Shown here piece after piece: positions 1-64,000 of a DNA stretch of 64,000 bases. Position numbers and translations under genes: made by a program. The stretch lies in assembly GCA_021808285.1 (NCBI GenBank), contig JAKBBV010000006.1, positions 1 through 64,000 on the forward strand, given 5' to 3'. Under the pieces are notes generated by a model. The model searched no databases, was not told the origin of the DNA, and worked only from the letters and a program-made list of their open reading frames with translations. This DNA comes from Pseudomonadota bacterium (lineage in GTDB: Bacteria > Pseudomonadota > Alphaproteobacteria > Caulobacterales > Caulobacteraceae). Within the stretch, counting starts at the first letter, position 1. Each line of letters begins with the position of its first letter.

Positions 1-995
1 TCATCGTAGCCGACAATAGCCAGAGCCCGCGCGCTCAAGCCCTTGAGTTCGCACCAGCGCATCAAGGCTTCCTCCCGGCCATGGGTGATCCACACCTCCT
101 CGGGCCTGAGTTCCGACAGGGTCAGGGTCAGCTCGTCCCAGTCAGCGTGATCGGAGATCACGAGCGGCAGCTCCACACCCTGACGCCGCGCACGGGCCCG
201 CACCCTCATCCACCCTGACGCGATGCCCGTAAGCGGATCACGAAAGCGCCGCCGCCAGGGCGTGGCCAGGGCTCCGGGCGGAGCCAGGACGATCGCGCCC
301 TCCAGAGCGGACGGCGGGATCGTCGTCGCCGACTCCAGGGGGCCTAGATCAACGCCGAATCGCCCATAGAGGGCGTTCAAGCTCTCCAGGGCCCCATGCA
401 CAGGGATCGGGGCATCGAACCCGGCCTCCCGCAGAAGGGCGATCAGTCGCTGCGCCTTGCCGAGGGCATAGGCGCCAATCAGAATCGGCCTTTGAGGCGC
501 CTCCTCGCGGACCGCCAGGAGGCGGGCGATTTCCTGTTCGGCCGGGGGGTGGCGAAAGACGGGCAGGCCAAAGGTCGCCTCGGTGACGAAGACGTGACAG
601 CGTTCGGGTTCGAAAGGCGCGCAGGTCGAATCCCGACGGCGCTTGTAGTCGCCGGATACGACCAGGGTCAGGCCGCGATGGCGGATCACCGCCTGGGCGG
701 AGCCGAGAATATGTCCCGCGGGCTTTAGGATCAGCTCCACCCCGTCGACCATCAGGGACTCGCCGTAGTCCAGGGCCTGGACCGATCCGGCGAAGCCCGC
801 GCCATAACGGGCCTCCATAATGGCCAGGGTCTGGGCCGTGGCCAGAACGCGCCCGTGGCCAGGACGGGCATGATCGGCGTGGCCGTGGGTGATCACGGCG
901 CGATCCACGGGGTGGATCGGGTCGATATAGAGATCGGCCGGAGGGCAGTAGAGCCCTGCGGGGCGGGGCGTCAGAACGGTGGCGGGCCGGACCAT
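1..995 (-). CDS. Ligase-associated DNA exonuclease (metallo-beta-lactamase fold), 3' end beyond window
   Basis: The protein starts at the ATG whose complement is 993-995 and reads leftward without a stop to the edge, so the C-terminus is missing. It begins MVRPATVLTPRPAG and carries the metal-binding HGHADH motif at residues 37-42, a GHILGSA motif near 94-100, an SGD at 114-116 and SDHADW near 280. This is the beta-CASP/metallo-beta-lactamase pattern of the exonuclease usually encoded beside an ATP-dependent DNA ligase and an Lhr-type helicase. Those partners would lie to the left, outside this window. The likely role is DNA end processing in repair. Family assignment comes from motif recognition; the substrate is inferred. 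Confidence 0.85.
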   Translation of the reverse strand, partial: MVRPATVLTPRPAGLYCPPADLYIDPIHPVDRAVITHGHADHARPGHGRVLATAQTLAIMEARYGAGFAGSVQALDYGESLMVDGVELILKPAGHILGSAQAVIRHRGLTLVVSGDYKRRRDSTCAPFEPERCHVFVTEATFGLPVFRHPPAEQEIARLLAVREEAPQRPILIGAYALGKAQRLIALLREAGFDAPIPVHGALESLNALYGRFGVDLGPLESATTIPPSALEGAIVLAPPGALATPWRRRFRDPLTGIASGWMRVRARARRQGVELPLVISDHADWDELTLTLSELRPEEVWITHGREEALMRWCELKGLSARALAIVGYD

Positions 996-1042
996 CCCTG
1001 GGGATATAGGCGAGCCGAGAATTTTGTCTCTATAAGCGAGGG

Positions 1043-1504
1043 GTGAGCGAAGACAGCCGAATTTCCCCCGACCTCGCCGAGCGCATGGCCCGCGCCACTC
1101 CGCAGTCCGCAGCCCTGGGCCTGCGCGCCGTGTCCGCTGGTCGCGACTGGGCGATCATGGCGGTTCCTTGGAGGGCCGATCTGGTGGGCGATCCGGAGAG
1201 CGGCGTCATCGCCGGCGGCGTCGTCACCACCCTTCTGGACCAGACCTGCGGGCTGGCGGTGTCCAGCCGCGCCCACGCCGAGGGCCGGCTGACCGGTCTG
1301 GCGACGCTGGATTTGCGCATCGACTATATGCGCGGCGCCGAGCCCGGAAAGGACATCTTCGCGCGCGCCCACTGCTATCGCCTGACCCGCTCCATTGGCT
1401 TCGTCCGCGCCGCGGCCTATGAGGTCGATGAGGCGGACCCCGTCGCCACGGCCCAGGCGGCCTTCGCCCTGACGCCCGCCTCCAGCGTCCCGTCCCGCTC
1501 ATGA
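1043..1504 (+). CDS. PaaI-family hotdog thioesterase (first of pair)
   Basis: This is a 153-residue protein with a GTG start at 1043, preceded by a purine-rich GCGAGGGG. A single hotdog domain is visible. The acyl-thioesterase core reads GVIAGGVVTTLLDQ at about residues 54-67, with Asp66 in the position of the general acid/base residue. The usual His of the HGG motif is replaced by Ala here, whereas the next gene keeps it. Its stop overlaps the next ATG by four bases, so the two are translationally coupled. It probably hydrolyses acyl-CoA thioesters in the cytoplasm; the substrate is unknown. Confidence 0.8.
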   Translation: MSEDSRISPDLAERMARATPQSAALGLRAVSAGRDWAIMAVPWRADLVGDPESGVIAGGVVTTLLDQTCGLAVSSRAHAEGRLTGLATLDLRIDYMRGAEPGKDIFARAHCYRLTRSIGFVRAAAYEVDEADPVATAQAAFALTPASSVPSRS

Positions 1505-1932
1505 GCGACGACCACGCCAGGCGCCTCGCCGCGCTCCTCGAACGTGTGCCCTATATGGGCTTTCTGGGCATGCGCGCGGAGCTGGCGGGGGACGAGATGA
1601 CCGCCGTCCTGCCCTTTGCGCCCAAGCTGATCGGCAATACGGTTCTCCCGGCCCTGCATGGCGGGGTGATCGGCGCTTTCCTCGAAATGACGGCGGTGTG
1701 CCAGCTCTGGCTGCACGCCCCCGAGAAGCGTCTGCCGCGCACCATCGATGTGACCATCGAATATCTTCGCTCCGGCCGCCCGGTGACCACCTATGCCCGG
1801 GCCGATGTGCGCAAGGTGGGGCGGCGCATCGCCAATGTGCATGTGGAGGCTTGGCAGGACTCCCGCGACAAGCCGGTGGCGGCCCTGCGCGGTCATTTCA
1901 TGCTGGCCGATGCAATCGGCGCGGGCGAATGA
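1501..1932 (+). CDS. PaaI-family hotdog thioesterase (second of pair)
   Basis: A 143-residue hotdog-fold protein. It has the canonical ALHGGVIGAFLE at residues 51-62, with His53-Gly-Gly and Glu62 as expected for PaaI-type acyl-CoA thioesterases. It overlaps the preceding thioesterase by four bases (ATGA) and the following acetyltransferase by four bases, so the three genes look like one operon. Paired PaaI proteins of this kind may form heteromeric hotdog assemblies (inference). The substrate cannot be read from sequence. Confidence 0.82.
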   Translation: MSDDHARRLAALLERVPYMGFLGMRAELAGDEMTAVLPFAPKLIGNTVLPALHGGVIGAFLEMTAVCQLWLHAPEKRLPRTIDVTIEYLRSGRPVTTYARADVRKVGRRIANVHVEAWQDSRDKPVAALRGHFMLADAIGAGE

Positions 1933-2480
1933 GCAAGCGCATCGTGACCCCGGCGCCGCGGCTCGTCACCCCTCGGCTGACTCTCAGCGGGCACAGTCTC
2001 GACGACTTCGCCGACAGTCTCGCGCTCTGGTCGGATGAAGATGTGGTGCGCTTCATCGGCGGCAAGCCCAACACGGCCGAGGAGGTGTGGACCCGCCTGA
2101 TCCGGCATGCGGGCATGTGGGCGCTGTTCGGCTTCGGCGCCTGGTCGATCCGCGAGACCGTCAGCGGCCGGTTTGTCGGCGAGGCGGGTCTGATGCGCCT
2201 GAAGCGGGCGATCTTGCCGCCGCTTGGGCCTGATCCGGAGGCGGGCTGGGCGCTGCTGCCCTGGGCGCACGGAAAGGGCTATGCCCGCGAGGCCATGGAG
2301 GCGATCCTAGCCTGGGCCGATGAGACCCTCGGGTCGGTGCGCACAGTGTGCATCATCGATCCCCAGAACGGGCCCTCCCTGCGCCTCGCCGGGCGGCTCG
2401 GCTATCAGCGGCTCGCCCAGGGGGCCTATCGGGATGAGCCGACAGTTGTTCTGGAGCGCCGACGACCGCGCACGTCATAG
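1929..2480 (+). CDS. GNAT-family N-acetyltransferase (RimJ/RimL type)
   Basis: 183 residues. The start is the ATG at 1929, which overlaps the previous stop; an in-frame extension upstream only shadows the thioesterase gene. The N-terminus (RLVTPRLTLSG) and the acetyl-CoA pyrophosphate loop HGKGYA at residues 114-119 fit the RimJ/RimL-like acetyltransferases, which acetylate protein N-termini or small molecules. It is the third member of a coupled operon with two thioesterases. The acceptor is unknown. The same reading frame continues open for 39 codons after the TAG stop (see findings). Confidence 0.8.
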   Translation: MSKRIVTPAPRLVTPRLTLSGHSLDDFADSLALWSDEDVVRFIGGKPNTAEEVWTRLIRHAGMWALFGFGAWSIRETVSGRFVGEAGLMRLKRAILPPLGPDPEAGWALLPWAHGKGYAREAMEAILAWADETLGSVRTVCIIDPQNGPSLRLAGRLGYQRLAQGAYRDEPTVVLERRRPRTS

Positions 2481-2609
2481 GCGCCTGATCACGGCGTCAC
2501 GGGCGGGCTTCGGTCAGCCCGCGGCGACATTCAGCCCACCTGGAAGGACGGCGTGGAGTTCAAGGCCAAGCGCGATCCCAGGGCCTCTGCGCGGCGATAG
2601 GGCCGCCCC

Positions 2610-4550
2610 CTAGGCCTTGGTCTGGGCCAGATGCTGCGCGGCCTGGAGCGCGGCCCAGTGTGGGGCGAGGGGCAGGGCGGCGTCGTACTTGGCCTTGGCG
2701 CCGCGCCAGTCGCCTTGCCGGACCAGGACATCGCCCCACAGCTTGAGGGGGTCGGCGTATCGTGGGCCAAGGGCGTGGGCCTTTTGCGCGTCCGCCCGGG
2801 CGCCGGTCAGATCGCCCCAGCCCAGGCGCGCCACGCCCCGCTCCACATAGGCCTTGGGCAGGTCGGGGCCATCGGCGATGGCCAGGGCGAAAGCGCTCTC
2901 GGCCGTCGCCCGATCATGGGCGATGGCAGCCACATCGCCCCGGGTCCACTGGCAGGCATAGCAGTCCGGCGGGAAGCTCGCGGCCAAGGCGCGCGCGGCG
3001 GCCGGATCTCCGAACCGCGCTTCCGCCAGGGCGAGATAGGGGCCGTCATCGCGAAAGACGATGTTGTGAACGTTCTGGGAGTCGTGCCCCTGGCCTCCAA
3101 TGAGAGCAACGTCTGTCGCGTCCGCTTTACGGCTAGAGGTGACGCCTGACCGATCCCCAAGGAACTGAATCTGCGGCAGAATGGCTCCCACGCTTCGGGT
3201 CAAGGTCAGAGCGCTAGCATCTCCGCGCTCCAGGGCGATTAGGCTCAGCAATTCCAGGCCTTGGCGGTCCTGCGCGTCGATGGCGCCGGCATCGGCCTGT
3301 GCGTCGAGCGGATCGTGGTCGGCGACCTCCGCATAGGGCAAGGCATCCACGCTGACATCATGGCCGAAGGTCACAGCCGCCCGACCATCCTGTCGGCTTA
3401 ACTGGGCCATCGTAGTAAAATCACCTTTCTCGAAGGCGATAGAAATGCGGGCCGTTCGGACGGAAAATGCGTCTTGATTTCGCGACACGTCTCCAGGGCG
3501 GCGCGTGATGGCGCGTTCGAGGCTCCGCATCGCGTGCAGCACACCCTCGTCGTGACCGAGAAAGGCCTCGCTCAAGGCCAGATCGCGATAGGCAGGTGAG
3601 AAGTCGGGAATGACGCCGAGGGCTTCGTGAAGTTCCTCTTCCGCAATCCCGAAATCGCCATGATCAATCATCTCGTCACCGGCTAACCCGATGTGGGCCC
3701 AGGCGCGCTCTTGGAGACTTGGGCTTGTGGTCAGCTTGACCAGGATGGCGTGCGCATTGGCCATCTCACCGCGCTGGCTGAGCAGGATCGAGTACCGATA
3801 AGGTTGGGTGCGAGCGTAGAGGGCCTCGGCCGCCTTCTCGAGAAGGCCGTCCAGATCGCCGGCGGCGCCGGTGACGGGCGGGGTCGGGTCATCACCGGAT
3901 CGCGCCGTGATGGTCAGGCCGCCGGGACCTTCGAAAATCTCGCCGGTGATGCGGGTCTCGTGGCCGAGCCAGGCGCGAAGATAGCTCTGCGCCTCACCCA
4001 GGGAGACGCCGGTCTCGGGAATCTCGACCTTCAGGTCACTGCCCCAGTCGTTTGTGTAGGTGCTCGCCGCCCGCATGCTCTGGGTCTGGGCTTGCAGCGC
4101 CGCCAGGCGGTCGAGCACCTGCTTGGCCACCACCTGGCCGGTCAGGCCCCGCGCCGCCAGGTCCGGAGGAACGGAGAAGGCCTCCACCACCAGGCCATGA
4201 TCGTGCGCGGCATCCCAGGCCATGACGCCGAGCCCGGCCAGGACGCCTCCAACGACGAGGACGAGGACGAGCTGAAGGATCGCTCTTAGACCATCAATGA
4301 AGCGGCGAATCTTCAGCTGTGAAATGAGGACGCTGCGCTGTTCATGCAGGTGCTCGGTCTGGATCTCCACCAGGCGCGACTGGCGCGCGAAATAGTCGCT
4401 GGCGCGCCGGGTCAGCTCCGGATCGGTCTTGGCCGCGTCGCTCGCCAGCGCCGCGGCGGTGGGGTCCAGTCCGGCGCCCGGGGTCAGACCCTCGCCGCCC
4501 CCCTCCTCGCCCTCGCCGCCAAGAAGCTCCCCGATCGGGTTTTCGGCCAT
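2610..4550 (-). CDS. Membrane-anchored TPR-repeat protein, paralogue A
   Basis: 646 residues, starting at MAENPIGELLG. A longer in-frame start overlaps the upstream paralogue and is rejected. Layout: an acidic glycine-rich N-terminus, a helical segment at about 50-85 (LVEIQTEHLHEQR), one membrane span at about 88-110, an extracytoplasmic domain opening VVEAFSVPPDLAARGLTGQ (121-139), then TPR-like helices to the end. A CYAC motif lies near residue 500. It sits 10 bp after a close paralogue, so the two form an operon. I recognise the layout as one shared by several alphaproteobacterial TPR proteins but cannot name a function. The C-terminal part is nearly identical to paralogue B while the middle is diverged. 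Confidence 0.78.
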   Translation of the reverse strand: MAENPIGELLGGEGEEGGGEGLTPGAGLDPTAAALASDAAKTDPELTRRASDYFARQSRLVEIQTEHLHEQRSVLISQLKIRRFIDGLRAILQLVLVLVVGGVLAGLGVMAWDAAHDHGLVVEAFSVPPDLAARGLTGQVVAKQVLDRLAALQAQTQSMRAASTYTNDWGSDLKVEIPETGVSLGEAQSYLRAWLGHETRITGEIFEGPGGLTITARSGDDPTPPVTGAAGDLDGLLEKAAEALYARTQPYRYSILLSQRGEMANAHAILVKLTTSPSLQERAWAHIGLAGDEMIDHGDFGIAEEELHEALGVIPDFSPAYRDLALSEAFLGHDEGVLHAMRSLERAITRRPGDVSRNQDAFSVRTARISIAFEKGDFTTMAQLSRQDGRAAVTFGHDVSVDALPYAEVADHDPLDAQADAGAIDAQDRQGLELLSLIALERGDASALTLTRSVGAILPQIQFLGDRSGVTSSRKADATDVALIGGQGHDSQNVHNIVFRDDGPYLALAEARFGDPAAARALAASFPPDCYACQWTRGDVAAIAHDRATAESAFALAIADGPDLPKAYVERGVARLGWGDLTGARADAQKAHALGPRYADPLKLWGDVLVRQGDWRGAKAKYDAALPLAPHWAALQAAQHLAQTKA

Positions 4551-4560
4551 CTCCGCCCCC

Positions 4561-6414
4561 CTAGACCTTCGTCTGCGCCAGGCGTCGCGCGGCCTGGAGC
4601 GCGGTCCAGTGCGGGGCGAGGGGCAGGGCGGCGTCGTACTTGGCCTTGGCGCCGCGCCAGTCGCCTCGCCGGGCCAGGACGTCGCCCCATAGCTTGAGGG
4701 GGTCGGCATAGCGCGGTCCGAGGGCGTGGGCCTTTTGGGCGTCGGCCAGGGCGCCGGTCAGATCGCCCCAGCCCAGACGCGCCACGCCCCGCTCCACATA
4801 GGCCTTGGGCAGGTCGGGGCCATCGGCGATGGCCAGGGCGAAGGCGCTCTCGGCCGTCGCGCGATCATGGGCGAGGGCGGCCACATCGCCTCGGGTCCAC
4901 TGGCAGGGATAGCAGTCCGGCGGGAAGCTCGCGGCCAGGGCGCGCGCAGCGGCCGGATCTCCAAACCGCGCTTCCGCCAGGGCGAGATAGGGGCCGTCGA
5001 CACGCAGGACGATATCTTGAATGTGTTTCGGGTCGTCGCCCTGCCCCTTCATGTCGACAGTGTTCTTGGCTTCGAGGGCGCGCGCCAAGCCAAGGGCGGA
5101 GGGATCGCCGCGCTCCAGGGCGATCTGGGTTTGCAATTCGATGTCCTCCCCGTCCCTTTTGCCCAGACTCTGCGAGTGAATGTACGCGTCAGCAGGGTCG
5201 TGATCAGCAACCTCGGCGAAAGGCAGGGGGTCCACACTGAGATGCCGCAGAAAGGGCACGCGCGCGCCGTCGTCGTCTCGGCTCATCTGCGCCGTGCCCG
5301 AGTAATCGCCCCTTTCAAATGCGATTGTCATGCCGGAACTGAGCTCGGCGGATGTCTCCGTCACTTGAGAGAGGTCTCCAGGACGGCGCCTGATCGCGCG
5401 TCGAAGGCTCTGCATCGCGTGCAGGACGCCCTCATCGTGGCCGAGATAGGCCTCGCAAACGGTCAAATTGTCATCTGCCGCCGCGAAGTCAGGTAAGATT
5501 TTCAGGGCGTCACGAATTTCCTGTTCCGCGACCTGAACGTCAGTGTGAGCCGCCATTGCCTCGACCGCCAATCCGTTATGGGCCCAGGCGCGCTCCTGGG
5601 GACTTGAGCTCGTGGTCAGCTTGACGAGGATGGCGTGCGATCCGGTCATGTCCCCGCGGTCAGACAGGAAAGTCGAGTACCGATAAGGCTGGGTTTGGGC
5701 GTAGAGCGCCTCGGCGGTCTTTTCGAGAAGGTTGTCCAGGTCGGCGGCGCCGCCGGCCACGGGCGGCGTGGGCGCGTCGCCGGATCGCGTCGTAACGGTC
5801 AAGCCGCCAGGGGTCTCGAAGATCTCGCCGGTGATGCGGGTTTCGTGGCCGAGCGACGCCCGAAGATAGCGTTGCACCTCGCCCAGGGAGACGCCCGTCT
5901 CGGGAATCTCGACCTTGAGGTCGTCGCCCCAGTTGTTCGTGTAAGTGCTCGCCGGCCGTATACTCCGGGTCTGGTCTTGTAGGGCCGCCAGGCGGTCCAG
6001 CACCTGCTTGGCCACGACCTGGCCGGTCAGGCCCCGCGCCGCCAGGTCCGGCGGAACGGAGAAGGCCTCCACCACCAGGCCATGATCGTGCGCCGCGTCC
6101 CAGGCCATGACGCCAAGCCCCGCCACCAGAGCCGCCGCGACCAGGGCGATCAGGGCTTGCAGGCCGACCTTGAGCGCCTCGCCCAGGCGTCGCCATCTGA
6201 GGAGGGCGATCTGAACCGCGCGCTGTTCGTGCAGGTGCTCGGTCTGGATCTCCACCAGGCGGCGCGCGCCGATCAGATAGGCCCGGGCTTCGGGGCTGCC
6301 GCCGGCCTCGTCCAAAGCGACGGCGTCGGCGAGAGAGGCCCCAACGGAAGGCGACTCGCCGCCGTCCTCACCCTCGCCGCCGAGCGCGCCTTCGATCCCG
6401 CCCTTCTCCGCCAT
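4561..6414 (-). CDS. Membrane-anchored TPR-repeat protein, paralogue B
   Basis: 617 residues from MAEKGGIEG, the first gene of the leftward pair and divergent from lysS across 172 bp. It has the same architecture as paralogue A: acidic Gly-rich start, a RRLVEIQTEHLHEQR segment near 51-65, a membrane span at about 83-105, the VVEAFSVPPDLAARG domain and C-terminal TPRs with FPPDCYPCQW. Both paralogues carry the phrases KVEIPETGVSLGE and GHETRITGEIFE in the extracytoplasmic domain. A direct tandem duplication is the simplest explanation. A sensor or scaffold of the envelope is possible, but no catalytic motif is visible. Confidence 0.78.
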   Translation of the reverse strand: MAEKGGIEGALGGEGEDGGESPSVGASLADAVALDEAGGSPEARAYLIGARRLVEIQTEHLHEQRAVQIALLRWRRLGEALKVGLQALIALVAAALVAGLGVMAWDAAHDHGLVVEAFSVPPDLAARGLTGQVVAKQVLDRLAALQDQTRSIRPASTYTNNWGDDLKVEIPETGVSLGEVQRYLRASLGHETRITGEIFETPGGLTVTTRSGDAPTPPVAGGAADLDNLLEKTAEALYAQTQPYRYSTFLSDRGDMTGSHAILVKLTTSSSPQERAWAHNGLAVEAMAAHTDVQVAEQEIRDALKILPDFAAADDNLTVCEAYLGHDEGVLHAMQSLRRAIRRRPGDLSQVTETSAELSSGMTIAFERGDYSGTAQMSRDDDGARVPFLRHLSVDPLPFAEVADHDPADAYIHSQSLGKRDGEDIELQTQIALERGDPSALGLARALEAKNTVDMKGQGDDPKHIQDIVLRVDGPYLALAEARFGDPAAARALAASFPPDCYPCQWTRGDVAALAHDRATAESAFALAIADGPDLPKAYVERGVARLGWGDLTGALADAQKAHALGPRYADPLKLWGDVLARRGDWRGAKAKYDAALPLAPHWTALQAARRLAQTKV

Positions 6415-6586
6415 GCCGCCCCCGACGTTCTCCGTGAGCGAGTGTTGCGAGGCCCGCCGGCCTTGGCAACCGTCTTGTGCTGGAGATGGCGACGGGCGAG
6501 TTGATCGCAGGGCGTCAGGGCGCGTCTCCCGCTCACCGGACGCCGCTCGATTGACCCCGCCTCGCGCGGGCTTTACCGCGACGCCT

Positions 6587-8290
6587 ATGTTGAACGGACT
6601 TTCCTCCCTGGCGCGGGCCGCCAAGCCCTGGTCGTTCGAGCAGGCGCGCAACGTACTGGCGCGTCTCGTGAAGGTGCGCCTTGGCGAGGCGGAGCGCGAT
6701 CTGGCGGGGGCGCTGATCGCCGGGGGCCGGGCGGCCGAAGCCGTCGCCGCCTGTCCGGAGCTGGCGCGACCGGTGCTGTTCCAGACCGGCTATGGCGCCT
6801 CGGGCCTGCCGCACATCGGCACGTTCAATGAGGTGGCGCGCACGACCATGGTCATCGCGGCCTTCCGCGCCCTGACCGAGGAGGCGATCCCCACGCGCCT
6901 GCTGTCCTTCTCCGACGACATGGACGGGCTGCGAAAGGTCCCCGAGAACGTCCCCAACCAGGATCTCCTGGCCCTGGATCTGGGCAAGCCGCTCACGAGC
7001 GTGCGCGACCCGTTCGGCGAACAGCCGAGCTTTGGCGAATACAATAATGTGCGCATGCGCGCCTTCCTTGACGAACAGGGCTTCGCCTATGAGTTCCTGT
7101 CCTCCACGCAGTGCTACCGGTCCGGGCGTTTCGATGGAATGTTGAGGCTGATGCTGGAGCGGTTCGACGCCGTTCAAGCGGTCATGCTGCCTACCCTCGG
7201 CCCCGAGCGCCGCGCCACCTATTCTCCCTTCCTGCCGATCAGCCCCGTCAGCGGGCGGGTCCTGCAGGTTCCCACCCTGAAGCGCCATCCCGATCGCGGG
7301 ACCATTGTGTTCGAGGACGAGGATGGAGCGCGCAAGGAGATCCCGGTCACCGGCGGGGCGGTGAAGCTGCAATGGAAGCCCGACTGGGCCTGTCGCTGGG
7401 CGGCTTTCGGCGTCGACTATGAGATGGCTGGGAAGGACCTCATCGAGTCGGTGAAGGTTTCCTCGCGCATCTGCGAAATCTTGGGCGGGACGCCGCCGGA
7501 GGGCTTCAATTTCGAGCTGTTCCTCGACCAGAACAACCAGAAGATCTCCAAGTCCAAGGGCAATGGCCTGACCCTGGAGGAGTGGCGCCGCTATGGCCCG
7601 CCGGAGAGCCTCGTCTATTATCTCTTCCAGTCGCCGCGCTCGGCCAAGAAGCTGTATTTCGACGTCATTCCCAAGGCCACGGACGAGTACCTGCAGCAGC
7701 TCGACGCCTTCAACGCCGCGCGCGGCGCGCCCATCCTTGGCGATCGGCCCGCGCCCAATCCCCTCGACAATCCGGTGTGGAGCGTTCACGGCGGCGCGCC
7801 GCCGGAGACGGGATCGCCGGTCTCATTCAGCCTGCTCTTGAACCTCGTCTCGGCGGCCAACGCCTCGGACAAGAGCATTCTGTGGGGCTTCATCCGCCGG
7901 CAGTTTCCCGGGGCGAGCCCGGAAAGCGAACCACTGCTCGACCGCCTCACCGCCTACGCGCTCAACTATTATGAGGACTTCGTCGCGCCCGCGAAGCGGT
8001 TCCGCTCCCCCGACGCCCGGGAGCGGGCGGCGATGGAGGACCTGCTCGCGCGTCTGAGCGACCTTCCGGACGACTGCCGCGACGGCGAGACCATCCAGAA
8101 CGAGGTCTACGCGGCCGGCAAGGAAGCCGGGTTCGAGCCCTTGCGGGCCTGGTTCATGGCCCTCTATGAGGTGCTGCTCGGCCAGAGCACGGGCCCGCGC
8201 TTTGGGTCCTTCGCGGCGATCTTCGGCCTTCCCGAGACGCGCGATCTGATCGCACGGGCGCTCAAGGGCGAATTCCTGAAACCGGACTGA
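6587..8290 (+). CDS. lysS: Lysyl-tRNA synthetase, class I
   Basis: 567 residues from the ATG at 6587; longer in-frame starts run into the divergent TPR gene. The class I signatures are plain: PHIG at residues 75-78 within GYGASGLPHIGTFNEV, and KISKS at about 319-323. The protein charges tRNA-Lys. Class I LysRS (lysK type) occurs in archaea and many alphaproteobacteria in place of the class II enzyme, which supports the taxonomic reading. It stands alone and converges on the acetyltransferase gene 17 bp downstream. Confidence 0.95.
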   Translation: MLNGLSSLARAAKPWSFEQARNVLARLVKVRLGEAERDLAGALIAGGRAAEAVAACPELARPVLFQTGYGASGLPHIGTFNEVARTTMVIAAFRALTEEAIPTRLLSFSDDMDGLRKVPENVPNQDLLALDLGKPLTSVRDPFGEQPSFGEYNNVRMRAFLDEQGFAYEFLSSTQCYRSGRFDGMLRLMLERFDAVQAVMLPTLGPERRATYSPFLPISPVSGRVLQVPTLKRHPDRGTIVFEDEDGARKEIPVTGGAVKLQWKPDWACRWAAFGVDYEMAGKDLIESVKVSSRICEILGGTPPEGFNFELFLDQNNQKISKSKGNGLTLEEWRRYGPPESLVYYLFQSPRSAKKLYFDVIPKATDEYLQQLDAFNAARGAPILGDRPAPNPLDNPVWSVHGGAPPETGSPVSFSLLLNLVSAANASDKSILWGFIRRQFPGASPESEPLLDRLTAYALNYYEDFVAPAKRFRSPDARERAAMEDLLARLSDLPDDCRDGETIQNEVYAAGKEAGFEPLRAWFMALYEVLLGQSTGPRFGSFAAIFGLPETRDLIARALKGEFLKPD

Positions 8291-8307
8291 GCCGGCGGCG
8301 GGGCCGC

Positions 8308-8895
8308 TCAGGTCGGCCTCGCGATGCGGAACCGAAGGCTTTCGCCGCCGCCCATGGAGGCGGGCTTCTCGAACCGCCCCACGAGCGTCCCGGCCTGGGC
8401 GAGGATGACCCTTTGCGAGGCGAGATTGTCCGGCTGGGTGGTCAGTTCCACATGGGGCAGATCTCGCCGCCAGGCCTCCTGGAGGATCAGGCCCAGGGCC
8501 GCGGTGGCGCAGCCGCGTCCCCGTTTCCAGGGAACAACCGCATAGCCGATATGGCCCAGGACGTGGGGCGGAAGCTCCGCCACGCCCGGCGCGCTCCAAC
8601 GCAGGGAGACGACGCCGCAGAAATCGTCATCCCAGATCCAGCGAGTGACGCCGGGCAGTCGCGGAAGGGTCGCGCCATCCAGGCCCCGGATCGGCGGCAG
8701 ACGTCCCTCGGGATCGTCGCTCCGCGCCACGAAGGCGTCGGGGTCATGGGCGATGGCCTCCAACTGCTCGCGCACGGCGATCGTGCCGCGGATATTGTCC
8801 GGGCTCCAGCCGGCTTCGAGGGCCGCCACATAGCGCGGCAGGCGCGCCAGGGAGAAGGGCTCCAATGTGACGGTCGGACTGAGGGTCTGGCTCAT
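8308..8895 (-). CDS. GNAT-family N-acetyltransferase
   Basis: 195 residues starting MSQTLSPTVTLEPF; an upstream in-frame ATG at 8997 would add an Arg/Pro-rich stretch unlike the family. The acetyl-CoA binding loop KRGRGCAT falls at residues 124-131, preceded by the strand HIGYAVVPW. The gene is monocistronic and convergent with lysS. The acceptor substrate is unknown. Confidence 0.78.
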   Translation of the reverse strand: MSQTLSPTVTLEPFSLARLPRYVAALEAGWSPDNIRGTIAVREQLEAIAHDPDAFVARSDDPEGRLPPIRGLDGATLPRLPGVTRWIWDDDFCGVVSLRWSAPGVAELPPHVLGHIGYAVVPWKRGRGCATAALGLILQEAWRRDLPHVELTTQPDNLASQRVILAQAGTLVGRFEKPASMGGGESLRFRIARPT

Positions 8896-9612
8896 GGCGT
8901 CAAGGCTCCAGGGCGAGGAAACCCTCGGGGAGCCCACGGGACCCCGCCGGGGGCGGGGTCGGGAAACGGCGTCGCTTAGGTGCAGGCGCGCGCGCATCCC
9001 CGGCCCCGGAGGGGCTGGCGGCGGAGACGGCGGTCATACGCGACGGCGAACATGGCGGCGTCTCTTAGCGCCGGCGCGGCAAAAGGCAAGGCGCCAAGGG
9101 ACCGGTCGCGTGACGCACTGAGCTCGGGCCGCGGATTTTGCGATTCACGATCGTTTAAGCTATTGTTATATTAGGTTTTTTCTAGATCCGAGACGGAGAA
9201 ACCTCCGTGTTTGCGGGCGATATTGGCCGCATCCCTGGCCACAGATTGGCGGCGGATTGGCATCGGAAGCGCATCAGTTCGGCATCGACCGGGCCGGCTC
9301 CTGGCCGGTCTCTGGCCGTTCCTTCGGGAGGCGACCCGCTTTCGTACAGGGGTCGGCGAGATGACCGCGGCGGGTGCGCGGTTTTGCATCGAGTCTGAAG
9401 TCGCGCAGCGTCGCCGATATATTTCGTTTTGTCAAGGTTTATCGCCATATCCCCCGATTATGCGCCCATGGATTGCTTTTCGCAATCACCCGAGGTCTCG
9501 GACGCGGAGGTGATGATTTCGCCCCAAGGCCTTGACGCCGAGGGCCCCGCGGGCGCCAACTGGGATTCAAACGATCGTTCGAAGACTCGGAACACACCAG
9601 GGAGACGCGCCC
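8896..9612. other. 717-bp intergenic region without a supportable gene
   Basis: Short reading frames exist on both strands but none has a convincing start, composition or recognisable domain. The stretch around 9140-9185 is AT-rich for this genome and could carry promoters for the acetyltransferase or for the rightward deacylase. Two similar palindromic words occur, ACGATCGT at 9147-9154 and AACGATCGTT at 9570-9579, both preceded by GATTCA. The second lies about 35 bp before the deacylase start. They could be operator half-sites, but two short matches are weak evidence. Confidence 0.5.
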
Positions 9613-11343
9613 ATGGCCAGCGCCTATGATCTCGTCATTCGCGGCGCCGAGGTGTTCGATGGCGACGGAGGGCCCTCGCGCCAGGCGGATCTCGCCATCA
9701 GCGGCGGACGCATCGCCCTGGTCGGCGCCGTGGCGGGACGCGGCGCGGAGGAGATCGACGCGCGGGGCCTGATCGCCGCCCCGGGCTTTGTCGACATCCA
9801 TACCCATTACGACGGCCAGGCCACCTGGGACACGCATATGCAGCCCTCGTCCTGGCATGGCGTGACCACCGTGGTGATGGGCAATTGCGGCGTCGGATTC
9901 GCCCCCTGCCGCGAGGCCGATCACGACCGCCTGATCCGCCTCATGGAGGGGGTGGAGGACATCCCCTTCCCCGTCCTCACCGAGGGTCTGGACTGGAGCT
10001 GGACGAGCTATCCCGACTATCTGGAGACGCTCTCGGCCCGTCGATTCGACGTGGACGTGGGAAGTCAGCTCCCCCACGCGGCCCTGCGCGTCTTCGTCAT
10101 GGGCCAGCGCGGCGTCGATCGCGAGCCGGCCACGGCCGAGGACATCGCCGCCATGTCTGCCCTGGCCAAGACGGCCATGGAGGCGGGGTCGCTCGGCTTC
10201 TCCACCTCGCGCACCCTCAATCACCGCACCAGCGACGGCCAACCGACGCCGACGCTCACCGCCGACGAAGACGAGCTCACCGGAATCGCGCTGGGCCTCA
10301 CCGCCGCCGGTCGCGGCGTGGTCCAGGTGGTCTCCGACTTCGCCGATCCCGAGGCCGAGTTCGCCATGTTGCGGCGGATCGCCGAGACGAGCGGCCGGCC
10401 TTTGTCCTTCACCCTGGCCCAGGGAGGACGCGACCCCAAGGGATATCGCCGCCTCCTGGCCGCACTCGAAGCGGCCACCGGTGCAGGACTGCCGATCAAG
10501 GCCCAGGCCGCGGCGCGGGCGGTGGGCGTGCTCCTGGGACTGGAGCTCACGGTCAATCCCTTCAGCCGCTGGCCGGTCTATCGGGAGATCGCCGCCCTCA
10601 GCCTGGCCGAGCGGGTGGAGCGGCTGCGCGATCCGCTGTTCCGAGCCCGCCTCCTGGCGAGTCCGCCGGAAGAGGCCGGCCGCGCCCTTGCCAGCGACTG
10701 GACGCGCATGTTCCTGTTCGGACCGGAGCCGGACTATGAGCCCTCACCCGAGGCTTCGGTCGCGGCGCATGCGGCGCGCCAGGGCCGAGAGCCCGAAGGC
10801 GTGGCCCTCGATCACATGCTCAGTCGCGAGGGCCGGGGCATGCTCTATGTCCCTTTCCTCAACTACAGTGAGGGCTCGCTCGACGCCGTGCGCGAGATGC
10901 TGATCCACCCGGACACCGTGCCCGGCCTCTCGGACGGGGGCGCCCATGTGGGCATGATCTGCGACGGCAGCTTCCCCACCTCCCTTCTGACCCTCTGGAC
11001 GCGCGACCGCACGCGCGGACCGAAGATCCCGCTCGCCGAGGCCATCCGACTCCAGACCCGCGAGACCGCGCGGTGCGTGGGGCTGCACGACCGGGGCCGC
11101 CTGGCGGTCGGATATCGGGCCGATCTCAACCTGATCGATTATGACGCGTTGAGCCTCGACGCACCGGAGGTGGCCTACGACCTGCCGGCCGGGGGGCGGC
11201 GGCTGATCCAGCGGGCGCGCGGCTATCGCGCTACGCTCGTGGCCGGTCAGGTTACCTATCGCGACGGCGCCCCCACGGGCGTCCTTCCGGGGAGACTGCT
11301 GCGCGGCGCCCAGACCGCGCCCGCAGTTCTGGCGGCGGAATAG
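9613..11343 (+). CDS. N-acyl-D-amino-acid deacylase / D-aminoacylase-family amidohydrolase
   Basis: 576 residues from the ATG at 9613, preceded by GGGAG. The protein is an amidohydrolase-superfamily TIM barrel. It has the metal-binding HTH at residues 63-65 (DIHTHYDGQ), a cysteine in GNCGVGFAPC at about 92 that matches the metal-ligand cysteine of D-aminoacylases, and a late GLSDGGAHVG with the catalytic Asp. The family hydrolyses N-acyl-D-amino acids and related compounds. It lies 24 bp before a TauD/TfdA oxygenase gene, probably in the same transcript, which suggests a small catabolic unit. The exact substrate is not readable. Confidence 0.88.
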   Translation: MASAYDLVIRGAEVFDGDGGPSRQADLAISGGRIALVGAVAGRGAEEIDARGLIAAPGFVDIHTHYDGQATWDTHMQPSSWHGVTTVVMGNCGVGFAPCREADHDRLIRLMEGVEDIPFPVLTEGLDWSWTSYPDYLETLSARRFDVDVGSQLPHAALRVFVMGQRGVDREPATAEDIAAMSALAKTAMEAGSLGFSTSRTLNHRTSDGQPTPTLTADEDELTGIALGLTAAGRGVVQVVSDFADPEAEFAMLRRIAETSGRPLSFTLAQGGRDPKGYRRLLAALEAATGAGLPIKAQAAARAVGVLLGLELTVNPFSRWPVYREIAALSLAERVERLRDPLFRARLLASPPEEAGRALASDWTRMFLFGPEPDYEPSPEASVAAHAARQGREPEGVALDHMLSREGRGMLYVPFLNYSEGSLDAVREMLIHPDTVPGLSDGGAHVGMICDGSFPTSLLTLWTRDRTRGPKIPLAEAIRLQTRETARCVGLHDRGRLAVGYRADLNLIDYDALSLDAPEVAYDLPAGGRRLIQRARGYRATLVAGQVTYRDGAPTGVLPGRLLRGAQTAPAVLAAE

Positions 11344-11367
11344 ATCCGCGAGGACAGGAGATCCGGC

Positions 11368-12387
11368 ATGACCCTCGAACCCCTGGAAACGGCCTGCGAG
11401 TGGCGGGCGGAGGATATGGCCGATCCGGCCGCGTGGATGGAGACCCTCTCCCCCGCGGAGATCGAGGAGGTGGCCCAGGCCATCGGCGCGGCGCGCGCCA
11501 AGTCGGGGGATTTTCTGGACATCGGGGCCGGCGACTTCCCCCTGCCCACCCTGCGCGCCCGACTGAAGCGGATCGAACGCGAGCTGATCGACGGGCGGGG
11601 CGTGGTCCTCATCCGGGGTCTCGACCCCGCGCGATTCGACCGCGACGCCCTTTGTCTCGCCTATTGGGGGATCGGCGCGCATCTGGGCCGGCCCTGGCCG
11701 CAGAACCACCACGGACACGTCCTGGGCGACGTGACCGATCAAGGCAAGGCCCCGGGCGATCCGACAGCGCGCGGCAACGAGCTGGGCCAGATCGGGCTGG
11801 AGTTCCACTGCGACGGCTCGGACCTTGTGGGTCTTCTGTGCCTCGCCAACGGGGCGAGCGGCGGGGAATCGGCGGTGTGCAATTCCGTGGCCCTGCACAA
11901 CACCCTGGTTCGCGAGCGGCCGGACCTGGCGGCCGAACTCTACAAGCCCCAGCCCTATGACATGCGCGGCGAACAGGCGCCGGGTGCGCGCGGATGGTAC
12001 GAGCTTCCGGTCTTCACGCGCCATGGCGAGAGGCTCTTCGTCCGCCTGATCGGGGCCTATATTCACGCCTCGCAGAGGCATCCGGATGCGCCGCGCCTGA
12101 CCGACGCGGCCCTCGAAGCCCTGGCCTGGATGCGGACGGCGGCGGAGAGCGGACGCTGGAGCGTGACCATGGATTTCCAGCCCGGCGACATGCAGTTCAT
12201 CAACAACTACCATGTCCTGCATGGCCGCTCGCCCTATGTGGACGACCGGGCCGCCGGAAAGGTGCGTCACCTCAAGCGCCTGTGGCTCGAGACGGACTAT
12301 CTCACCGACCGGCCGGCCTATTTCCGTAACAACGTCTCCGGCCACTGGGCCCGGCGCAAGGTGGTCAGCCGGCTCGACGCCGCCTGA
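11368..12387 (+). CDS. TauD/TfdA-family Fe(II)/2-oxoglutarate dioxygenase
   Basis: 339 residues. The start ATG is 24 bp after the deacylase stop and follows an AGGAG site. The iron triad is visible: His147-x-Asp149 in FHCDGSD and His285 in YHVLHGRSPY, with Arg304 (RHLKRLW) placed to hold 2-oxoglutarate. Enzymes of this fold hydroxylate small substrates such as taurine, aryloxyalkanoates or betaines. Coupling with the deacylase suggests that the two act on one substrate class (inference). Confidence 0.85.
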   Translation: MTLEPLETACEWRAEDMADPAAWMETLSPAEIEEVAQAIGAARAKSGDFLDIGAGDFPLPTLRARLKRIERELIDGRGVVLIRGLDPARFDRDALCLAYWGIGAHLGRPWPQNHHGHVLGDVTDQGKAPGDPTARGNELGQIGLEFHCDGSDLVGLLCLANGASGGESAVCNSVALHNTLVRERPDLAAELYKPQPYDMRGEQAPGARGWYELPVFTRHGERLFVRLIGAYIHASQRHPDAPRLTDAALEALAWMRTAAESGRWSVTMDFQPGDMQFINNYHVLHGRSPYVDDRAAGKVRHLKRLWLETDYLTDRPAYFRNNVSGHWARRKVVSRLDAA

Positions 12388-12459
12388 GGCGGGGGCAGCC
12401 GCCGCCAGGCGCTCCAGAATCGGGAGCGCGCTCGCGACGGCGCCATGGAAAACCCGCGC

Positions 12460-14685
<2,226 letters not shown>

Positions 14686-14711
14686 CTAGACCTGCAACGC
14701 CCATTGATCCA

Positions 14712-14748
14712 ATCGATTTAATCTCGGTCTGGGATAGGTCCCGCCTAT
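14712..14748 (-). promoter_or_regulatory. OxyR-like operator upstream of katG
   Basis: 14734-14748 reads ATAG-GTCCCGC-CTAT, matching the OxyR element ATAG-N7-CTAT including the T at the second spacer position. Exactly 22 bp to the left, ATCG-ATTTAAT-CTCG (14712-14726) is a weaker copy that keeps the spacer T and A of the consensus. Two elements 22 bp apart is the arrangement of the OxyR operator. The pair lies 72-108 bp upstream of katG, a textbook OxyR target. This is a pattern match only. Confidence 0.45.
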
Positions 14749-14840
14749 TTCCGCTGGGAGGCGACGGTCGGCTCCAGCCTCCCGTCACCCCACTCCTGAC
14801 CATCCTCAGCCGAGGTGATGGTCCTTCGGCGCCGGCCGAT

Positions 14841-14869
14841 TTGACTTTCGGCGCCGCCTTCCCTTATAG
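14841..14869 (+). promoter_or_regulatory. Sigma-70-type promoter for rpmJ
   Basis: TTGACT (14841-14846) and TTATAG (14864-14869) are separated by 17 bp, close to the housekeeping consensus. Transcription would start near 14876, about 36 bases before the rpmJ start codon. Confidence 0.6.
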
Positions 14870-14911
14870 GCGCGGCTCTTTCGCACGAACCCCCTGCCCA
14901 CGAGTCCCTCC

Positions 14912-15037
14912 ATGAAGGTCAGAAGCTCGCTCAAGACCCTCAAGACGCGTCACCGCGACTGCAAGCTCGTGCGCCGCAAGGGTCGCCTCTATGTGATCAA
15001 CAAGGCGGATCCGCGCTACAAGGCCCGTCAGGGTTAA
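14912..15037 (+). CDS. rpmJ: 50S ribosomal protein L36 (bL36)
   Basis: 41 residues: [17 protein letters not shown] followed by a basic tail with [15 protein letters not shown]. The length and sequence are those of the larger bL36 form. It has a single Cys rather than the Cys/His cluster of the zinc-binding form, so it is the zinc-independent type. It stands alone behind a good promoter. No strong ribosome-binding site is visible upstream of the ATG. Confidence 0.93.
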
Positions 15038-15121
15038 GGCGCGGGGAAGCGGGCTGACGCCGTCCAGAGGAAGGCCCGGCCCCGATTTTCGCGATCCGGA
15101 GCCCTTTCGTGCATCCGGCCC

Positions 15122-15559
<438 letters not shown>

Positions 15560-15562
15560 GCC

Positions 15563-16510
15563 GTGGCTGCCATGCCGTTCCGTCTCGCCCGACGCCGGGT
15601 GTTCGTGGCCGGTCACAGGGGCATGGTGGGCCAGGCTCTGGTTCGGCGCCTGGCCCGGGAGGGCTGCGAGGTGCTGACGGCGCCGCGCGGCGAGCTGGAC
15701 CTGACCCGACAGGCGGAGGTCGAGGACTGGATGGCGAAGGCCCGTCCGGAGGCCGTGTTCGTGGCCGCCGCCCGGGTGGGCGGCATCCTCGCCAACGACT
15801 CCCGGCCGGTGGATTTCCTGCTGGAGAACCTCAATATCGAGACCAATCTGATCGATTCCGCCCATCGGGTCGGAGTCGCCAAGCTATTGTTCCTCGGGTC
15901 GAGCTGCATCTACCCGCGCCTGGCGGACCAGCCGATCCGCGAGGAGGCCCTGCTCACGGGCTCTCTGGAGCCGACCAACGAGGCCTACGCCATAGCCAAG
16001 ATCGCCGGGGTCAAACTGGTTCAGGCCTATCGCCGCCAGCACGGGGCGGACTTCATCAGCGCCATGCCCACCAACCTCTATGGTCCTGGCGACAATTTCG
16101 ACCTGGAGACCAGCCATGTCCTGCCGGCCCTGCTGCGCAAGGCGCACGAGGCCAAGGCGACCGGCGCCGGAAGCCTGGCGGTGTGGGGATCGGGGACGCC
16201 CCGACGCGAGTTCCTGCACGTGGACGACTGCGCCGACGCCCTGGTGACCCTGATGAAGGACTGGTCGGACCCCATGCCGGTCAATGTCGGCTGCGGCGAG
16301 GACATCGCCATCGGGGATCTGGCGAGGCTCACGGCCGCGGCGGTGGGCTTTTCCGGCGAGATCCTGTTCGACCGCTCGCGCCCCGACGGGACCCCGCGCA
16401 AGCTCCTCGATGTGGGCCGGCTGTTCGGCCTGGGCTGGCGGCCAAGGATCGGCCTGGAGGCGGGCCTCTCCGCGACCTATCGCTGGTTCCAGGAGAACCG
16501 CGCGACCTGA
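15563..16510 (+). CDS. fcl: GDP-L-fucose synthase (GDP-4-keto-6-deoxymannose epimerase/reductase)
   Basis: 315 residues from a GTG at 15563; an ATG at 15572 is an equally possible start. It is an extended short-chain dehydrogenase with the NADP loop GHRGMVG at 17-23, a GSSCIYP catalytic-Ser region near 112-118 and Tyr142-x3-Lys146 (YAIAK). It catalyses the last step to GDP-L-fucose, after GMD. The frame is intact although the neighbouring gmd is broken. Either another gmd exists elsewhere, or this gene is a recently orphaned survivor. Its stop is followed by a convergent GT4 gene. Confidence 0.92.
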   Translation: MAAMPFRLARRRVFVAGHRGMVGQALVRRLAREGCEVLTAPRGELDLTRQAEVEDWMAKARPEAVFVAAARVGGILANDSRPVDFLLENLNIETNLIDSAHRVGVAKLLFLGSSCIYPRLADQPIREEALLTGSLEPTNEAYAIAKIAGVKLVQAYRRQHGADFISAMPTNLYGPGDNFDLETSHVLPALLRKAHEAKATGAGSLAVWGSGTPRREFLHVDDCADALVTLMKDWSDPMPVNVGCGEDIAIGDLARLTAAAVGFSGEILFDRSRPDGTPRKLLDVGRLFGLGWRPRIGLEAGLSATYRWFQENRAT

Positions 16511-16539
16511 GGGTCTCAGCCTTAGGCCCTCCCCGCCCC

Positions 16540-17646
16540 TCAGGCGGCTTCGCGGGCGCCGGCGCGGCCGCGGCGCAGGCGGGCGAGGCGACGCAGACGA
16601 CGCCAGAAGCGACGCTTCTCCGGCTCGGGATAAGGTTGCAGCAGGTGGAGGAACTCCTCGGCGCAGGCGCGCCAGGAATAGGTTTCTGCCACCTTGCGCA
16701 CCGCCGCGCGGTCGAGCTTGAGGGCCTCCATGGCGGCCTCGGCCAGCCCCCCCTCCTTGCCCGGCGCCAGGACCCCGGCCCCTGTGCCAGGAATGATGTC
16801 CACCGGACCCGGAGCCGAAAAGGCCGCCACGGGCGTGCCCGCCCCCCAGGCCTCCAGGATGACGAGGCCGAAGGTGTCGGTGAGTGAGGGGAAGACGAAC
16901 ACGTCGGCGCAGGCATAGTGTGCGGCCAGTTCGGCCTCGAACTTGGCCCCCACGAAGCGCACCTCGGGAAAGCGCGCCTCCAACTCCGCCCGTTGCGGGC
17001 CGTCGCCCACCACCACCTTGGTTCCCGGCAGGTCGAGACTGACAAAGGCCTCGATATTCTTTTCCACCGCGACGCGTCCGACATTGAGCCAGATCGGGCG
17101 CGCAAGGCCGGCGAAGACGTCCGGCTCATCCTCGCGACGCGGGCGGAAGAGCTGGGTATCCAGCCCCTTGGACCACAGTGAGATGTTGCGAAAGCCGTGC
17201 GCCTCCAGCTCCTGGCGCATGGAGGGTGTGGCCACCATGAGCCGGCCCGAGGGACGGTGGAACCAGCGCAGATAGGCATAGCCGGCGGCCAGGGGCAGGG
17301 GCAGGCGGGCCGAGACATATTCGGGAAAGCGAGTGTGGTAGCTGGTGGTGAAGGGCAGGCCCCACTCCAGGCAGATGCGCCGGGCGGCGAGGCCGATCGG
17401 CCCCTCGGTGGCGATGTGAATCGCCTCGGGTTCAAAGGTCTTGAAGCGTTCGCGGACCTTGTCCTGGGCGCCCACGGCGAGACGAATCTCCGGATAGGTG
17501 GGCATGGGGACGGTGGGAAACTGGTCGGGGCTGACGACGTCGACCTCTTCGCCCATCTCGACGAGTTCGGCGACCACCCGCGTCAGGGTGCGGACGACGC
17601 CATTGACCTGCGGCGTCCAGGCGTCGGTGGCGAGGAGAATGCGCAT
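16540..17646 (-). CDS. GT4-family glycosyltransferase (mannosyl/glucosyltransferase-like)
   Basis: 368 residues, GT-B fold. The N-terminus MRILLATDAWTPQVNGVVRT is the acceptor-side signature of MgtA/PimB-like GT4 enzymes. The donor-side motif FVFPSLTDTFGLVILEAWG carries the EX7E-type glutamates. Probable role: transfer of a hexose from a nucleotide sugar to a lipid or polysaccharide acceptor at the cytoplasmic face of the membrane. Its start overlaps the end of the LpxH-like phosphoesterase gene by 64 bp, so the two are cotranscribed and may act on one glycolipid (inference). Confidence 0.85.
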   Translation of the reverse strand: MRILLATDAWTPQVNGVVRTLTRVVAELVEMGEEVDVVSPDQFPTVPMPTYPEIRLAVGAQDKVRERFKTFEPEAIHIATEGPIGLAARRICLEWGLPFTTSYHTRFPEYVSARLPLPLAAGYAYLRWFHRPSGRLMVATPSMRQELEAHGFRNISLWSKGLDTQLFRPRREDEPDVFAGLARPIWLNVGRVAVEKNIEAFVSLDLPGTKVVVGDGPQRAELEARFPEVRFVGAKFEAELAAHYACADVFVFPSLTDTFGLVILEAWGAGTPVAAFSAPGPVDIIPGTGAGVLAPGKEGGLAEAAMEALKLDRAAVRKVAETYSWRACAEEFLHLLQPYPEPEKRRFWRRLRRLARLRRGRAGAREAA

Positions 17647-18485
17647 GCGGCGGAAACGGGCTCGGCGAGACTCGGGACAGTCAGGGGTGCGCGGGATCGG
17701 CTCCGCGACGCAGCGATCATAGACGAGCCGCGCCGGGCGGCCCAGTCGAGGATTTCCAGCCGGCCGTCGACATGCTCCACCAGGGCGGTGCAGCTTTCCA
17801 CCCAGTCGCCGTCATTGGCGTAGAGAACCTCGCCGATCCGGCGCAGGGCCGCGCGATGGATATGGCCGCAGATCACGCCGTCGAGTCCGCGCCGCCGGGC
17901 CGCCTCCGCCGCGCCCTCCTCGAAGGTGACGATATAGCGCCGCGCCCGGCCGAGCGCCGATTTCACCTGCGCCGCCAAACTCCAATAGCCGAGGCCCAGA
18001 GCGCGGCGCGCGCGGTTGAGGAGGGTGTTGGCGGCCACCAGCGCCTTGTAGGCGGCGTCGCCGATCCAGGACTTGAGGAAGGGACCCCGGGCGAGAATGT
18101 CAAAGTCGTCGCCATGCGCCACCAGCAGGCGTCGACCGTCCGCCGTCTCGTGCACTGCCTCGCGCATCACCTCCACCCCGGCGAAATGGGCGCCGGTGAA
18201 GTCGCGCAGCCGATCGTCGTGATTGCCGGGCACATAGGTCACCCTCACACCCGCTTGGGCGAAGGCCAGGAGGCGCTGCGCCACCGCGTCGTGCGAGGCC
18301 GGCCAGCGCCAGCCCTTCTTCAGCCGCCAGCCATCAACGATGTCGCCAACGAGAAAGAGCCGCTCGCACGTCAGCGAGTCGAGAAATTCGGCCAGCAATT
18401 CGGCCTGGCAATCGGGCGTTCCCAGATGAACGTCGGAGATGAAGACGCTGCGATAGGTGAGTGATGGCCTCGCCCGCTGGTCCAT
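17583..18485 (-). CDS. LpxH-like metallophosphoesterase (UDP-2,3-diacylglucosamine diphosphatase family)
   Basis: 300 residues. The calcineurin-type metal motifs are in order: SDVHLGT (18-24), GDIVDGW, GNHDD, HGDDFD and CGHIHR. This is the LpxH/YbbF pattern. The last 40 or so residues after DWAARR are Ser/Arg/Pro-rich and overlap the glycosyltransferase gene. Lipid A synthesis in Caulobacter uses the unrelated LpxI at this step, so this LpxH-like protein may cleave a different phosphoester or pyrophosphate, perhaps the partner glycosyltransferase's substrate. Motif assignment is firm; the substrate is open. Confidence 0.82.
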   Translation of the reverse strand: MDQRARPSLTYRSVFISDVHLGTPDCQAELLAEFLDSLTCERLFLVGDIVDGWRLKKGWRWPASHDAVAQRLLAFAQAGVRVTYVPGNHDDRLRDFTGAHFAGVEVMREAVHETADGRRLLVAHGDDFDILARGPFLKSWIGDAAYKALVAANTLLNRARRALGLGYWSLAAQVKSALGRARRYIVTFEEGAAEAARRRGLDGVICGHIHRAALRRIGEVLYANDGDWVESCTALVEHVDGRLEILDWAARRGSSMIAASRSRSRAPLTVPSLAEPVSAACAFSSPPTPGRRRSMASSAP

Positions 18486-18665
18486 GACGCCTCAGCCCCC
18501 GCTGCTCCGGTCAAGGGGCGATCTAGGCTGATTGCATATCGGTTTTGTGACTCGGGCTCCCGCGCCCCAGGGCGCGATGGGTTGAGGCGGAAACGCCGCA
18601 GCGTCACGTCGTGCTGCACTCTGACGTCCTTCAAGCCCGTTGCGAGCGCTCAACGCGGAGGACGG

Positions 18666-19496
18666 TCAGGGGGCGGAGACCGCCGGGTCCTCATCGAGGG
18701 GATGGCCGAGCGTCACAGGTCCGCCGGGCGCCGGCGGCGAGGGGAAGAGGCGCAGGCCCTTGAGCCACAGCCGCAGCGCCTCCAGGTGGATGGCGCCGAC
18801 CACCTTCAGGGTCAGCAGGGGCAGGAACAGGAATTGGCGCAGCAATTCGGCGTCGGTCACCTGGCGACGGACCCCGGCGAAGGAGGCGAAGATCAGTCGC
18901 TCGCCCTCCCGCCCCTGATCCGATCCGGCGCCGGCCAGACCCTCGACGATGACCGAGACGGTCTCATCCGGCGGGCGCACGGCGAAGCGGTAGGACATCT
19001 CCATGCCCATGAAGGGTGAGACGTGGAAGGTCTTGGCGCTGGCCTGACGAATCACCGGGGCGCCGCCGGCCCTCGGGTCGTCCGGGATCGGGACCACATA
19101 GGCGTGGCGCTCGCCGAAGGTGTTGTGAACCTCATAGATCAAAGCGGACAGGCGGCCGGCCGCGTCGTCGCAGAAATAGACGCTCAAGGGATTGAAGACG
19201 AAGCCCAGCACGCGCGGCATGGCCAGAAGTCGGATGCGGCCGGGCGCAAAGGTCAGGCCCGCGGCGGCGAGGCTCTCCAGCGCGAAACCGCGCGGCCCCT
19301 GCCCTTGCCCATGATCGCACCGGTAGAGACTGAAAAGATTGAAGCGGTCGCGGGACAGCAGGCGCAGGCGCGAGGCGGCGGCCCCAACCTCATCCAGATC
19401 GACGAGCAGTTGAAAAATGCGATAGCGCAGACGGTGAGACCGCGGGGCGAAGCGCGTATGGACCACGTCGCCGACGAAGAGCGAGAGGTCGCTCAC
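18666..19496 (-). CDS. DUF1365 family protein (ECF11/ChrR module)
   Basis: 276 residues, starting MSDLSLFVGDVVHTRFAPR, with LRYRIFQLLVDLDE and NPLSVYFCDD as typical DUF1365 phrases. Its start overlaps the FAD oxidoreductase stop by four bases. DUF1365 proteins are recurrent partners of FAD oxidoreductases and cyclopropane-type methyltransferases in sigma-E/ChrR (singlet oxygen) gene groups, where they take part in fatty-acyl modification. The biochemical function is not established from sequence. It is the last gene of the leftward arm driven by the ECF promoter at 20941-20969. Confidence 0.88.
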   Translation of the reverse strand: MSDLSLFVGDVVHTRFAPRSHRLRYRIFQLLVDLDEVGAAASRLRLLSRDRFNLFSLYRCDHGQGQGPRGFALESLAAAGLTFAPGRIRLLAMPRVLGFVFNPLSVYFCDDAAGRLSALIYEVHNTFGERHAYVVPIPDDPRAGGAPVIRQASAKTFHVSPFMGMEMSYRFAVRPPDETVSVIVEGLAGAGSDQGREGERLIFASFAGVRRQVTDAELLRQFLFLPLLTLKVVGAIHLEALRLWLKGLRLFPSPPAPGGPVTLGHPLDEDPAVSAP

Positions 19497-20866
19497 GCCG
19501 CATCGCCCAGCAGATCCGGGACGCGGCGCGAGGCGGGCGCCGGACCCAGTCGGATGCGGTCCGACTCCCCGGCCACGGTCCAGGGCCGGCGCACGCCGCC
19601 GAGCTGCTCGGCCACCGCCAGGCCGGCCTGGAGGCCATCCTCATGAAAACCGGCGCCGAAGTGGGCGCCACACCACCAGACCCCGCCTTCGCCTTGCAGG
19701 CTCCAGAGCTGCTCCTGGGCGCGGAGAGCCTGGGCATCGAAGCGCGGATGGTGGTAGATTTCGGTATGGATGATCCGCGCCGGGTCTGGCGAGATCGCGG
19801 GATTGAGGGTGACGAAATAGGGCGTGGCGCGCGGCAGATCCTGCAGCCGGTTCATCCAATAGGTGACGCAGAGGCTTTGCTCGGCGCCTTCTCCCCGGCC
19901 GATATAGTTCCAGGCCGACCAGGCCTGGCGTCGCTTCGGCATCAGGGCGGCGTCGGAGTGAAGCACCGCCAGGTTGCGGGTATAGCCAAAGGCACCCAGC
20001 AGGGCCTGCTCGCGCGCCGTGGGGGCCTCCAGAAGGGCCAGGGCCTGATCGGCATGTGTCGCCACCACCACGGCGTCGAAGCGCTCCACCGCCCCGGACG
20101 CGTCACGGACCCGTACGCCGTCGTCGGTGCGGGTCAGACTCACCGCCGCAAGGCCGGCTCTTATACGCCCGACGAGAGGAGCAGCCAGGCGCTGGACATA
20201 GGCGCGGCTGCCGCCCTCCACGGTGCGCCACACCGGGCGGTCGAGAATCTTCAGCAGGCCGTGATTTTCGAAGAAGCGGATGAAGGCGGCCGCGGGATAG
20301 TCCCTGATCTCGCGCGTCGAGGCCGACCAGATGGCCGCCGCCTGGGGCAGAAGATGATCATCCTGGAACGCCCGCCCATAACCTTGGGCCTTGAGATAGT
20401 CGCCGAGACTCGCCCCCTCAGCGTCAAGGGCGCAGGCATGTCCAGGCGCCTGGCGATAGAATCGCACCAGATCGTTGAGCATGGCCCAGAAACGGGGACG
20501 GACCAGGTTGCGCAGTTGGGAGAACAGGGTGACGAGATTGTCGCCGCCGTACTCCATGCGGCCGTCCTCAAGACTGACGGCGAAGCCCATGTTTGAGATC
20601 TTGGTGGGGACGTTCAGATGGGCGAAAAGCGCCGTGAGATTGGGATAGGTGACCTCGTTATAGACGATAAAGCCCATATCGACGGGCAGGGAGGCGGCCG
20701 GACCGGCCGGGGCCTCCACCGTGTGGCTGTGTCCGCCAAGCCGCGCATCGGCTTCATAGAGGATCACGTCGTGAGCCGGGTTCAGAAGCCACGCGGCGGA
20801 GAGGCCGGAGACTCCGGCCCCGATCACCGCGATCTTGAGGCGTCGGTTCGGAACGACGTTATTCAC
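19493..20866 (-). CDS. FAD-dependent amine-oxidase-like oxidoreductase (ECF11/ChrR module)
   Basis: About 457 residues from a GTG at 20866; an ATG at 20914 is possible and adds 16 residues rich in Arg/Gly/Pro. The Rossmann loop is GAGVSG at 16-21, followed by YEADARLGGHSHT, as in flavin amine oxidase/desaturase-like proteins. Homologues lie next to rpoE-chrR in Rhodobacter sphaeroides, within the regulon linked to singlet-oxygen defence and furan/methylated fatty acids. It heads the leftward arm with DUF1365 and has its own ECF-type promoter. A role in oxidising membrane acyl chains is likely (inference). Confidence 0.88.
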   Translation of the reverse strand: MNNVVPNRRLKIAVIGAGVSGLSAAWLLNPAHDVILYEADARLGGHSHTVEAPAGPAASLPVDMGFIVYNEVTYPNLTALFAHLNVPTKISNMGFAVSLEDGRMEYGGDNLVTLFSQLRNLVRPRFWAMLNDLVRFYRQAPGHACALDAEGASLGDYLKAQGYGRAFQDDHLLPQAAAIWSASTREIRDYPAAAFIRFFENHGLLKILDRPVWRTVEGGSRAYVQRLAAPLVGRIRAGLAAVSLTRTDDGVRVRDASGAVERFDAVVVATHADQALALLEAPTAREQALLGAFGYTRNLAVLHSDAALMPKRRQAWSAWNYIGRGEGAEQSLCVTYWMNRLQDLPRATPYFVTLNPAISPDPARIIHTEIYHHPRFDAQALRAQEQLWSLQGEGGVWWCGAHFGAGFHEDGLQAGLAVAEQLGGVRRPWTVAGESDRIRLGPAPASRRVPDLLGDAA

Positions 20867-20940
20867 AGTCGGGAGTCTCCCTCGCCCCGGGCGAACGCCG
20901 CGCCGGGGTCCCATGCGTCGCCTCGCGGCGCCACACCCGT

Positions 20941-20969
20941 TTCTACGCCGCTTCGTCGACGGCGGATCA
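20941..20969 (-). promoter_or_regulatory. ECF11 (sigma-E) promoter for FAD oxidoreductase-DUF1365
   Basis: On the reverse strand TGATCC (20964-20969) is followed after exactly 18 bp by TAGAA (20941-20945). This matches the TGATCC-N18-TAAGA type promoter known for R. sphaeroides sigma-E. The start of transcription would fall near 20934, upstream of both possible start codons (20914, 20866). Confidence 0.75.
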
Positions 20970-20993
20970 GGCGCAGCCGCGCCAGCTGTCGAT

Positions 20994-21022
20994 TGATCCG
21001 CTTTCCCACCAGGCGCGTAAAC
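20994..21022 (+). promoter_or_regulatory. ECF11 (sigma-E) autoregulatory promoter for rpoE-chrR
   Basis: TGATCC (20994-20999), 18 bp, TAAAC (21018-21022). It has the same -35 word and the same spacer as the divergent promoter 25 bp to its left. Transcription would start near 21029, leaving about 104 bases before the ATG at 21133. That also rules out the in-frame ATG at 21028 as the usual start. Confidence 0.75.
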
Positions 21023-21132
21023 CTGTCATGCATGGCGCTCGGGTCCCCTCTCCACGCCTCTTCACCGGCCTGCGACCGCAGCCGCCGCGCTGGCGCGCGC
21101 CGACGCTCGCCGATATCCAGGACTGCAGCGCC

Positions 21133-21705
21133 ATGACCGGTCGCACGGCCCGTCCAAAGCCCCCCGGCCACTCCCAGATGATCGCGGCGATCGCCCGGTG
21201 CGGCGACCGCGACGCCTTCGCCTCTCTCTTTCAGCATTTCGCACCCCGCGTGAAGAGTTATCTCCTGCGGCTCGGGGCCTCACCGGAGGCGGCCGAGGAG
21301 CTGGCCCAGGAAACGCTGCTCACGGTGTGGCGCCGCGCGGACCGGTTCGACCCGAGCCTGGCTGCGGCCTCCACCTGGATTTTCACCATCGCCCGTAATC
21401 TGCGACTGGACCTGGCCCGCCGGCAGGTCCGCGCCGCAGCCGCCGCGCCTCCCGACGAGGCGCCGCCTGAGCCTCAGCCCGACGCCCTGCTTGGCGCCCG
21501 GGAGGATGAGGCCCGGCTGGTCCGGGCGATCAGCGACCTGCCCCCAGACCAGGCGCAGGTCATCCGCGAGGCCTTCTATTCGGACAAGCCGCACTCCGAG
21601 ATCGCGCGGGAGCTGGATCTGCCGCTGGGCACGGTGAAGTCCCGGGTGCGGCTGGCGCTCGCCCGACTGCGCCTGCGCCTCGCCGAACCGGGAGACTCGA
21701 CATGA
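21133..21705 (+). CDS. rpoE: ECF sigma factor, ECF11 group (RpoE-like, singlet-oxygen response)
   Basis: 190 residues from the ATG at 21133 (AGGA ten bases upstream). Region 2 reads FASLFQHFAPRVKSYLLRLG and EELAQETLLTVW; region 4 has DLPPDQAQVIREAFYSDKPH then SEIARELDLPLGTVKSRVR. Its stop overlaps the chrR start by four bases. In Rhodobacter and Caulobacter the sigma-E-ChrR pair responds to singlet oxygen, organic hydroperoxide, UV-A and cadmium. It is expected to transcribe its own promoter and the divergent oxidoreductase operon. Confidence 0.93.
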   Translation: MTGRTARPKPPGHSQMIAAIARCGDRDAFASLFQHFAPRVKSYLLRLGASPEAAEELAQETLLTVWRRADRFDPSLAAASTWIFTIARNLRLDLARRQVRAAAAAPPDEAPPEPQPDALLGAREDEARLVRAISDLPPDQAQVIREAFYSDKPHSEIARELDLPLGTVKSRVRLALARLRLRLAEPGDST

Positions 21706-22376
21706 GCAGGGACACCGTCCTGACGGGGGTCGGGAGGGCCGATCCGCAGCGCCATCCCAGCGAAGCGCGTCTTCTGGACTATGCCTGCGGGTCGCTCGCC
21801 GGGTCCGCACGCCTTGTGGTGGGGGCCCACCTGCTGACCTGTCCCGCCTGTTCGCGGGCGGTGGGCGAATTCGAGAGGGTGGGCGGCGACTGGCTGGAGG
21901 CTCTCGATCCCGCTCTCATGTCTCCAGAAGCCTTGCCCCTCGCCCTGGCGCGGATCGATCGGCCCTCGCCCCCCGCGGCCCCCGCCGCGCCGAGGCCCGA
22001 GGGCTGGCTGCCCGTCCCCGATGCGGTGGCCCGGGCCTCCCTCGGACGACGGCGGCGGGCGGCAGGCGCATGGATTGTGCCCGTGAGCCGCGGACCGGGC
22101 GCGGAGCGATGTTACCTCCTGGGAATGTCGGCGGGGCGCGGGGCGCCGGCGCACGGGCATCGCGCCGGTGAGATGACCGTCGTTCTCAGAGGCGCCTTTT
22201 GCGATGGCGACGAGGTCTATGGCCCTGGAGATTTCTGCGAACACGACGGGTCGATCAAGCACGCGCCGCGGGCGACCGCGACCGGAGATTGCGTCTGCCT
22301 CATCCACACGGACGGTCCCCTGGCGGCGGTGGATTGGGTCGGACGCCTGGTATTCCCTTTGCTGGGAGTCGGGTGA
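21702..22376 (+). CDS. chrR: ChrR-family zinc-binding anti-sigma factor with C-terminal cupin
   Basis: 224 residues. The N-terminal anti-sigma domain has His18, His43, Cys47 and Cys50 (HLLTCPAC), the four zinc ligands of ChrR with identical spacing. The C-terminal cupin keeps His151, His153, Glu157 and His187, again spaced exactly as in R. sphaeroides ChrR. The protein holds the ECF sigma factor inactive in the cytoplasm until singlet oxygen or peroxide acts, and the cupin part is needed for that response. All residues needed for both domains appear present. Confidence 0.94.
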   Translation: MSRDTVLTGVGRADPQRHPSEARLLDYACGSLAGSARLVVGAHLLTCPACSRAVGEFERVGGDWLEALDPALMSPEALPLALARIDRPSPPAAPAAPRPEGWLPVPDAVARASLGRRRRAAGAWIVPVSRGPGAERCYLLGMSAGRGAPAHGHRAGEMTVVLRGAFCDGDEVYGPGDFCEHDGSIKHAPRATATGDCVCLIHTDGPLAAVDWVGRLVFPLLGVG

Positions 22377-22514
22377 TGGCTTGGGCCTCCCCGCGCTGAC
22401 CCCGCCTCGCCTGAACGACGAAGACCCGTTCTCGACCTGTGGCGGCCTGCCCGCCGATCAGGCACAATCGTCAAGCTTGATGTCGAGCTGTTGAAGAGAT
22501 CCGAGCTTGCCGCC

Positions 22515-23549
22515 ATGAGCCCTACTTCCCTCGCCGTCCGCGCGGCGGAGCGCCTTGATCTACCGGACTCGCTGTTGCGCGGCGCCATAGCCCGCTTCGT
22601 GGCGCGCGCGCGTACGGAGCTGGCACGCGCCGAGGGGGACGGCGAGGCCGTGTTCGCCCTGGCCATGGATCAGCGGCCGGTGGCCGAGGCGACCGACGCC
22701 GCCAACGCCCAGCATTATGAAGTGCCAGCGGAGTTCTTTCGCCGCATCCTGGGGCCGCACCTGAAATATTCCAGCGGTTACTACGCCAAACCGGATTCGA
22801 CCCTGGCGGAGGCGGAGGCGGCCGCCCTGACGGCGACCTGCGAGCACGCCGACCTGGCGGATGGCCAACGGGTGCTGGAACTGGGCTGCGGCTGGGGCTC
22901 CCTCAGCCTGTGGATGGCCAAGGCCTATCCGCTGTCGACGATCACCGCCGTCTCCAACTCGCACTCTCAGCGGCGCTATATCCAGGGCGAGGCCAGGGCG
23001 CGGGGCCTGAACAACCTCGTGGTCATCACCCGGGACATGAACAGCTTCAGCCCGCCCAGCCGCTACGACCGGATCGTGTCGGTGGAGATGTTCGAGCACA
23101 TGTCCAACTGGCGCGCGCTACTGGGCCGCATCCTCCCGGCCCTCGAACCCGATGGGCGGCTATTTCTGCACGTCTTCAGCAATCGGGACCGGCCCTACAG
23201 CTATGATGCGTCCGACCCGGACGACTTCATCGCCCGACACTTCTTCACCGGCGGCATCATGCCCAGCCATGGGCTGATCCGCTGTTTCGCCGACCTGGCG
23301 CAGGTCGAGGAGGAATGGCGCTGGAGCGGCGAGCATTACCGCCGCACGGCCGAGGACTGGCTGGCCAATTTCGACCGCGAGACGCCGAACCTGAAACCGA
23401 TCCTCAGGGAGGTCTACGGCCGGGACGCGGCGATCTGGCGGCGGCGATGGCGTCTGTTCTTTCTCGCCGTGGCGGGCATGTTCGGCGACGATGGGGGCCG
23501 GGTTTGGGGGGTCAGCCACTATCGCCTGCGCCCCGTGGGCCGCGCCTGA
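22515..23549 (+). CDS. Cyclopropane-fatty-acyl-phospholipid synthase-family SAM methyltransferase
   Basis: 344 residues from the ATG at 22515; a TTG at 22491 would add eight. The CFA-synthase hallmarks are AQHYEVPAEFFRRILGPHLKY upstream of LELGCGWGSLSLWMA (SAM site) and later SVEMFEHM. It acts on unsaturated acyl chains of membrane phospholipids. Its place 138 bp after chrR, with DUF1365 and the FAD protein on the other arm, fits the class of methylases that make methylated trans-unsaturated chains on the way to furan fatty acids in R. sphaeroides. I cannot tell that class from ordinary cyclopropane synthases by eye. Confidence 0.88.
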   Translation: MSPTSLAVRAAERLDLPDSLLRGAIARFVARARTELARAEGDGEAVFALAMDQRPVAEATDAANAQHYEVPAEFFRRILGPHLKYSSGYYAKPDSTLAEAEAAALTATCEHADLADGQRVLELGCGWGSLSLWMAKAYPLSTITAVSNSHSQRRYIQGEARARGLNNLVVITRDMNSFSPPSRYDRIVSVEMFEHMSNWRALLGRILPALEPDGRLFLHVFSNRDRPYSYDASDPDDFIARHFFTGGIMPSHGLIRCFADLAQVEEEWRWSGEHYRRTAEDWLANFDRETPNLKPILREVYGRDAAIWRRRWRLFFLAVAGMFGDDGGRVWGVSHYRLRPVGRA

Positions 23550-23573
23550 CCGCCGAAGGGAAGGAGGCCCAGT

Positions 23574-23993
23574 ATGGTCATTCGCTGGATTGTCGCCTGG
23601 TTGGCCGCGGCGCTCATCTTCGCGGGCCTGGATGCGGTGTGGCTGATCTCGACGAACGCCACGCTCTACAGACCGGTTCTGGGGCCTGTGCTCGCAGCGC
23701 AGGTGCGGCCGATCCCGGCGGTCCTGTTTTATCTGGTCTATCTGACCGGCACGGTGGTCCTGGCGGTCGGGCCGGCCCTGGCGGCGCGAAACTGGCGGCG
23801 GGCGAGCCTCAACGGCGCCCTGTTTGGGTTCTTCGCCTATGCCACCTACGACCTGACCAATTTCGCCACCCTGGCGGTGTGGTCGACGCGGATCACGCTT
23901 CTGGACCTCGCCTGGGGAACCTTCCTGACCGCCGCCGGAGCGACGGCGGGCTATCTCGGCGGGGCCTGGGCTTCGCGCCGGTCTCAGGACTGA
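23574..23993 (+). CDS. DUF2177 family membrane protein
   Basis: 139 residues with four predicted membrane helices (about 5-24, 48-68, 79-98 and 108-131) and the DUF2177 phrases GLDAVWLIS and GFFAYATYDLTN. It follows the methyltransferase by 24 bp, in the same transcript, and is a recurrent member of ECF11/ChrR gene groups. Its function is unknown; a membrane role in the same lipid-modification response is suggested by context only. Its 3' end overlaps the convergent gene by 10 bp. Confidence 0.85.
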   Translation: MVIRWIVAWLAAALIFAGLDAVWLISTNATLYRPVLGPVLAAQVRPIPAVLFYLVYLTGTVVLAVGPALAARNWRRASLNGALFGFFAYATYDLTNFATLAVWSTRITLLDLAWGTFLTAAGATAGYLGGAWASRRSQD

Positions 23994-24490
23994 TCGGAGC
24001 CGAAGACATCCCTGACGATGGCCTCAAGTCCTTCCGCATCGACCGCGTCGAAGGCCCCGAGATGAGTGCTGTCCACATCGAGCACGGCGATGAGCCGGCC
24101 CTTTCCGTCGAGAACAGGAACGACAATCTCGCTACGCGACCGGGAGTCGCAGGCGATATGGTCGGCGAACGCCTCCACATCCTCGACGTTGACGGTCTGG
24201 CGCCGCGCGGCCGCCGCGCCGCACACGCCGCGACCGAAGGCGATGCGCAGACAGCCCAGCGTGCCCTGATAGGGCCCGACCACAAGCTCGGCCTCCTTGG
24301 CGGGATCGACCCGATAGAAACCGGTCCAGAAGAAGCTGGGAAAGGCCTGGGCGAGCATGGCGGCGACGCTGGCCATGCGGGCAACCTCATCCGGCTCACC
24401 CTCCGTAACCGCGGCGATCTCCTGGCGCAGGAGCGCATAACGCGCCGCCTTGTCGGCGGGCAGGGCATCGGCGGTGAAGGTTTCGGCCAT
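23984..24490 (-). CDS. msrC: Free methionine-(R)-sulfoxide reductase (GAF domain)
   Basis: 168 residues from MAETFTADALPAD; the upstream in-frame extension is rejected as non-conserved. A single GAF domain carries FWTGFYRVD and YQGTLGCLRIAFGRGVCG. Cysteines at 80, 90 and 114 have the same spacing (10 and 24) as the three catalytic cysteines of E. coli fRMsr, and VLDVDS is the family's closing motif. It reduces free methionine-R-sulfoxide in the cytoplasm. It lies tail to tail with the singlet-oxygen module, consistent with a local oxidative-stress cluster. Confidence 0.9.
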   Translation of the reverse strand: MAETFTADALPADKAARYALLRQEIAAVTEGEPDEVARMASVAAMLAQAFPSFFWTGFYRVDPAKEAELVVGPYQGTLGCLRIAFGRGVCGAAAARRQTVNVEDVEAFADHIACDSRSRSEIVVPVLDGKGRLIAVLDVDSTHLGAFDAVDAEGLEAIVRDVFGSDQS

Positions 24491-24617
24491 GGGCCTCCAT
24501 AGCCCAGGGGCGGGAGGGTTCAAGGCCTCTGCGGCATTGACGGCCGTCACGGCAGGCCGCCGGCAGGTGTGAACAATCGTCGCGGGAGTCCGGTGGCCCT
24601 TGAGATTCGTGTTGCGT

Positions 24618-24634
24618 TGCAGCATTATTCTGCA
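24618..24634. promoter_or_regulatory. Inverted repeat upstream of the phasin-like gene
   Basis: TGCAG-N7-CTGCA, a perfect 5-bp inverted repeat, lies 28 bp before the ATG of the phasin-like gene. PhaR-type repressors of polyhydroxyalkanoate granule genes bind CTGC/GCAG-containing sites. The link to phasin control is an inference from position and base content. Confidence 0.3.
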
Positions 24635-24662
24635 TCCGCTAACGATCCCGGGTGGCCCTGCC

Positions 24663-24953
24663 ATGACCTCGCCCTTCGCCGCCTTCATCCAACTGAATAC
24701 CAGTGCGGTCGAACTCGGGGTCGAGTCCGTCGAGGTCATCGGTCTGCGCTGGCTTCAGGCCGTGGAGAGCCTGGGAGGTCTGGCCGAGGAAGCGAGCCTG
24801 ATGGTCGCGGAAAAGGCCAAGGCCCTGCTCGACGCCCAATTTCTCATCGCGCTGGCGATTCTGTCAGGCCGTGCCGAGGAGGCGCCCGCCCGCGCGGTGG
24901 CGCTCTATCGTGGTCGGGTGCAGGCTAATCGTCATCGTCTGTCTCCCGCCTGA
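24663..24953 (+). CDS. Small phasin-like protein
   Basis: 96 residues from MTSPFAAFIQL. It is almost entirely amphipathic helix, with a phasin-like pattern (AVELGVESVEVIGLRWLQA). It has no signal peptide, cysteine or catalytic motif. Phasins coat polyhydroxyalkanoate granules. The size is short for a classical phasin, so the assignment is tentative. A small unknown gene follows 25 bp later on the same strand. Confidence 0.45.
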   Translation: MTSPFAAFIQLNTSAVELGVESVEVIGLRWLQAVESLGGLAEEASLMVAEKAKALLDAQFLIALAILSGRAEEAPARAVALYRGRVQANRHRLSPA

Positions 24954-24978
24954 ATCTCACGCGCCTCACGAGTCCGTC

Positions 24979-25296
24979 ATGAAGACCTACAATCTCGATC
25001 TCCGACATGCGCCGTCCAAGCGCCGCCTCAACGCCCTGCCCGGCAACCGGCTTGACCCCCTCAAGGCGCGTCTTCCGGACGATCAGGCGGCCATCCGATG
25101 GGCCCAGGGCGAGCTGCTGGACTTCGCCCGCAAGGCCCGGGGCGAAAATTACCAATATGTCGAGGCGGCGGTGACCGAGCTTCTTCCTTTCGGCCAGCAG
25201 TTCGAGGGCAAGGACTATCGCCGCCTGGGCCGTTGGGTGTGCAATGCCGAAGGTCTGGCCTGGCGCGACGCCCGCGCCCTGGAAATGGCGGACTGA
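24979..25296 (+). CDS. Small conserved-looking protein of unknown function
   Basis: 105 residues from MKTYNLDLRHAPSKRR, with no membrane segment. The sequence is charged and soluble, with an aromatic-rich middle (ENYQYVEAAVTEL) and RRLGRWVCNAEGLAW near the C-terminus. It starts 25 bp after the phasin-like gene and is probably cotranscribed. I do not recognise a family. Codon use and the absence of a competing frame support a real gene. Confidence 0.6.
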   Translation: MKTYNLDLRHAPSKRRLNALPGNRLDPLKARLPDDQAAIRWAQGELLDFARKARGENYQYVEAAVTELLPFGQQFEGKDYRRLGRWVCNAEGLAWRDARALEMAD

Positions 25297-25303
25297 ACCG
25301 GTC

Positions 25304-26182
25304 TCAGGCCAGCGCCCGGTAGACGACGGCCCCGACCTCGGCCAGGGCGGCGTCCAGAGCCGCGTCGCGCACGGCGGCTCCGAAGGTATAGACCGCGGCG
25401 AAGAGCGGGGCCCCGCCCCCGGGCGGCCAGACGACGCCCACATCCGCGGCGATGCCCGCCCCGGGATTCGAGCCGGTCTTGTCCCCCGTTTTCGCCCCCT
25501 TGGGCCAGCCGGCGCGCAGGCGGCCAAGGCCGGTGGCGGTCTCCTCCAGCCAGGCGAGCAACTGCGCGCGCGAACCGCGCGAGAGGACAGGGCCGAATAG
25601 CGCCGCCTGCAGATCGGCCCGCATGGCGGCTGGCGTCGTGGTGTCGCGGATGTCCGAGGCCGGGCCTTCATTGAGTTGCGGCTCCCAGCGATCCAGCCGC
25701 GTCGTCGGATCTCCCAGCCGCCGGGCCAGAGCTGTGACCGCCGCCGGGCCGCCGACATTCCGCATCAGCAGGGTCGCGGCAGTGTTGTCGCTGAGCGTCA
25801 CCGCGGCGGCGCACAGGTCCGCCAGGGTCATTGCACCCTCCGACAGATGGGCCCGGGTCGCCGGCGCATAACTCATCAGATCGGCGGAACCGTAGGCGAT
25901 CCGGCGACCCAGGCTCTCCTCGCCCTGATCGACCCGTCGCAGGACCTCGGCGACGAGCAGCCATTTGAAGCTGCTGCACATGCGGAAGCGCTCCTGCGCC
26001 CGCCACCCCAGGGGGGCGCGTCCAGCGCGGACCGCCGACACCCCCAACCGCCCGCCGATTCGCCGCTCGATCCGGGCAAAGGCGGCAGGGGCCGGCTCAC
26101 TCGCCCAGGCGGGGCCAAAGCCGGCGGCCGCGGCTGCGAGGGCGGCGCCCAGGGCCCAACGGCGGGTCGCGAAGAGGGACAT
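25304..26182 (-). CDS. bla: Class A beta-lactamase
   Basis: 292 residues from MSLFATRRWALGA, with a signal peptide ending near AWA-SEP (26-28). Its RR before the hydrophobic core could be a Tat signal. All class A motifs are present: Ser70-x-x-Lys73 (SSFK), Ser131-Asp-Asn (SDN), Glu167 and Asn171 in WEPQLN (omega loop) and Lys235-Thr-Gly. A Cys directly precedes the active Ser, but no second Cys sits near the KTG motif, so the disulfide seen in some carbapenemases is not supported. It is a periplasmic serine hydrolase of beta-lactams. There is no adjacent LysR regulator. Confidence 0.92.
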   Translation of the reverse strand: MSLFATRRWALGAALAAAAAGFGPAWASEPAPAAFARIERRIGGRLGVSAVRAGRAPLGWRAQERFRMCSSFKWLLVAEVLRRVDQGEESLGRRIAYGSADLMSYAPATRAHLSEGAMTLADLCAAAVTLSDNTAATLLMRNVGGPAAVTALARRLGDPTTRLDRWEPQLNEGPASDIRDTTTPAAMRADLQAALFGPVLSRGSRAQLLAWLEETATGLGRLRAGWPKGAKTGDKTGSNPGAGIAADVGVVWPPGGGAPLFAAVYTFGAAVRDAALDAALAEVGAVVYRALA

Positions 26183-26241
26183 GCGGGACTTTCGGGGCTT
26201 GAAGGGGCGAGAGCGCCCCATTGGGATAGGCTTCGCCGCCT

Positions 26242-26859
26242 TTATGCGGTGTGAATCACGGCCACAGGCTCGACCTTCGGATCGGAGGCGATGTCGGCGG
26301 GAGCGATGAAACCCAGACCGTCCCAGGTCAGCGTGACGCCCACGCGCCGCAGGCACTCATAGACATATTCTGAGCAGATATATTCGTCCCTCGGCCGGAT
26401 CGGTCGCGGCAGTCTCAGCCCACCCCAACCGAGCGCGATGCGCAGCATGATGCGCAGGATCTCCGCCATGTCATAGGGCGCGCCAAAGCGTCTGAGGGCG
26501 AAGCGGCTCATCGACCGCAGTCCCTCGCGGGTCGCCAGGGCGGCGAAGTCGGCGTGACGGGCGAGGACCATGCGCCCATCGAAGGGCCTCTGATGCGGCC
26601 CCGAGCCTGCGGCGAGGCTGCTCATCGCCACGGCGCCGACACCGGTCGCCACCGCCTGGAGCAGCATGATGCGGTCAACAAAGGGCACGCGCACGACCAG
26701 AGCCACATGACTGAAGGGGCTATGGGTCCCCCAGGCGATGGCCCGAGAACTCAAGTCGCGGCCGGCGAAGAGCAGGAGATCGCCGGTCCGGATCCGCGGC
26801 CTCACCTTGTCGTAGGGTTCTGCGGGAAGGTCATCGAACGCGGCCGGGGAAAGGGTCAC
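26242..26859 (-). CDS. YiiX/YebB-like permuted papain-fold (NlpC/P60-superfamily) hydrolase
   Basis: 205 residues from a GTG at 26859 that overlaps the upstream gene's stop (GTGA). A longer in-frame ATG only reads through that gene. TGDLLLFAG, then THSPFSHVALVVR with the candidate catalytic His, and late EYICSEYVYECL with the candidate Cys, give the His-before-Cys order of circularly permuted NlpC/P60 enzymes. Members hydrolyse amide bonds in peptidoglycan or lipids. It is the last gene of a three-gene leftward operon whose other products are membrane proteins. Confidence 0.72.
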   Translation of the reverse strand: MTLSPAAFDDLPAEPYDKVRPRIRTGDLLLFAGRDLSSRAIAWGTHSPFSHVALVVRVPFVDRIMLLQAVATGVGAVAMSSLAAGSGPHQRPFDGRMVLARHADFAALATREGLRSMSRFALRRFGAPYDMAEILRIMLRIALGWGGLRLPRPIRPRDEYICSEYVYECLRRVGVTLTWDGLGFIAPADIASDPKVEPVAVIHTA

Positions 26860-27575
26860 GACCGCCCTTCTCCAGATATCGTCGCCGCCGCCACCGCCCA
26901 GGCGGCCACGGTCAGGGCCAGAGAGTCCGCCGCTTCGCCCCAGACCGTCGGGAACCGCACCCCCTCGACCAGACGCCAGCCCCAGACGAGCAGGGTGAAC
27001 CCCGTCATCTGAAGGGCGACCAGGACGGCGGCCGGCCGGATCCATCTTCGGGTCATCAGCGCCGGGCCGGCGGCCAGATAGGCCAGACCGGTCGCCGCCG
27101 CCCAGAACCTGGGGCCGGGAATCCAGCCCGGAACCAGGCCGGCGGTCTCCTTCAGGTAGACGAGATGGGCCAGGCCGAGAGGAAGGACCGCCAGGCCCAG
27201 CCCGATCTGGGCTCCGCGGGCGTCGCCGCTCCCCGGCGCCAGAGCGAGAGCCCCGGCGGTCATGACCAACGATTCTCCGCAATTCTCCCAACCCGCCGCC
27301 GCCAGAGGGCGAGCCAGGGCGGGCCCAAGCTTGAACATCAGAAGCCAGACCAGAAAGGCGCTGGCGAGCAGGCAGGCGGCCGCCTGCGTCGTCCGCGGCC
27401 AGAAGAGGCCCAGGCCGCCTCCCAGAGAGACCATGGCGGTGGCGTAGACCAGGGCCAGGCGCCCCGGCGTCGTCCTGTCCGCGCCCGCCCAGATCGTCGC
27501 GAAATCGCCCTGAACCAGGCTGAGCGCCCCCAAGGCGATGAGGGTCAGAGCGAAGGCCAGGCGGGCGGCGCTCAC
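26856..27575 (-). CDS. Integral membrane protein of unknown function
   Basis: 239 residues from a GTG at 27575, six bases after the preceding stop; longer in-frame starts overlap that gene. About seven or eight hydrophobic segments are visible, beginning AFALTLIALGALSLVQGDF and ending LALTVAAWAVAAA. No catalytic motif is recognised. It is the middle gene of an operon with a smaller membrane protein and a YiiX-like hydrolase, coupled by overlapping stop and start to the latter. Confidence 0.7.
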   Translation of the reverse strand: MSAARLAFALTLIALGALSLVQGDFATIWAGADRTTPGRLALVYATAMVSLGGGLGLFWPRTTQAAACLLASAFLVWLLMFKLGPALARPLAAAGWENCGESLVMTAGALALAPGSGDARGAQIGLGLAVLPLGLAHLVYLKETAGLVPGWIPGPRFWAAATGLAYLAAGPALMTRRWIRPAAVLVALQMTGFTLLVWGWRLVEGVRFPTVWGEAADSLALTVAAWAVAAATISGEGRS

Positions 27576-27580
27576 CCTGT

Positions 27581-28093
27581 TCAAGTCCGCGCCGGAGAGG
27601 TGTCGTCGAAACGCCACAGACCCGTGAACCCGGCGCGATAGCGCCAGGCCAGCAGGATCCAGCCGAGCGCCCAGCCGCCGCCCCAGACGAAGTTGCCGGT
27701 CAACTGCAGATGGAAAAGGAGGATGACGCAGACGGGCGGCGCCAGGATCGCCAGGCCCAGCGGCGCCGTCCGTCGCCACAACAGGGCCAGTCCCCCAAAG
27801 GCGTAATCGACCATCAGCAAGGGGTTCATGAAGCCCGAGGCGTTCAGAGCGTCGGAGAAGGCCTTGGAGGCCGGGGTCGGCTCATGAACGCCCGCCCCCC
27901 CGAACCAGAGCAGAGTCGCGACCATGCCGGCGACGAAGAGAAAATAGCCGCCGTAAAGCCAGCGCGCGCCGCGCCAGAACCACTCCACCAGACTGGTCCC
28001 GGCCACCGCGCGACGCGCCGCATCGCCGCCCAGGACGGGCGTCAGCAGGCCCAGACCGGAGAAGACGATGATTACAAACGGCAGAAGGTTCAT
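27581..28093 (-). CDS. Small membrane protein of unknown function
   Basis: 170 residues from the ATG at 28093, with four or so membrane helices (FVIIVFSGLGLL near the start; PLGLAILAPPVCVILLF later). The size and helix pattern resemble DoxX-like proteins, but I do not see a diagnostic motif. It is the first gene of the leftward three-gene operon. Confidence 0.68.
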   Translation of the reverse strand: MNLLPFVIIVFSGLGLLTPVLGGDAARRAVAGTSLVEWFWRGARWLYGGYFLFVAGMVATLLWFGGAGVHEPTPASKAFSDALNASGFMNPLLMVDYAFGGLALLWRRTAPLGLAILAPPVCVILLFHLQLTGNFVWGGGWALGWILLAWRYRAGFTGLWRFDDTSPART

Positions 28094-28390
28094 GGCGTCT
28101 CCCCCTCCAAGCCTGCCCGCGACCCACCGCAGTTTTCGCCTATTCGGGGCCGGGCGGGGCCTCAGACCTCGACTTTATCCAGGGTTGGACCGCCGGAGCA
28201 ATTCGACCCGTACGCGAGGAACGCCGCCGCTCACCGCAGTCCCATCCGGCGCCTTTGCGAGGAGACCCCGGTCCATCGTCTGAAAGAAGGACAGGATCGG
28301 ACACGGACAGGGTCGGGTCCAGTGCACGGCGTCGCCCAGAGCCGCGTGTCAAGGGACGCCCCAAGCTGATAGGCTCCTTCGCCCACAGAG

Positions 28391-29395
28391 ATGGAGGTCG
28401 GGTTGAGCGACGACAGATACGGGGACGGTGCGCCGAGCCTGCCCCGACGTGGCGTACTCTCGGGTCTGGGCTTCTCGGGTCTGGGCCTCTCGGGTTTGGG
28501 CCTCTCGACGGTCGGCGCGCCGATGGCGGTCGCAGAAGGCCGCCAGACGGAGGCCCGAACCTATGCCTTCAGCCAGGTGGACGTGTTTTCCCCCGAGCGG
28601 TTCGGGGGCAATCCCCTGGCGGTGGTGATCGGCGCCGACGACCTGAGCGAGGACGACCTCAAACGGTTCTCCATCTGGACGAATCTCAGCGAAACCACGT
28701 TCCTTCTGAAGCCCACCCATCCGCAGGCGGACTATCGCGTGCGCATCTTCTCTCTTGGCGACGAATTGCCCTTTGCCGGACACCCAACCCTGGGAACCTG
28801 TCATGTCTGGCTCAGGGCCGGCGGCGCGCCCAAGGGCGCGCACATCATCCAGGAATGCGCCCTGGGCCTGGTGCGCCTTCTCCGGGCGGACGGGCGGCTG
28901 GCCTTTGAGGCCCCGCCCTTGAGGCGTGCGCCGCCTCTGGACGCGGAGAGCCTGGCCCATATCCGCCGGGCGCTGGGCCTGGGCGAGGACGAGATCACCG
29001 CCTCGGCGCTTCTGGATGCGGGCCTGAAACAGCCGGCCATCATGATCCGCAGCCGAGAGCGACTGCTCGCGCTCAAGGTGAACTGGGCGGCCATGAACCT
29101 GAAGGTCCTGGGCGTGATCGCGCCCTGGCCCTCGCCGGCCCGGCCGGGCGATCCCCTGTTCGAGGTGCGGTGGTTCGATTCGACCTTGCCGGCCGGCGAA
29201 GATCCGGTGACCGGCAGTTTCAACGCCAGCGCCGCCCGCTGGATGATCGGCGCGGGCATGGCGCCGGATCGCTATGTCGTCAGTCAGGGAACGGCCCTGG
29301 GGCGTGTGGGCCGCGTCCACGTGGACAAGGACGGCGACAGTATCTGGATCGGCGGCGATGCGACCGATCACATTCTGGGTCAGCTGCAGCTTTAG
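28391..29395 (+). CDS. PhzF-family isomerase-like protein with Tat-type signal
   Basis: 334 residues. The PhzF fold motifs are complete: FGGNPLAVV (71-79), the catalytic Glu101 in NLSETTFLL, ELPFAGHPTLGT and EDPVTGSFNASAARW. Before them lies an N-terminal extension. It has PRR at 18-20, a Gly/Leu/Ser hydrophobic core and a possible cleavage site at APMAVAEG (43-50), as in a Tat signal peptide. PhzF proteins are normally cytoplasmic, so export would be unusual. The hydrophobic core is encoded by a 15-bp tandem repeat. The substrate is unknown. Confidence 0.88.
   Translation: MEVGLSDDRYGDGAPSLPRRGVLSGLGFSGLGLSGLGLSTVGAPMAVAEGRQTEARTYAFSQVDVFSPERFGGNPLAVVIGADDLSEDDLKRFSIWTNLSETTFLLKPTHPQADYRVRIFSLGDELPFAGHPTLGTCHVWLRAGGAPKGAHIIQECALGLVRLLRADGRLAFEAPPLRRAPPLDAESLAHIRRALGLGEDEITASALLDAGLKQPAIMIRSRERLLALKVNWAAMNLKVLGVIAPWPSPARPGDPLFEVRWFDSTLPAGEDPVTGSFNASAARWMIGAGMAPDRYVVSQGTALGRVGRVHVDKDGDSIWIGGDATDHILGQLQL
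28459..28503 (+). repeat. 15-bp tandem repeat, three copies, inside the PhzF signal region
   Basis: Three consecutive 15-base units of the form CTCGGGTCTGGGCCT differ at one or two positions. They encode repeated Ser-Gly-Leu-Gly-(Phe/Leu). Copy-number change in steps of 15 would lengthen or shorten the signal core without a frameshift. Confidence 0.9.
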
Positions 29396-29407
29396 AGGCG
29401 CCGGACT

Positions 29408-29878
29408 TCAGCCGCGCGCCGGTCCGCCCGCGTGGCGTCGCGCGCGAACCATGGCGGCGTCGAGCGCCTGCAGGAATCGCGACCGGTCGGCGGTCGTGAA
29501 GGGCGGCGGCCCGCGGGTGACCTCGCCGAACGACCGCAGATGCTCGCCCACCGCCCGGGAGGCCAGAGCCGTCCCGATATTGTCGGCGGTGAAGGCCCGG
29601 CCGGCCGGATGCAGGGCCTGCGCGCCGGCGGCGAGCACGCGCTGGGCCAGGGGAATGTCCGCGGTGATGACCACATCGCCCGGCGCCGCCCACCCCGCGA
29701 TCCAGTCGTCGGCGACATCGGGGCCCGCGTCCACGACAACCTGTCGGATGCGTGGGCGGTCAGGAAGCCGCAGCCAGGAATTGGACACCACCACGACCTC
29801 CACGCCATAGCGCGCGGCCACCCGATAGGCTTCGTCCTTCACCGGGCAGGCGTCGGCGTCGATATAGAGGATCGTCAT
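29408..29878 (-). CDS. YaiI/YqxD family protein (UPF0178, DUF188)
   Basis: 156 residues from MTILYIDADACPVK, the diagnostic start of the family, followed by VVSNS, VDAGPDVADDWIA and VITADIPLA. The fold is PIN-like with conserved Asp residues, which suggests a nuclease-type fold. The biochemical role is not established. It converges on the PhzF gene and is followed upstream by a tRNA gene on the same strand. Confidence 0.9.
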   Translation of the reverse strand: MTILYIDADACPVKDEAYRVAARYGVEVVVVSNSWLRLPDRPRIRQVVVDAGPDVADDWIAGWAAPGDVVITADIPLAQRVLAAGAQALHPAGRAFTADNIGTALASRAVGEHLRSFGEVTRGPPPFTTADRSRFLQALDAAMVRARRHAGGPARG

Positions 29879-29923
29879 GCCTCAAAACCTGCGCGCCGAT
29901 CCCGCCGCGCCGTGAGACCACGG

Positions 29924-29996
29924 TAGGCCCGGCAGGACTCGAACCTGCAACCAGACCGTTATGAGCGGCCGGCTCTAACCATTGAGCTACGGGCCC
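29924..29996 (-). tRNA. tRNA with CAT anticodon (probably tRNA-Ile2, otherwise elongator tRNA-Met)
   Basis: A 73-base cloverleaf on the reverse strand: acceptor GGGCCCG/CGGGCCT, D arm GCTC/GAGC, anticodon stem GGCCG/CGGTC around the loop CTCATAA (anticodon CAT), and T arm GCAGG-TTCGAGT-CCTGC. CCA is not encoded. An acceptor beginning GGGCCC and TGGTTAGAGC in the D arm resemble the lysidine-modified isoleucine tRNA that reads AUA more than the elongator methionine tRNA. It is not an initiator tRNA, because the anticodon stem lacks the three G-C pairs. Confidence 0.93.
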
Positions 29997-30053
29997 CCGA
30001 AGGCGGAGGAAGGCGCCTCGCCTATCACGCGCGCCGCTCCCGTCAAACTGGCG

Positions 30054-30539
30054 TCAGAGTCCCGCATCGGGCAGGGCCTCGGCCAGGCGGGCGGCCATTT
30101 CGCGACCCGGCAGGGCGCGCTGGCCCTCCATGACCGCAGAATAGAGATAGGGTTTTCGGGTTCCCTGGGTCACGCCCTCGGCCCAGCCGACCATGCGCGA
30201 GCCGTCCGGAGTGGTGTTGCAACTGGTCTTGCGGCCGTCGGGGAGGGTGGCGAAGCGGAGGGCCTCCTGCCCGGTGAGCATGCCGGGGCGATCGCAGGCA
30301 GGCAGCCCGCGAACGCAGTTGAATAGTTCGCCATAGCGATAGAGCACCTTGCCGGTCTTGGGGTCGGCCAGAAGCACGCAGGTGGTGGGATCGCCGATCT
30401 GGGCGCCGATGTTGGAATCCAGAGCCGCGGTGGGGAGCCGCGGCCCGCCACGCACCAGATGCTCGACCTTTGAACAGGCGCCGAGCCCGATGACCGGCGC
30501 CAGGATGACAAGGAGCAGGGTCCTGAAGGGCGGCGTCAT
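30054..30539 (-). CDS. Putative lipoprotein of unknown function
   Basis: 161 residues from MTPPFRTLLLVILAP. A lipobox-like LGAC ends the hydrophobic signal near residue 22, so it is probably lipid-anchored in the envelope. The mature part has DPTTCVLLADPKTGKVLYRYG and several more cysteines (LFNCVRGLPACDR, SCNTTPDG), which suggests disulfide bonds. No family is recognised. It lies 83 bp downstream of the Rieske oxygenase gene on the same strand. Confidence 0.7.
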   Translation of the reverse strand: MTPPFRTLLLVILAPVIGLGACSKVEHLVRGGPRLPTAALDSNIGAQIGDPTTCVLLADPKTGKVLYRYGELFNCVRGLPACDRPGMLTGQEALRFATLPDGRKTSCNTTPDGSRMVGWAEGVTQGTRKPYLYSAVMEGQRALPGREMAARLAEALPDAGL

Positions 30540-30622
30540 GGTCACTCCACTTCCTGTCCCGGCGCAAGGACCCAAGGCCAAGCGCATGTCGACGGTCATA
30601 TTCCGCCGCGACGGCGTCACGC

Positions 30623-31729
30623 TCAACTGGTCCAGCGCAAGCGCGTCGGGGCCACGGGGTTGGTGAATGGGCGACCCTCGCGGCGGCTGGCGACCCATTC
30701 CCGCTTGAGAGCCTGGTACCAGCGCGCCTGGCGGTCTGCGTCATCGATCCAGATGAAGCCCGGTCCAAAGGGCAGGTTGGCGTTCTGCAGGTTCACCATG
30801 GCGCCGTCCTGGCTCAGGAACCGCCTCGCCGCCCATCGCACCAGGGGCCGGGCGAGGGCGAAGACGGGGTGATCGGACCACAGGATCTGGGTGATTCGCG
30901 TGCGGGTCTCCGACTCCGGGGTGAGACAGGTGAGGGCGACGAGCTCGCGGCGCCCGACCTTCACATGCTCGAAGCGGAGGCCCGGAAGGCGAAACACGAT
31001 CTCGGTCACGGGCGCGCCGCCCAGAAGCCGGTAGGCGAGCGAGTTGGACGAGGGCTGATGGGGCAGCATGGCGAAACCCGCCTCAACCGGGCCGAACGCC
31101 TTGTCCTTGGCGTGGGCCGAGCCGTCGGGCCGCCACCACCACTGGCGATGCACATAGGGACCGTGGGCCGGATCCATGAGGCCGACCACCGCATGATCCA
31201 TGTGGGTCTCGAAGACCTGGCTCTCCACCAGACGCGCACCGCGCGCGGTGAGGCCTGGAAAGACGGGAAGATCGGGAATCGGGTCTGGGGCAGTGCGGCC
31301 AGGACCCGGAAGCCAAACATAGACGAGGCCCTGGCTTTCGGCGATCGGGAAGGCGGCGGCGGCGATGCGGCCGGCATCAACCGTCTGGTCCGGCGTCAGG
31401 GAGGGAATCGCGCGACAGCGGCCGTCCGGTCCGAAGCGCCAGCCATGATAGGGACAGGCGATGCTGGTCGCTCCATCGGCCTCGGTCACTAGCGTCCCGG
31501 CAGAGAGTGGCGCGGCGCGATGGGGGCAGATATCGCGCAGGGCCATCAGGGCCCCCGCCTTGTCCCGGGCGAGCAGGATCGGCTGACCCAGCATCTCGCG
31601 CCGGATCGGCCGGCCGGGCCGAAGTTCGGTGGAGAGGGCCGCGAAATGCCAGATATCGGTGACGAAAGCCTGGCCGAAGCGAACGTCGTCCGCCTCTGCA
31701 TCCTTCGCGGGGTCTGACGCGCGGCCCAT
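30623..31729 (-). CDS. Rieske non-haem iron oxygenase, alpha subunit type
   Basis: 368 residues. The Rieske cluster ligands are Cys68-x-His70 (CPHRAAPL) and Cys92-x2-His95 (CPYHGW). The mononuclear iron site lies in FETHMDHAVVGLMDPAHG. The layout fits single-component oxygenases of the vanillate demethylase/pheophorbide a oxygenase group, which demethylate or hydroxylate aromatic or sterol-like substrates with an external reductase. No reductase or beta-subunit gene is adjacent. The substrate is unknown. Confidence 0.87.
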   Translation of the reverse strand: MGRASDPAKDAEADDVRFGQAFVTDIWHFAALSTELRPGRPIRREMLGQPILLARDKAGALMALRDICPHRAAPLSAGTLVTEADGATSIACPYHGWRFGPDGRCRAIPSLTPDQTVDAGRIAAAAFPIAESQGLVYVWLPGPGRTAPDPIPDLPVFPGLTARGARLVESQVFETHMDHAVVGLMDPAHGPYVHRQWWWRPDGSAHAKDKAFGPVEAGFAMLPHQPSSNSLAYRLLGGAPVTEIVFRLPGLRFEHVKVGRRELVALTCLTPESETRTRITQILWSDHPVFALARPLVRWAARRFLSQDGAMVNLQNANLPFGPGFIWIDDADRQARWYQALKREWVASRREGRPFTNPVAPTRLRWTS

Positions 31730-31950
31730 GGTGGGGGTTTGTAGTGCAGACCCGCGATCAAATCACGCCCGGCCCCTCAACACAGGCCGTGACAGGCGCT
31801 CCCCCCCGTCGGGCCGGCAGGCTTTTGGGGACAGACCGGGGAGGACGAGGGCGTGGCGGCGTGGCCGCGGATGCACAGGCGGGCAACGGGACCTTAACCT
31901 TCGCGCGGGCTTGATGCGCGCCTTCGATCCTCCCTCTCAGGGCGACGCGC

Positions 31951-32652
31951 GTGCAAAGTCCTCACCTTCAAAATGCCGATCCTGAGATGCCGGAGACCGG
32001 CGTGGACCTCTCACCCGAGGAGATGCGCGATCTGCTGCGTCGCTGCTCGCCCTGGTTGAAGGGTGAGGATGCCCTGCTTTCGGAGCTGGGGCTGCGCCTT
32101 GACGCGGCCAACCTGGTGGAGTTCGGGCCGATCGCCCTCTCGCGGGTGAGCGCCGCCCATCGCCGTGAGTCCGACGAACGCCGCCGCCTCGAAGCCGTGG
32201 CCCGGGCCAACTATGCCGCCCAAGCCCAGACCCATGCCGCGGTCATCGATCTGCTGGACGCCCGGACTCTCGCCGAACTCGCCGACCGGATCGACCATCT
32301 GGCGCAGAGCCGGTTCGGGCTCGCCGCGGGCGTGATCGCCGCCGAGGGAGCGACCTCGTCCCCAGAAGGCTGGGTGGGGCTGGTGGAGGGTCAGGTGGAT
32401 GCCCTTCTGGGCCCGCACGGCCTGGCGCGGCTTGGCGTGTGTCCCACGGCCGTGGGGCTGTTCGGCGATCGGGCGCCGATGATCGGCAGCGCCGCGATTC
32501 TCCGGCTCGGTATGTGGAATCCCGTGCGTCAGGGGGTGCTGGCCTTCGGAGCGGCAGACCCGCTCGCCTTCAGCCCGGAGATGGGGGCCGAGCTCGTCAC
32601 CTTCCTCGCCCGGGTGGTTGAGCGGACGGCGGAACGATGGCCCGCGCCCTGA
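31951..32652 (+). CDS. DUF484 family protein
   Basis: 233 residues from a GTG at 31951, or 221 from the ATG at 31987. A helical N-terminus (LSPEEMRDLLRRCSPWL) is followed by a GAF-like C-terminal half with FGAADPLAFSPEMG, typical of DUF484. It overlaps xerC by 16 bp, the usual DUF484-xerC neighbourhood in proteobacteria. The function is not known. Confidence 0.85.
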   Translation: MQSPHLQNADPEMPETGVDLSPEEMRDLLRRCSPWLKGEDALLSELGLRLDAANLVEFGPIALSRVSAAHRRESDERRRLEAVARANYAAQAQTHAAVIDLLDARTLAELADRIDHLAQSRFGLAAGVIAAEGATSSPEGWVGLVEGQVDALLGPHGLARLGVCPTAVGLFGDRAPMIGSAAILRLGMWNPVRQGVLAFGAADPLAFSPEMGAELVTFLARVVERTAERWPAP

Positions 32653-33614
32653 GCCCGTCGACGAGCCCGGATCGCCCTAGCTCAAGCAGGGTCCGCACAG
32701 CGGAGGAGGCCCGCGGGGCCTGGCTCGTCTGGCTCCGCGACGAGCGCCGGGCAAGCCCGCGCACCTTGGAGTCATACGGCGCGGCCGTCACCGCCTTTCT
32801 CGCCTTCCTCGCGCGTCATCAGGGGGAGGAAGTGGGGCTGGAGGGCCTGTCCAGGGTCTCCGCCGCCGAGCTACGCGCCTATCTGGCCCATCGCCGCTCC
32901 GGGGAGCGGCCACTCTCGCCACGCTCTCTCGCCCAGGCCCTTTCCGCTATCCGGTCCTGGTATGGTTTTCTCGACCGCCGTCTGGGGGTGAGCAACGACG
33001 CGGTGGCCCGGGTGCGGGGTCCGCGCGTCAAGCCCGGCGCGCCGCGGCCCGTCTCCGAGCCCGACGCCGCCGCTCTGATCGCCGCCGCCGGCGAGCCGGC
33101 CGCCGCCGACCGCATCTGGACGGGCCTGCGCGATCAGGCGGTGCTCACCCTGCTCTGGGGCTGCGGCCTGCGCATCTCCGAGGCCCTGTCGCTAAAGCGC
33201 GCCGAAGCGCCTTTGCCGGCGTCCTTGCGCATCCTGGGCAAGGGCGGCAAGACGCGCCTCGTCCCGGTGCTGGGGGCTGTGCGCGAGGCGGTCGACGCCT
33301 ATCTGGAGGCTGCGCCCTTCGCCCTGGAGCCTGACGAGCCCCTATTTCGGGCCGTTCGAGGCGGACCCTTGACGCCGCGCCATGTCCAGGCCCTGACCCA
33401 GCGCCTGCGCGGCGCACTCGGCCTGCCGGATCGGGCGACGCCCCACGCCCTGCGCCACGCCTTCGCCACCCACCTGCTGGGCGCGGGCGCCGATCTGAGG
33501 TCGATCCAGGAACTTCTCGGCCACGCCTCGCTGAGCACCACGCAGCGCTACACCGCCGTGGACGCCCAGGGTCTGCTCGCCGCCTATGACCGCGCTCACC
33601 CGCACGCGGCCTGA
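32637..33614 (+). CDS. xerC: Tyrosine recombinase XerC
   Basis: 325 residues. The N-terminal SAM-like domain (SPRTLESYGAAVTAFLAFL) is followed by the catalytic domain with Arg179 (GCGLRISEAL), Lys in LGKGGKTR, His270-x-x-Arg273 (HALRH), His296 (LLGHASLSTTQRY) and nucleophile Tyr305. It resolves chromosome dimers at dif together with XerD and FtsK. Position after DUF484 supports XerC over XerD or a phage integrase, and no attachment-site context is seen. Confidence 0.92.
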   Translation: MARALSPSTSPDRPSSSRVRTAEEARGAWLVWLRDERRASPRTLESYGAAVTAFLAFLARHQGEEVGLEGLSRVSAAELRAYLAHRRSGERPLSPRSLAQALSAIRSWYGFLDRRLGVSNDAVARVRGPRVKPGAPRPVSEPDAAALIAAAGEPAAADRIWTGLRDQAVLTLLWGCGLRISEALSLKRAEAPLPASLRILGKGGKTRLVPVLGAVREAVDAYLEAAPFALEPDEPLFRAVRGGPLTPRHVQALTQRLRGALGLPDRATPHALRHAFATHLLGAGADLRSIQELLGHASLSTTQRYTAVDAQGLLAAYDRAHPHAA

Positions 33615-33635
33615 CCGGCCCCGGCGGCGCGGCCT

Positions 33636-34487
33636 TCAATCCGCTGAAATCCATCCCGCCGCCTTGAGGCGGGCGACCGCCGCGCGACTGACCGGCGCCT
33701 CCAGACCATTGGTCAACTCCAGAACGACCTGGCGTCCGCGGAGTCGGCTCCGCGCCACCGCGCCGCGCGCTACCCACCAGGAGCGGTGCACTTGAAGGCC
33801 CTCGACCCCCTCAAGTTCGGCGATGGCGACCTTCAGGGGAATAAGGATGAGGTCCGACCCGCGGGCCGTGTGCGCGCGCACGTAATGGTCCTCCATCCGC
33901 AGACACAGAAGCTCGCGGCCAAGGCGCGCCGGCAACCGTTCAAAAAAGGCGCCGGCGCCCAGGGCGGCGGGAGCAGCGGCGGGAGCAGCGGCGGGAGCGG
34001 CGATGGCCTCGACGGGGCGGGACTCCGCGCCGGTCGTCTCGACTGGGCGATCGGCCGCCCGGCTCCAGCGTTGGTCCATGAGATAGTAGAAGACGAAGGC
34101 GAGGGGCTCGGAGAGGATGAGAACCTGCACATAGGTTCCAAACAGCGGACCGGTCAGCCCGTGATTGGGCGGCCAGATCAGGGCCGAGTAGAGCCGAAGG
34201 ATCAGCGTCAAGGGCGCGGCGCCGACAGCGATCGCGAGGCCCAGGGAAAACCAGACGGGCAGATCCACGCGTTCGGCCGTCCGCACGGCCAGCCGCGAGG
34301 TCAGCGAGAGCACGCCAAAACCGATCCAGAGATTGCCGAGCCAGTAGGCGATCCGCATCGGCGCGCCGGCGGCCTGGTAGGTTCCAAACGGGCCGATGAC
34401 GCCCAGAAAGGCCCCGATGGCTCCGGCGATGGCGAGGTCGATCGCCCATTCGCGCGGCGTGCCCATAAGGGGGTGTCGGCGGGTCAT
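33636..34487 (-). CDS. Membrane-bound LytTR-family transcriptional regulator
   Basis: 283 residues. Four membrane helices lie in the first 140 residues, then an Ala/Pro linker of APAA repeats (about 160-175), then a LytTR DNA-binding domain with ELLCLRMEDHYVRAHTARG and VHRSWWVARGAV. It probably binds DNA directly from the membrane in response to an envelope signal; no histidine kinase is adjacent. It is convergent with xerC. Confidence 0.87.
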   Translation of the reverse strand: MTRRHPLMGTPREWAIDLAIAGAIGAFLGVIGPFGTYQAAGAPMRIAYWLGNLWIGFGVLSLTSRLAVRTAERVDLPVWFSLGLAIAVGAAPLTLILRLYSALIWPPNHGLTGPLFGTYVQVLILSEPLAFVFYYLMDQRWSRAADRPVETTGAESRPVEAIAAPAAAPAAAPAALGAGAFFERLPARLGRELLCLRMEDHYVRAHTARGSDLILIPLKVAIAELEGVEGLQVHRSWWVARGAVARSRLRGRQVVLELTNGLEAPVSRAAVARLKAAGWISAD

Positions 34488-34707
34488 GGTGCGGATTTAG
34501 CCTGAGCCGCCAGGGCGCGCCAATCGCCGAACCCGTGGCTGTCGTCGCAGACCCGCGAGGCGGGCGAGCGTCCGGTCCCTCGCCCTCAGATCTGGCGCCC
34601 CGAGCCGTTCGCCCTGACGCGAACCCGTTGGCCCATTGGCGCAGCGTCGCTGGCGGTTCTCGTCACATCGAGGCGGGATGGGGCGGTCCTTTCCACGAGG
34701 TGTCCCC

Positions 34708-35337
34708 ATGAGCCTGGCCCCATCCGCCGCCGCGTCCCCTCTCACGCCCAAACCCTTCGCGGGCGCGCGCATCCATCCCGTGATCCACGCCGGCAAATGG
34801 CTGGCGGCCGATCTTCTCTCGACCCTGGTCTTTGTCGGCCTATACGCCCTCTTTCACAGCCTCGCCCTGGCCATCGCCCTGGGCATCGCCGCGGGGGTCG
34901 GGCAGGTCGCCTGGCTGAGATGGCGCCGGGCGCCCATCGACGCCATGCAGGCGATGAGCCTGGCCCTGGTGGTGGTGTTCGGCGGGGCCTCGCTGCTGAC
35001 CCGCGATCCGCGGTTCATCATGCTCAAGCCGACCCTGATCTATGCCGCGATCGGCGCGGTCATGCTCAAGCGCGGGTGGATGCGCCGTTACATGCCCCCC
35101 GAGGCGAGCGCGATGGCGCCCGACCTGGCGGACCGGTTCGGCCATGTCTGGGCGGGCCTGATGTTCCTCACCGGCGCGGTCAATCTCGGCTTCGTGGTCA
35201 ATGGCGACCCCAAGCTCTGGGCCGTGTTCATCGGGGTCGCGCCACTGACCTCGAAACTTGTTCTTTTCGCCATCCAGTACGGGGTGACCCGCGCCCTCGT
35301 GCGCCAGCGTCTCGCCGCCGCGCCCGCGCTCTCGTGA
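34708..35337 (+). CDS. IspZ/YciB-like inner membrane septation protein
   Basis: 209 residues from MSLAPSAAASPLTPK at 34708. Five to six helices are visible, with KPTLIYAAIGAVMLKRGWM and GLMFLTGAVNLGFV, the signature stretches of the IspZ/YciB family, which is needed for normal cell division and envelope integrity. The N-terminus is longer and less hydrophobic than in E. coli YciB. It is monocistronic and convergent with the lpd end of the TCA cluster. Confidence 0.82.
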   Translation: MSLAPSAAASPLTPKPFAGARIHPVIHAGKWLAADLLSTLVFVGLYALFHSLALAIALGIAAGVGQVAWLRWRRAPIDAMQAMSLALVVVFGGASLLTRDPRFIMLKPTLIYAAIGAVMLKRGWMRRYMPPEASAMAPDLADRFGHVWAGLMFLTGAVNLGFVVNGDPKLWAVFIGVAPLTSKLVLFAIQYGVTRALVRQRLAAAPALS

Positions 35338-35368
35338 GGCGCCGCGGCCGACGCCCGGCGGAACGCGG

Positions 35369-36763
35369 TCAGGCCTGCATGGTCCAGCCCTCGACCCCCA
35401 TGGCCGCCTGGCGCAGCGCCTCGGACCGGGTGGGGTGGGGATGGCAGGTCCTCGCCACATCCTCGGAGGCGCCCCCGAACTCCATGGCCACGCAGTATTC
35501 GCCGATCATCTCGCTCACCGAGGGCCCGATCATGTGCACGCCCAGAATGCGGTCGCTGGCGGCATCCGCCAGCACCTTCACGAAGCCCTCGGCCTCGTGG
35601 TTGACCTTGGCCCGGGAATTGGCGGTAAACGGGAACTTTCCGACCTTGTAGGCGATATTGGCCGCCTTCAACTCCTCCTCGGTGGCGCCGACCGTGGCGA
35701 CCTCGGGGAAGGTGTAGATGACATTGGGAATGACGCTGTAGTTCACATGCCCGGCGTGACCGGCGAGGGACTCGATGCAGGCCACCGCCTCGTCCTCGGC
35801 CTTGTGCGCCAGCATGGGACCGTGGGTGACATCGCCGATGGCGTAGACGCCCGGCGCGCTGGTCGCGAACCGGTCGGTCTCGATGAAGCCCCGCGCATCG
35901 GTCTTCACGCCCACTGCCTCCAGGCCCAGCCCCTCCGTCACCGGACGCCGGCCGATGGCGAGCAGAACATAGTCCGCCTCCAGGGCGCGGGTCTCGCCGC
36001 CGGCCACAGGTTCGAACGTCACCGTGACCCCGGTCTTCTTGGCCTTGGCGCCGGTGACCTTGGCCCCGAGTTCGAAGACCATTCCCTGCTTGGTCAGAGC
36101 CCGCTGAAAGGTCCTGGCGGTCTCCGCGTCGAGCGTCGGGGTGATGCGATCGAGGTACTCCACCACGGTGACCTGCGCGCCCAGGCGGCGCCAGACCGAT
36201 CCCAGCTCCAGGCCGATGACGCCGGCCCCGATCACCACCAGATGCTTGGGAACCTCCGGCAGGTCGAGGGCGCCGGTGGAATCGACGATCCGCTTCTGGT
36301 CCACCTCCACGCCGGTCAGCGGCGAGGGCTCGGATCCGGTGGCGATCACCACGGCCTTGGCGCTGAGCGCGGTCGCTCCGTCCGGCCCGGTCACCTCCAC
36401 CTGGCCAGGACCCACGAGCCGGCCCCACCCCTTGATCCAGTCCACCTTGTTCTTGCGGAAGAGGAATGCGATGCCCTTGGTCAGGGCGTCCACGGACTGG
36501 GCCTTCTGGCCCATCATGTTCGGCAGATTGAGCTGGACCGTGGCGTCGATTCCAAGCCCCGCGAAATCCGTCTTCGCCACCTCGAACATCTCCGAGGCGT
36601 GCAGCAGGGCCTTGGAGGGGATGCACCCGACGTTCAGGCAGGTTCCCCCTAGGGTGGCGCGACTCTCCACGCAGGCGGCCTTGAGGCCGAGCTGGCCGGC
36701 GCGGATGGCCGCGTTGTAGCCGCCGGGCCCGCCTCCGATGATGACGACGTCATAGTCGGCCAT
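35369..36763 (-). CDS. lpdA: Dihydrolipoyl dehydrogenase (E3)
   Basis: 464 residues, full length. The FAD loop is [10 protein letters not shown], the redox disulfide is Cys42/Cys47 in [13 protein letters not shown], and the C-terminal catalytic His/Glu lies in [10 protein letters not shown]. It reoxidises the lipoyl groups of SucB using NAD. It is the last gene of the leftward TCA block, 44 bp after sucB. Confidence 0.96.
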
Positions 36764-36807
36764 GGATCGTCTCTTCTCGCTTCTGTTCCTGGAACCCTTG
36801 TCGCCGG

Positions 36808-38028
36808 TCAGACTTCGAGCAGCAGACGCTGTGGATCCTCGATGACCTCCTTGACCTTGACCAGGAAGGTGACGGCGCCCTGGCCATCGACCACTCGGTG
36901 ATCATAGGAGAGCGCCAGATACATCATCGGCCGCACGACGATCTGCCCGTTCACGACCACGGGGCGGTCGGCGATCTTGTGCATGCCCAGCACGCCCGAC
37001 TGCGGCGCGTTGAGAATGGGCGTGGACATCAGCGAGCCATAGACCCCGCCATTGGAGATGGTGAAGGTGCCGCCCTGCAGGTCCTCCAAGGCGAGCTTGC
37101 CGTCCCTGGCCTTCTTGCCTAGAGTCGCAATTTCCGCCTCCACGCTGGCGAGGCTGAGGGCGTCGGCGTCGCGCACCACTGGCACCACCAGGCCCCGATC
37201 CGTGCCCACGGCGACACCGATGTCGTAGTGGTTCTTGTACACAAGGTCGGTCCCATCGATCTCGGCGTTCACCGCCGGGACCTCCTTGAGGGCGTGGACG
37301 CAGGCCTTCACGAAGAAGCTCATAAAGCCCAGCCTCACCCCGAAACGCTTCTCGAAGGCGTCCTTGTACTGGCTGCGCAGGGCCATGACGGTGCTCATGT
37401 CGACCTCGTTGAAGGTCGTGAGCATGGCGGCGTTGGCCTGGGCCTCCTTCAATCTGCGGGCGATGGTCTGGCGCAAGCGCGTCATGGGCACGCGCTCCTC
37501 GAGGGCATGCAGCTCACGCGGGGGGGCGGGCGAGGCCGTCGGCGTCGGGGCGGCGGCCCGGGCGGCGAGCGCCGCCAAGGCGTCACCCTTGGTGATCCGA
37601 CCCTCTTTGCCCTGGCCCTGGATCGCCCGCGGATCGAGAGCCGACTCCTCAAGGATCCGGCGCACCGAGGGGGACAGGACGTCGGCCGCCGACGGGGCCG
37701 GGGTTGCGGACTTTGGCGACGGCGAGGGCGCTGGCGTCGCCGCCTTGGCCGACGCCGCGGCCTCGGCCGGTTTGTCAGCCTTGGCTGTCGCCTTGCCGGC
37801 GCCCAGGACCGCCAGACGCTGTCCTGGGACCACGGTGGCCCCTTCTTGCGCCTCGATAGCCGAAAGCACGCCATCCTCCGGAGCGGATACCTCCAGGCTG
37901 ACCTTGTCGGTCTCGAGCTCGACGAGCACCTCGTCGCGCTTCACCGCCTCGCCGGGCTTCTTGGCCCAGCGCGCGACGGTGGCCTCGGAGACCGATTCGC
38001 CGAGGGTGGGGGTCATGATGTCGGTCAT
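36808..38028 (-). CDS. sucB: Dihydrolipoyllysine succinyltransferase, 2-oxoglutarate dehydrogenase E2
   Basis: 406 residues. One lipoyl domain (Lys42 in [10 protein letters not shown]), an Ala/Pro/Lys linker (about 80-115), the peripheral-subunit-binding domain ([17 protein letters not shown]) and the catalytic domain ending in SYDHRVVDG. It transfers the succinyl group to CoA within the 2-oxoglutarate dehydrogenase complex. It lies 86 bp after sucA and before lpd. Confidence 0.96.
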
Positions 38029-38114
38029 AAGGGACGTCGTCTCCAGTCACGGCGCCCTGCCGGCGCCCCGTCCCCGAACCGCGAACCGATCCGGAGACCC
38101 TCTCCTGTCAGGCC

Positions 38115-41066
38115 TCAGCCCAGGGCTTGGCCCAAAAAAGCCTGCAATTCCTTGATATGGCGGCTCATCCGCCCCGCCGCCGTGGCCGCCGAGGCCGGGC
38201 GTCCGGCGTAGCGGGCGCGTTTGGCCGCCACGTCGAGCTTGGCCAGGGTCAGCTCCAGCCACGGGTCGACGAAAGTCCAGCCGCCCATATTCTTGGGCTC
38301 CTCCTGGCACCAGACGAGCTCGGCGGCCCTGAACCGGGACAGCTCGACACTGAGCGACTTCATCGGCCAGGGATAAAATTGCTCCAGCCGCAGAAGATAG
38401 ATGTCGTCGATCCCCCGCTTCTCGCGCTCTTCGAGGAGGTCATAATAGACCTTGCCCGAACATAGCACGACGCGCCGAATCTCCGCGTCAGGTTTCAGGA
38501 CCACGCCGCCCCGCCCCGATTGGGCATCGTCGCGCAACACCCGATGGAAGGACGAGCCCTCGGCCATATCGGCGAGGCTCGACACAGCCTTCTTGTGGCG
38601 CAGCAGAGACTTGGGCGACATCAGGATCAGAGGTTTGCGGAACTCACGCAGCACCTGACGGCGAAGGATGTGAAAATAGTTGGCCGGCGTGGTGCAGTTG
38701 GCCACCTGTAGATTGTCCTCGGCGCAGAGCTGAAGGTAGCGCTCTAGACGGGCCGACGAGTGTTCCGGCCCCTGGCCTTCGTAGCCGTGAGGCAGAAGCA
38801 TCACCAAACCTGACATGCGCAGCCATTTGCGCTCGGCCGAGGAGACGAACTGATCCATCACCACCTGAGCGCCGTTGGCGAAGTCGCCATACTGCGCCTC
38901 CCAGAGAACCAGGGTTCCCGGGTCGGTGAGCGAGAAGCCGTATTCGAAGCCCAGGACAGCCTCTTCCGACAAGGCCGAGTCCAGAGCTTCAAAATGCGCC
39001 TGACCCGGGCGCAAATGCTGCAAGGGCGTGTGGTGAGCCTCCGTCTCCTGGTCGATCAGGTCGCAATGGCGCTGGCTGAAGGTGCCGCGAACGCTGTCCT
39101 GACCGGAGAGACGGACGGGATAGCCCTGATCGAGCAGAGTTGCGAAGGCCAGATGCTCAGCCGTCGCCCAGTCCAATCCCTCTCCAGCCTCGATCGCCCC
39201 TCGCCGGGCCTCGACGATGCGGGCCACGGTTTTGTGGACATTGAAGCCTTCGGGGATGGCGGTGAAGGCGCGGCCGAGATCCAGGAGTTTCTGACGCGGA
39301 ATCGCCGTCTCGCCGCGGCGCTCGTCGGATTTGGGCACGGCCAGGCCGGCCCACTTACCATCGAGCCAGTCGGCGCGATCCGCGTGCCAGTCCTTGCCCG
39401 CCTCGAACTCGACATCCAGACGATCTGTGAACGCCTTGACCCAGGACTCCACCTGCTCTGAGGTGACCACGCCCTCCTCGATCAGGCGACGCGCGTAGAT
39501 TTCGCGGGTCGAGGGATGGTCCTTGATCGCCTTGTACATCAAGGGCTGGGTCATGGTGGGATCGTCGCCCTCATTATGACCGAAGCGGCGATAGCAGAAC
39601 ATGTCGATGACAACGTCCTTGCCGAACTCCTGGCGATATTCGACGGAGACGCGAGCGGCGAAGGTCACAGCCTCGGGATCATCGCCATTGACGTGAAATA
39701 TCGGGGCTTCGACCATCAGGGCGCTGTCGGACGGGTAGGGGCTGGTCCGGCTGTAGCGAGGGTTGGTGGTGAAGCCGATCTGATTGTTGACGATGACATG
39801 CACGCAACCGCCAGTGCGGTAGCCGCGGATTCCCATCAGATTGAAGCATTCGGCGACCACGCCCTGTCCGGCGAACGCCGCATCGCCGTGCATGAGCAGC
39901 GGCAGAACATGGCCCCGACCCGCGTCTCGGTTCTCACGCAAGGTGAAGGCCTGCTTGGCCCGCGCCTTGCCGAGCACAACAGGATTGACGATCTCCAGAT
40001 GGCTGGGATTGGCGGTCAGCGACAGATGAACCGTGTTGCCGTCGAACGCGCGGTCGGACGAGGCGCCCAAGTGATACTTGACGTCGCCGGAGCCCTCAAT
40101 GTCCTCGGGCACCGAGGACCCGCCCTGGAACTCGTGAAAGATCGCGCGATAGGGTTTGCCCATGACCGCCGCGAGCACGTTCAAGCGCCCCCTGTGCGGC
40201 ATGCCGATGATGATGTCCTTGACCCCCAAGGCGCCGCCGCGCTTGATGATCTGCTCCAGCGCCGGAACGATCGCCTCGGCCCCGTCGAGGCCAAAGCGCT
40301 TGGTGCCGGGATAGCGGCGGGCCAGGAACCGCTCAAATCCCTCAGCTTCGATAAGCTTATGAAGGATCGCGATCTTGCCTTCCGGGGTGAAGCTGATCTC
40401 GTTGTCGCGGCCTTCGATGCGCTTCTGCAGCCAAGCCTTCTCCGCCGGGTCGGTGATGTGCATGTACTGCACGCCGACGCTGCCGCAGTAGGTGCGCCGC
40501 AAGATGGCCAAAATCTCCCTCAGGCTGGCGGTCTCGAGGCCCAGCACATAGTCGAGGAAGATCGGCCGATCGAAATCCGCCTCGGCGAATCCATAGGTGG
40601 AGGGGTCCAGCTCAGAGGCGTCGCCCTCAGTAACCGCTAGGCCCAAGGGGTCCAGATGCGCCTTGAGGTGGCCGCGCATGCGATAGGCGCGGATCATCAT
40701 GATGGCGCGCAAGGAATCCAGCGTCCGCGCCCGGATCTCGTCCTGGCTGGCCGCGGGCAACTGCTGGCGAACCCCCTGGGCGACCTTGGCGGCCATGGCG
40801 GGCCATAGGCCATCCAGCGCCGACAGCCACTCCGGACGAGGAGATGTGATCTGAACCTCCGGCGCCCAGCTTGGCGGAGACGCGGAGGCCTTCACCGCAT
40901 CCGGACGATCGGCGAGCGAGGCGAAAAAGTCGCGCCAGGAGGGCTCAACCGAGCCAGGATCCGCGACCCAGCGAGCCTGAAGCGCCTCCACGAACTCGGC
41001 ATTGGCCCCGTAGAGGAAGGCGGTCTCCGCCAGAATGTCGTTCAACCGTCCCGAATCGTCGGCCAT
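38115..41066 (-). CDS. sucA: 2-oxoglutarate dehydrogenase E1
   Basis: 983 residues, starting MADDSGRLNDILAETAFLYG. The thiamine-diphosphate enzyme shows GMPHRGRLNVL, the HGDAAFAGQG core and YRRFGHNEGDDP. It decarboxylates 2-oxoglutarate and passes the succinyl group to SucB. The three complex genes sucA-sucB-lpd run together at the downstream end of the cluster. Confidence 0.97.
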   Translation of the reverse strand: MADDSGRLNDILAETAFLYGANAEFVEALQARWVADPGSVEPSWRDFFASLADRPDAVKASASPPSWAPEVQITSPRPEWLSALDGLWPAMAAKVAQGVRQQLPAASQDEIRARTLDSLRAIMMIRAYRMRGHLKAHLDPLGLAVTEGDASELDPSTYGFAEADFDRPIFLDYVLGLETASLREILAILRRTYCGSVGVQYMHITDPAEKAWLQKRIEGRDNEISFTPEGKIAILHKLIEAEGFERFLARRYPGTKRFGLDGAEAIVPALEQIIKRGGALGVKDIIIGMPHRGRLNVLAAVMGKPYRAIFHEFQGGSSVPEDIEGSGDVKYHLGASSDRAFDGNTVHLSLTANPSHLEIVNPVVLGKARAKQAFTLRENRDAGRGHVLPLLMHGDAAFAGQGVVAECFNLMGIRGYRTGGCVHVIVNNQIGFTTNPRYSRTSPYPSDSALMVEAPIFHVNGDDPEAVTFAARVSVEYRQEFGKDVVIDMFCYRRFGHNEGDDPTMTQPLMYKAIKDHPSTREIYARRLIEEGVVTSEQVESWVKAFTDRLDVEFEAGKDWHADRADWLDGKWAGLAVPKSDERRGETAIPRQKLLDLGRAFTAIPEGFNVHKTVARIVEARRGAIEAGEGLDWATAEHLAFATLLDQGYPVRLSGQDSVRGTFSQRHCDLIDQETEAHHTPLQHLRPGQAHFEALDSALSEEAVLGFEYGFSLTDPGTLVLWEAQYGDFANGAQVVMDQFVSSAERKWLRMSGLVMLLPHGYEGQGPEHSSARLERYLQLCAEDNLQVANCTTPANYFHILRRQVLREFRKPLILMSPKSLLRHKKAVSSLADMAEGSSFHRVLRDDAQSGRGGVVLKPDAEIRRVVLCSGKVYYDLLEEREKRGIDDIYLLRLEQFYPWPMKSLSVELSRFRAAELVWCQEEPKNMGGWTFVDPWLELTLAKLDVAAKRARYAGRPASAATAAGRMSRHIKELQAFLGQALG

Positions 41067-41213
41067 CTGTCTTGTCCTGCGGGAGCCCGGGGCGCGAGCC
41101 CGAGGCTTGTTAGCTCAAGCTCACCCTGCGATGAACCCTTCCCGTGAATGGGGCGTCAAAATACCCCACCCATCGTCTGAGATGGCGCGGTTCGCATCTC
41201 TTCGTGGCGAAAA

Positions 41214-41813
41214 TCAGTTGCCGTAGGATCCGCCGCCGAAATCTCCACCGCCGAATCCGGCGCCCTGGCCCTGATCGTCGTAATAATTATTCTCGACGAT
41301 CTCCGTGGGACCGCCGCCAAAGCCCCCGAACCCGCGCCCGCCCCCAAACAGGCTGGACACCCCGCTGAACAGCAAATCACCCGCCGCCACGCCGGCGGCC
41401 ATGGTCCCGACATTTCGCAGGAAACTTCCCAGGCCGCCGCCGCTCTGAAACGGCCCCGGTCCATAGTAGGGCGGTGAGGCCGGGGGCGGTGAAGGCGGGG
41501 GCGTCGACGCGGCGGCATACTGATCCGGGGCCGCAGCTTGGGCCCAGGGACTGGCTCCGGTGAGAAACCTCGGGGCCGGGGCGGCGCCCTGGAGGCGGTT
41601 CAACTCAGCCTCAAGCTGGGCCACGCGATCCTGAGCCGCGTGCAGCGCCTGGTCCGAGAGGATGGCGTGCTGGACGAGCACATAGGCGGCGTCAGGCGCA
41701 GTGCGCAGAGTCTGAAGGATCATCGACTCCGCCTCCGCGTCCTTAGGCCCCGGCCTTGTGAGAGCCAGGTCCTGAAGGAAGCGCTGGAGCAGATTCTGTT
41801 CGTCGGCCGTCAT
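41214..41813 (-). CDS. DUF2076 family protein
   Basis: 199 residues. The N-terminal helical part (MTADEQNLLQRFLQDLA) contains a coiled-coil stretch near 55-75, then a Pro-rich segment, then a Gly-rich tail with GGGRGFGGFGGGP. These features define DUF2076, proteins often annotated as periplasmic ligand-binding sensors without proof. No signal peptide is evident. It sits between sucD and sucA with 101 and 147 bp on its sides. Confidence 0.85.
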   Translation of the reverse strand: MTADEQNLLQRFLQDLALTRPGPKDAEAESMILQTLRTAPDAAYVLVQHAILSDQALHAAQDRVAQLEAELNRLQGAAPAPRFLTGASPWAQAAAPDQYAAASTPPPSPPPASPPYYGPGPFQSGGGLGSFLRNVGTMAAGVAAGDLLFSGVSSLFGGGRGFGGFGGGPTEIVENNYYDDQGQGAGFGGGDFGGGSYGN

Positions 41814-41914
41814 GGGATTTTCCTTGGAGACATCCGTCCCTTCGCCAACCCGCCCTTCATGTGGTGAGCCGAGCCCGAAGCGTCCAGAGGCCCCCCCTCG
41901 CCCCGTTAGCCCCG

Positions 41915-42790
41915 TTAGCCCTTGAGCACATCCACCAGCGTATGGCCGAGCGCGGCGGGCGATGGAGAGACGCGGATGCCAGCCGCCTCCATGGCCGCGA
42001 TCTTGTCTTCAGCCCCGCCCCGTCCTCCGGAGATGATCGCCCCCGCATGACCCATGCGTCGGCCCGGCGGGGCGGTGCGCCCGGCTATGAAGCCGACCAT
42101 GGGTTTTTTGACCTTGGAATGGCGGATGAAATCGGCCGCATCCTCCTCCGCCGAGCCGCCGATTTCGCCGATCATGATGATCGATTGAGTTTGCGGGTCA
42201 GCCAGGAACATCTCCAGGATGTCGATGAACTCCGTGCCCTTGACCGGATCGCCGCCGATGCCCACCGCCGTGGTCTGGCCGAGCCCCGCCTGACTGGTCT
42301 GAAACACAGCTTCGTAGGTCAGGGTTCCGGAGCGCGAGACCACGCCCACCGAACCCTTGCGGAAGATGCTGCCGGGCATGATGCCGATCTTGCACGCCTC
42401 AGGGGTCAAGACGCCGGGGCAATTGGGGCCGATCAGCCGGGATTTGGACCCCGACAAGGCGCGCTTGACGGCCACCATGTCGGCGACCGGAATGCCTTCG
42501 GTGATGCAGATGATGAGGGGAATCTCGGCGTCAATCGCCTCCAGGATCGAATCGGCGGCGAAGGGCGGCGGCACATAGATCACCGAAGCGTCCGGCCGGG
42601 TCGCCTCGACCGCCTCGGCCACAGTGTCATAGACCGGAAGGCCCAGATGCGTGGTCCCCCCTTTGCCCGGAGTGACGCCGCCCACCATCCTGGTGCCGTA
42701 GGCGATCGCCTGCTCGGTATGGAAGGAGCCCTGGGCGCCGGTGAGGCCCTGACAGATGACGCGGGTGTCGGGGCCGATCAGGATGGACAT
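41915..42790 (-). CDS. sucD: Succinyl-CoA synthetase alpha subunit
   Basis: 291 residues with the CoA-binding Rossmann start [24 protein letters not shown] and the phosphohistidine in [10 protein letters not shown] (about His248). It forms the active enzyme with SucC, making succinate and ATP or GTP. Unusually, sucC is not directly adjacent: a secreted-protein gene lies between them. Confidence 0.96.
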
Positions 42791-42842
42791 GCGGACGTGC
42801 CTTCGGACGAGTGAGAACGGGCGGTCGGATCGGTTGCGGAGA

Positions 42843-43397
42843 CTATTTCTTGATTTTCAGCAGTTCGATGAAGGCGCCCTTCCCGGACCCTGAATTGCTG
42901 ATTGTGAGGATATAAAGACCGTCGCCGCCAGCGACCTCGTCCATGCTCTGACCGGCAACGAGGGCCTTGGGCGCGGTGAGCGGCCCGGAGAACTGGAAGG
43001 TGGTCTTGGAGGCCGTGGACTGGGCCGAGGCCACGCCGATCTTGGCGCTGACGGCCGCCGTCACAGCGGCCAGATTGGCCTGACTCGCCTGAAGTTGGCA
43101 CTCAGAGGCCGTGATCGGCCCCTTGGCGCCGGTCCAAGTGTAGAGCGTATAGGCGTTGTCGACCCCCTTCTTGGTCCGGGTGTCGCTGGCGCTGACGGTA
43201 AACCCCGAGATCGGCTGGCCCGCCATACCGCCCTTGGACCAGCCGGCCTTGTCCGCGGCCGCGACGACGGAGGCGGGAGCGGCGTCGCCCACCATACAGG
43301 TCTCCTGAAAGGCGTCGAAGGCGGGATCGGCCAGGGCGGCCGAAGCGGCCAGGGCGGCAAAGGCGCCGAAGGCGGCGGCGAGGCGATGAGCAGTCAA
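42843..43397 (-). CDS. Secreted protein of unknown function between sucC and sucD
   Basis: 184 residues from a TTG at 43397 with a good AGGGGA site. A longer in-frame ATG start at 43511 would overlap sucC and put a polar stretch before the signal peptide. The signal is [23 protein letters not shown], written here as about residues 1-23, with cleavage near ALA-DPA. The mature part has two cysteines ([14 protein letters not shown]) and no recognised domain. It lies 46 bp after sucC and 52 bp before sucD, so it must be cotranscribed with them. Confidence 0.72.
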
Positions 43398-43443
43398 GGT
43401 GGTTCCCCTTGCGTCTAGCGTCGGATCTGGTTGCGGGTCTTGA

Positions 43444-44610
43444 TCAGGCCGCCCGTACGGCCTTGACGATTTTTTCGGCGCCATCGGCAAGGTCGTTGGC
43501 CGCGATGACATTGAGCCCGCTCTTGGTCAGGATCGCCTTGCCGAGCTCCACATTGGTGCCTTCGAGCCGCACCACGAGCGGGACCTGCAGCCCCACCTCC
43601 TTGACCGCGGCCACCACACCCTCGGCGATGATATCGCAGCGCATGATGCCCCCGAAGATATTGACCAGAATGCCTTTCACATTCGGGTCGGCGGTGATGA
43701 TCTTGAATGCCGCGGTCACCTTTTCCTTCGAGGCGCCGCCGCCCACATCGAGAAAATTGGCCGGCTCGGCGCCGTAGAGCTTGATGATGTCCATGGTCGC
43801 CATGGCCAGACCGGCCCCATTGACCATGCAGCCGATCTCACCGTCCAGGGCGATATAGGACAGGTCGTGCTTGGAGGCCTCGATCTCCTTGGGATCTTCC
43901 TCGTCGGTATCGCGCAGGGCGACCACGTCAGGATGTCGATAAAGTGCGTTGTCGTCGAATCCCACCTTGGCGTCGAGCACCACGAGCTTTCCCGCGCCGG
44001 TGACGATCAGGGGATTGATCTCCAAAAGGCTCATATCTTCGCCCTTGAACGCGGCGTAGAGGGCCGGGAGCAGGGTGCGCATCTGCTTGGCCGCGGCTCC
44101 TGTCAGACCAAGAGCCTTGGCCAGGTTAGCGGCATGGTGAGGCCAGGGACCCGTGGCGGGGTCGATGGCGAAGGTCAGGATCTTCTCGGGCGTTCTATGC
44201 GCGACATCCTCGATATCCATGCCCCCTTCGGTGGAGGCCACCACGGCGATGCGGCTGCTCTCCCGATCCACCAGCAGCGAAAGGTAGAGCTCGCGGGCGA
44301 TATCGGCCCCCTCCTCGACATAGAGCCGTCGCACCTTGCGGCCGTGGGGCCCGGTCTGGTGCGTGATCAGAGTCATTCCCAGCATCTGGCCGGCGATCTG
44401 ACGCACCTCGTCGATGGATCGGGCGAGCTTCACGCCGCCCCCCTTTCCGCGGCCCCCGGCATGGATCTGCGCCTTCACCACCCAGACAGGTCCGCCCAGA
44501 CGCTCCGCCGCCGCTACAGCCTCCTCCAGGCTGAACGCCGGCTCGCCGCGCGGAACGGGCGCGCCATATTTCGCCAGCACGGCCTTGGCCTGGTATTCGT
44601 GGATGTTCAT
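43444..44610 (-). CDS. sucC: Succinyl-CoA synthetase beta subunit
   Basis: 388 residues, starting [19 protein letters not shown]. An ATP-grasp domain with [11 protein letters not shown] is followed by the C-terminal subunit with [16 protein letters not shown]. It binds the nucleotide and succinate and pairs with SucD. It follows the 1119-residue glycosyltransferase fusion by 171 bp. Confidence 0.97.
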
Positions 44611-44781
44611 GGAGGCGAGGTCCTCATCCGGTCTTTGGCGCCGATATCGCGCCGCTTATAGGGAGCGGGAACCCGACAAGGCAACCGTGCGCGAGGCCTT
44701 CCCACGCGGCAATCCTGAGCCTCCAGCCCCGATCGGCGGAATCCCTAGACCCTTCCGACCGTTCGCCCGAAACGCGATGTC

Positions 44782-47700
44782 TCAGGCGGCCTTACCCATC
44801 ACAGCCGTGGCGCGGCGCTCCAGCTTGCCCCAGCCCACGCGATAGCCGCGGATGGCCGTGAGCACGGATTTGACGACCACATAGTACATCAACTGACGGT
44901 AGCCGAAGCGCTGAGCCGGAAGCCGGACGAGGTCCCCCCACGGCGCCCTTCGCTCCAGGGCCATGCCTAGAGCGGCGGCCGAAAGATCGAGGAAGATGAA
45001 CGCCGCCCAGTAGAACACCGAGCGGAGGAAGTCGTCCGGCGACCACTCCACGGGGTGGAAGTAGCGACCATAGATCGCCCAGCCGAGTGAGGACACGATG
45101 GCCAGATCGACTAGCGGCGCGGCCACCGTCAGAAAGATCTGAAACAGCCAGATCTGAGGCAGAGCGACGAACCCAAGGATGGGCCGCTTGGGATTGAACA
45201 GACCGGCCCGATGTTTCCAGAGGCACTGCAGCGTGCCGAACGACCAGCGAAAGCGCTGATTGAGCAGTCCCCGCACCGTATCCGGCGCTTCGGTGTAGGC
45301 GCGCGCTGACGAGTCGAACTCGACGGTCCAGCCGGCGCGCTGAACGGCCAGGGTGAGGTCCTGGTCCTCCGCCAGAGTATCGGAAGGAAAGCCCTTCAAC
45401 TCCTCCAGGACCGTGCGTCGCCAGGCCCCCACCGCGCCCGGCACGACAGTGACCGCTCCCAAAGCCGCCAGGGCGCGACGCTCCAAATTCTGGGCCGTCA
45501 CATATTCCAGCGCCTGCCAACGGGTGATCAGATTCAGGCGGTTGCCGACAATGGCGTTTCCCGCCACGGCGCCCACACGCGGATCGACGAACCAGCGGGC
45601 CAGCTTGCCCAGGGTTTCGGGCGGGAAAAGGGTGTCGGCATCCAGGGCGACGATGATCTCTCCCCGGGCCTGAGCGAGCCCACGGTTGAGGGCCCGCGCC
45701 TTTCCGCCGTTCTCGAATGACAGGAGGGTCACGCGAGGCTCGTCGGCGAAGGCCTCGCGCACCACGCGGGCCGTGCCGTCCTTGGAGCCGTCGTCCAGCA
45801 CCAGCACCTCGATCCGGCGCCATTGGGAGGCGAGGATGCGGCTGACCGAGGGCACAATCACCTTCTCCTCGTTGAAGCAGGGTATGAGGACGGTGATGAG
45901 TGGGCCCGACTGCGGATCGACATCGCGGGGCTCCCGGAAAGGTTCGCGGACCCGGTGAACCAGGGCCAGGACGGCCAGAAACACCAACCGCGCCAGTCCC
46001 AGAACGATGGCCGTCGTAAACAGGGCCTGCAGGATGTCGTTCACATATCGGAAGAAGCCGAATCCGAGGCGATCTAGGAAAAGCGAGAAGCTGGAGCGAG
46101 ACGTAAGAGGCAAGGCATCCTGACGACTCATTCCCGCGAGTTGATCCACCGTGACGATCTTGTATCCAGCGGCCTGGAGGGCGTCGATGAGATGGGGCAA
46201 GGCCTCAACCGTCCGACTGCGATCGCCCCCCGCATCGTGCAGAAGGACGACCTGGCCCGCGTGTTCGCCGGTCGTCTGCAGACCCGCCAAGGTGCGCTGG
46301 ACAATGAGGTTGGGGTCGGGCTTTTTCCAGTCGTCGGGGTCGATGCGCAGTCCGACGATCAGATAGCCGAGCTTCTGCGCCACGATCAGGGGATCGACCT
46401 CCCCGGGCGTGGACGGCTCGGCGTCGCCGAAATAGGGCGGCCGGAAGAGCCGCATCGAGCGCCCGGTCAGGACCTGGAACAGTCTCTGGGTCGTGTTGAT
46501 CTCAAGATCGGTCTGGGCCAGGGGCGTGACGCCGATATTGGGGTGGGTCCAGGTGTGGTTGCCGACCATATCCCCGTCGCGAATCTCGCGTTGAACAAGG
46601 TCGGGGCGCGCCTGCATGTTCTGACCGATGACGAAGAACGTCGCATTGACGTGCTTCTGCTCCAGAATGCTGAGGATCTTGGGCGTCCAGCGGCCGTCGG
46701 GACCGTCATCGAAGGTCAGGGCCACCCAGCCCGGATGGGCGCCATAGCGATCAATGACATAGGAGGTCGGCATGACCTTGTAAGTTTCGGCCGAGATCAA
46801 TCCCGTCTGACGATCGACCCCGATGGCGCGCTGTCCCGCCTTGGGCGAGGCGTCCACGTGGAGGATCTCACCCGTGCCGTCGAAATCCACGCCCACGCTC
46901 GGCGCCACGGTCTCCAGACCGTCGGGCCGGGCGACGCCGAAGGGCTGGCGCAGGTAATTCCAGACCGAGGGGTCTTCCGCCCCCATCCGCCACAGCGCGT
47001 AGCCCTCGGGCCGATAGGCGTCGGTGACCTTGAGCTCGTTGAAGAATGTGGCGACATCGAGGAACCAGACGGCGTGGTTGCGCCCATCATCATCCACATA
47101 GCCGAAGGTCGGATTAAGGGTGGTCTCATCAAGGCTCACCTGGGCGCTGGCGTCATGGGCGATCTGGGTGGCGTCATAGAAGGTCACGGCATGGGCGCTG
47201 GCCGGGCCCTTGGCGTCGGCGACGGTCCAGTCATAACCATGGGCGCCCAGGGCGACGACGGTGTGGGAGGGATTGAGCTCGCGCATGTCCGCGGCGAGCG
47301 TCCTCTCATACCAATCCTGTCCCGTGACCGCGCCGGGCGCACCGCCGCCCCAGTGCTGATCATAAGCCATGAGCACGACCGTGTCGGTGACCTGTCCGAG
47401 CCGGCGCATGGGCCAGGAGTCATCTCCAAACGGCGTCGCTACCCAGACTTCCCGACCGATCGGCTTGAGGGCGGCGCGGGCGGCGGCGAGGAAGGCGGGA
47501 TAACGCGCCAGAGCCTGGGTCGAAAGGCCCTCCAGATCGAACACATAGCCCGCCCAGCCACGCTGCTTGGCCAGCACCGTGAGTTGCTGGATCAGGGTCT
47601 TTTCGCCGGCCGGATTGAGCAGCAATGAGTCGGCGAGCGCCGAATTGGGCGAGCCGTTGACGCCATTATGAACCATGGGCAGGACTGAAGGCGGGGCCTT

Positions 47701-48141
47701 GGCCTGGGCGATCAAGGCCTCTGCGACAGGGTCATTGGTGACTGAGAACGTTCCGGGACGGGCGCCCAGAAGCACCCATTGGGGCGATACGACGTCGAGC
47801 TGATTGACGTGCCGGCGCAGGGAGACGCGCGAGCTCTCGTCCCAGCTCACATAAAAGCCCACGGACAGAGGCCTTGACGGCGCGCCGCGCTCCGCCTTGG
47901 CCGGGCGCGGGACCTGGCGCCAGGTCTCCGGCCGGCGAAAGCGCCTGATCGAGGTTTCCTGGTGCAAGGCCTGGAGGACCCTGGGGTCCTTCAGGGTCAC
48001 TTGCGGCAGCGTAGGGGCGAAAGCCAGGGTGGCGAAAAACGCGGCCACCACCAAGGCCGCGAGGGAGATAATGAGGCCCACGCCCAAATTGGCGCGACGC
48101 GCGCGTCGGCCCGTCGGGTCGTGAAAAACGAATTCGTCCAT
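44782..48141 (-). CDS. GH18-like / NodB polysaccharide deacetylase / GT2 glycosyltransferase fusion
   Basis: 1119 residues. Order: a cytoplasmic start, a membrane span (about 20-42), a periplasmic GH18-like domain (about 90-440; GYVFDLEGLS, LMAYDQHW), a NodB deacetylase domain (about 470-660; TFDDGPDG, NHTWTHPNIG), a second span (about 700-735), then a cytoplasmic GT2 synthase (VLDDGSKDG near 780, ALDADTLF, EDQDLTL near 927, QRFRW near 962) and C-terminal spans. The GT2 motifs are those of processive beta-glycan synthases. A single protein would thus polymerise, secrete, deacetylate and trim a GlcNAc-type polymer (inference). It lies between mdh and sucC on the same strand. Confidence 0.88.
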   Translation of the reverse strand: MDEFVFHDPTGRRARRANLGVGLIISLAALVVAAFFATLAFAPTLPQVTLKDPRVLQALHQETSIRRFRRPETWRQVPRPAKAERGAPSRPLSVGFYVSWDESSRVSLRRHVNQLDVVSPQWVLLGARPGTFSVTNDPVAEALIAQAKAPPSVLPMVHNGVNGSPNSALADSLLLNPAGEKTLIQQLTVLAKQRGWAGYVFDLEGLSTQALARYPAFLAAARAALKPIGREVWVATPFGDDSWPMRRLGQVTDTVVLMAYDQHWGGGAPGAVTGQDWYERTLAADMRELNPSHTVVALGAHGYDWTVADAKGPASAHAVTFYDATQIAHDASAQVSLDETTLNPTFGYVDDDGRNHAVWFLDVATFFNELKVTDAYRPEGYALWRMGAEDPSVWNYLRQPFGVARPDGLETVAPSVGVDFDGTGEILHVDASPKAGQRAIGVDRQTGLISAETYKVMPTSYVIDRYGAHPGWVALTFDDGPDGRWTPKILSILEQKHVNATFFVIGQNMQARPDLVQREIRDGDMVGNHTWTHPNIGVTPLAQTDLEINTTQRLFQVLTGRSMRLFRPPYFGDAEPSTPGEVDPLIVAQKLGYLIVGLRIDPDDWKKPDPNLIVQRTLAGLQTTGEHAGQVVLLHDAGGDRSRTVEALPHLIDALQAAGYKIVTVDQLAGMSRQDALPLTSRSSFSLFLDRLGFGFFRYVNDILQALFTTAIVLGLARLVFLAVLALVHRVREPFREPRDVDPQSGPLITVLIPCFNEEKVIVPSVSRILASQWRRIEVLVLDDGSKDGTARVVREAFADEPRVTLLSFENGGKARALNRGLAQARGEIIVALDADTLFPPETLGKLARWFVDPRVGAVAGNAIVGNRLNLITRWQALEYVTAQNLERRALAALGAVTVVPGAVGAWRRTVLEELKGFPSDTLAEDQDLTLAVQRAGWTVEFDSSARAYTEAPDTVRGLLNQRFRWSFGTLQCLWKHRAGLFNPKRPILGFVALPQIWLFQIFLTVAAPLVDLAIVSSLGWAIYGRYFHPVEWSPDDFLRSVFYWAAFIFLDLSAAALGMALERRAPWGDLVRLPAQRFGYRQLMYYVVVKSVLTAIRGYRVGWGKLERRATAVMGKAA

Positions 48142-48291
48142 GAACCGCGACGGCGTCCCTTATGCGTCGGCGACCACCCCTCGTCGCAAGCGAACCGGAC
48201 AATGGCGCAAGGCGCGACTCTGCGCAAAGCCAAAGCCGCCCGCCAATGGACGCGACCGACGTCCCTCTAAACGCGGCGATGCCGGAATCGT

Positions 48292-49824
<1,533 letters not shown>

Positions 49825-49828
<4 letters not shown>

Positions 49829-50697
49829 GCGGCCGATACGGTCGCCGACGCCAGCGCCTCGGCGATGGCCACGAGACGGCGGGCCTCATCCAGATGCAGC
49901 CTCTCCGCCAGACGGCCCGCAACGCGCAGGGCCCCGCGCCCCGCGTTCTCCGGGGCCTCAAAGGCGTCGATCACCGCACGAGCCCAGGCGATCTCGCTCT
50001 GCGGCGGCGTATAGGCGCGGTTGCAGATCTCCAGGTGGCTCGGGTGGATCAGTGTGCGACCGTCGAATCCGATTTCCGCCCCCTGGCCGCAGGTGCGCTC
50101 CAAAAGACCCAGGTCCTCGATCTCATTGTGAACGCCATCCAGGGCCAGAAGCCCGTGCGCGCGGGCCGCCGTCACGATCAGGGCGAGCGCGGGAAGGAAC
50201 GGCGTCCGCTCCGGCGTCGAGCGGGCGCGCATCTCCTTGGCGAGGTCGTTGAGCCCCACGACGAGGCCAGCCAGGCGCCCCCCGACCCCTGCAATCTGAT
50301 CCAGCCGCAGGATCGCCTGGGGGGTCTCGATCATCAACCAGAGTCGCGTCTCGCGGCGCGCCGCCGAAAGCCGAGACTGATAGGTTGCGACATCGCCTGG
50401 GTTGCGGATCTTGGGGGCGATAACGGCGTCCGGGCCCGCCTGAACCGCCGCGGCCAGGTCCGCCTCTCCCCATGGGGTATCCAGGGCGTTGACGCGGATG
50501 ACCACCTCGCGCCGGCCAAATCCGCCGGCCCTGACCGCCGCCACCGCAGCCGCGCGCGCCTCGTCCTTGAGTTCCGGCAGGACAGCATCCTCAAGGTCCA
50601 GAATCACCACGTCGCAGTTTAACCCCCGCGCCTTTTCGACGGCGCGGACGTTCGCCGCCGGCATGTAGAGGGCGGAGCGACGCGGGCGATGAGACAT
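49825..50697 (-). CDS. CitE-like HpcH/HpaI aldolase/citrate lyase family protein
   Basis: 290 residues from MSHRPRRSALYMPAANVRA; an in-frame extension upstream is less likely. It is a TIM-barrel enzyme with ILDLEDAV (acidic metal ligands), IRVNALDTPW (substrate Arg) and GFDGRTLIHPSH near the end. Family members cleave or form (3S)-malyl-CoA, citramalyl-CoA or related thioesters. No citrate-lyase alpha or gamma genes are nearby, so it is a stand-alone CitE-type enzyme. The substrate is not decidable here. Confidence 0.87.
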
Positions 50698-50764
50698 CGA
50701 CAAGAACCTCTGGATATCCCGACCAGGCATGGCGCCCATAGCGCTGGGATCGTAGACTGGGGAG

Positions 50765-51154
50765 ATGAGCATCCGACACGAGCAAGGCGCGCGCAATGTC
50801 CTGGGCGGCGAGCTGGCGCCCTGTTCTCTAGATCCTCTGACCGGATTCTACCGCAATGGCTGTTGTGAAACCGGGCCAGAGGACGTGGGCCAGCACACGG
50901 TCTGCGCGGTCATGACCGCCGCTTTCCTGACCTTCTCCAGGCAGGTCGGCAACGATCTTTCCACGCCCCGGCCCGAGTTCGGTTTCGCCGGCTTGAAACC
51001 GGGAGACCGGTGGTGCCTGTGCGCGCCGCGCTGGATGGAGGCGCTTGAGGCTGGCGCCGCTCCGCGCGTCATCCTTGAAGCGACGCATGAGGAGGTGCTG
51101 GCCATGGCGCCGCTTGGACTCCTGAAGGATCACGCCGCCGATTTCAGCGGATAG
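50765..51154 (+). CDS. DUF2237 family protein
   Basis: 129 residues with the family's near-invariant stretches NVLGGELAPCS, TGFYRNGCCETG and VCAVMTAAFLTFS, and GDRWCLCAPRW. Conserved Cys residues suggest a metal or redox site. The biochemical role is unknown. It is divergent from the CitE-like gene, and its 3' end overlaps thpR (tail to tail) by 25 bp. Confidence 0.9.
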   Translation: MSIRHEQGARNVLGGELAPCSLDPLTGFYRNGCCETGPEDVGQHTVCAVMTAAFLTFSRQVGNDLSTPRPEFGFAGLKPGDRWCLCAPRWMEALEAGAAPRVILEATHEEVLAMAPLGLLKDHAADFSG

Positions 51155-51675
51155 GTGCGCTCGCGCTGATAGACCTGGCCGCGTCGCGAGAGACGGCTTG
51201 AATAGAGATGGAAACCCTCGGCCCGGATTGGCTCGGTCCGCAACAGGTTGTGTCGGGCGAGCCAGGCCGCAGTCTGCGGCGCCGGGGTGCGGTCGAGATA
51301 GGCCAGGGTGATGTGGGGTCTATAGGATCTCGAGTCCGGGGCCAGGCCCGCGCGGCGCGCCGCGCGCTCGCAGCGGCGGTTGAGGTCACGCAACGACTCG
51401 CTCGGCGACACCCCCGCCCAGAGATGATGCGGCGTTCCGCGGCTCTCAAATGCACCGACACCCTGAAGGCTCAGATCGAACGCCGTCCCGCCGATCGCCG
51501 TCAGCTCCCCGTCCAGATCGTCCGCGAGCCCTTCGTCGATCTCGCCAAAGAACCGAAGCGTCAGGTGCAGCTTCTCCGGCGGATGCCAGCGCGCGCCCGG
51601 CAGACCGCTCATGATCGGGGCCAGGCTAAGCGCGATCGATTCGGGGATAGCCAGAGCGGCGAACAGGCGAAGCAT
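51130..51675 (-). CDS. thpR: RNA 2',3'-cyclic phosphodiesterase (2H family)
   Basis: 181 residues with the two catalytic tetrapeptides of the 2H phosphoesterase family, HLTL at 37-40 and HITL at 121-124. The start MLRLFAALAIPES is typical of ThpR/LigT. It opens 2',3'-cyclic phosphates on RNA ends. It stands between a convergent DUF2237 gene and a divergent BI-1 gene. Confidence 0.92.
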   Translation of the reverse strand: MLRLFAALAIPESIALSLAPIMSGLPGARWHPPEKLHLTLRFFGEIDEGLADDLDGELTAIGGTAFDLSLQGVGAFESRGTPHHLWAGVSPSESLRDLNRRCERAARRAGLAPDSRSYRPHITLAYLDRTPAPQTAAWLARHNLLRTEPIRAEGFHLYSSRLSRRGQVYQRERTYPLKSAA

Positions 51676-51826
51676 GGCGGCATCGGCGCCTTTTCAAGGA
51701 CTTGATTCGCATCATGGCGGGATCCAGGCCTTGCGTCATGACGTCAGCTTGATCAGCGCGGCCTTGCGATGGCCGCGATCGAGGCCGATATTCGAGTGCA
51801 GGCTCTCCGGTTGGGAGGGCTCGAAA

Positions 51827-52594
51827 ATGAGGTTTTCGCCGATGAGCGATTTCAATCGAGGCCTGACTCAGCCCGGCCAGGTGGCCGCGCCGAACATGGC
51901 CATGGATGCGGGACTACGGTCCTTCATGCTGGGCGTCTACAACAAGGTGGCGCTCGGCCTGATCCTATCTGCGGCTATCGCCTATGCCACCGGCACGGTG
52001 CCGGCGGTGTCTCACCTGCTGTGGCAGGACGTCGGGCTCGGTCGCCGCGGTTTCACCCTGCTTGGCATGGTCGTGACCTTCGCCCCCTTGGCGATCCTGC
52101 TGTTCCAGGGGTTCGCCCGGCGTCAGTCGCCTGAGAGGGCCAATTTCACCTATTGGGCGATCGTGTCCCTGATCGGGGCCTCGCTCGGTTCGCTGTTCAT
52201 GTTCTACGCCGGCGTGGATATCTTTCAGACCTTCCTGATCACGGCGGCGGCCTTTGGCGGCCTCTCGCTCTACGGCTACACGACCAAGCGCGACCTATCG
52301 CCCATGGGCAGCTTTCTGATCATGGGCGTCTGGGGACTGGTCATCGCCATGCTCGTCTCGATGTTCGTTCAGTCGAGCGCGCTCGTCCTGGCGATCAATG
52401 TCCTGGGCGTCGGCATCTTCGCCGGCCTGATCGCGGCGGACACGCAGCGTCTGAAGATGACCTATTATTGGATCGGTGGAGACCAGGCTGCGGCCAGCGT
52501 GGCCACCAGCTACGGCGCGCTCAGCCTCTATCTGGACTTCGTCAATCTGTTCCGCTTCCTGCTCTATTTCGTCGGCGGCGGCTCGCGCCGCTGA
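51827..52594 (+). CDS. Bax inhibitor-1/YccA family membrane protein
   Basis: 255 residues from the ATG at 51827, which has the stronger GGAGGG site; an ATG at 51842 (MSDFNRG) is also plausible. Seven membrane helices are visible, starting LGVYNKVALGLILSAAIAY and ending near LDFVNLFRFLLYFVGG, the conserved C-terminus of bacterial BI-1 proteins. Members form pH-sensitive calcium-leak channels or modulate membrane proteolysis. It is followed 25 bp downstream by a strong terminator. Confidence 0.92.
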   Translation: MRFSPMSDFNRGLTQPGQVAAPNMAMDAGLRSFMLGVYNKVALGLILSAAIAYATGTVPAVSHLLWQDVGLGRRGFTLLGMVVTFAPLAILLFQGFARRQSPERANFTYWAIVSLIGASLGSLFMFYAGVDIFQTFLITAAAFGGLSLYGYTTKRDLSPMGSFLIMGVWGLVIAMLVSMFVQSSALVLAINVLGVGIFAGLIAADTQRLKMTYYWIGGDQAAASVATSYGALSLYLDFVNLFRFLLYFVGGGSRR

Positions 52595-52619
52595 TCGAAA
52601 GCGTCGCACACCGACCCCT

Positions 52620-52646
52620 GGCCCCGGAGCGATCCGGGGCCTTTTT
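52620..52646 (+). terminator. Rho-independent terminator after the BI-1 gene
   Basis: A perfect 9-bp stem GGCCCCGGA/TCCGGGGCC around a GCGA tetraloop is followed directly by five T residues. It ends the BI-1 transcript. The reverse strand has no comparable T-run for the convergent DUF2794 gene. Confidence 0.92.
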
Positions 52647-52661
52647 CGTCAGCGCATCCGG

Positions 52662-53003
52662 TCAGGAGACCACGGCGAATCGCTTGCGATCGAACACCTT
52701 CAGAACCTGGGAAAGGTCCTGGCCGCGCTTGAGAATGAGCCCACCCTGGGCGGTGACCAGCCACGCCCCCTGGCGCGCGGCCTGAGCCGGCCGTTTCTCG
52801 ATCCGATAGAGAGGCGCCTCGCTTGTACGTCGGAACACCGAGAACACAGCGGCGTCCTTAAGGCCATCGATCGCATAGTCGCGCCAATGCCCCTGGGCGA
52901 CCATACGGCCATAGAGTTGCAGCAGTTGATCAAGCTCGCGGCGATCAAAGAACACGCGCGGGCTGGGCGCGGGGCGCGGGGCGTTGGCGGCGGCGTCTGT
53001 CAT
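52662..53003 (-). CDS. DUF2794 family protein
   Basis: 113 residues from MTDAAANAPRPAPS. The conserved core VFFDRRELDQLLQLYGRMV, then GHWRDYAID and PLYRIEKRP, is diagnostic of DUF2794, a family confined mostly to alphaproteobacteria. No signal or membrane segment is seen. The function is unknown. The gene is monocistronic and convergent with BI-1. The 305 bp to its right (53004-53308) hold no recognisable gene. Confidence 0.88.
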   Translation of the reverse strand: MTDAAANAPRPAPSPRVFFDRRELDQLLQLYGRMVAQGHWRDYAIDGLKDAAVFSVFRRTSEAPLYRIEKRPAQAARQGAWLVTAQGGLILKRGQDLSQVLKVFDRKRFAVVS

Positions 53004-53308
53004 CGCCGAGGAGCTTAAGGCCAAGTCGAGGCTTCTGGCGAGGCCCGGACGCCATCCCGAGCGACGACACGGGATGGGGGCTGAGTCGCCGCCCCGAAAT
53101 CACCTTAGTTCGGACCGCTCTTGGCCCCAGAGCCCGGGCATAACACCATCGTCGGCTGATCGGAGCGTTAACGGCTTCGGTATCTGAACAGCCCCCCCAG
53201 CCCTCGAGGTCGCGAAGCGACCGGTTGGCCGACACCTCCCCCTCTCGTTCCGGCCCCTCCGGTTTCAGATCGCAGCGGCCCTTCGACGCGCGCTAGGTTC
53301 CGGCCTCA
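53004..53308. other. Intergenic region, no gene seen
   Basis: There is no convincing reading frame or RNA structure. It presumably carries the promoter of the leftward DUF2794 gene and the 3' end of the leftward DUF1223 transcript. A poly-C run sits near 53191. Confidence 0.5.
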
Positions 53309-54058
53309 TCAGGGTGCGGTCCGCGTCCCAGGGGATGGCAGCAGGCGGGCTGCGAGGATGGGACCCCCGTGATCTCTTTGCACCAGGATCACCGTCATCA
53401 GGCCCGGGGACGTCGCCTTGGGCAGCCGGAATGTTCTGCCCTCGCCCCGCCATTCGCCCAGATCGACGAGTTCGCGCACGACATTGCGATAACTGACCAC
53501 GGCGCCCTTATTGTCGCCCCCCGTCACCCGCACAGGCGCTGGGTTCGGTTCAAAGCGCAACATCCAGACCCGGGCCCTGCCGCCGGGCGCCGCGGCGGCG
53601 GCGACATGCAGGCGGCCATCCCGCATCAGGGTGAGCGCCGGGCCGGGCCGGGCCTCGCGCCGAACGCGAACCCAGAGCGCCTCAACCATCTTGGAATCGT
53701 CGGCGGAGGCCTGACCACGCCCCTCGAGAACCAGTTGCGGCGTATAAACCTCGCGCAGACCGAAATGATGCTCGTAGGCCTTCTGGCGGGCGGTGAAAGC
53801 CGGGTCGGCGAAGGCGTCGCGCCAGCCCAGATAATCCCAATAATCCACCGGCAAGGTCAGGGCGATGACGCCGCGCCGCGAGGCCAGCTCCGTGAACGGC
53901 GCGTAGGCCTTGTTACAGGAAACGCACCCCTGGGCCGTATAGAGTTCGGCCACCAAGGGCTGAACTCTGGGTTGGTGGGCCTGAGCCGGGGCGGCGAGCA
54001 GCGCGCCGAGCGCGGCAACCGCCATCGCCCCCCTCATGGTTCCGCTCACAAGCTTCAT
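53309..54058 (-). CDS. DUF1223 family secreted thioredoxin-like protein
   Basis: 249 residues. A signal peptide ends near AQA-HQP (25-30), followed by ELYTAQGCVSCNKAYAPF with a Cys45-x-x-Cys48 motif. The thioredoxin-like domain is that of DUF1223, proteins of the alphaproteobacterial periplasm with unknown substrates. A role in disulfide or redox chemistry is inferred from the CxxC motif. It lies downstream of acnA on the same strand. Confidence 0.87.
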   Translation of the reverse strand: MKLVSGTMRGAMAVAALGALLAAPAQAHQPRVQPLVAELYTAQGCVSCNKAYAPFTELASRRGVIALTLPVDYWDYLGWRDAFADPAFTARQKAYEHHFGLREVYTPQLVLEGRGQASADDSKMVEALWVRVRREARPGPALTLMRDGRLHVAAAAAPGGRARVWMLRFEPNPAPVRVTGGDNKGAVVSYRNVVRELVDLGEWRGEGRTFRLPKATSPGLMTVILVQRDHGGPILAARLLPSPGTRTAP

Positions 54059-54115
54059 GGCTGTGCAGATAGCCGCAAGCCGCCACCGACACGGTTCACG
54101 AAGCCGTGAGCCAGA

Positions 54116-54151
54116 TCACGGAACCTCGCCTCTTCACGGAACCTCGCCTCT
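54116..54151. repeat. 18-bp tandem direct repeat downstream of acnA
   Basis: Two exact adjacent copies of TCACGGAACCTCGCCTCT fill 54116-54133 and 54134-54151. They lie in the 106-bp gap between acnA and the DUF1223 gene and are non-coding. A short imperfect inverted repeat (about 54091-54110) adjoins them and may help end the acnA transcript. Confidence 0.85.
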
Positions 54152-54164
54152 CCGGATTTTGCGG

Positions 54165-56852
<2,688 letters not shown>

Positions 56853-57025
56853 GTCGGGGGAATCCTCTTCCTGTTCCAGGCCGTCCGAAAATCGGTTCGG
56901 AGTATCGCGCGCGAGCCGGAGCGGACTCACAGGGTCCGCACCGCGCAGCGTCGTCCCCGTGCGGCCGCGCCTCTCATAGACCGGGCGCCGGCGTGCGTCC
57001 ATGCGCTGTGCGCAAGGGCCGAGGC

Positions 57026-57640
57026 ATGATCCGCCACCTGCAGATCCAGGGCCTTGCGGCCCGCCGCGGAGAGCGGACGCTGTTCTCTGGGTTCAACCTC
57101 GGCCTGGCTACGGGCGAGGCGGCGGCCCTGACCGGAGCGAACGGCGTCGGCAAGACGACTCTGCTGCGAATCGTCGCTGGACTGGTGCAGCCGGACGCCG
57201 GCCTCGTGACCTTCACAAGCTCCGAAGGCGCGCTGGATGCGGCCGAGGCCCGGGCCGGCGCCTGTCATCTCCTGGGTCATCAGGACGGACTGAAAGGCGC
57301 CCGTCTGGCCGAGGAAGAGTTGGAGTTCCAGGTCCGCTGGACCGGGGGGACCGCAAAGTCCGCGCGGGCGGCCGCCGAGCGCCTGGGCCTGACCCGTCTC
57401 CTCCGTCTTCCCGTGCGCGTGCTGTCCGCCGGCCAGAGGCGGCGCCTTGCCCTGGCGCGCCTTCTCGCAAGTCCGCGGCAGCTCTGGCTCCTCGATGAAC
57501 CTTTGTCCCCGCTCGACGCGGCGAGTCGGTCTCTGTTCGGCGAAGTGATGGCGGAACATCTGGCGGGCGGCGGATTGATCCTGGCGGCGGTGCACGATCC
57601 CTTGCCGGTGACAGCCCGTGAGGCGAGGCTTGGAGCATGA
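57026..57640 (+). CDS. ccmA: Haem exporter ATP-binding protein CcmA
   Basis: 204 residues from [15 protein letters not shown] at 57026 (GAGG upstream). Walker A GANGVGKT at 37-44, ABC signature [15 protein letters not shown] and Walker [13 protein letters not shown]. It powers the CcmABCD step that delivers haem to CcmE for cytochrome c maturation. Its stop overlaps the ccmB start by four bases. Confidence 0.94.
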
Positions 57641-58302
57641 ACGCGTTCGGTCTGTTGCTGCGCCGCGAGATCGCCCTGGCCTGGGGTCGGGGGGGAGGGC
57701 CGCTCCTGGCGCTTGGGTTTTATGCGGCTGCGGTGGTCATGCTGCCCCTGGCGCTCGGCCCGGAACCCGCCCGTCTCGCCGCCGTGTCGACAGGCGCGGC
57801 GTGGGTTCTGCTCGCCCTCTCCAGCCTGCTATCGTTGGAGCGCCTGTTCGAACGCGACTTTGAGGACGGCGCCCTTGACCTCCTCAGTCTGGGCCCCCTG
57901 CCGCTGGAGGCCGTGGCGGCGGCCAAATCCCTCGCCCAGTGGCTGATCGCCGGCGCGCCCTTGGCCCTGGCGGCGCCCGTGGCGGCGATCGCTCTTGGCG
58001 CCCGCCCAGCCCTGGCGGGCCTCATCCTCGTCACCGCGGCGCTGGGCGGCCTGGCCTTCGCCTTTCTGGGAGGAACGGGCGCCGCCCTGGCCCTGGCCGG
58101 CCGCCGAGGAGGTCTCCTCGTTGCGGTCATTGTTCTGCCGCTCCTGACCCCCCCGGTCATTTTCGGGGGCGCCGCGCTGGATCGGCTGGCGCTCGGTTTG
58201 CCGTGGCTTGGCCCCCTGGCCTTGCTGGCCGGCTATGCGGCGGCGGCCGCGGCTCTGTGCCCGTTCGCCATGGCCGGGGCTTGCAGGAACGCGCTGGGAT
58301 AG
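57637..58302 (+). CDS. ccmB: Haem exporter membrane protein CcmB
   Basis: 221 residues, six predicted helices, with the typical [20 protein letters not shown] loop and [14 protein letters not shown]. It is the permease partner of CcmA, coupled by a four-base overlap. In most alphaproteobacteria ccmC follows directly; here two other genes intervene (58481-59919). Confidence 0.94.
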
Positions 58303-58480
58303 AATGGGGCGGGTTGAGAGGGATTCCGTCGGGACACGCGCAAGGGCCTGACCCGAGCGCCGCATTCCGGGCTTGGGATTCCGCCTCCGCGCCTGGAGCT
58401 CCAGGCGGTCTGGTCATCGACCGCAAAGGCTCCTGGCCCTATGAGAGAGCTCACATGGGGTCGAGGAGGGGGAAATAACC

Positions 58481-59176
58481 ATGACCGATGGGGTCTTCGC
58501 GCGGCGCGCAGTTGTGGGGTTCGGCGCGAGCGCCGCCGTGACGGGCCTCGCCGGTTCGGCGCGATCGGAACCTGCACGCGCCAGCGCAGGCGCAGAGGGC
58601 GTCTGGCGCCCGACCTTTGAGCCGCAGGACTCTTGGCTCGACCGCGCGGGCGCGCGCCACCGTCTGGTGCTCGATGCCGCCAGCGCCGCGGCGGCGGCCT
58701 CCGCTGTGTTCTTTGCCGACAACTTCTACCTGGCGAACAGGACCGCCTACGGCTTGCCGTCCGACTCCCTTGGCGTGGTCATCATCCTTCGCCACTTCGC
58801 CACGCCCTATGGCTATGACGACGGGGTCTGGGCGAAGTATGGGTCGCTTCTGGCGGCGACTCTTGGCCTCACCGGCGCGGCGGCGGCCGCCGCCGCGCAC
58901 GTCAATCCCGGAAACCTGGCCGGGCCAAAGGTCAAGCCAACAGACGATGAGGTGACTTTGGCCACCTTGGCGAAGAAGGGGGCGATGTTCGCCATCTGTG
59001 GTCTGGCGACCGAATATCTGGGAGGCGTGATCAGCGCAAAGACCGGGCAGAAGCCGGAGGCGGTCGCCGCAGAGCTCAAGGGTCGCCTGATCCCTGGCGG
59101 GATCAATGTACCGGCCGGGATCGTCGCGGTGAACCGCGCCCAGGAGCATGGCTACGCCTACGTCGCTGTCGCCTGA
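58481..59176 (+). CDS. Exported protein of unknown function, inserted in the ccm cluster
   Basis: 231 residues with a strong GAGGAGGGGG ribosome site. MTDGVFARRAVVGFGASAAV has an RR followed by a hydrophobic core, a possible Tat signal. The mature part has an Ala-rich hydrophobic stretch near 125-140 and a Gly/Ala-rich segment later (FAICGLATEYLGGVIS). The layout suggests membrane association. There is no cofactor motif such as CxxCH. I do not recognise a family. It lies 178 bp after ccmB. Confidence 0.65.
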   Translation: MTDGVFARRAVVGFGASAAVTGLAGSARSEPARASAGAEGVWRPTFEPQDSWLDRAGARHRLVLDAASAAAAASAVFFADNFYLANRTAYGLPSDSLGVVIILRHFATPYGYDDGVWAKYGSLLAATLGLTGAAAAAAAHVNPGNLAGPKVKPTDDEVTLATLAKKGAMFAICGLATEYLGGVISAKTGQKPEAVAAELKGRLIPGGINVPAGIVAVNRAQEHGYAYVAVA

Positions 59177-59289
59177 ACTTCGGCCGCTCCCCTCGAGGGG
59201 CTCCCGCTTCAGGCTGTCGACGCCCCATTGCCCACGGCCGCCAAACGCTTATGTTCGAGATCACGGGGGACGGGGAATTCGGAGCTTTC

Positions 59290-59919
59290 ATGACTCGTCT
59301 GATGTCCTTCTCCCGCCTCGCCGCCGCCGCCGCGATGACCCTGCCGCTCATGGCGGCGGGCCTTGGCCATGCCCAGGCCTATGGCCCCAACGGGCCGCCC
59401 ATGGTCCCGCCGGATCCGTCGCAATACCCGCCGCCCGACGGATACGGCCCACCTCCGCCCCAGACGCCGGCGCAGGTCGAAAAGACCCTTCGCGCCCGCC
59501 TTCAGCTGCGCCCGGACCAGGCGCCGGCCCTTCACGCCTTCGTGCAGGCGGTGCAGCCGCCAGCGGACCTTCAGCGCCGGATGGAGCAGGACCAGGAAGC
59601 CGCGCGCACCATGACCACGCCCCAGCGAATGGACCTTATGGTCTCGAACATGGATGAGATGCGCCGCCTGTTGCTGGCGCGCGTCGCCGCGACCAAGCAG
59701 TTCTACGCCCAGCTGACGCCTGACCAGCAGCGCCGCTTCGACGCCATGGGGTCACAGGACCAGGGACCTCAGGACATGGGTCCGGGCGGCATGGGTCCGG
59801 GCGGCATGGGTCCGGGCGGCATGGGTCCGGGCGGCATGGGTCCGGGAGCCTCTCAGGATCGCCGAGAGCCGGCTCTTGGTCCGAATGCGCCTCAGGCCCA
59901 GGGAGGCTTTGCAGAGTAG
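59290..59919 (+). CDS. Spy/CpxP-like periplasmic protein with MGPGG repeats
   Basis: 209 residues from the ATG at 59290. A signal peptide ends near GHA-QAY. The helical middle contains TPAQVEKTLRARLQL and LTPDQQRRFDAM, the LTxxQ-type motif of Spy/CpxP and heavy-metal-sensor proteins. It may act as a periplasmic chaperone or metal-stress protein (inference). The C-terminus has five consecutive Met-Gly-Pro-Gly-(Gly/Ala) units coded by a 15-bp tandem repeat. Methionine-rich repeats could bind copper or haem, but that is speculative. Confidence 0.72.
   Translation: MTRLMSFSRLAAAAAMTLPLMAAGLGHAQAYGPNGPPMVPPDPSQYPPPDGYGPPPPQTPAQVEKTLRARLQLRPDQAPALHAFVQAVQPPADLQRRMEQDQEAARTMTTPQRMDLMVSNMDEMRRLLLARVAATKQFYAQLTPDQQRRFDAMGSQDQGPQDMGPGGMGPGGMGPGGMGPGGMGPGASQDRREPALGPNAPQAQGGFAE
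59776..59850 (+). repeat. 15-bp tandem repeat, five copies (MGPGG units)
   Basis: Five adjacent copies of ATGGGTCCGGGCGGC are present, the last ending AGCC. The first four are identical, so the expansion is recent. The repeat is in frame within the Spy-like gene, and copy number can vary without a frameshift. Confidence 0.95.
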
Positions 59920-59990
59920 GACGCGATAGCCAGCCGCCGATCCCGCGCAAGGGCGTTTTCTCACGCGCGGCATTGGTCTAGAGCACCAGG

Positions 59991-60713
59991 GTGCTGTCCT
60001 ATCTGGCCAACCCGCTTCGGTTCATGCGCGTATCGCGCTGGCTCGCCCCGATCCTTGGGGGCGGGGCGGCGGTGTTGATCGGCCTTGGCCTGACGCTCGG
60101 CCTCCGCACGCCGCCCGACTACCAGCAGGGCGATACGGTGTGGATCATGTTCGTGCATGTGCCGGCGGCCTGGACGGCCATGCTGGCCTATGCGGCTCTG
60201 GGCGCCGCCAGCTTCACCTCCCTGGTGTTTCGCCATCCTCTTGCCGATCAGGCCGCCAAGGCGGCGGCGCCGCTCGGCGCAGTGTTTACGGGCATCGCTC
60301 TGGTCACAGGGTCGTTCTGGGGCCGTCCCATGTGGGGCGCCTGGTGGGTCTGGGGCGATGCGCGTCTGGTCTCGGTCCTTGTTCTGTTCCTGCTGTTTCT
60401 CGGCTATCTCGCCCTGCGCGCAAGTATCGACGATGAGGTGAAGGGGGCGCGTGCGGCGGAGATTCTGGCGCTCGTGGGGCTGATCAATCTGCCGATCATT
60501 CACTACTCGGTGGAATGGTGGAACACCCTGCATCAGGGCGAGTCGATCCTCAGAAAAGGCGGTCCGGCCCTGGCCCCGGTCTATCTGACGCCGCTTCTTT
60601 TAGCCGGCCTCGGCTTCAGCCTGGCTTTCGGCGCTCTGTGGCTCGTCCGCACGCGGGCCGAGGTGTGGCGCCGGCGCGCGGTGTCTCTCGAACTTCAGAC
60701 GGCTCTAAGATGA
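59991..60713 (+). CDS. ccmC: Haem handling protein CcmC
   Basis: 240 residues from a GTG at 59991. Six helices are visible, with HVPAAWTAML and the tryptophan-rich WGRPMWGAWWVWGDARL. The haem-binding WWD motif normally reads WVWDARL; here one extra Gly sits before the Asp (see findings). CcmC transfers haem to CcmE at the periplasmic face. Its stop overlaps the ccmD start by four bases. Confidence 0.93.
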   Translation: MLSYLANPLRFMRVSRWLAPILGGGAAVLIGLGLTLGLRTPPDYQQGDTVWIMFVHVPAAWTAMLAYAALGAASFTSLVFRHPLADQAAKAAAPLGAVFTGIALVTGSFWGRPMWGAWWVWGDARLVSVLVLFLLFLGYLALRASIDDEVKGARAAEILALVGLINLPIIHYSVEWWNTLHQGESILRKGGPALAPVYLTPLLLAGLGFSLAFGALWLVRTRAEVWRRRAVSLELQTALR

Positions 60714-60895
60714 GCCTGCCGCTGATCCTTGGGGCGCTGCCGGGAGGCAAGTACGCCGTCTATATCTGGCCGGCCTATGGCGTCACCGTGCTAGGCTTCG
60801 CCTGGATGACCGCGGACACCCTTGTCAGGGCGTGGAGGTGGCGTCGCAAGGCGCAGGCGCAGGAAGCCATGCGCCAGACGTCGCCTCAGAGCTGA
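60710..60895 (+). CDS. ccmD: Haem exporter accessory protein CcmD
   Basis: 61 residues from the ATG at 60710, overlapping ccmC by four bases. One membrane span with the CcmD pattern GGKYAVYIWPAYGVTVLGF is followed by a basic cytoplasmic tail. It helps release holo-CcmE from CcmABC. Its 3' end overlaps the convergent WD40 gene by ten bases. ccmE, ccmF, ccmG and ccmH are not in this window. Confidence 0.9.
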   Translation: MSLPLILGALPGGKYAVYIWPAYGVTVLGFAWMTADTLVRAWRWRRKAQAQEAMRQTSPQS

Positions 60896-61857
60896 ACCAC
60901 GCCGGCGCCGCCCGCTTCATCGCCATAGGCCAGACGCAGGTCCTGGCCGAGGGCCAGGGCTGTGACAGCGGCGCCCCCGCCGGATCGGCGGACGACGGTC
61001 TGGACCTCGGTTTTCAGATCAAGGGCGACGACAGCGCCGGTCTCAAAGCCAAGAGCGAGCTTGTCGCCGTCCGCCGCAACCTGCGAGACCCGGCCGGTCT
61101 GATCGCTGTTGAGGCCCACGGGTCGGGCTCTCAAGGGACCGTCGCGACCCAGAAACGGCCAGATCACGCCCTGGTCCGCGCCGGAGGTCGCCAGCCAGTC
61201 ACCCCCCTGGGCGAAGGCAAGGCTCCGGACCTTGCCGGCGTAGCACCCGCCGAGCTCAGCTTGGGCTCCATCCGCGATACGCCAAGCGTGCAAGGCCGGC
61301 TCCTGCATGGCGCTGAGGACGTATTTCCCATCGGGAGAGAATATGACGCGGCCATGCGCGCCCGCCCAGCGCAGCATGACCGGCTTCTGGTCGGCGAACC
61401 TGGCGTACCATAGCGCCACCCCGCCATAGGTCGCCGCCGCGAGGCGCCGGCCGCGCGAGTCGAAGGCGAGATCCGCCACCGTCGAGGGATGCTCAAACTC
61501 CCGTTCAAAGTCCGGCTCGGATCTTGAGAGCACCCGCGCGCGCTTACCCAAACCGTAGGCGAGGAGCCCTGAGGCCGGCGAGGTCGCCAGCGCGTCGATC
61601 CACGCGCCCTTGTGCGCCGCCAGGGTCTCCGCAGCCTCGGGGTGAGAGCGCACGAGGCGTCCGTCGTCTCCGCCGGTGATAACGCCCTGCCCCGCCGGAT
61701 CGAGGGCTGCGCAGAGGGCCGCACCGTCGTGGGCCCGGACCTCCCGACCCTCCTCGAAGCGTACGCGACCATCCCCCAGAATGAATGCGAAGCCAGAGGT
61801 CTGGGGGAGGATGGCGGTTACGTAGGCGCCGAGGTCAAGAGGCATGCGCGGAGCCAT
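60886..61857 (-). CDS. WD40-repeat beta-propeller protein
   Basis: 323 residues. Repeated blade motifs such as DPAGQGVITGGDDGRLVR, LAFDSRGRRLAAATYGGVALW and FSPDGKYVLSAMQEPALHAW indicate a propeller of about seven blades. No signal peptide is seen, so it is probably cytoplasmic and acts as a scaffold. The partner is unknown. It is monocistronic. Confidence 0.82.
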   Translation of the reverse strand: MAPRMPLDLGAYVTAILPQTSGFAFILGDGRVRFEEGREVRAHDGAALCAALDPAGQGVITGGDDGRLVRSHPEAAETLAAHKGAWIDALATSPASGLLAYGLGKRARVLSRSEPDFEREFEHPSTVADLAFDSRGRRLAAATYGGVALWYARFADQKPVMLRWAGAHGRVIFSPDGKYVLSAMQEPALHAWRIADGAQAELGGCYAGKVRSLAFAQGGDWLATSGADQGVIWPFLGRDGPLRARPVGLNSDQTGRVSQVAADGDKLALGFETGAVVALDLKTEVQTVVRRSGGGAAVTALALGQDLRLAYGDEAGGAGVVQL

Positions 61858-61995
61858 AGCCCATGTGATCGGGAACTGGCGAGTTGTAAGAGTCTGCCCC
61901 GGCGGGCTTTACAACGGCGCTTTTCCGCGCAATGCGTCGCGCGTTCGTTCAAGGGAGAGGCCCGACGTGCAGTCGGACCGTAACGGGAGTGTCTG

Positions 61996-62451
61996 ATGGC
62001 GGCGAAGGTTGGCGGCGGCGGCGGAGGTAAGTTCGACCTCGGCCAGAACAGCGACATGAACGTGACGCCGTTCGTGGACGTCATGCTTGTGCTGCTTATC
62101 ATCTTCATGGTGGTGGCGCCGATCGCGACCACGACGATCCGTATCGACATCCCTCCGGCGACCCCGCCGAAGAACGATAACTCCAAGCCCCCAACCTTCA
62201 TCTCCATCAACGATACAGGCCTGATCTATGTGTCGTTCGGCAAGAACGACATCCGGCCATCGTCCATGGACATGCTCGTCTACGACCTGCCCAAGGCCCT
62301 GGGCGTGGGCGACCCCACCAATCAACGCGTCTTCATCCGCGCCGACCGGCATGTGCCCTATGGCGAATTCATGGCCGTGCTGAACAAGCTTCAGCTCGAC
62401 GGCTACTACAAGGTTGGCCTGATCGCCGAGAATCTGACGCCTGACAACTGA
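61996..62451 (+). CDS. ExbD/TolR-family biopolymer transport protein
   Basis: 151 residues: a Gly-rich cytoplasmic start, one membrane span at about 25-45 with the proton-carrying Asp28 in NVTPFVDVMLVLLIIFMV, and a periplasmic domain. It belongs to the TonB-dependent ExbB-ExbD energy system. No exbB or tonB lies next to it, so it must work with partners encoded elsewhere. Confidence 0.9.
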   Translation: MAAKVGGGGGGKFDLGQNSDMNVTPFVDVMLVLLIIFMVVAPIATTTIRIDIPPATPPKNDNSKPPTFISINDTGLIYVSFGKNDIRPSSMDMLVYDLPKALGVGDPTNQRVFIRADRHVPYGEFMAVLNKLQLDGYYKVGLIAENLTPDN

Positions 62452-62590
62452 CCGGGCGCTTTCTCAAAATTCGCGCTAGGGTCGCCGGAAGGGGGCTCTG
62501 AAAGCGGGCTCAGAAAACGGGCCGGGCCTTGAAAACGGGCTCTGGGCCGAACGGTTCAGGGCTCATTTTCATGTCGGTGGTGAGGAGACC

Positions 62591-63646
62591 TCAGGCGGCG
62601 CAGGCGCGAAACCCGGCTTCCAAGGCGTCGGCGTCGAGGTTGCGGCCGATGAACACCATCCGGCTTTCCCGGGTGTCGCCTGGGCCCCAGGGACGTTGGA
62701 AATCGCCGTCCAGCATCATGTGAACCGCCTGGAACACCAGGCGTCGCGGTTCGCCCTTCACATCGAGGATGCCTTTGGCGCGCAGAATGTCCTGACCCTG
62801 GGCGGCTAGGAGGTCGCTCAACCAGCGCGAGACTTTCGCCCCGTCCACCGGCCGCTGCAGGCGCAACGATAGACCTTTGATATCATCGCCATGCGCGTGA
62901 CCCCGGGCGCCGTTCTCATGCGCGTGGTCATGGTCATGGTCATGGTCATGGTCGCAGTCTGGACCGTGGACGTGGCCCGCCTCACCGTGCGGCGGATTGA
63001 GAAACTGCGGCTCCAGTTCGACGATCCGGTCGAGATCAAACCCCCCCCGTCCGATGATGGCGTCGAGCGGGACATCGCCCTTCACCGACCGGTGGATCCG
63101 AGCGAGGGGGTTCATGCGCGACAGGCGCGCCTCGATGGCTCGAAGCGACGCGTCATCGGCCAAATCGGTCTTGTTGAGGATGATCTGATCGGCGAAGGCG
63201 ATCTGTTCGCGGGCTTGGGCGCTGTCATCCAGGGTCTGCAGAATGTGGCGTGCGTCCGCCACCGTTGTCACCGAGTCGAGCCGGGTCTTGGCGCGGACCT
63301 CGTCATCGACGAAGAAGGTCTGAGCCACGGGCCCGGGGTCAGCTAGTCCGGTCGTCTCGACGATGATGGCGTCAAATCCCCGCTCGGCGCTGGCCTGCCG
63401 CTTCATCAAGCCCTGGACCACACGGATCAAATCGCCGCGCACCGTGCAGCACACGCAGCCATTGTTCATCTCGAACACTTCCTCGTCAGCGCCGACGATG
63501 AGTTCGCCATCGATGCCGATTTCGCCGAACTCATTGACGATCACGGCATAGCGGCGACCATGGTCCTCCGAGAGGATGCGATTGAGGAGCGTCGTCTTAC
63601 CGGCGCCGAGATAGCCGGTGAGGACCGTGACTGGGATCGTGCTCAT
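62591..63646 (-). CDS. CobW/YjiA-type zinc metallochaperone GTPase
   Basis: 351 residues from MSTIPVTVLTGYLGAGKTT: Walker A at 11-18, the CVCC metal site at 64-67 (NNGCVCCTVRGD), NKTD for guanine binding and a His/Asp-rich stretch near 235-260 (DCDHDHDHDHDHAH). The C-terminal CobW domain is complete. COG0523 GTPases of this kind load zinc or cobalt into target enzymes. No Zur box or client gene is evident nearby. The His-rich run is coded by a hexanucleotide repeat near 62926-62955. Confidence 0.92.
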   Translation of the reverse strand: MSTIPVTVLTGYLGAGKTTLLNRILSEDHGRRYAVIVNEFGEIGIDGELIVGADEEVFEMNNGCVCCTVRGDLIRVVQGLMKRQASAERGFDAIIVETTGLADPGPVAQTFFVDDEVRAKTRLDSVTTVADARHILQTLDDSAQAREQIAFADQIILNKTDLADDASLRAIEARLSRMNPLARIHRSVKGDVPLDAIIGRGGFDLDRIVELEPQFLNPPHGEAGHVHGPDCDHDHDHDHDHAHENGARGHAHGDDIKGLSLRLQRPVDGAKVSRWLSDLLAAQGQDILRAKGILDVKGEPRRLVFQAVHMMLDGDFQRPWGPGDTRESRMVFIGRNLDADALEAGFRACAA

Positions 63647-63677
63647 CACCGTTATGTAGGCGCTCCCGCGCGCGACG

Positions 63678-64000
63678 CTAAGCCCCAATATCCTCTGGCC
63701 GGGGAACCGCGGCGCCAAGGCCCGGGGCCCGGGTGAGCCGCCAGAACCGGGCCGACATGGCGACCGCCGCCGCCGCCAGGCCGACGACGAAACCGATCCA
63801 GACGCCCTCGCCCTTCAATCCGGCGCCGAAGGCGAGGCCGAGGGAGACCGGGGCGCCCACCAGCCAATAGGCGCCGCCGGCCAGGAGCATGGGCGTGCGA
63901 GCGTCCTTGAGGCCTCTGAGGCACTGGGCGCCCACCGTCTGGACGCCATCGAAAATCTGGAACGCGGCCCCGAGCTTAAGGAAAGCGGCCGCCTGAACGG
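63678..64000 (-). CDS. MATE-family efflux transporter, C-terminal part (start beyond window)
   Basis: The reverse strand is open to the window edge and ends at 63678. FLKLGAAFQIFDGVQTVG runs into AQCLRGLKDARTPMLL, the conserved MATE stretch before the last helices, then GVWIGFVVGLAAAAVAMS. MATE proteins export drugs or metabolites using sodium or proton gradients. Only about the last 107 residues are in this window. It lies 31 bp upstream of the CobW gene on the same strand and could be cotranscribed with it. Confidence 0.85.
   Translation of the reverse strand, partial: VQAAAFLKLGAAFQIFDGVQTVGAQCLRGLKDARTPMLLAGGAYWLVGAPVSLGLAFGAGLKGEGVWIGFVVGLAAAAVAMSARFWRLTRAPGLGAAVPRPEDIGA

Follow-up and report, generated by a model that had tools for sequence, protein, structure and literature searches.

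Two neighbouring genes, A and B, encode related membrane-anchored proteins. Judged by synonymous divergence (dS), a block next to the membrane and the last ~145 residues are much younger than the N-terminus and the centre. The reading we favour, with a probability of about 0.7, is that of an old tandem duplication in which these two blocks were re-copied between the neighbours, with the centre and N-terminus escaping. The window (the whole 64,000-nucleotide stretch analysed, G+C 67.7%) lies on contig G000:C41 of a 2.9-Mb draft assembly in 105 contigs. The features are as follows; the borders of the span, membrane-proximal and helical parts are our own reading.

4561-6414, minus strand: ORF, gene B (upstream copy), 617 aa
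2610-4550, minus strand: ORF, gene A (downstream copy), 646 aa, with the same layout as B
Gene B ORF, minus strand: N-terminus with heptad-like RLVEIQTEHLHEQR
B residues ~87-105: single membrane span, from hydropathy and charge
B residues ~105-250: membrane-proximal part, reads as mixed alpha/beta
B residues ~250-617: helical TPR-like part, from weak TPR matches
6103-6414, minus strand: B diverged N-terminal block, residues 1-104, dS 1.21 to A
5818-6102, minus strand: B membrane-proximal similar block, residues 105-199, dS 0.32 to A
3933-4217, minus strand: A membrane-proximal similar block, residues 112-206
4996-5652, minus strand: B diverged centre, residues 255-473, dS 0.79-2.0, omega 0.22-0.33
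4561-4995, minus strand: B C-terminal similar block, residues 474-617 plus stop, dS 0.24 to A
2610-3044, minus strand: A C-terminal similar block, residues 503-646 plus stop

The genes are arranged head to tail, and the stop codon of B is separated from the ATG of A by 10 bases (gggggcggag), within which GGAG precedes the ATG. Because the gap is only 10 bases, A and B probably form one transcription unit. Promoter and terminator scans of 2400-6700 returned none, and terminator-like sites were fewer than in shuffled sequences, results that carry little weight at such a G+C content. A class I lysyl-tRNA synthetase gene (PF01921, scanned as 6587-8287, plus strand) is divergent to the pair, and past A the opposite strand carries a GNAT gene and two thioesterase genes.

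Near-identity of the two proteins at the tail and after the membrane span, described in the initial annotation, was borne out (~93% over the last ~145 residues, ~89% after the span), as was a diverged middle of unequal length (identity 0.25-0.75 over about A300-A500, with one 22-residue gap in B). Sliding windows showed that the divergence is not uniform along the length. In windows of 20 codons, identity was 0.90-1.00 in the C-terminal block (0.71 in the last 7 codons) and 0.85-1.00 just after the span. The first ~100 residues, absent from that earlier description, are diverged as well, at 0.35-0.80 per window. Twelve bins along B gave identities of 51, 35, 100, 82, 80, 62, 62, 40, 47, 78, 98 and 89%; the range is 35-51% up to residue 104 and 40-62% between residues 250 and 460. 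Base differences amount to 2-15% in windows of the similar blocks (24% for the last 7 codons), and downstream of the C-terminal block the DNA stays similar for 4 bases past the stop codon and no further.

Conserved regions alone would yield the same picture at the protein level, so synonymous sites were needed. Estimates of dS (NG86) by B residues were 1.21 (1-104), 0.32 (105-199), 0.66 (200-254), 0.79 (255-350), 2.01 (351-473, near saturation) and 0.24 (474-617). The similar blocks are ~2.5- to 8-fold below the centre and N-terminus, and the total spread is about eightfold. This synonymous patchwork matches the protein patchwork, which indicates that the blocks differ in age, and not in constraint alone. 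Strongly unequal synonymous divergence between blocks, our test for a gene-converted pair, was found in A/B, and blocks of unequal age are best explained by recombination between the copies. The initial annotation had placed gene conversion at the ends, a location that needs some correction: the N-terminal 100 residues are old, and the homogenised blocks are the membrane-proximal segment and the C-terminus.

Codons for the same amino acid were identical in A and B in 176 of 213 cases in the similar blocks versus 115 of 197 elsewhere (Fisher p = 7e-8), and the difference in pS between blocks was equalled in 0 of 2000 label permutations and 7 of 622 rotations; the block borders in all three tests were picked after inspection of the data. 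A border-free scan selected B residues 478-617 (109/127 identical inside versus 184/287 outside), a result reached in 3 of 500 permutations. A run-based scan on the same codons gave less, with 207/5000 for its best segment and 357/5000 for its longest run. At unchanged residues, synonymous codons were identical at 110 of 129 positions over 473-617 versus 62 of 111 over 250-473, the latter being close to the level seen against a third paralogue on contig C26 (B, 141/263; A, 136/266).

The genus mate G001 was used for dating. Background dS between G000 and G001 was 0.65-0.83 over five flanking genes. The similar blocks of A/B (0.24-0.32) fall below this range, residues 200-350 fall within it, and the N-terminus and residues 351-473 lie above it. 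The similar blocks thus look younger than the G000/G001 split, and the remainder equally old or older. An orthologue of B occupies the same place in G001, on a contig that stops after 139 codons, and the G001 contig carrying the other flank stops about 280 bases before the end of A. The first 139 codons of B (5997-6414) share 95% DNA identity with G001:C18, with dS of 0.17 and 0.06. Residues 1-104 account for the value of 0.17, and the readable part of B is several-fold below the flanking genes, compared over 6415-9055. This suggests that B was exchanged between the two species, or that it is under unusual synonymous constraint, and the low dS weakens a strict clock for dating A/B.

The ratio omega between A and B was 0.43, 0.16, 0.21, 0.33, 0.22 and 0.14 for residues 1-104, 105-199, 200-254, 255-350, 351-473 and 474-617. 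Diversifying selection in the centre, which the initial annotation had offered as one option, was not supported by this dN/dS comparison, since omega is 0.22-0.33 there and below 1 in every block, although pairwise omega is an average that selection at a few sites could escape. Its other option, relaxed constraint, was supported: the median pairwise identity in the family is 15-25% in the centre, compared with 36-46% in the part that follows the membrane span and 33-42% in the C-terminal part. Central omega was 0.06-0.40 in six comparison pairs and higher in two other tandem sets, namely G018:C118 (0.58-0.68) and G209:C13 (0.77 and 1.41, in a centre with 15-32% matching residues, where the alignment is doubtful and the value of 1.41 comes from segments at 15-27%). 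These values allow for change that is relaxed, or even diversifying, in some arrays; A/B provide no evidence for it. In array G225:C83 (L098), the N-terminal 70 residues are 77% identical between two tandem copies, which have only 27 of 52 synonymous codons in common over the first 104; this hints that selection may keep the N-terminal part alike within that array.

A and B belong to a stand-alone membrane TPR family of Caulobacterales that is without a name in Pfam, NCBIfam and PADLOC. The source genome contains three copies. With B as a lone query, matches were found in 7 of 60 genomes, and an 18-row profile (E <= 1e-30) had matches in 42 of the 299 genomes sampled from the bacterial family, in 9 of 299 drawn order-wide (3 of the 9 from other families) and in 2 of 385 drawn class-wide, the source genome included in each count; 3-4 candidates were scored per genome in the profile searches, so copy numbers from them are lower bounds. 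A pattern scan of genome contigs with A confirmed two loci, on the G001 contig and in a Planctomycetota genome, the latter matching A at the TPR end only. In total, 75 family frames were collected in 56 loci, some of them partial at contig ends, and the longest arrays hold seven (G080:C119) and six (G298:C88) copies.

No conserved partner gene emerged, as no neighbour cluster occurred in more than 4 of 41 stretches in a survey with a home-made gene caller, which overlooks genes and also calls antisense frames. A larger cluster of 9 frames coincides by coordinates with family genes on the opposite strand. In L046 (G018:C112, 2030-4070), a whole extra family gene lies in a short spacer flanked on each side by genes shared with the related genome of L112 (G063), whose spacer near 10300-10370 has none; by the same caller, the extra stretch contains nothing else. 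Spread by phages and by plasmids was considered, and no relative was confirmed among viral contigs (179 pattern stretches) or among plasmids (B alone as query). A known anti-phage defence protein was likewise rejected, with 0 PADLOC families matched by 18 members at E up to 0.01.

In trees of the C-terminus, centre and membrane-proximal segments, A and B are sisters with support of 99, 99 and 100 and distances of 0.09, 0.79 and 0.13. The nearest centre to that of A is that of B, at 0.79, the next being at 3.42. A different tree position of individual blocks was not found for A/B in the three trees, as expected when each gene is the nearest relative of the other. The initial annotation had named ancient independent lineages as the finding that would count against its proposal; this does not apply to A and B, but the centres in array G298 look like old independent lineages. 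For its six copies, a single clade was rejected for the centre (AU p = 0.0085) but not for the C-terminus (p = 0.91), in an array picked for AU testing after the trees were inspected. A single clade in the centre of G209 was not rejected (AU p = 0.715), so that a split history is unproven for that set.

Adjacent copies were present on eight contigs (G000:C41, G018:C118, G209:C13, G298:C88, G080:C119, G225:C83, G289:C138 and G237:C1), three of which show strong C-terminal similarity between neighbours. The signal is weak in G298, and nothing comparable was seen in G080, G225, G289 and G237; for G080, G225 and G289 this also holds at third positions. On G237:C1, the fragment next to the family copy is similar to a copy from another contig and not to its neighbour. 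Between the two complete copies on G018:C118, identity is 82 and 95% in the last two bins and 40-55% at residues 250-510. Copies 2805 and 4732 of this contig, a comparison of a partial third copy with its neighbour, share 53 of 53 synonymous codons in the last stretch versus 76 of 120 outside (0/500 permutations). In the G209:C13 pair, the last two bins are 92-93% identical and the others 15-54%; because its C-terminal dS is 0.67, homogenisation there was probably an older event.

Patchworks were also found outside arrays. Orthologues G153/G157 (L105/L114) have a centre dS of 1.0-1.3 and N- and C-terminal block values of 0.23 and 0.35; seven flanking genes give 0.15-0.49, a background that the N- and C-terminal blocks match and the centre exceeds. 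Synonymous identities were 124 of 233 in segment 120-470 versus 192 of 236 outside it (0/500), and the centre has a replaced look. In the close relatives G198/G237 (L099/L108), which have different surroundings, residues 40-104 show 10 of 31 synonymous identities versus 404 of 474, suggesting a swapped N-terminus. Because these two patchworks sit outside arrays, block recombination looks like a habit of the family, beyond tandem pairs and their ends.

Under the reading we favour, an old tandem duplication of a membrane-anchored protein, with its TPR-like part toward the periplasm, would have been followed by gene conversion, or by unequal crossing-over in the array, re-copying both similar blocks after the split from G001. 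The centre and N-terminus would have escaped copying and gone on diverging, subject to ordinary purifying selection that was less strict in the centre. The reverse order of events, in which A is a recent duplicate of B, the similar ends are original and the N-terminus and centre were later replaced by diverged family DNA, is possible but unlikely. Central replacement is an alternative observed in this family: in G153/G157 the centre is the part that departs from background, and for this reason the direction in A/B is one that we infer. The suggested N-terminal swap in G198/G237 also fits such replacement. For A/B, however, it would take two separate replaced blocks, and a donor that is an unsampled near relative of B, given central distances of 0.79 versus 3.42.

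An origin without recombination, by strong constraint at the ends and weak constraint in the centre with synonymous rates following, appears very improbable. The centre is the least conserved part family-wide, several comparison pairs show a mild central increase in dS, and the spread between blocks is sixfold in G153/G157; that pair and G198/G237, where the spread is also larger when the N-terminus is included, both look mosaic. The spread in A/B is about eightfold, however, compared with 2- to 3-fold in G018:C84/G063, G207/G228, G202/G253 and G010:C101/C159, and synonymous identity rises from centre to C-terminus even at unchanged residues (62/111 to 110/129). We give still less credence to an assembly artefact in which reads of both copies were mixed in the 105-contig draft. 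Such repeats do trouble assembly, and the contigs of G001 break on both sides of the pair, but similar blocks differing at 2-15% of bases have few long words in common, neither frame is broken (omega 0.14-0.43), and similar patchworks occur in two other genomes.

Hydropathy and charge give a single membrane span, preceded by 4 Lys/Arg within 15 residues and followed by none within the next 15. This layout suggests a bitopic protein of the inner membrane, with a putative periplasmic repeat domain. TPR_2 scores were 22.0 bits for A and 18.5-19.4 for B versus a Pfam cut-off of 27, in the last repeats only. All 18 family members examined matched TPR_2 at E up to 0.1 (best 6.5e-15), one of the 18 matched TPR_21 weakly (1.8e-4), and the family profile matches many solved TPR chains. 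By hhalign, with 8 rows from 19 loci, B residues ~195-246 aligned to the TolB N-terminal domain (PF04052) with a score of 28.8 and a probability of just 10%; controls reached at most 21.7 (30 column-shuffled) and 16.4 (two reversed), and the 18 members gave no Pfam match to PF04052. An AlphaFold2 model from three rows had a mean pLDDT of 43. A sensor domain shared with cyclases was looked for in frames of 19 loci without a convincing match (best E 9e-4, whole ectodomain versus one frame), and a motif search in these loci returned nothing.

YfgM is a single-span periplasmic TPR protein, and CadC-like receptors have an alpha/beta plus helical periplasmic part. A and B resemble these in having one span, an alpha/beta-like part and helical repeats, but differ in an N-terminus without a recognised effector domain. 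From this layout, A and B could act as a single-span scaffold or sensor, in which the conserved C-terminal repeats may serve all copies as a docking surface, while the variable central repeats may set what each copy binds.

That tandem duplicates become partly homogenised is nothing unusual in evolution. Partial gene conversion, or concerted evolution of duplicates, is a general phenomenon, reported for instance for a PE_PGRS pair in tubercle bacilli (PMC1762029), where the duplicates likewise have blocks of unequal age. Unlike that pair, A and B represent a Caulobacterales membrane TPR family. Our literature searches found no paper on tetratricopeptide repeat paralogues in Caulobacteraceae, and the combination of Phenylobacterium and tetratricopeptide gave only papers whose titles and opening abstract lines concern unrelated subjects.

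The analysis documents a patchily distributed, stand-alone membrane TPR family without a name, with recombining parts and with arrays that reach seven copies. More speculatively, and with rather low probability, these proteins could be a recombining Caulobacterales receptor family with an anchor and C-terminal docking repeats common to tandem and scattered copies, whose central TPR blocks are exchanged, or kept as old lineages, to widen the partner repertoire; if so, they may serve partner recognition, for example kin or surface recognition. Should specificity reside in the centres, these natural mosaics would offer ready-made domain swaps for finding the binding partners.

Follow-up and report, generated by a model that had tools for sequence, protein, structure and literature searches.

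Does the 82-bp stretch between a gene for an FAD oxidoreductase and a gene for an ECF sigma factor in a Caulobacteraceae genome (2.9 Mb, 97.75% complete) hold two back-to-back promoters, through which a single sigma factor would control both flanking operons? An earlier note on this DNA had proposed such an arrangement, and we analysed it within a surrounding stretch of 64,000 nucleotides, hereafter the window. Two TGATCC words are present on opposite strands, each followed after 18 bp by the TAGAA or TAAAC that the note had described: the minus-strand word runs from 20969 to 20964 with TAGAAA from 20946, and the plus-strand word from 20994 to 20999 with TAAACC from 21018. Their reported separation of 25 bp holds as the distance between the 5′ ends, while 24 bp lie between the words themselves. 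Similarly, the -35 words and spacers fit the sigma-E consensus exactly at both sites, but the CG of the published TGATCC-N16-CGTA had been missed, and the -10 elements are CGTAGAAA and CGTAAACC, longer than TAGAA and TAAAC. This consensus is the one printed for PSPTO_1043 of P. syringae (PMC5507510), and the mapped promoter of Shewanella rpoE2 agrees with it (PMC4336711). EcfF of Bradyrhizobium was discarded as a comparator, since it belongs to a different ECF group.

The loose pattern TGATCC-N17-19-TA occurs in the 64-kb window at least as often as expected by chance (3 found vs 1.81 expected). Scanning the window for TGATCC-N16-CGTA identified both sites as exact matches, the sequence of ECF11-dependent promoters, and no third exact site. 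Using a Markov-1 simulation with the composition of the window, we obtained a chance expectation per 64 kb of 0.066 for single sites and of ~1e-6 for back-to-back pairs (gap ≤60). We consider it highly probable (around 0.92), on the basis of sequence evidence, that these are back-to-back promoters for the adjacent ECF11 sigma factor, driving both arms upon removal of ChrR. The features of the locus are listed in Table 1.

Table 1. Predicted genes and putative promoter elements around the divergent pair, in window coordinates.
Feature	Position	Strand	Basis
UfaO-like DUF1365 protein, overlaps ufaD	18666..19496	-	PF07103, E 1e-70
UfaD-like FAD oxidoreductase	19493..20866	-	PF01593 and PF13450; divergent homologue in most related loci
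Putative ECF11-type promoter of the ufaD-ufaO arm, TGATCC-N16-CGTA(GAAA)	20944..20969	-	Exact consensus; kept in relatives
Gap between the two -35 words, 24 bp	20970..20993	.	Sequence; gap statistics
Putative ECF11-type promoter of the rpoE-chrR arm, TGATCC-N16-CGTA(AACC)	20994..21019	+	Exact consensus; kept in relatives
rpoE-like ECF11 sigma factor	21133..21705	+	phmmer match to SigE of R. sphaeroides (2q1z/2z2s), E 5e-41
chrR, zinc anti-sigma factor with cupin domain	21702..22376	+	TIGR02451 above cut-off; PDB 2z2s, E 2e-28
CMAS-family methyltransferase	22491..23549	+	PF02353; type A vs type B comparison
DUF2177 membrane protein	23574..23993	+	PF09945, E 4e-40

The first gene of the right arm was assigned to ECF11 on the basis of its best PDB match, SigE of R. 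sphaeroides (E 5e-41; next best 2e-18). When begun at ATG 21133, the protein aligns from residues 17-182 to residues 17-182 of SigE, in the same numbering, and this ATG is probably the start codon; the first-listed ATG 21028 is unlikely because transcription on the plus strand is expected to start near 21027. The chrR gene overlaps rpoE by ATGA, and its product carries both metal motifs, HxxxCxxC (as HLLTCPAC) and HxHxxxE (as HGHRAGE). H18, H43, C47 and C50, together with H151, H153, E157 and H187, match the ligands listed for ChrR (PMC6852236), covering both the zinc and the cupin sites. About 115 bp separate chrR from the CMAS gene, which allows for a separate promoter, and about 25 bp separate the CMAS gene from the DUF2177 gene.

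In the left arm, the genes for the FAD oxidoreductase and the DUF1365 protein are adjacent and co-directional with overlapping frames, the arrangement of ufaD and ufaO as judged by Pfam families. The furan fatty acid synthesis proteins UfaD and UfaO belong to these same families (PMC7380195). The start of ufaD is probably GTG 20866, downstream of the first-listed start; this codon has GGGAG in front of it and lies a short way upstream of the FAD-binding motif, while ATG 20914 is a possible start.

On the basis of these identities, we propose that removal of ChrR in response to singlet oxygen or organic peroxides would free sigma-E to join RNA polymerase and to transcribe in both directions. 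Rightward transcription would enter rpoE-chrR, resulting in positive autoregulation together with more of the sigma factor's own inhibitor, and would probably continue into the CMAS and DUF2177 genes. Leftward transcription would enter ufaD-ufaO; relatives of these genes modify methylated fatty acids of the membrane, and the left arm may feed back on ChrR in the manner of R. sphaeroides. The same promoter sequence occurs again at a distant site of the genome, ahead of a photolyase gene and the likelier gene for UfaM. We infer the use of both sites by the sigma-E holoenzyme, the start sites, the induction signal and the induction upon loss of ChrR. Such a circuit would be compact: from the same 76 bp, the sigma factor of a Caulobacteraceae genome would drive its own operon and genes related to those that promote the destruction of its inhibitor in R. 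sphaeroides.

We next considered the regulon, for which a genome-wide search with TGATCC-N18-TANA had been suggested. Run as an N17-19 scan, this search was too loose, returning 21 sites, while the version with CGTA returned 5. As ~3 exact TGATCC-N16-CGTA sites are expected by chance in this genome, single sites mean little alone. Judged from their ORF context, the exact sites at G000:C9:21206 and C71:47920 are chance or coding occurrences. Another, at G000:C75:19550, lies ~85 bp upstream of the start codon of phrA, which encodes a DNA photolyase. At this locus (L243, G000:C75:19550-22285), the promoter and phrA are directly followed by a type B CMAS gene, resembling a phrA-ufaM pair. In many other loci, a type B CMAS gene is the third gene after ufaD-ufaO, and in R. 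palustris, where the order is RPA2571-2570-2569, RPA2569 is UfaM (PMC7380195). Because the type B order matches that of R. palustris, and the type A CMAS of the window shares only 27-33% identity with type B CMAS, the gene behind phrA is more likely to encode UfaM than the CMAS gene of the window. The latter is probably a second enzyme, a paralogue distinct from the probable UfaM. Separately, a frame within the window (12460-14640, minus strand) resembles catalase-peroxidase KatG by eye. The katG gene is an ECF11 target in P. syringae (PMC5507510); no exact ECF11 site was found near the KatG-like frame.

The sigma factor could act as described and yet respond mainly to organic peroxide, superoxide or metal stress, in which case the label 'singlet-oxygen module' used in the earlier note would be a misnomer. 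As cited in PMC6852236, organic hydroperoxide also induces SigE-ChrR of C. crescentus, and the response to other inducers is slower. The weak effect seen in S. maltophilia, where the homologous system barely affects singlet-oxygen tolerance (PMC11832516), points the same way. Against this, homologues of ufaD and ufaO, which are linked to the sigma factor here, are needed for singlet-oxygen-dependent turnover of ChrR in R. sphaeroides (PMC3818230), and the photolyase gene carries the same promoter. We regard a mainly different signal as unlikely, at about one chance in four, and it is compatible with the two sites being promoters.

The reading of the pair as two ECF11 promoters was further assessed in related genomes. 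Members of the same genus that have chrR and an intact upstream stretch contain the promoter pair, with TGATCT instead of TGATCC on the plus side in one of them (G009). Two genomes (G007 and G010) have neither chrR nor the pair; in G013 the locus ends at a contig end, and in G005 chrR and the ufaD-adjacent pair are on different contigs. Among 104 rpoE loci, drawn from GTDB genomes and relatives, the minus-strand motif (≤1 mismatch) was found in 66 of the 74 that have ufaD/ufaO in divergent orientation and in 2 of the 30 that do not (Fisher 6e-16, with kinship uncorrected and significance therefore inflated, as related loci are not independent). The corresponding counts for the exact motif are 49 of 74 and 2 of 30, while the plus-strand motif was present in 69 of the 74 and in 20 of the 30. 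An alternative is that only the rpoE-side site is a promoter, with the minus-strand site a chance occurrence or relic and ufaD-ufaO transcribed from another promoter; in its favour, 8 of the 74 loci that have divergent ufa genes contain no minus-strand motif at ≤1 mismatch. However, the contrast between 66 of 74 and 2 of 30, together with exact conservation of the minus-strand motif in nearly all members of the genus, makes this very improbable, and a weak scan found no sigma-70-like site between the divergent genes.

A cleaner test of linkage than presence or absence in rpoE loci is a blind fetch of loci using the exact pair alone, in which 58 of the 63 loci retrieved were located between divergent rpoE and ufaD/ufaO. 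Among the other five, L202 and L217 have chrR or ufaD. In L186 (G198), ufaD lies on one side of an exact back-to-back pair (gap 3 bp) and DUF2177-ufaO on the other, and the stretch examined contains no rpoE. The exact pairs of L196 and L197 (G226 and G322, from one genus) have a 56-bp gap and none of the six query genes beside them; they possibly mark another target of an ECF11 sigma factor. In an even sample of the class comprising 385 genomes, 16 carried the pair at a gap of 0-30 and 11 at a gap of 31-61, while a reversed control pattern gave 0 matches. Presence of the exact pair comes close to being diagnostic of an rpoE-ufaD locus, and offers a way to search unannotated genomes for the system. 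Taken together, the gene identities, the joint conservation of motif and divergent genes and the precedent of R. sphaeroides support the proposal that one ECF11 sigma factor serves both arms.

The gap between the back-to-back -35 words ranges from 2 to 69 bp across loci. In gap sets that were assembled by hand, with kinship roughly handled, a period near 11 bp was favoured in the first set (42 gaps; R 0.44; jitter test 0.0015), after which this period was picked. The period and phase taken from it were seen again in a second set of 16-24 gaps (null fraction 0.0001), and the phase from the first two sets in a third set of 20 gaps (0.004); some lineages of the first set are also present in the later ones. 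When the data were reduced to a single value for each combination of group and gap (n = 90), R was 0.43 at 11.0 bp. Considering exact motifs only, R was 0.59 outside the family of the window (n = 36) and 0.23 inside it (n = 26, p 0.25); the 24-bp gap of the window is in phase with the ~11-bp steps. Control distances at the same loci, from the -35 word to the sigma gene and from the -35 word to the ufaD match (positions approximate), revealed no ~11-bp period. For lac loops, fits gave in vivo helical repeats of 11.08-11.60 bp per turn (PMC1762422). The preferred step seems close to this repeat, with a strong signal outside the family of the window and a weak one inside. Given the hand-made sets, the rough handling of kinship, the post hoc period and the shared lineages, we treat the ~11-bp spacing as a lead.

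One tentative interpretation, which falls somewhat short of an even chance, is that the promoters are rotationally coupled, with gaps in ~11-bp steps (near 2-5, 12-16, 22-26, 36-37, 46-49 and 57-60). A fixed angular relation would then hold for two sigma-E polymerases, for their alpha C-terminal domains or for an upstream factor that they share, so that the sensor and effector arms would fire cooperatively or exclude each other. At a 24-bp gap, the upstream contacts of two polymerases are expected to overlap, and the two arms may therefore compete or cooperate. If the spacing rule is real, the natural series of spacings would make the interaction of neighbouring divergent polymerases testable. 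The inverted TGATCC words and the 11-bp preference would also suit an operator in place of two promoters, to which a DNA-binding regulator would bind cooperatively or with looping, but a separate CGTA follows each TGATCC after exactly 16 bp, motif-keeping loci lacking a divergent partner keep the plus-strand copy (20/30) and a single copy precedes phrA. We consider this alternative very improbable.

The preferred reading, two promoters for one ECF11 sigma factor, aligns with several known systems. A core regulon of ~8 genes, furan fatty acid genes among them, has been described (PMC6852236). In Shewanella, TGATC words are found upstream of both rpoE2, which precedes chrR, and SO_1987, as in the two arms of the window, and both genes are sigma dependent (PMC4336711); the partner is a Lon-domain protein in Shewanella and UfaD in the window. 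In S. maltophilia, rpoEc-chrR-chrA is accompanied by the divergent smlt2375-2367, like the window a membrane-lipid cluster that includes an FAD oxidoreductase. This cluster, which also encodes CFA synthases, is upregulated by loss of chrR through the sigma factor (PMC11832516). However, the gene set differs, and the main phenotype concerns superoxide and beta-lactams rather than singlet oxygen. The closest counterpart is R. sphaeroides rpoE-chrR with RSP_1091-1087 (SigE-ChrR, ECF11), which has the same layout and the same sigma and anti-sigma families; rpoE-chrR adjoins ufaD-ufaO there, and both operons lie behind RpoE-dependent promoters (PMC3818230). The window differs in having the CMAS and DUF2177 genes after chrR, and its ufaD arm apparently comprises two genes compared with five in R. 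sphaeroides. As the paired-promoter arrangement is already published for R. sphaeroides, the arrangement in the window is not new in kind, and represents a further example of it.
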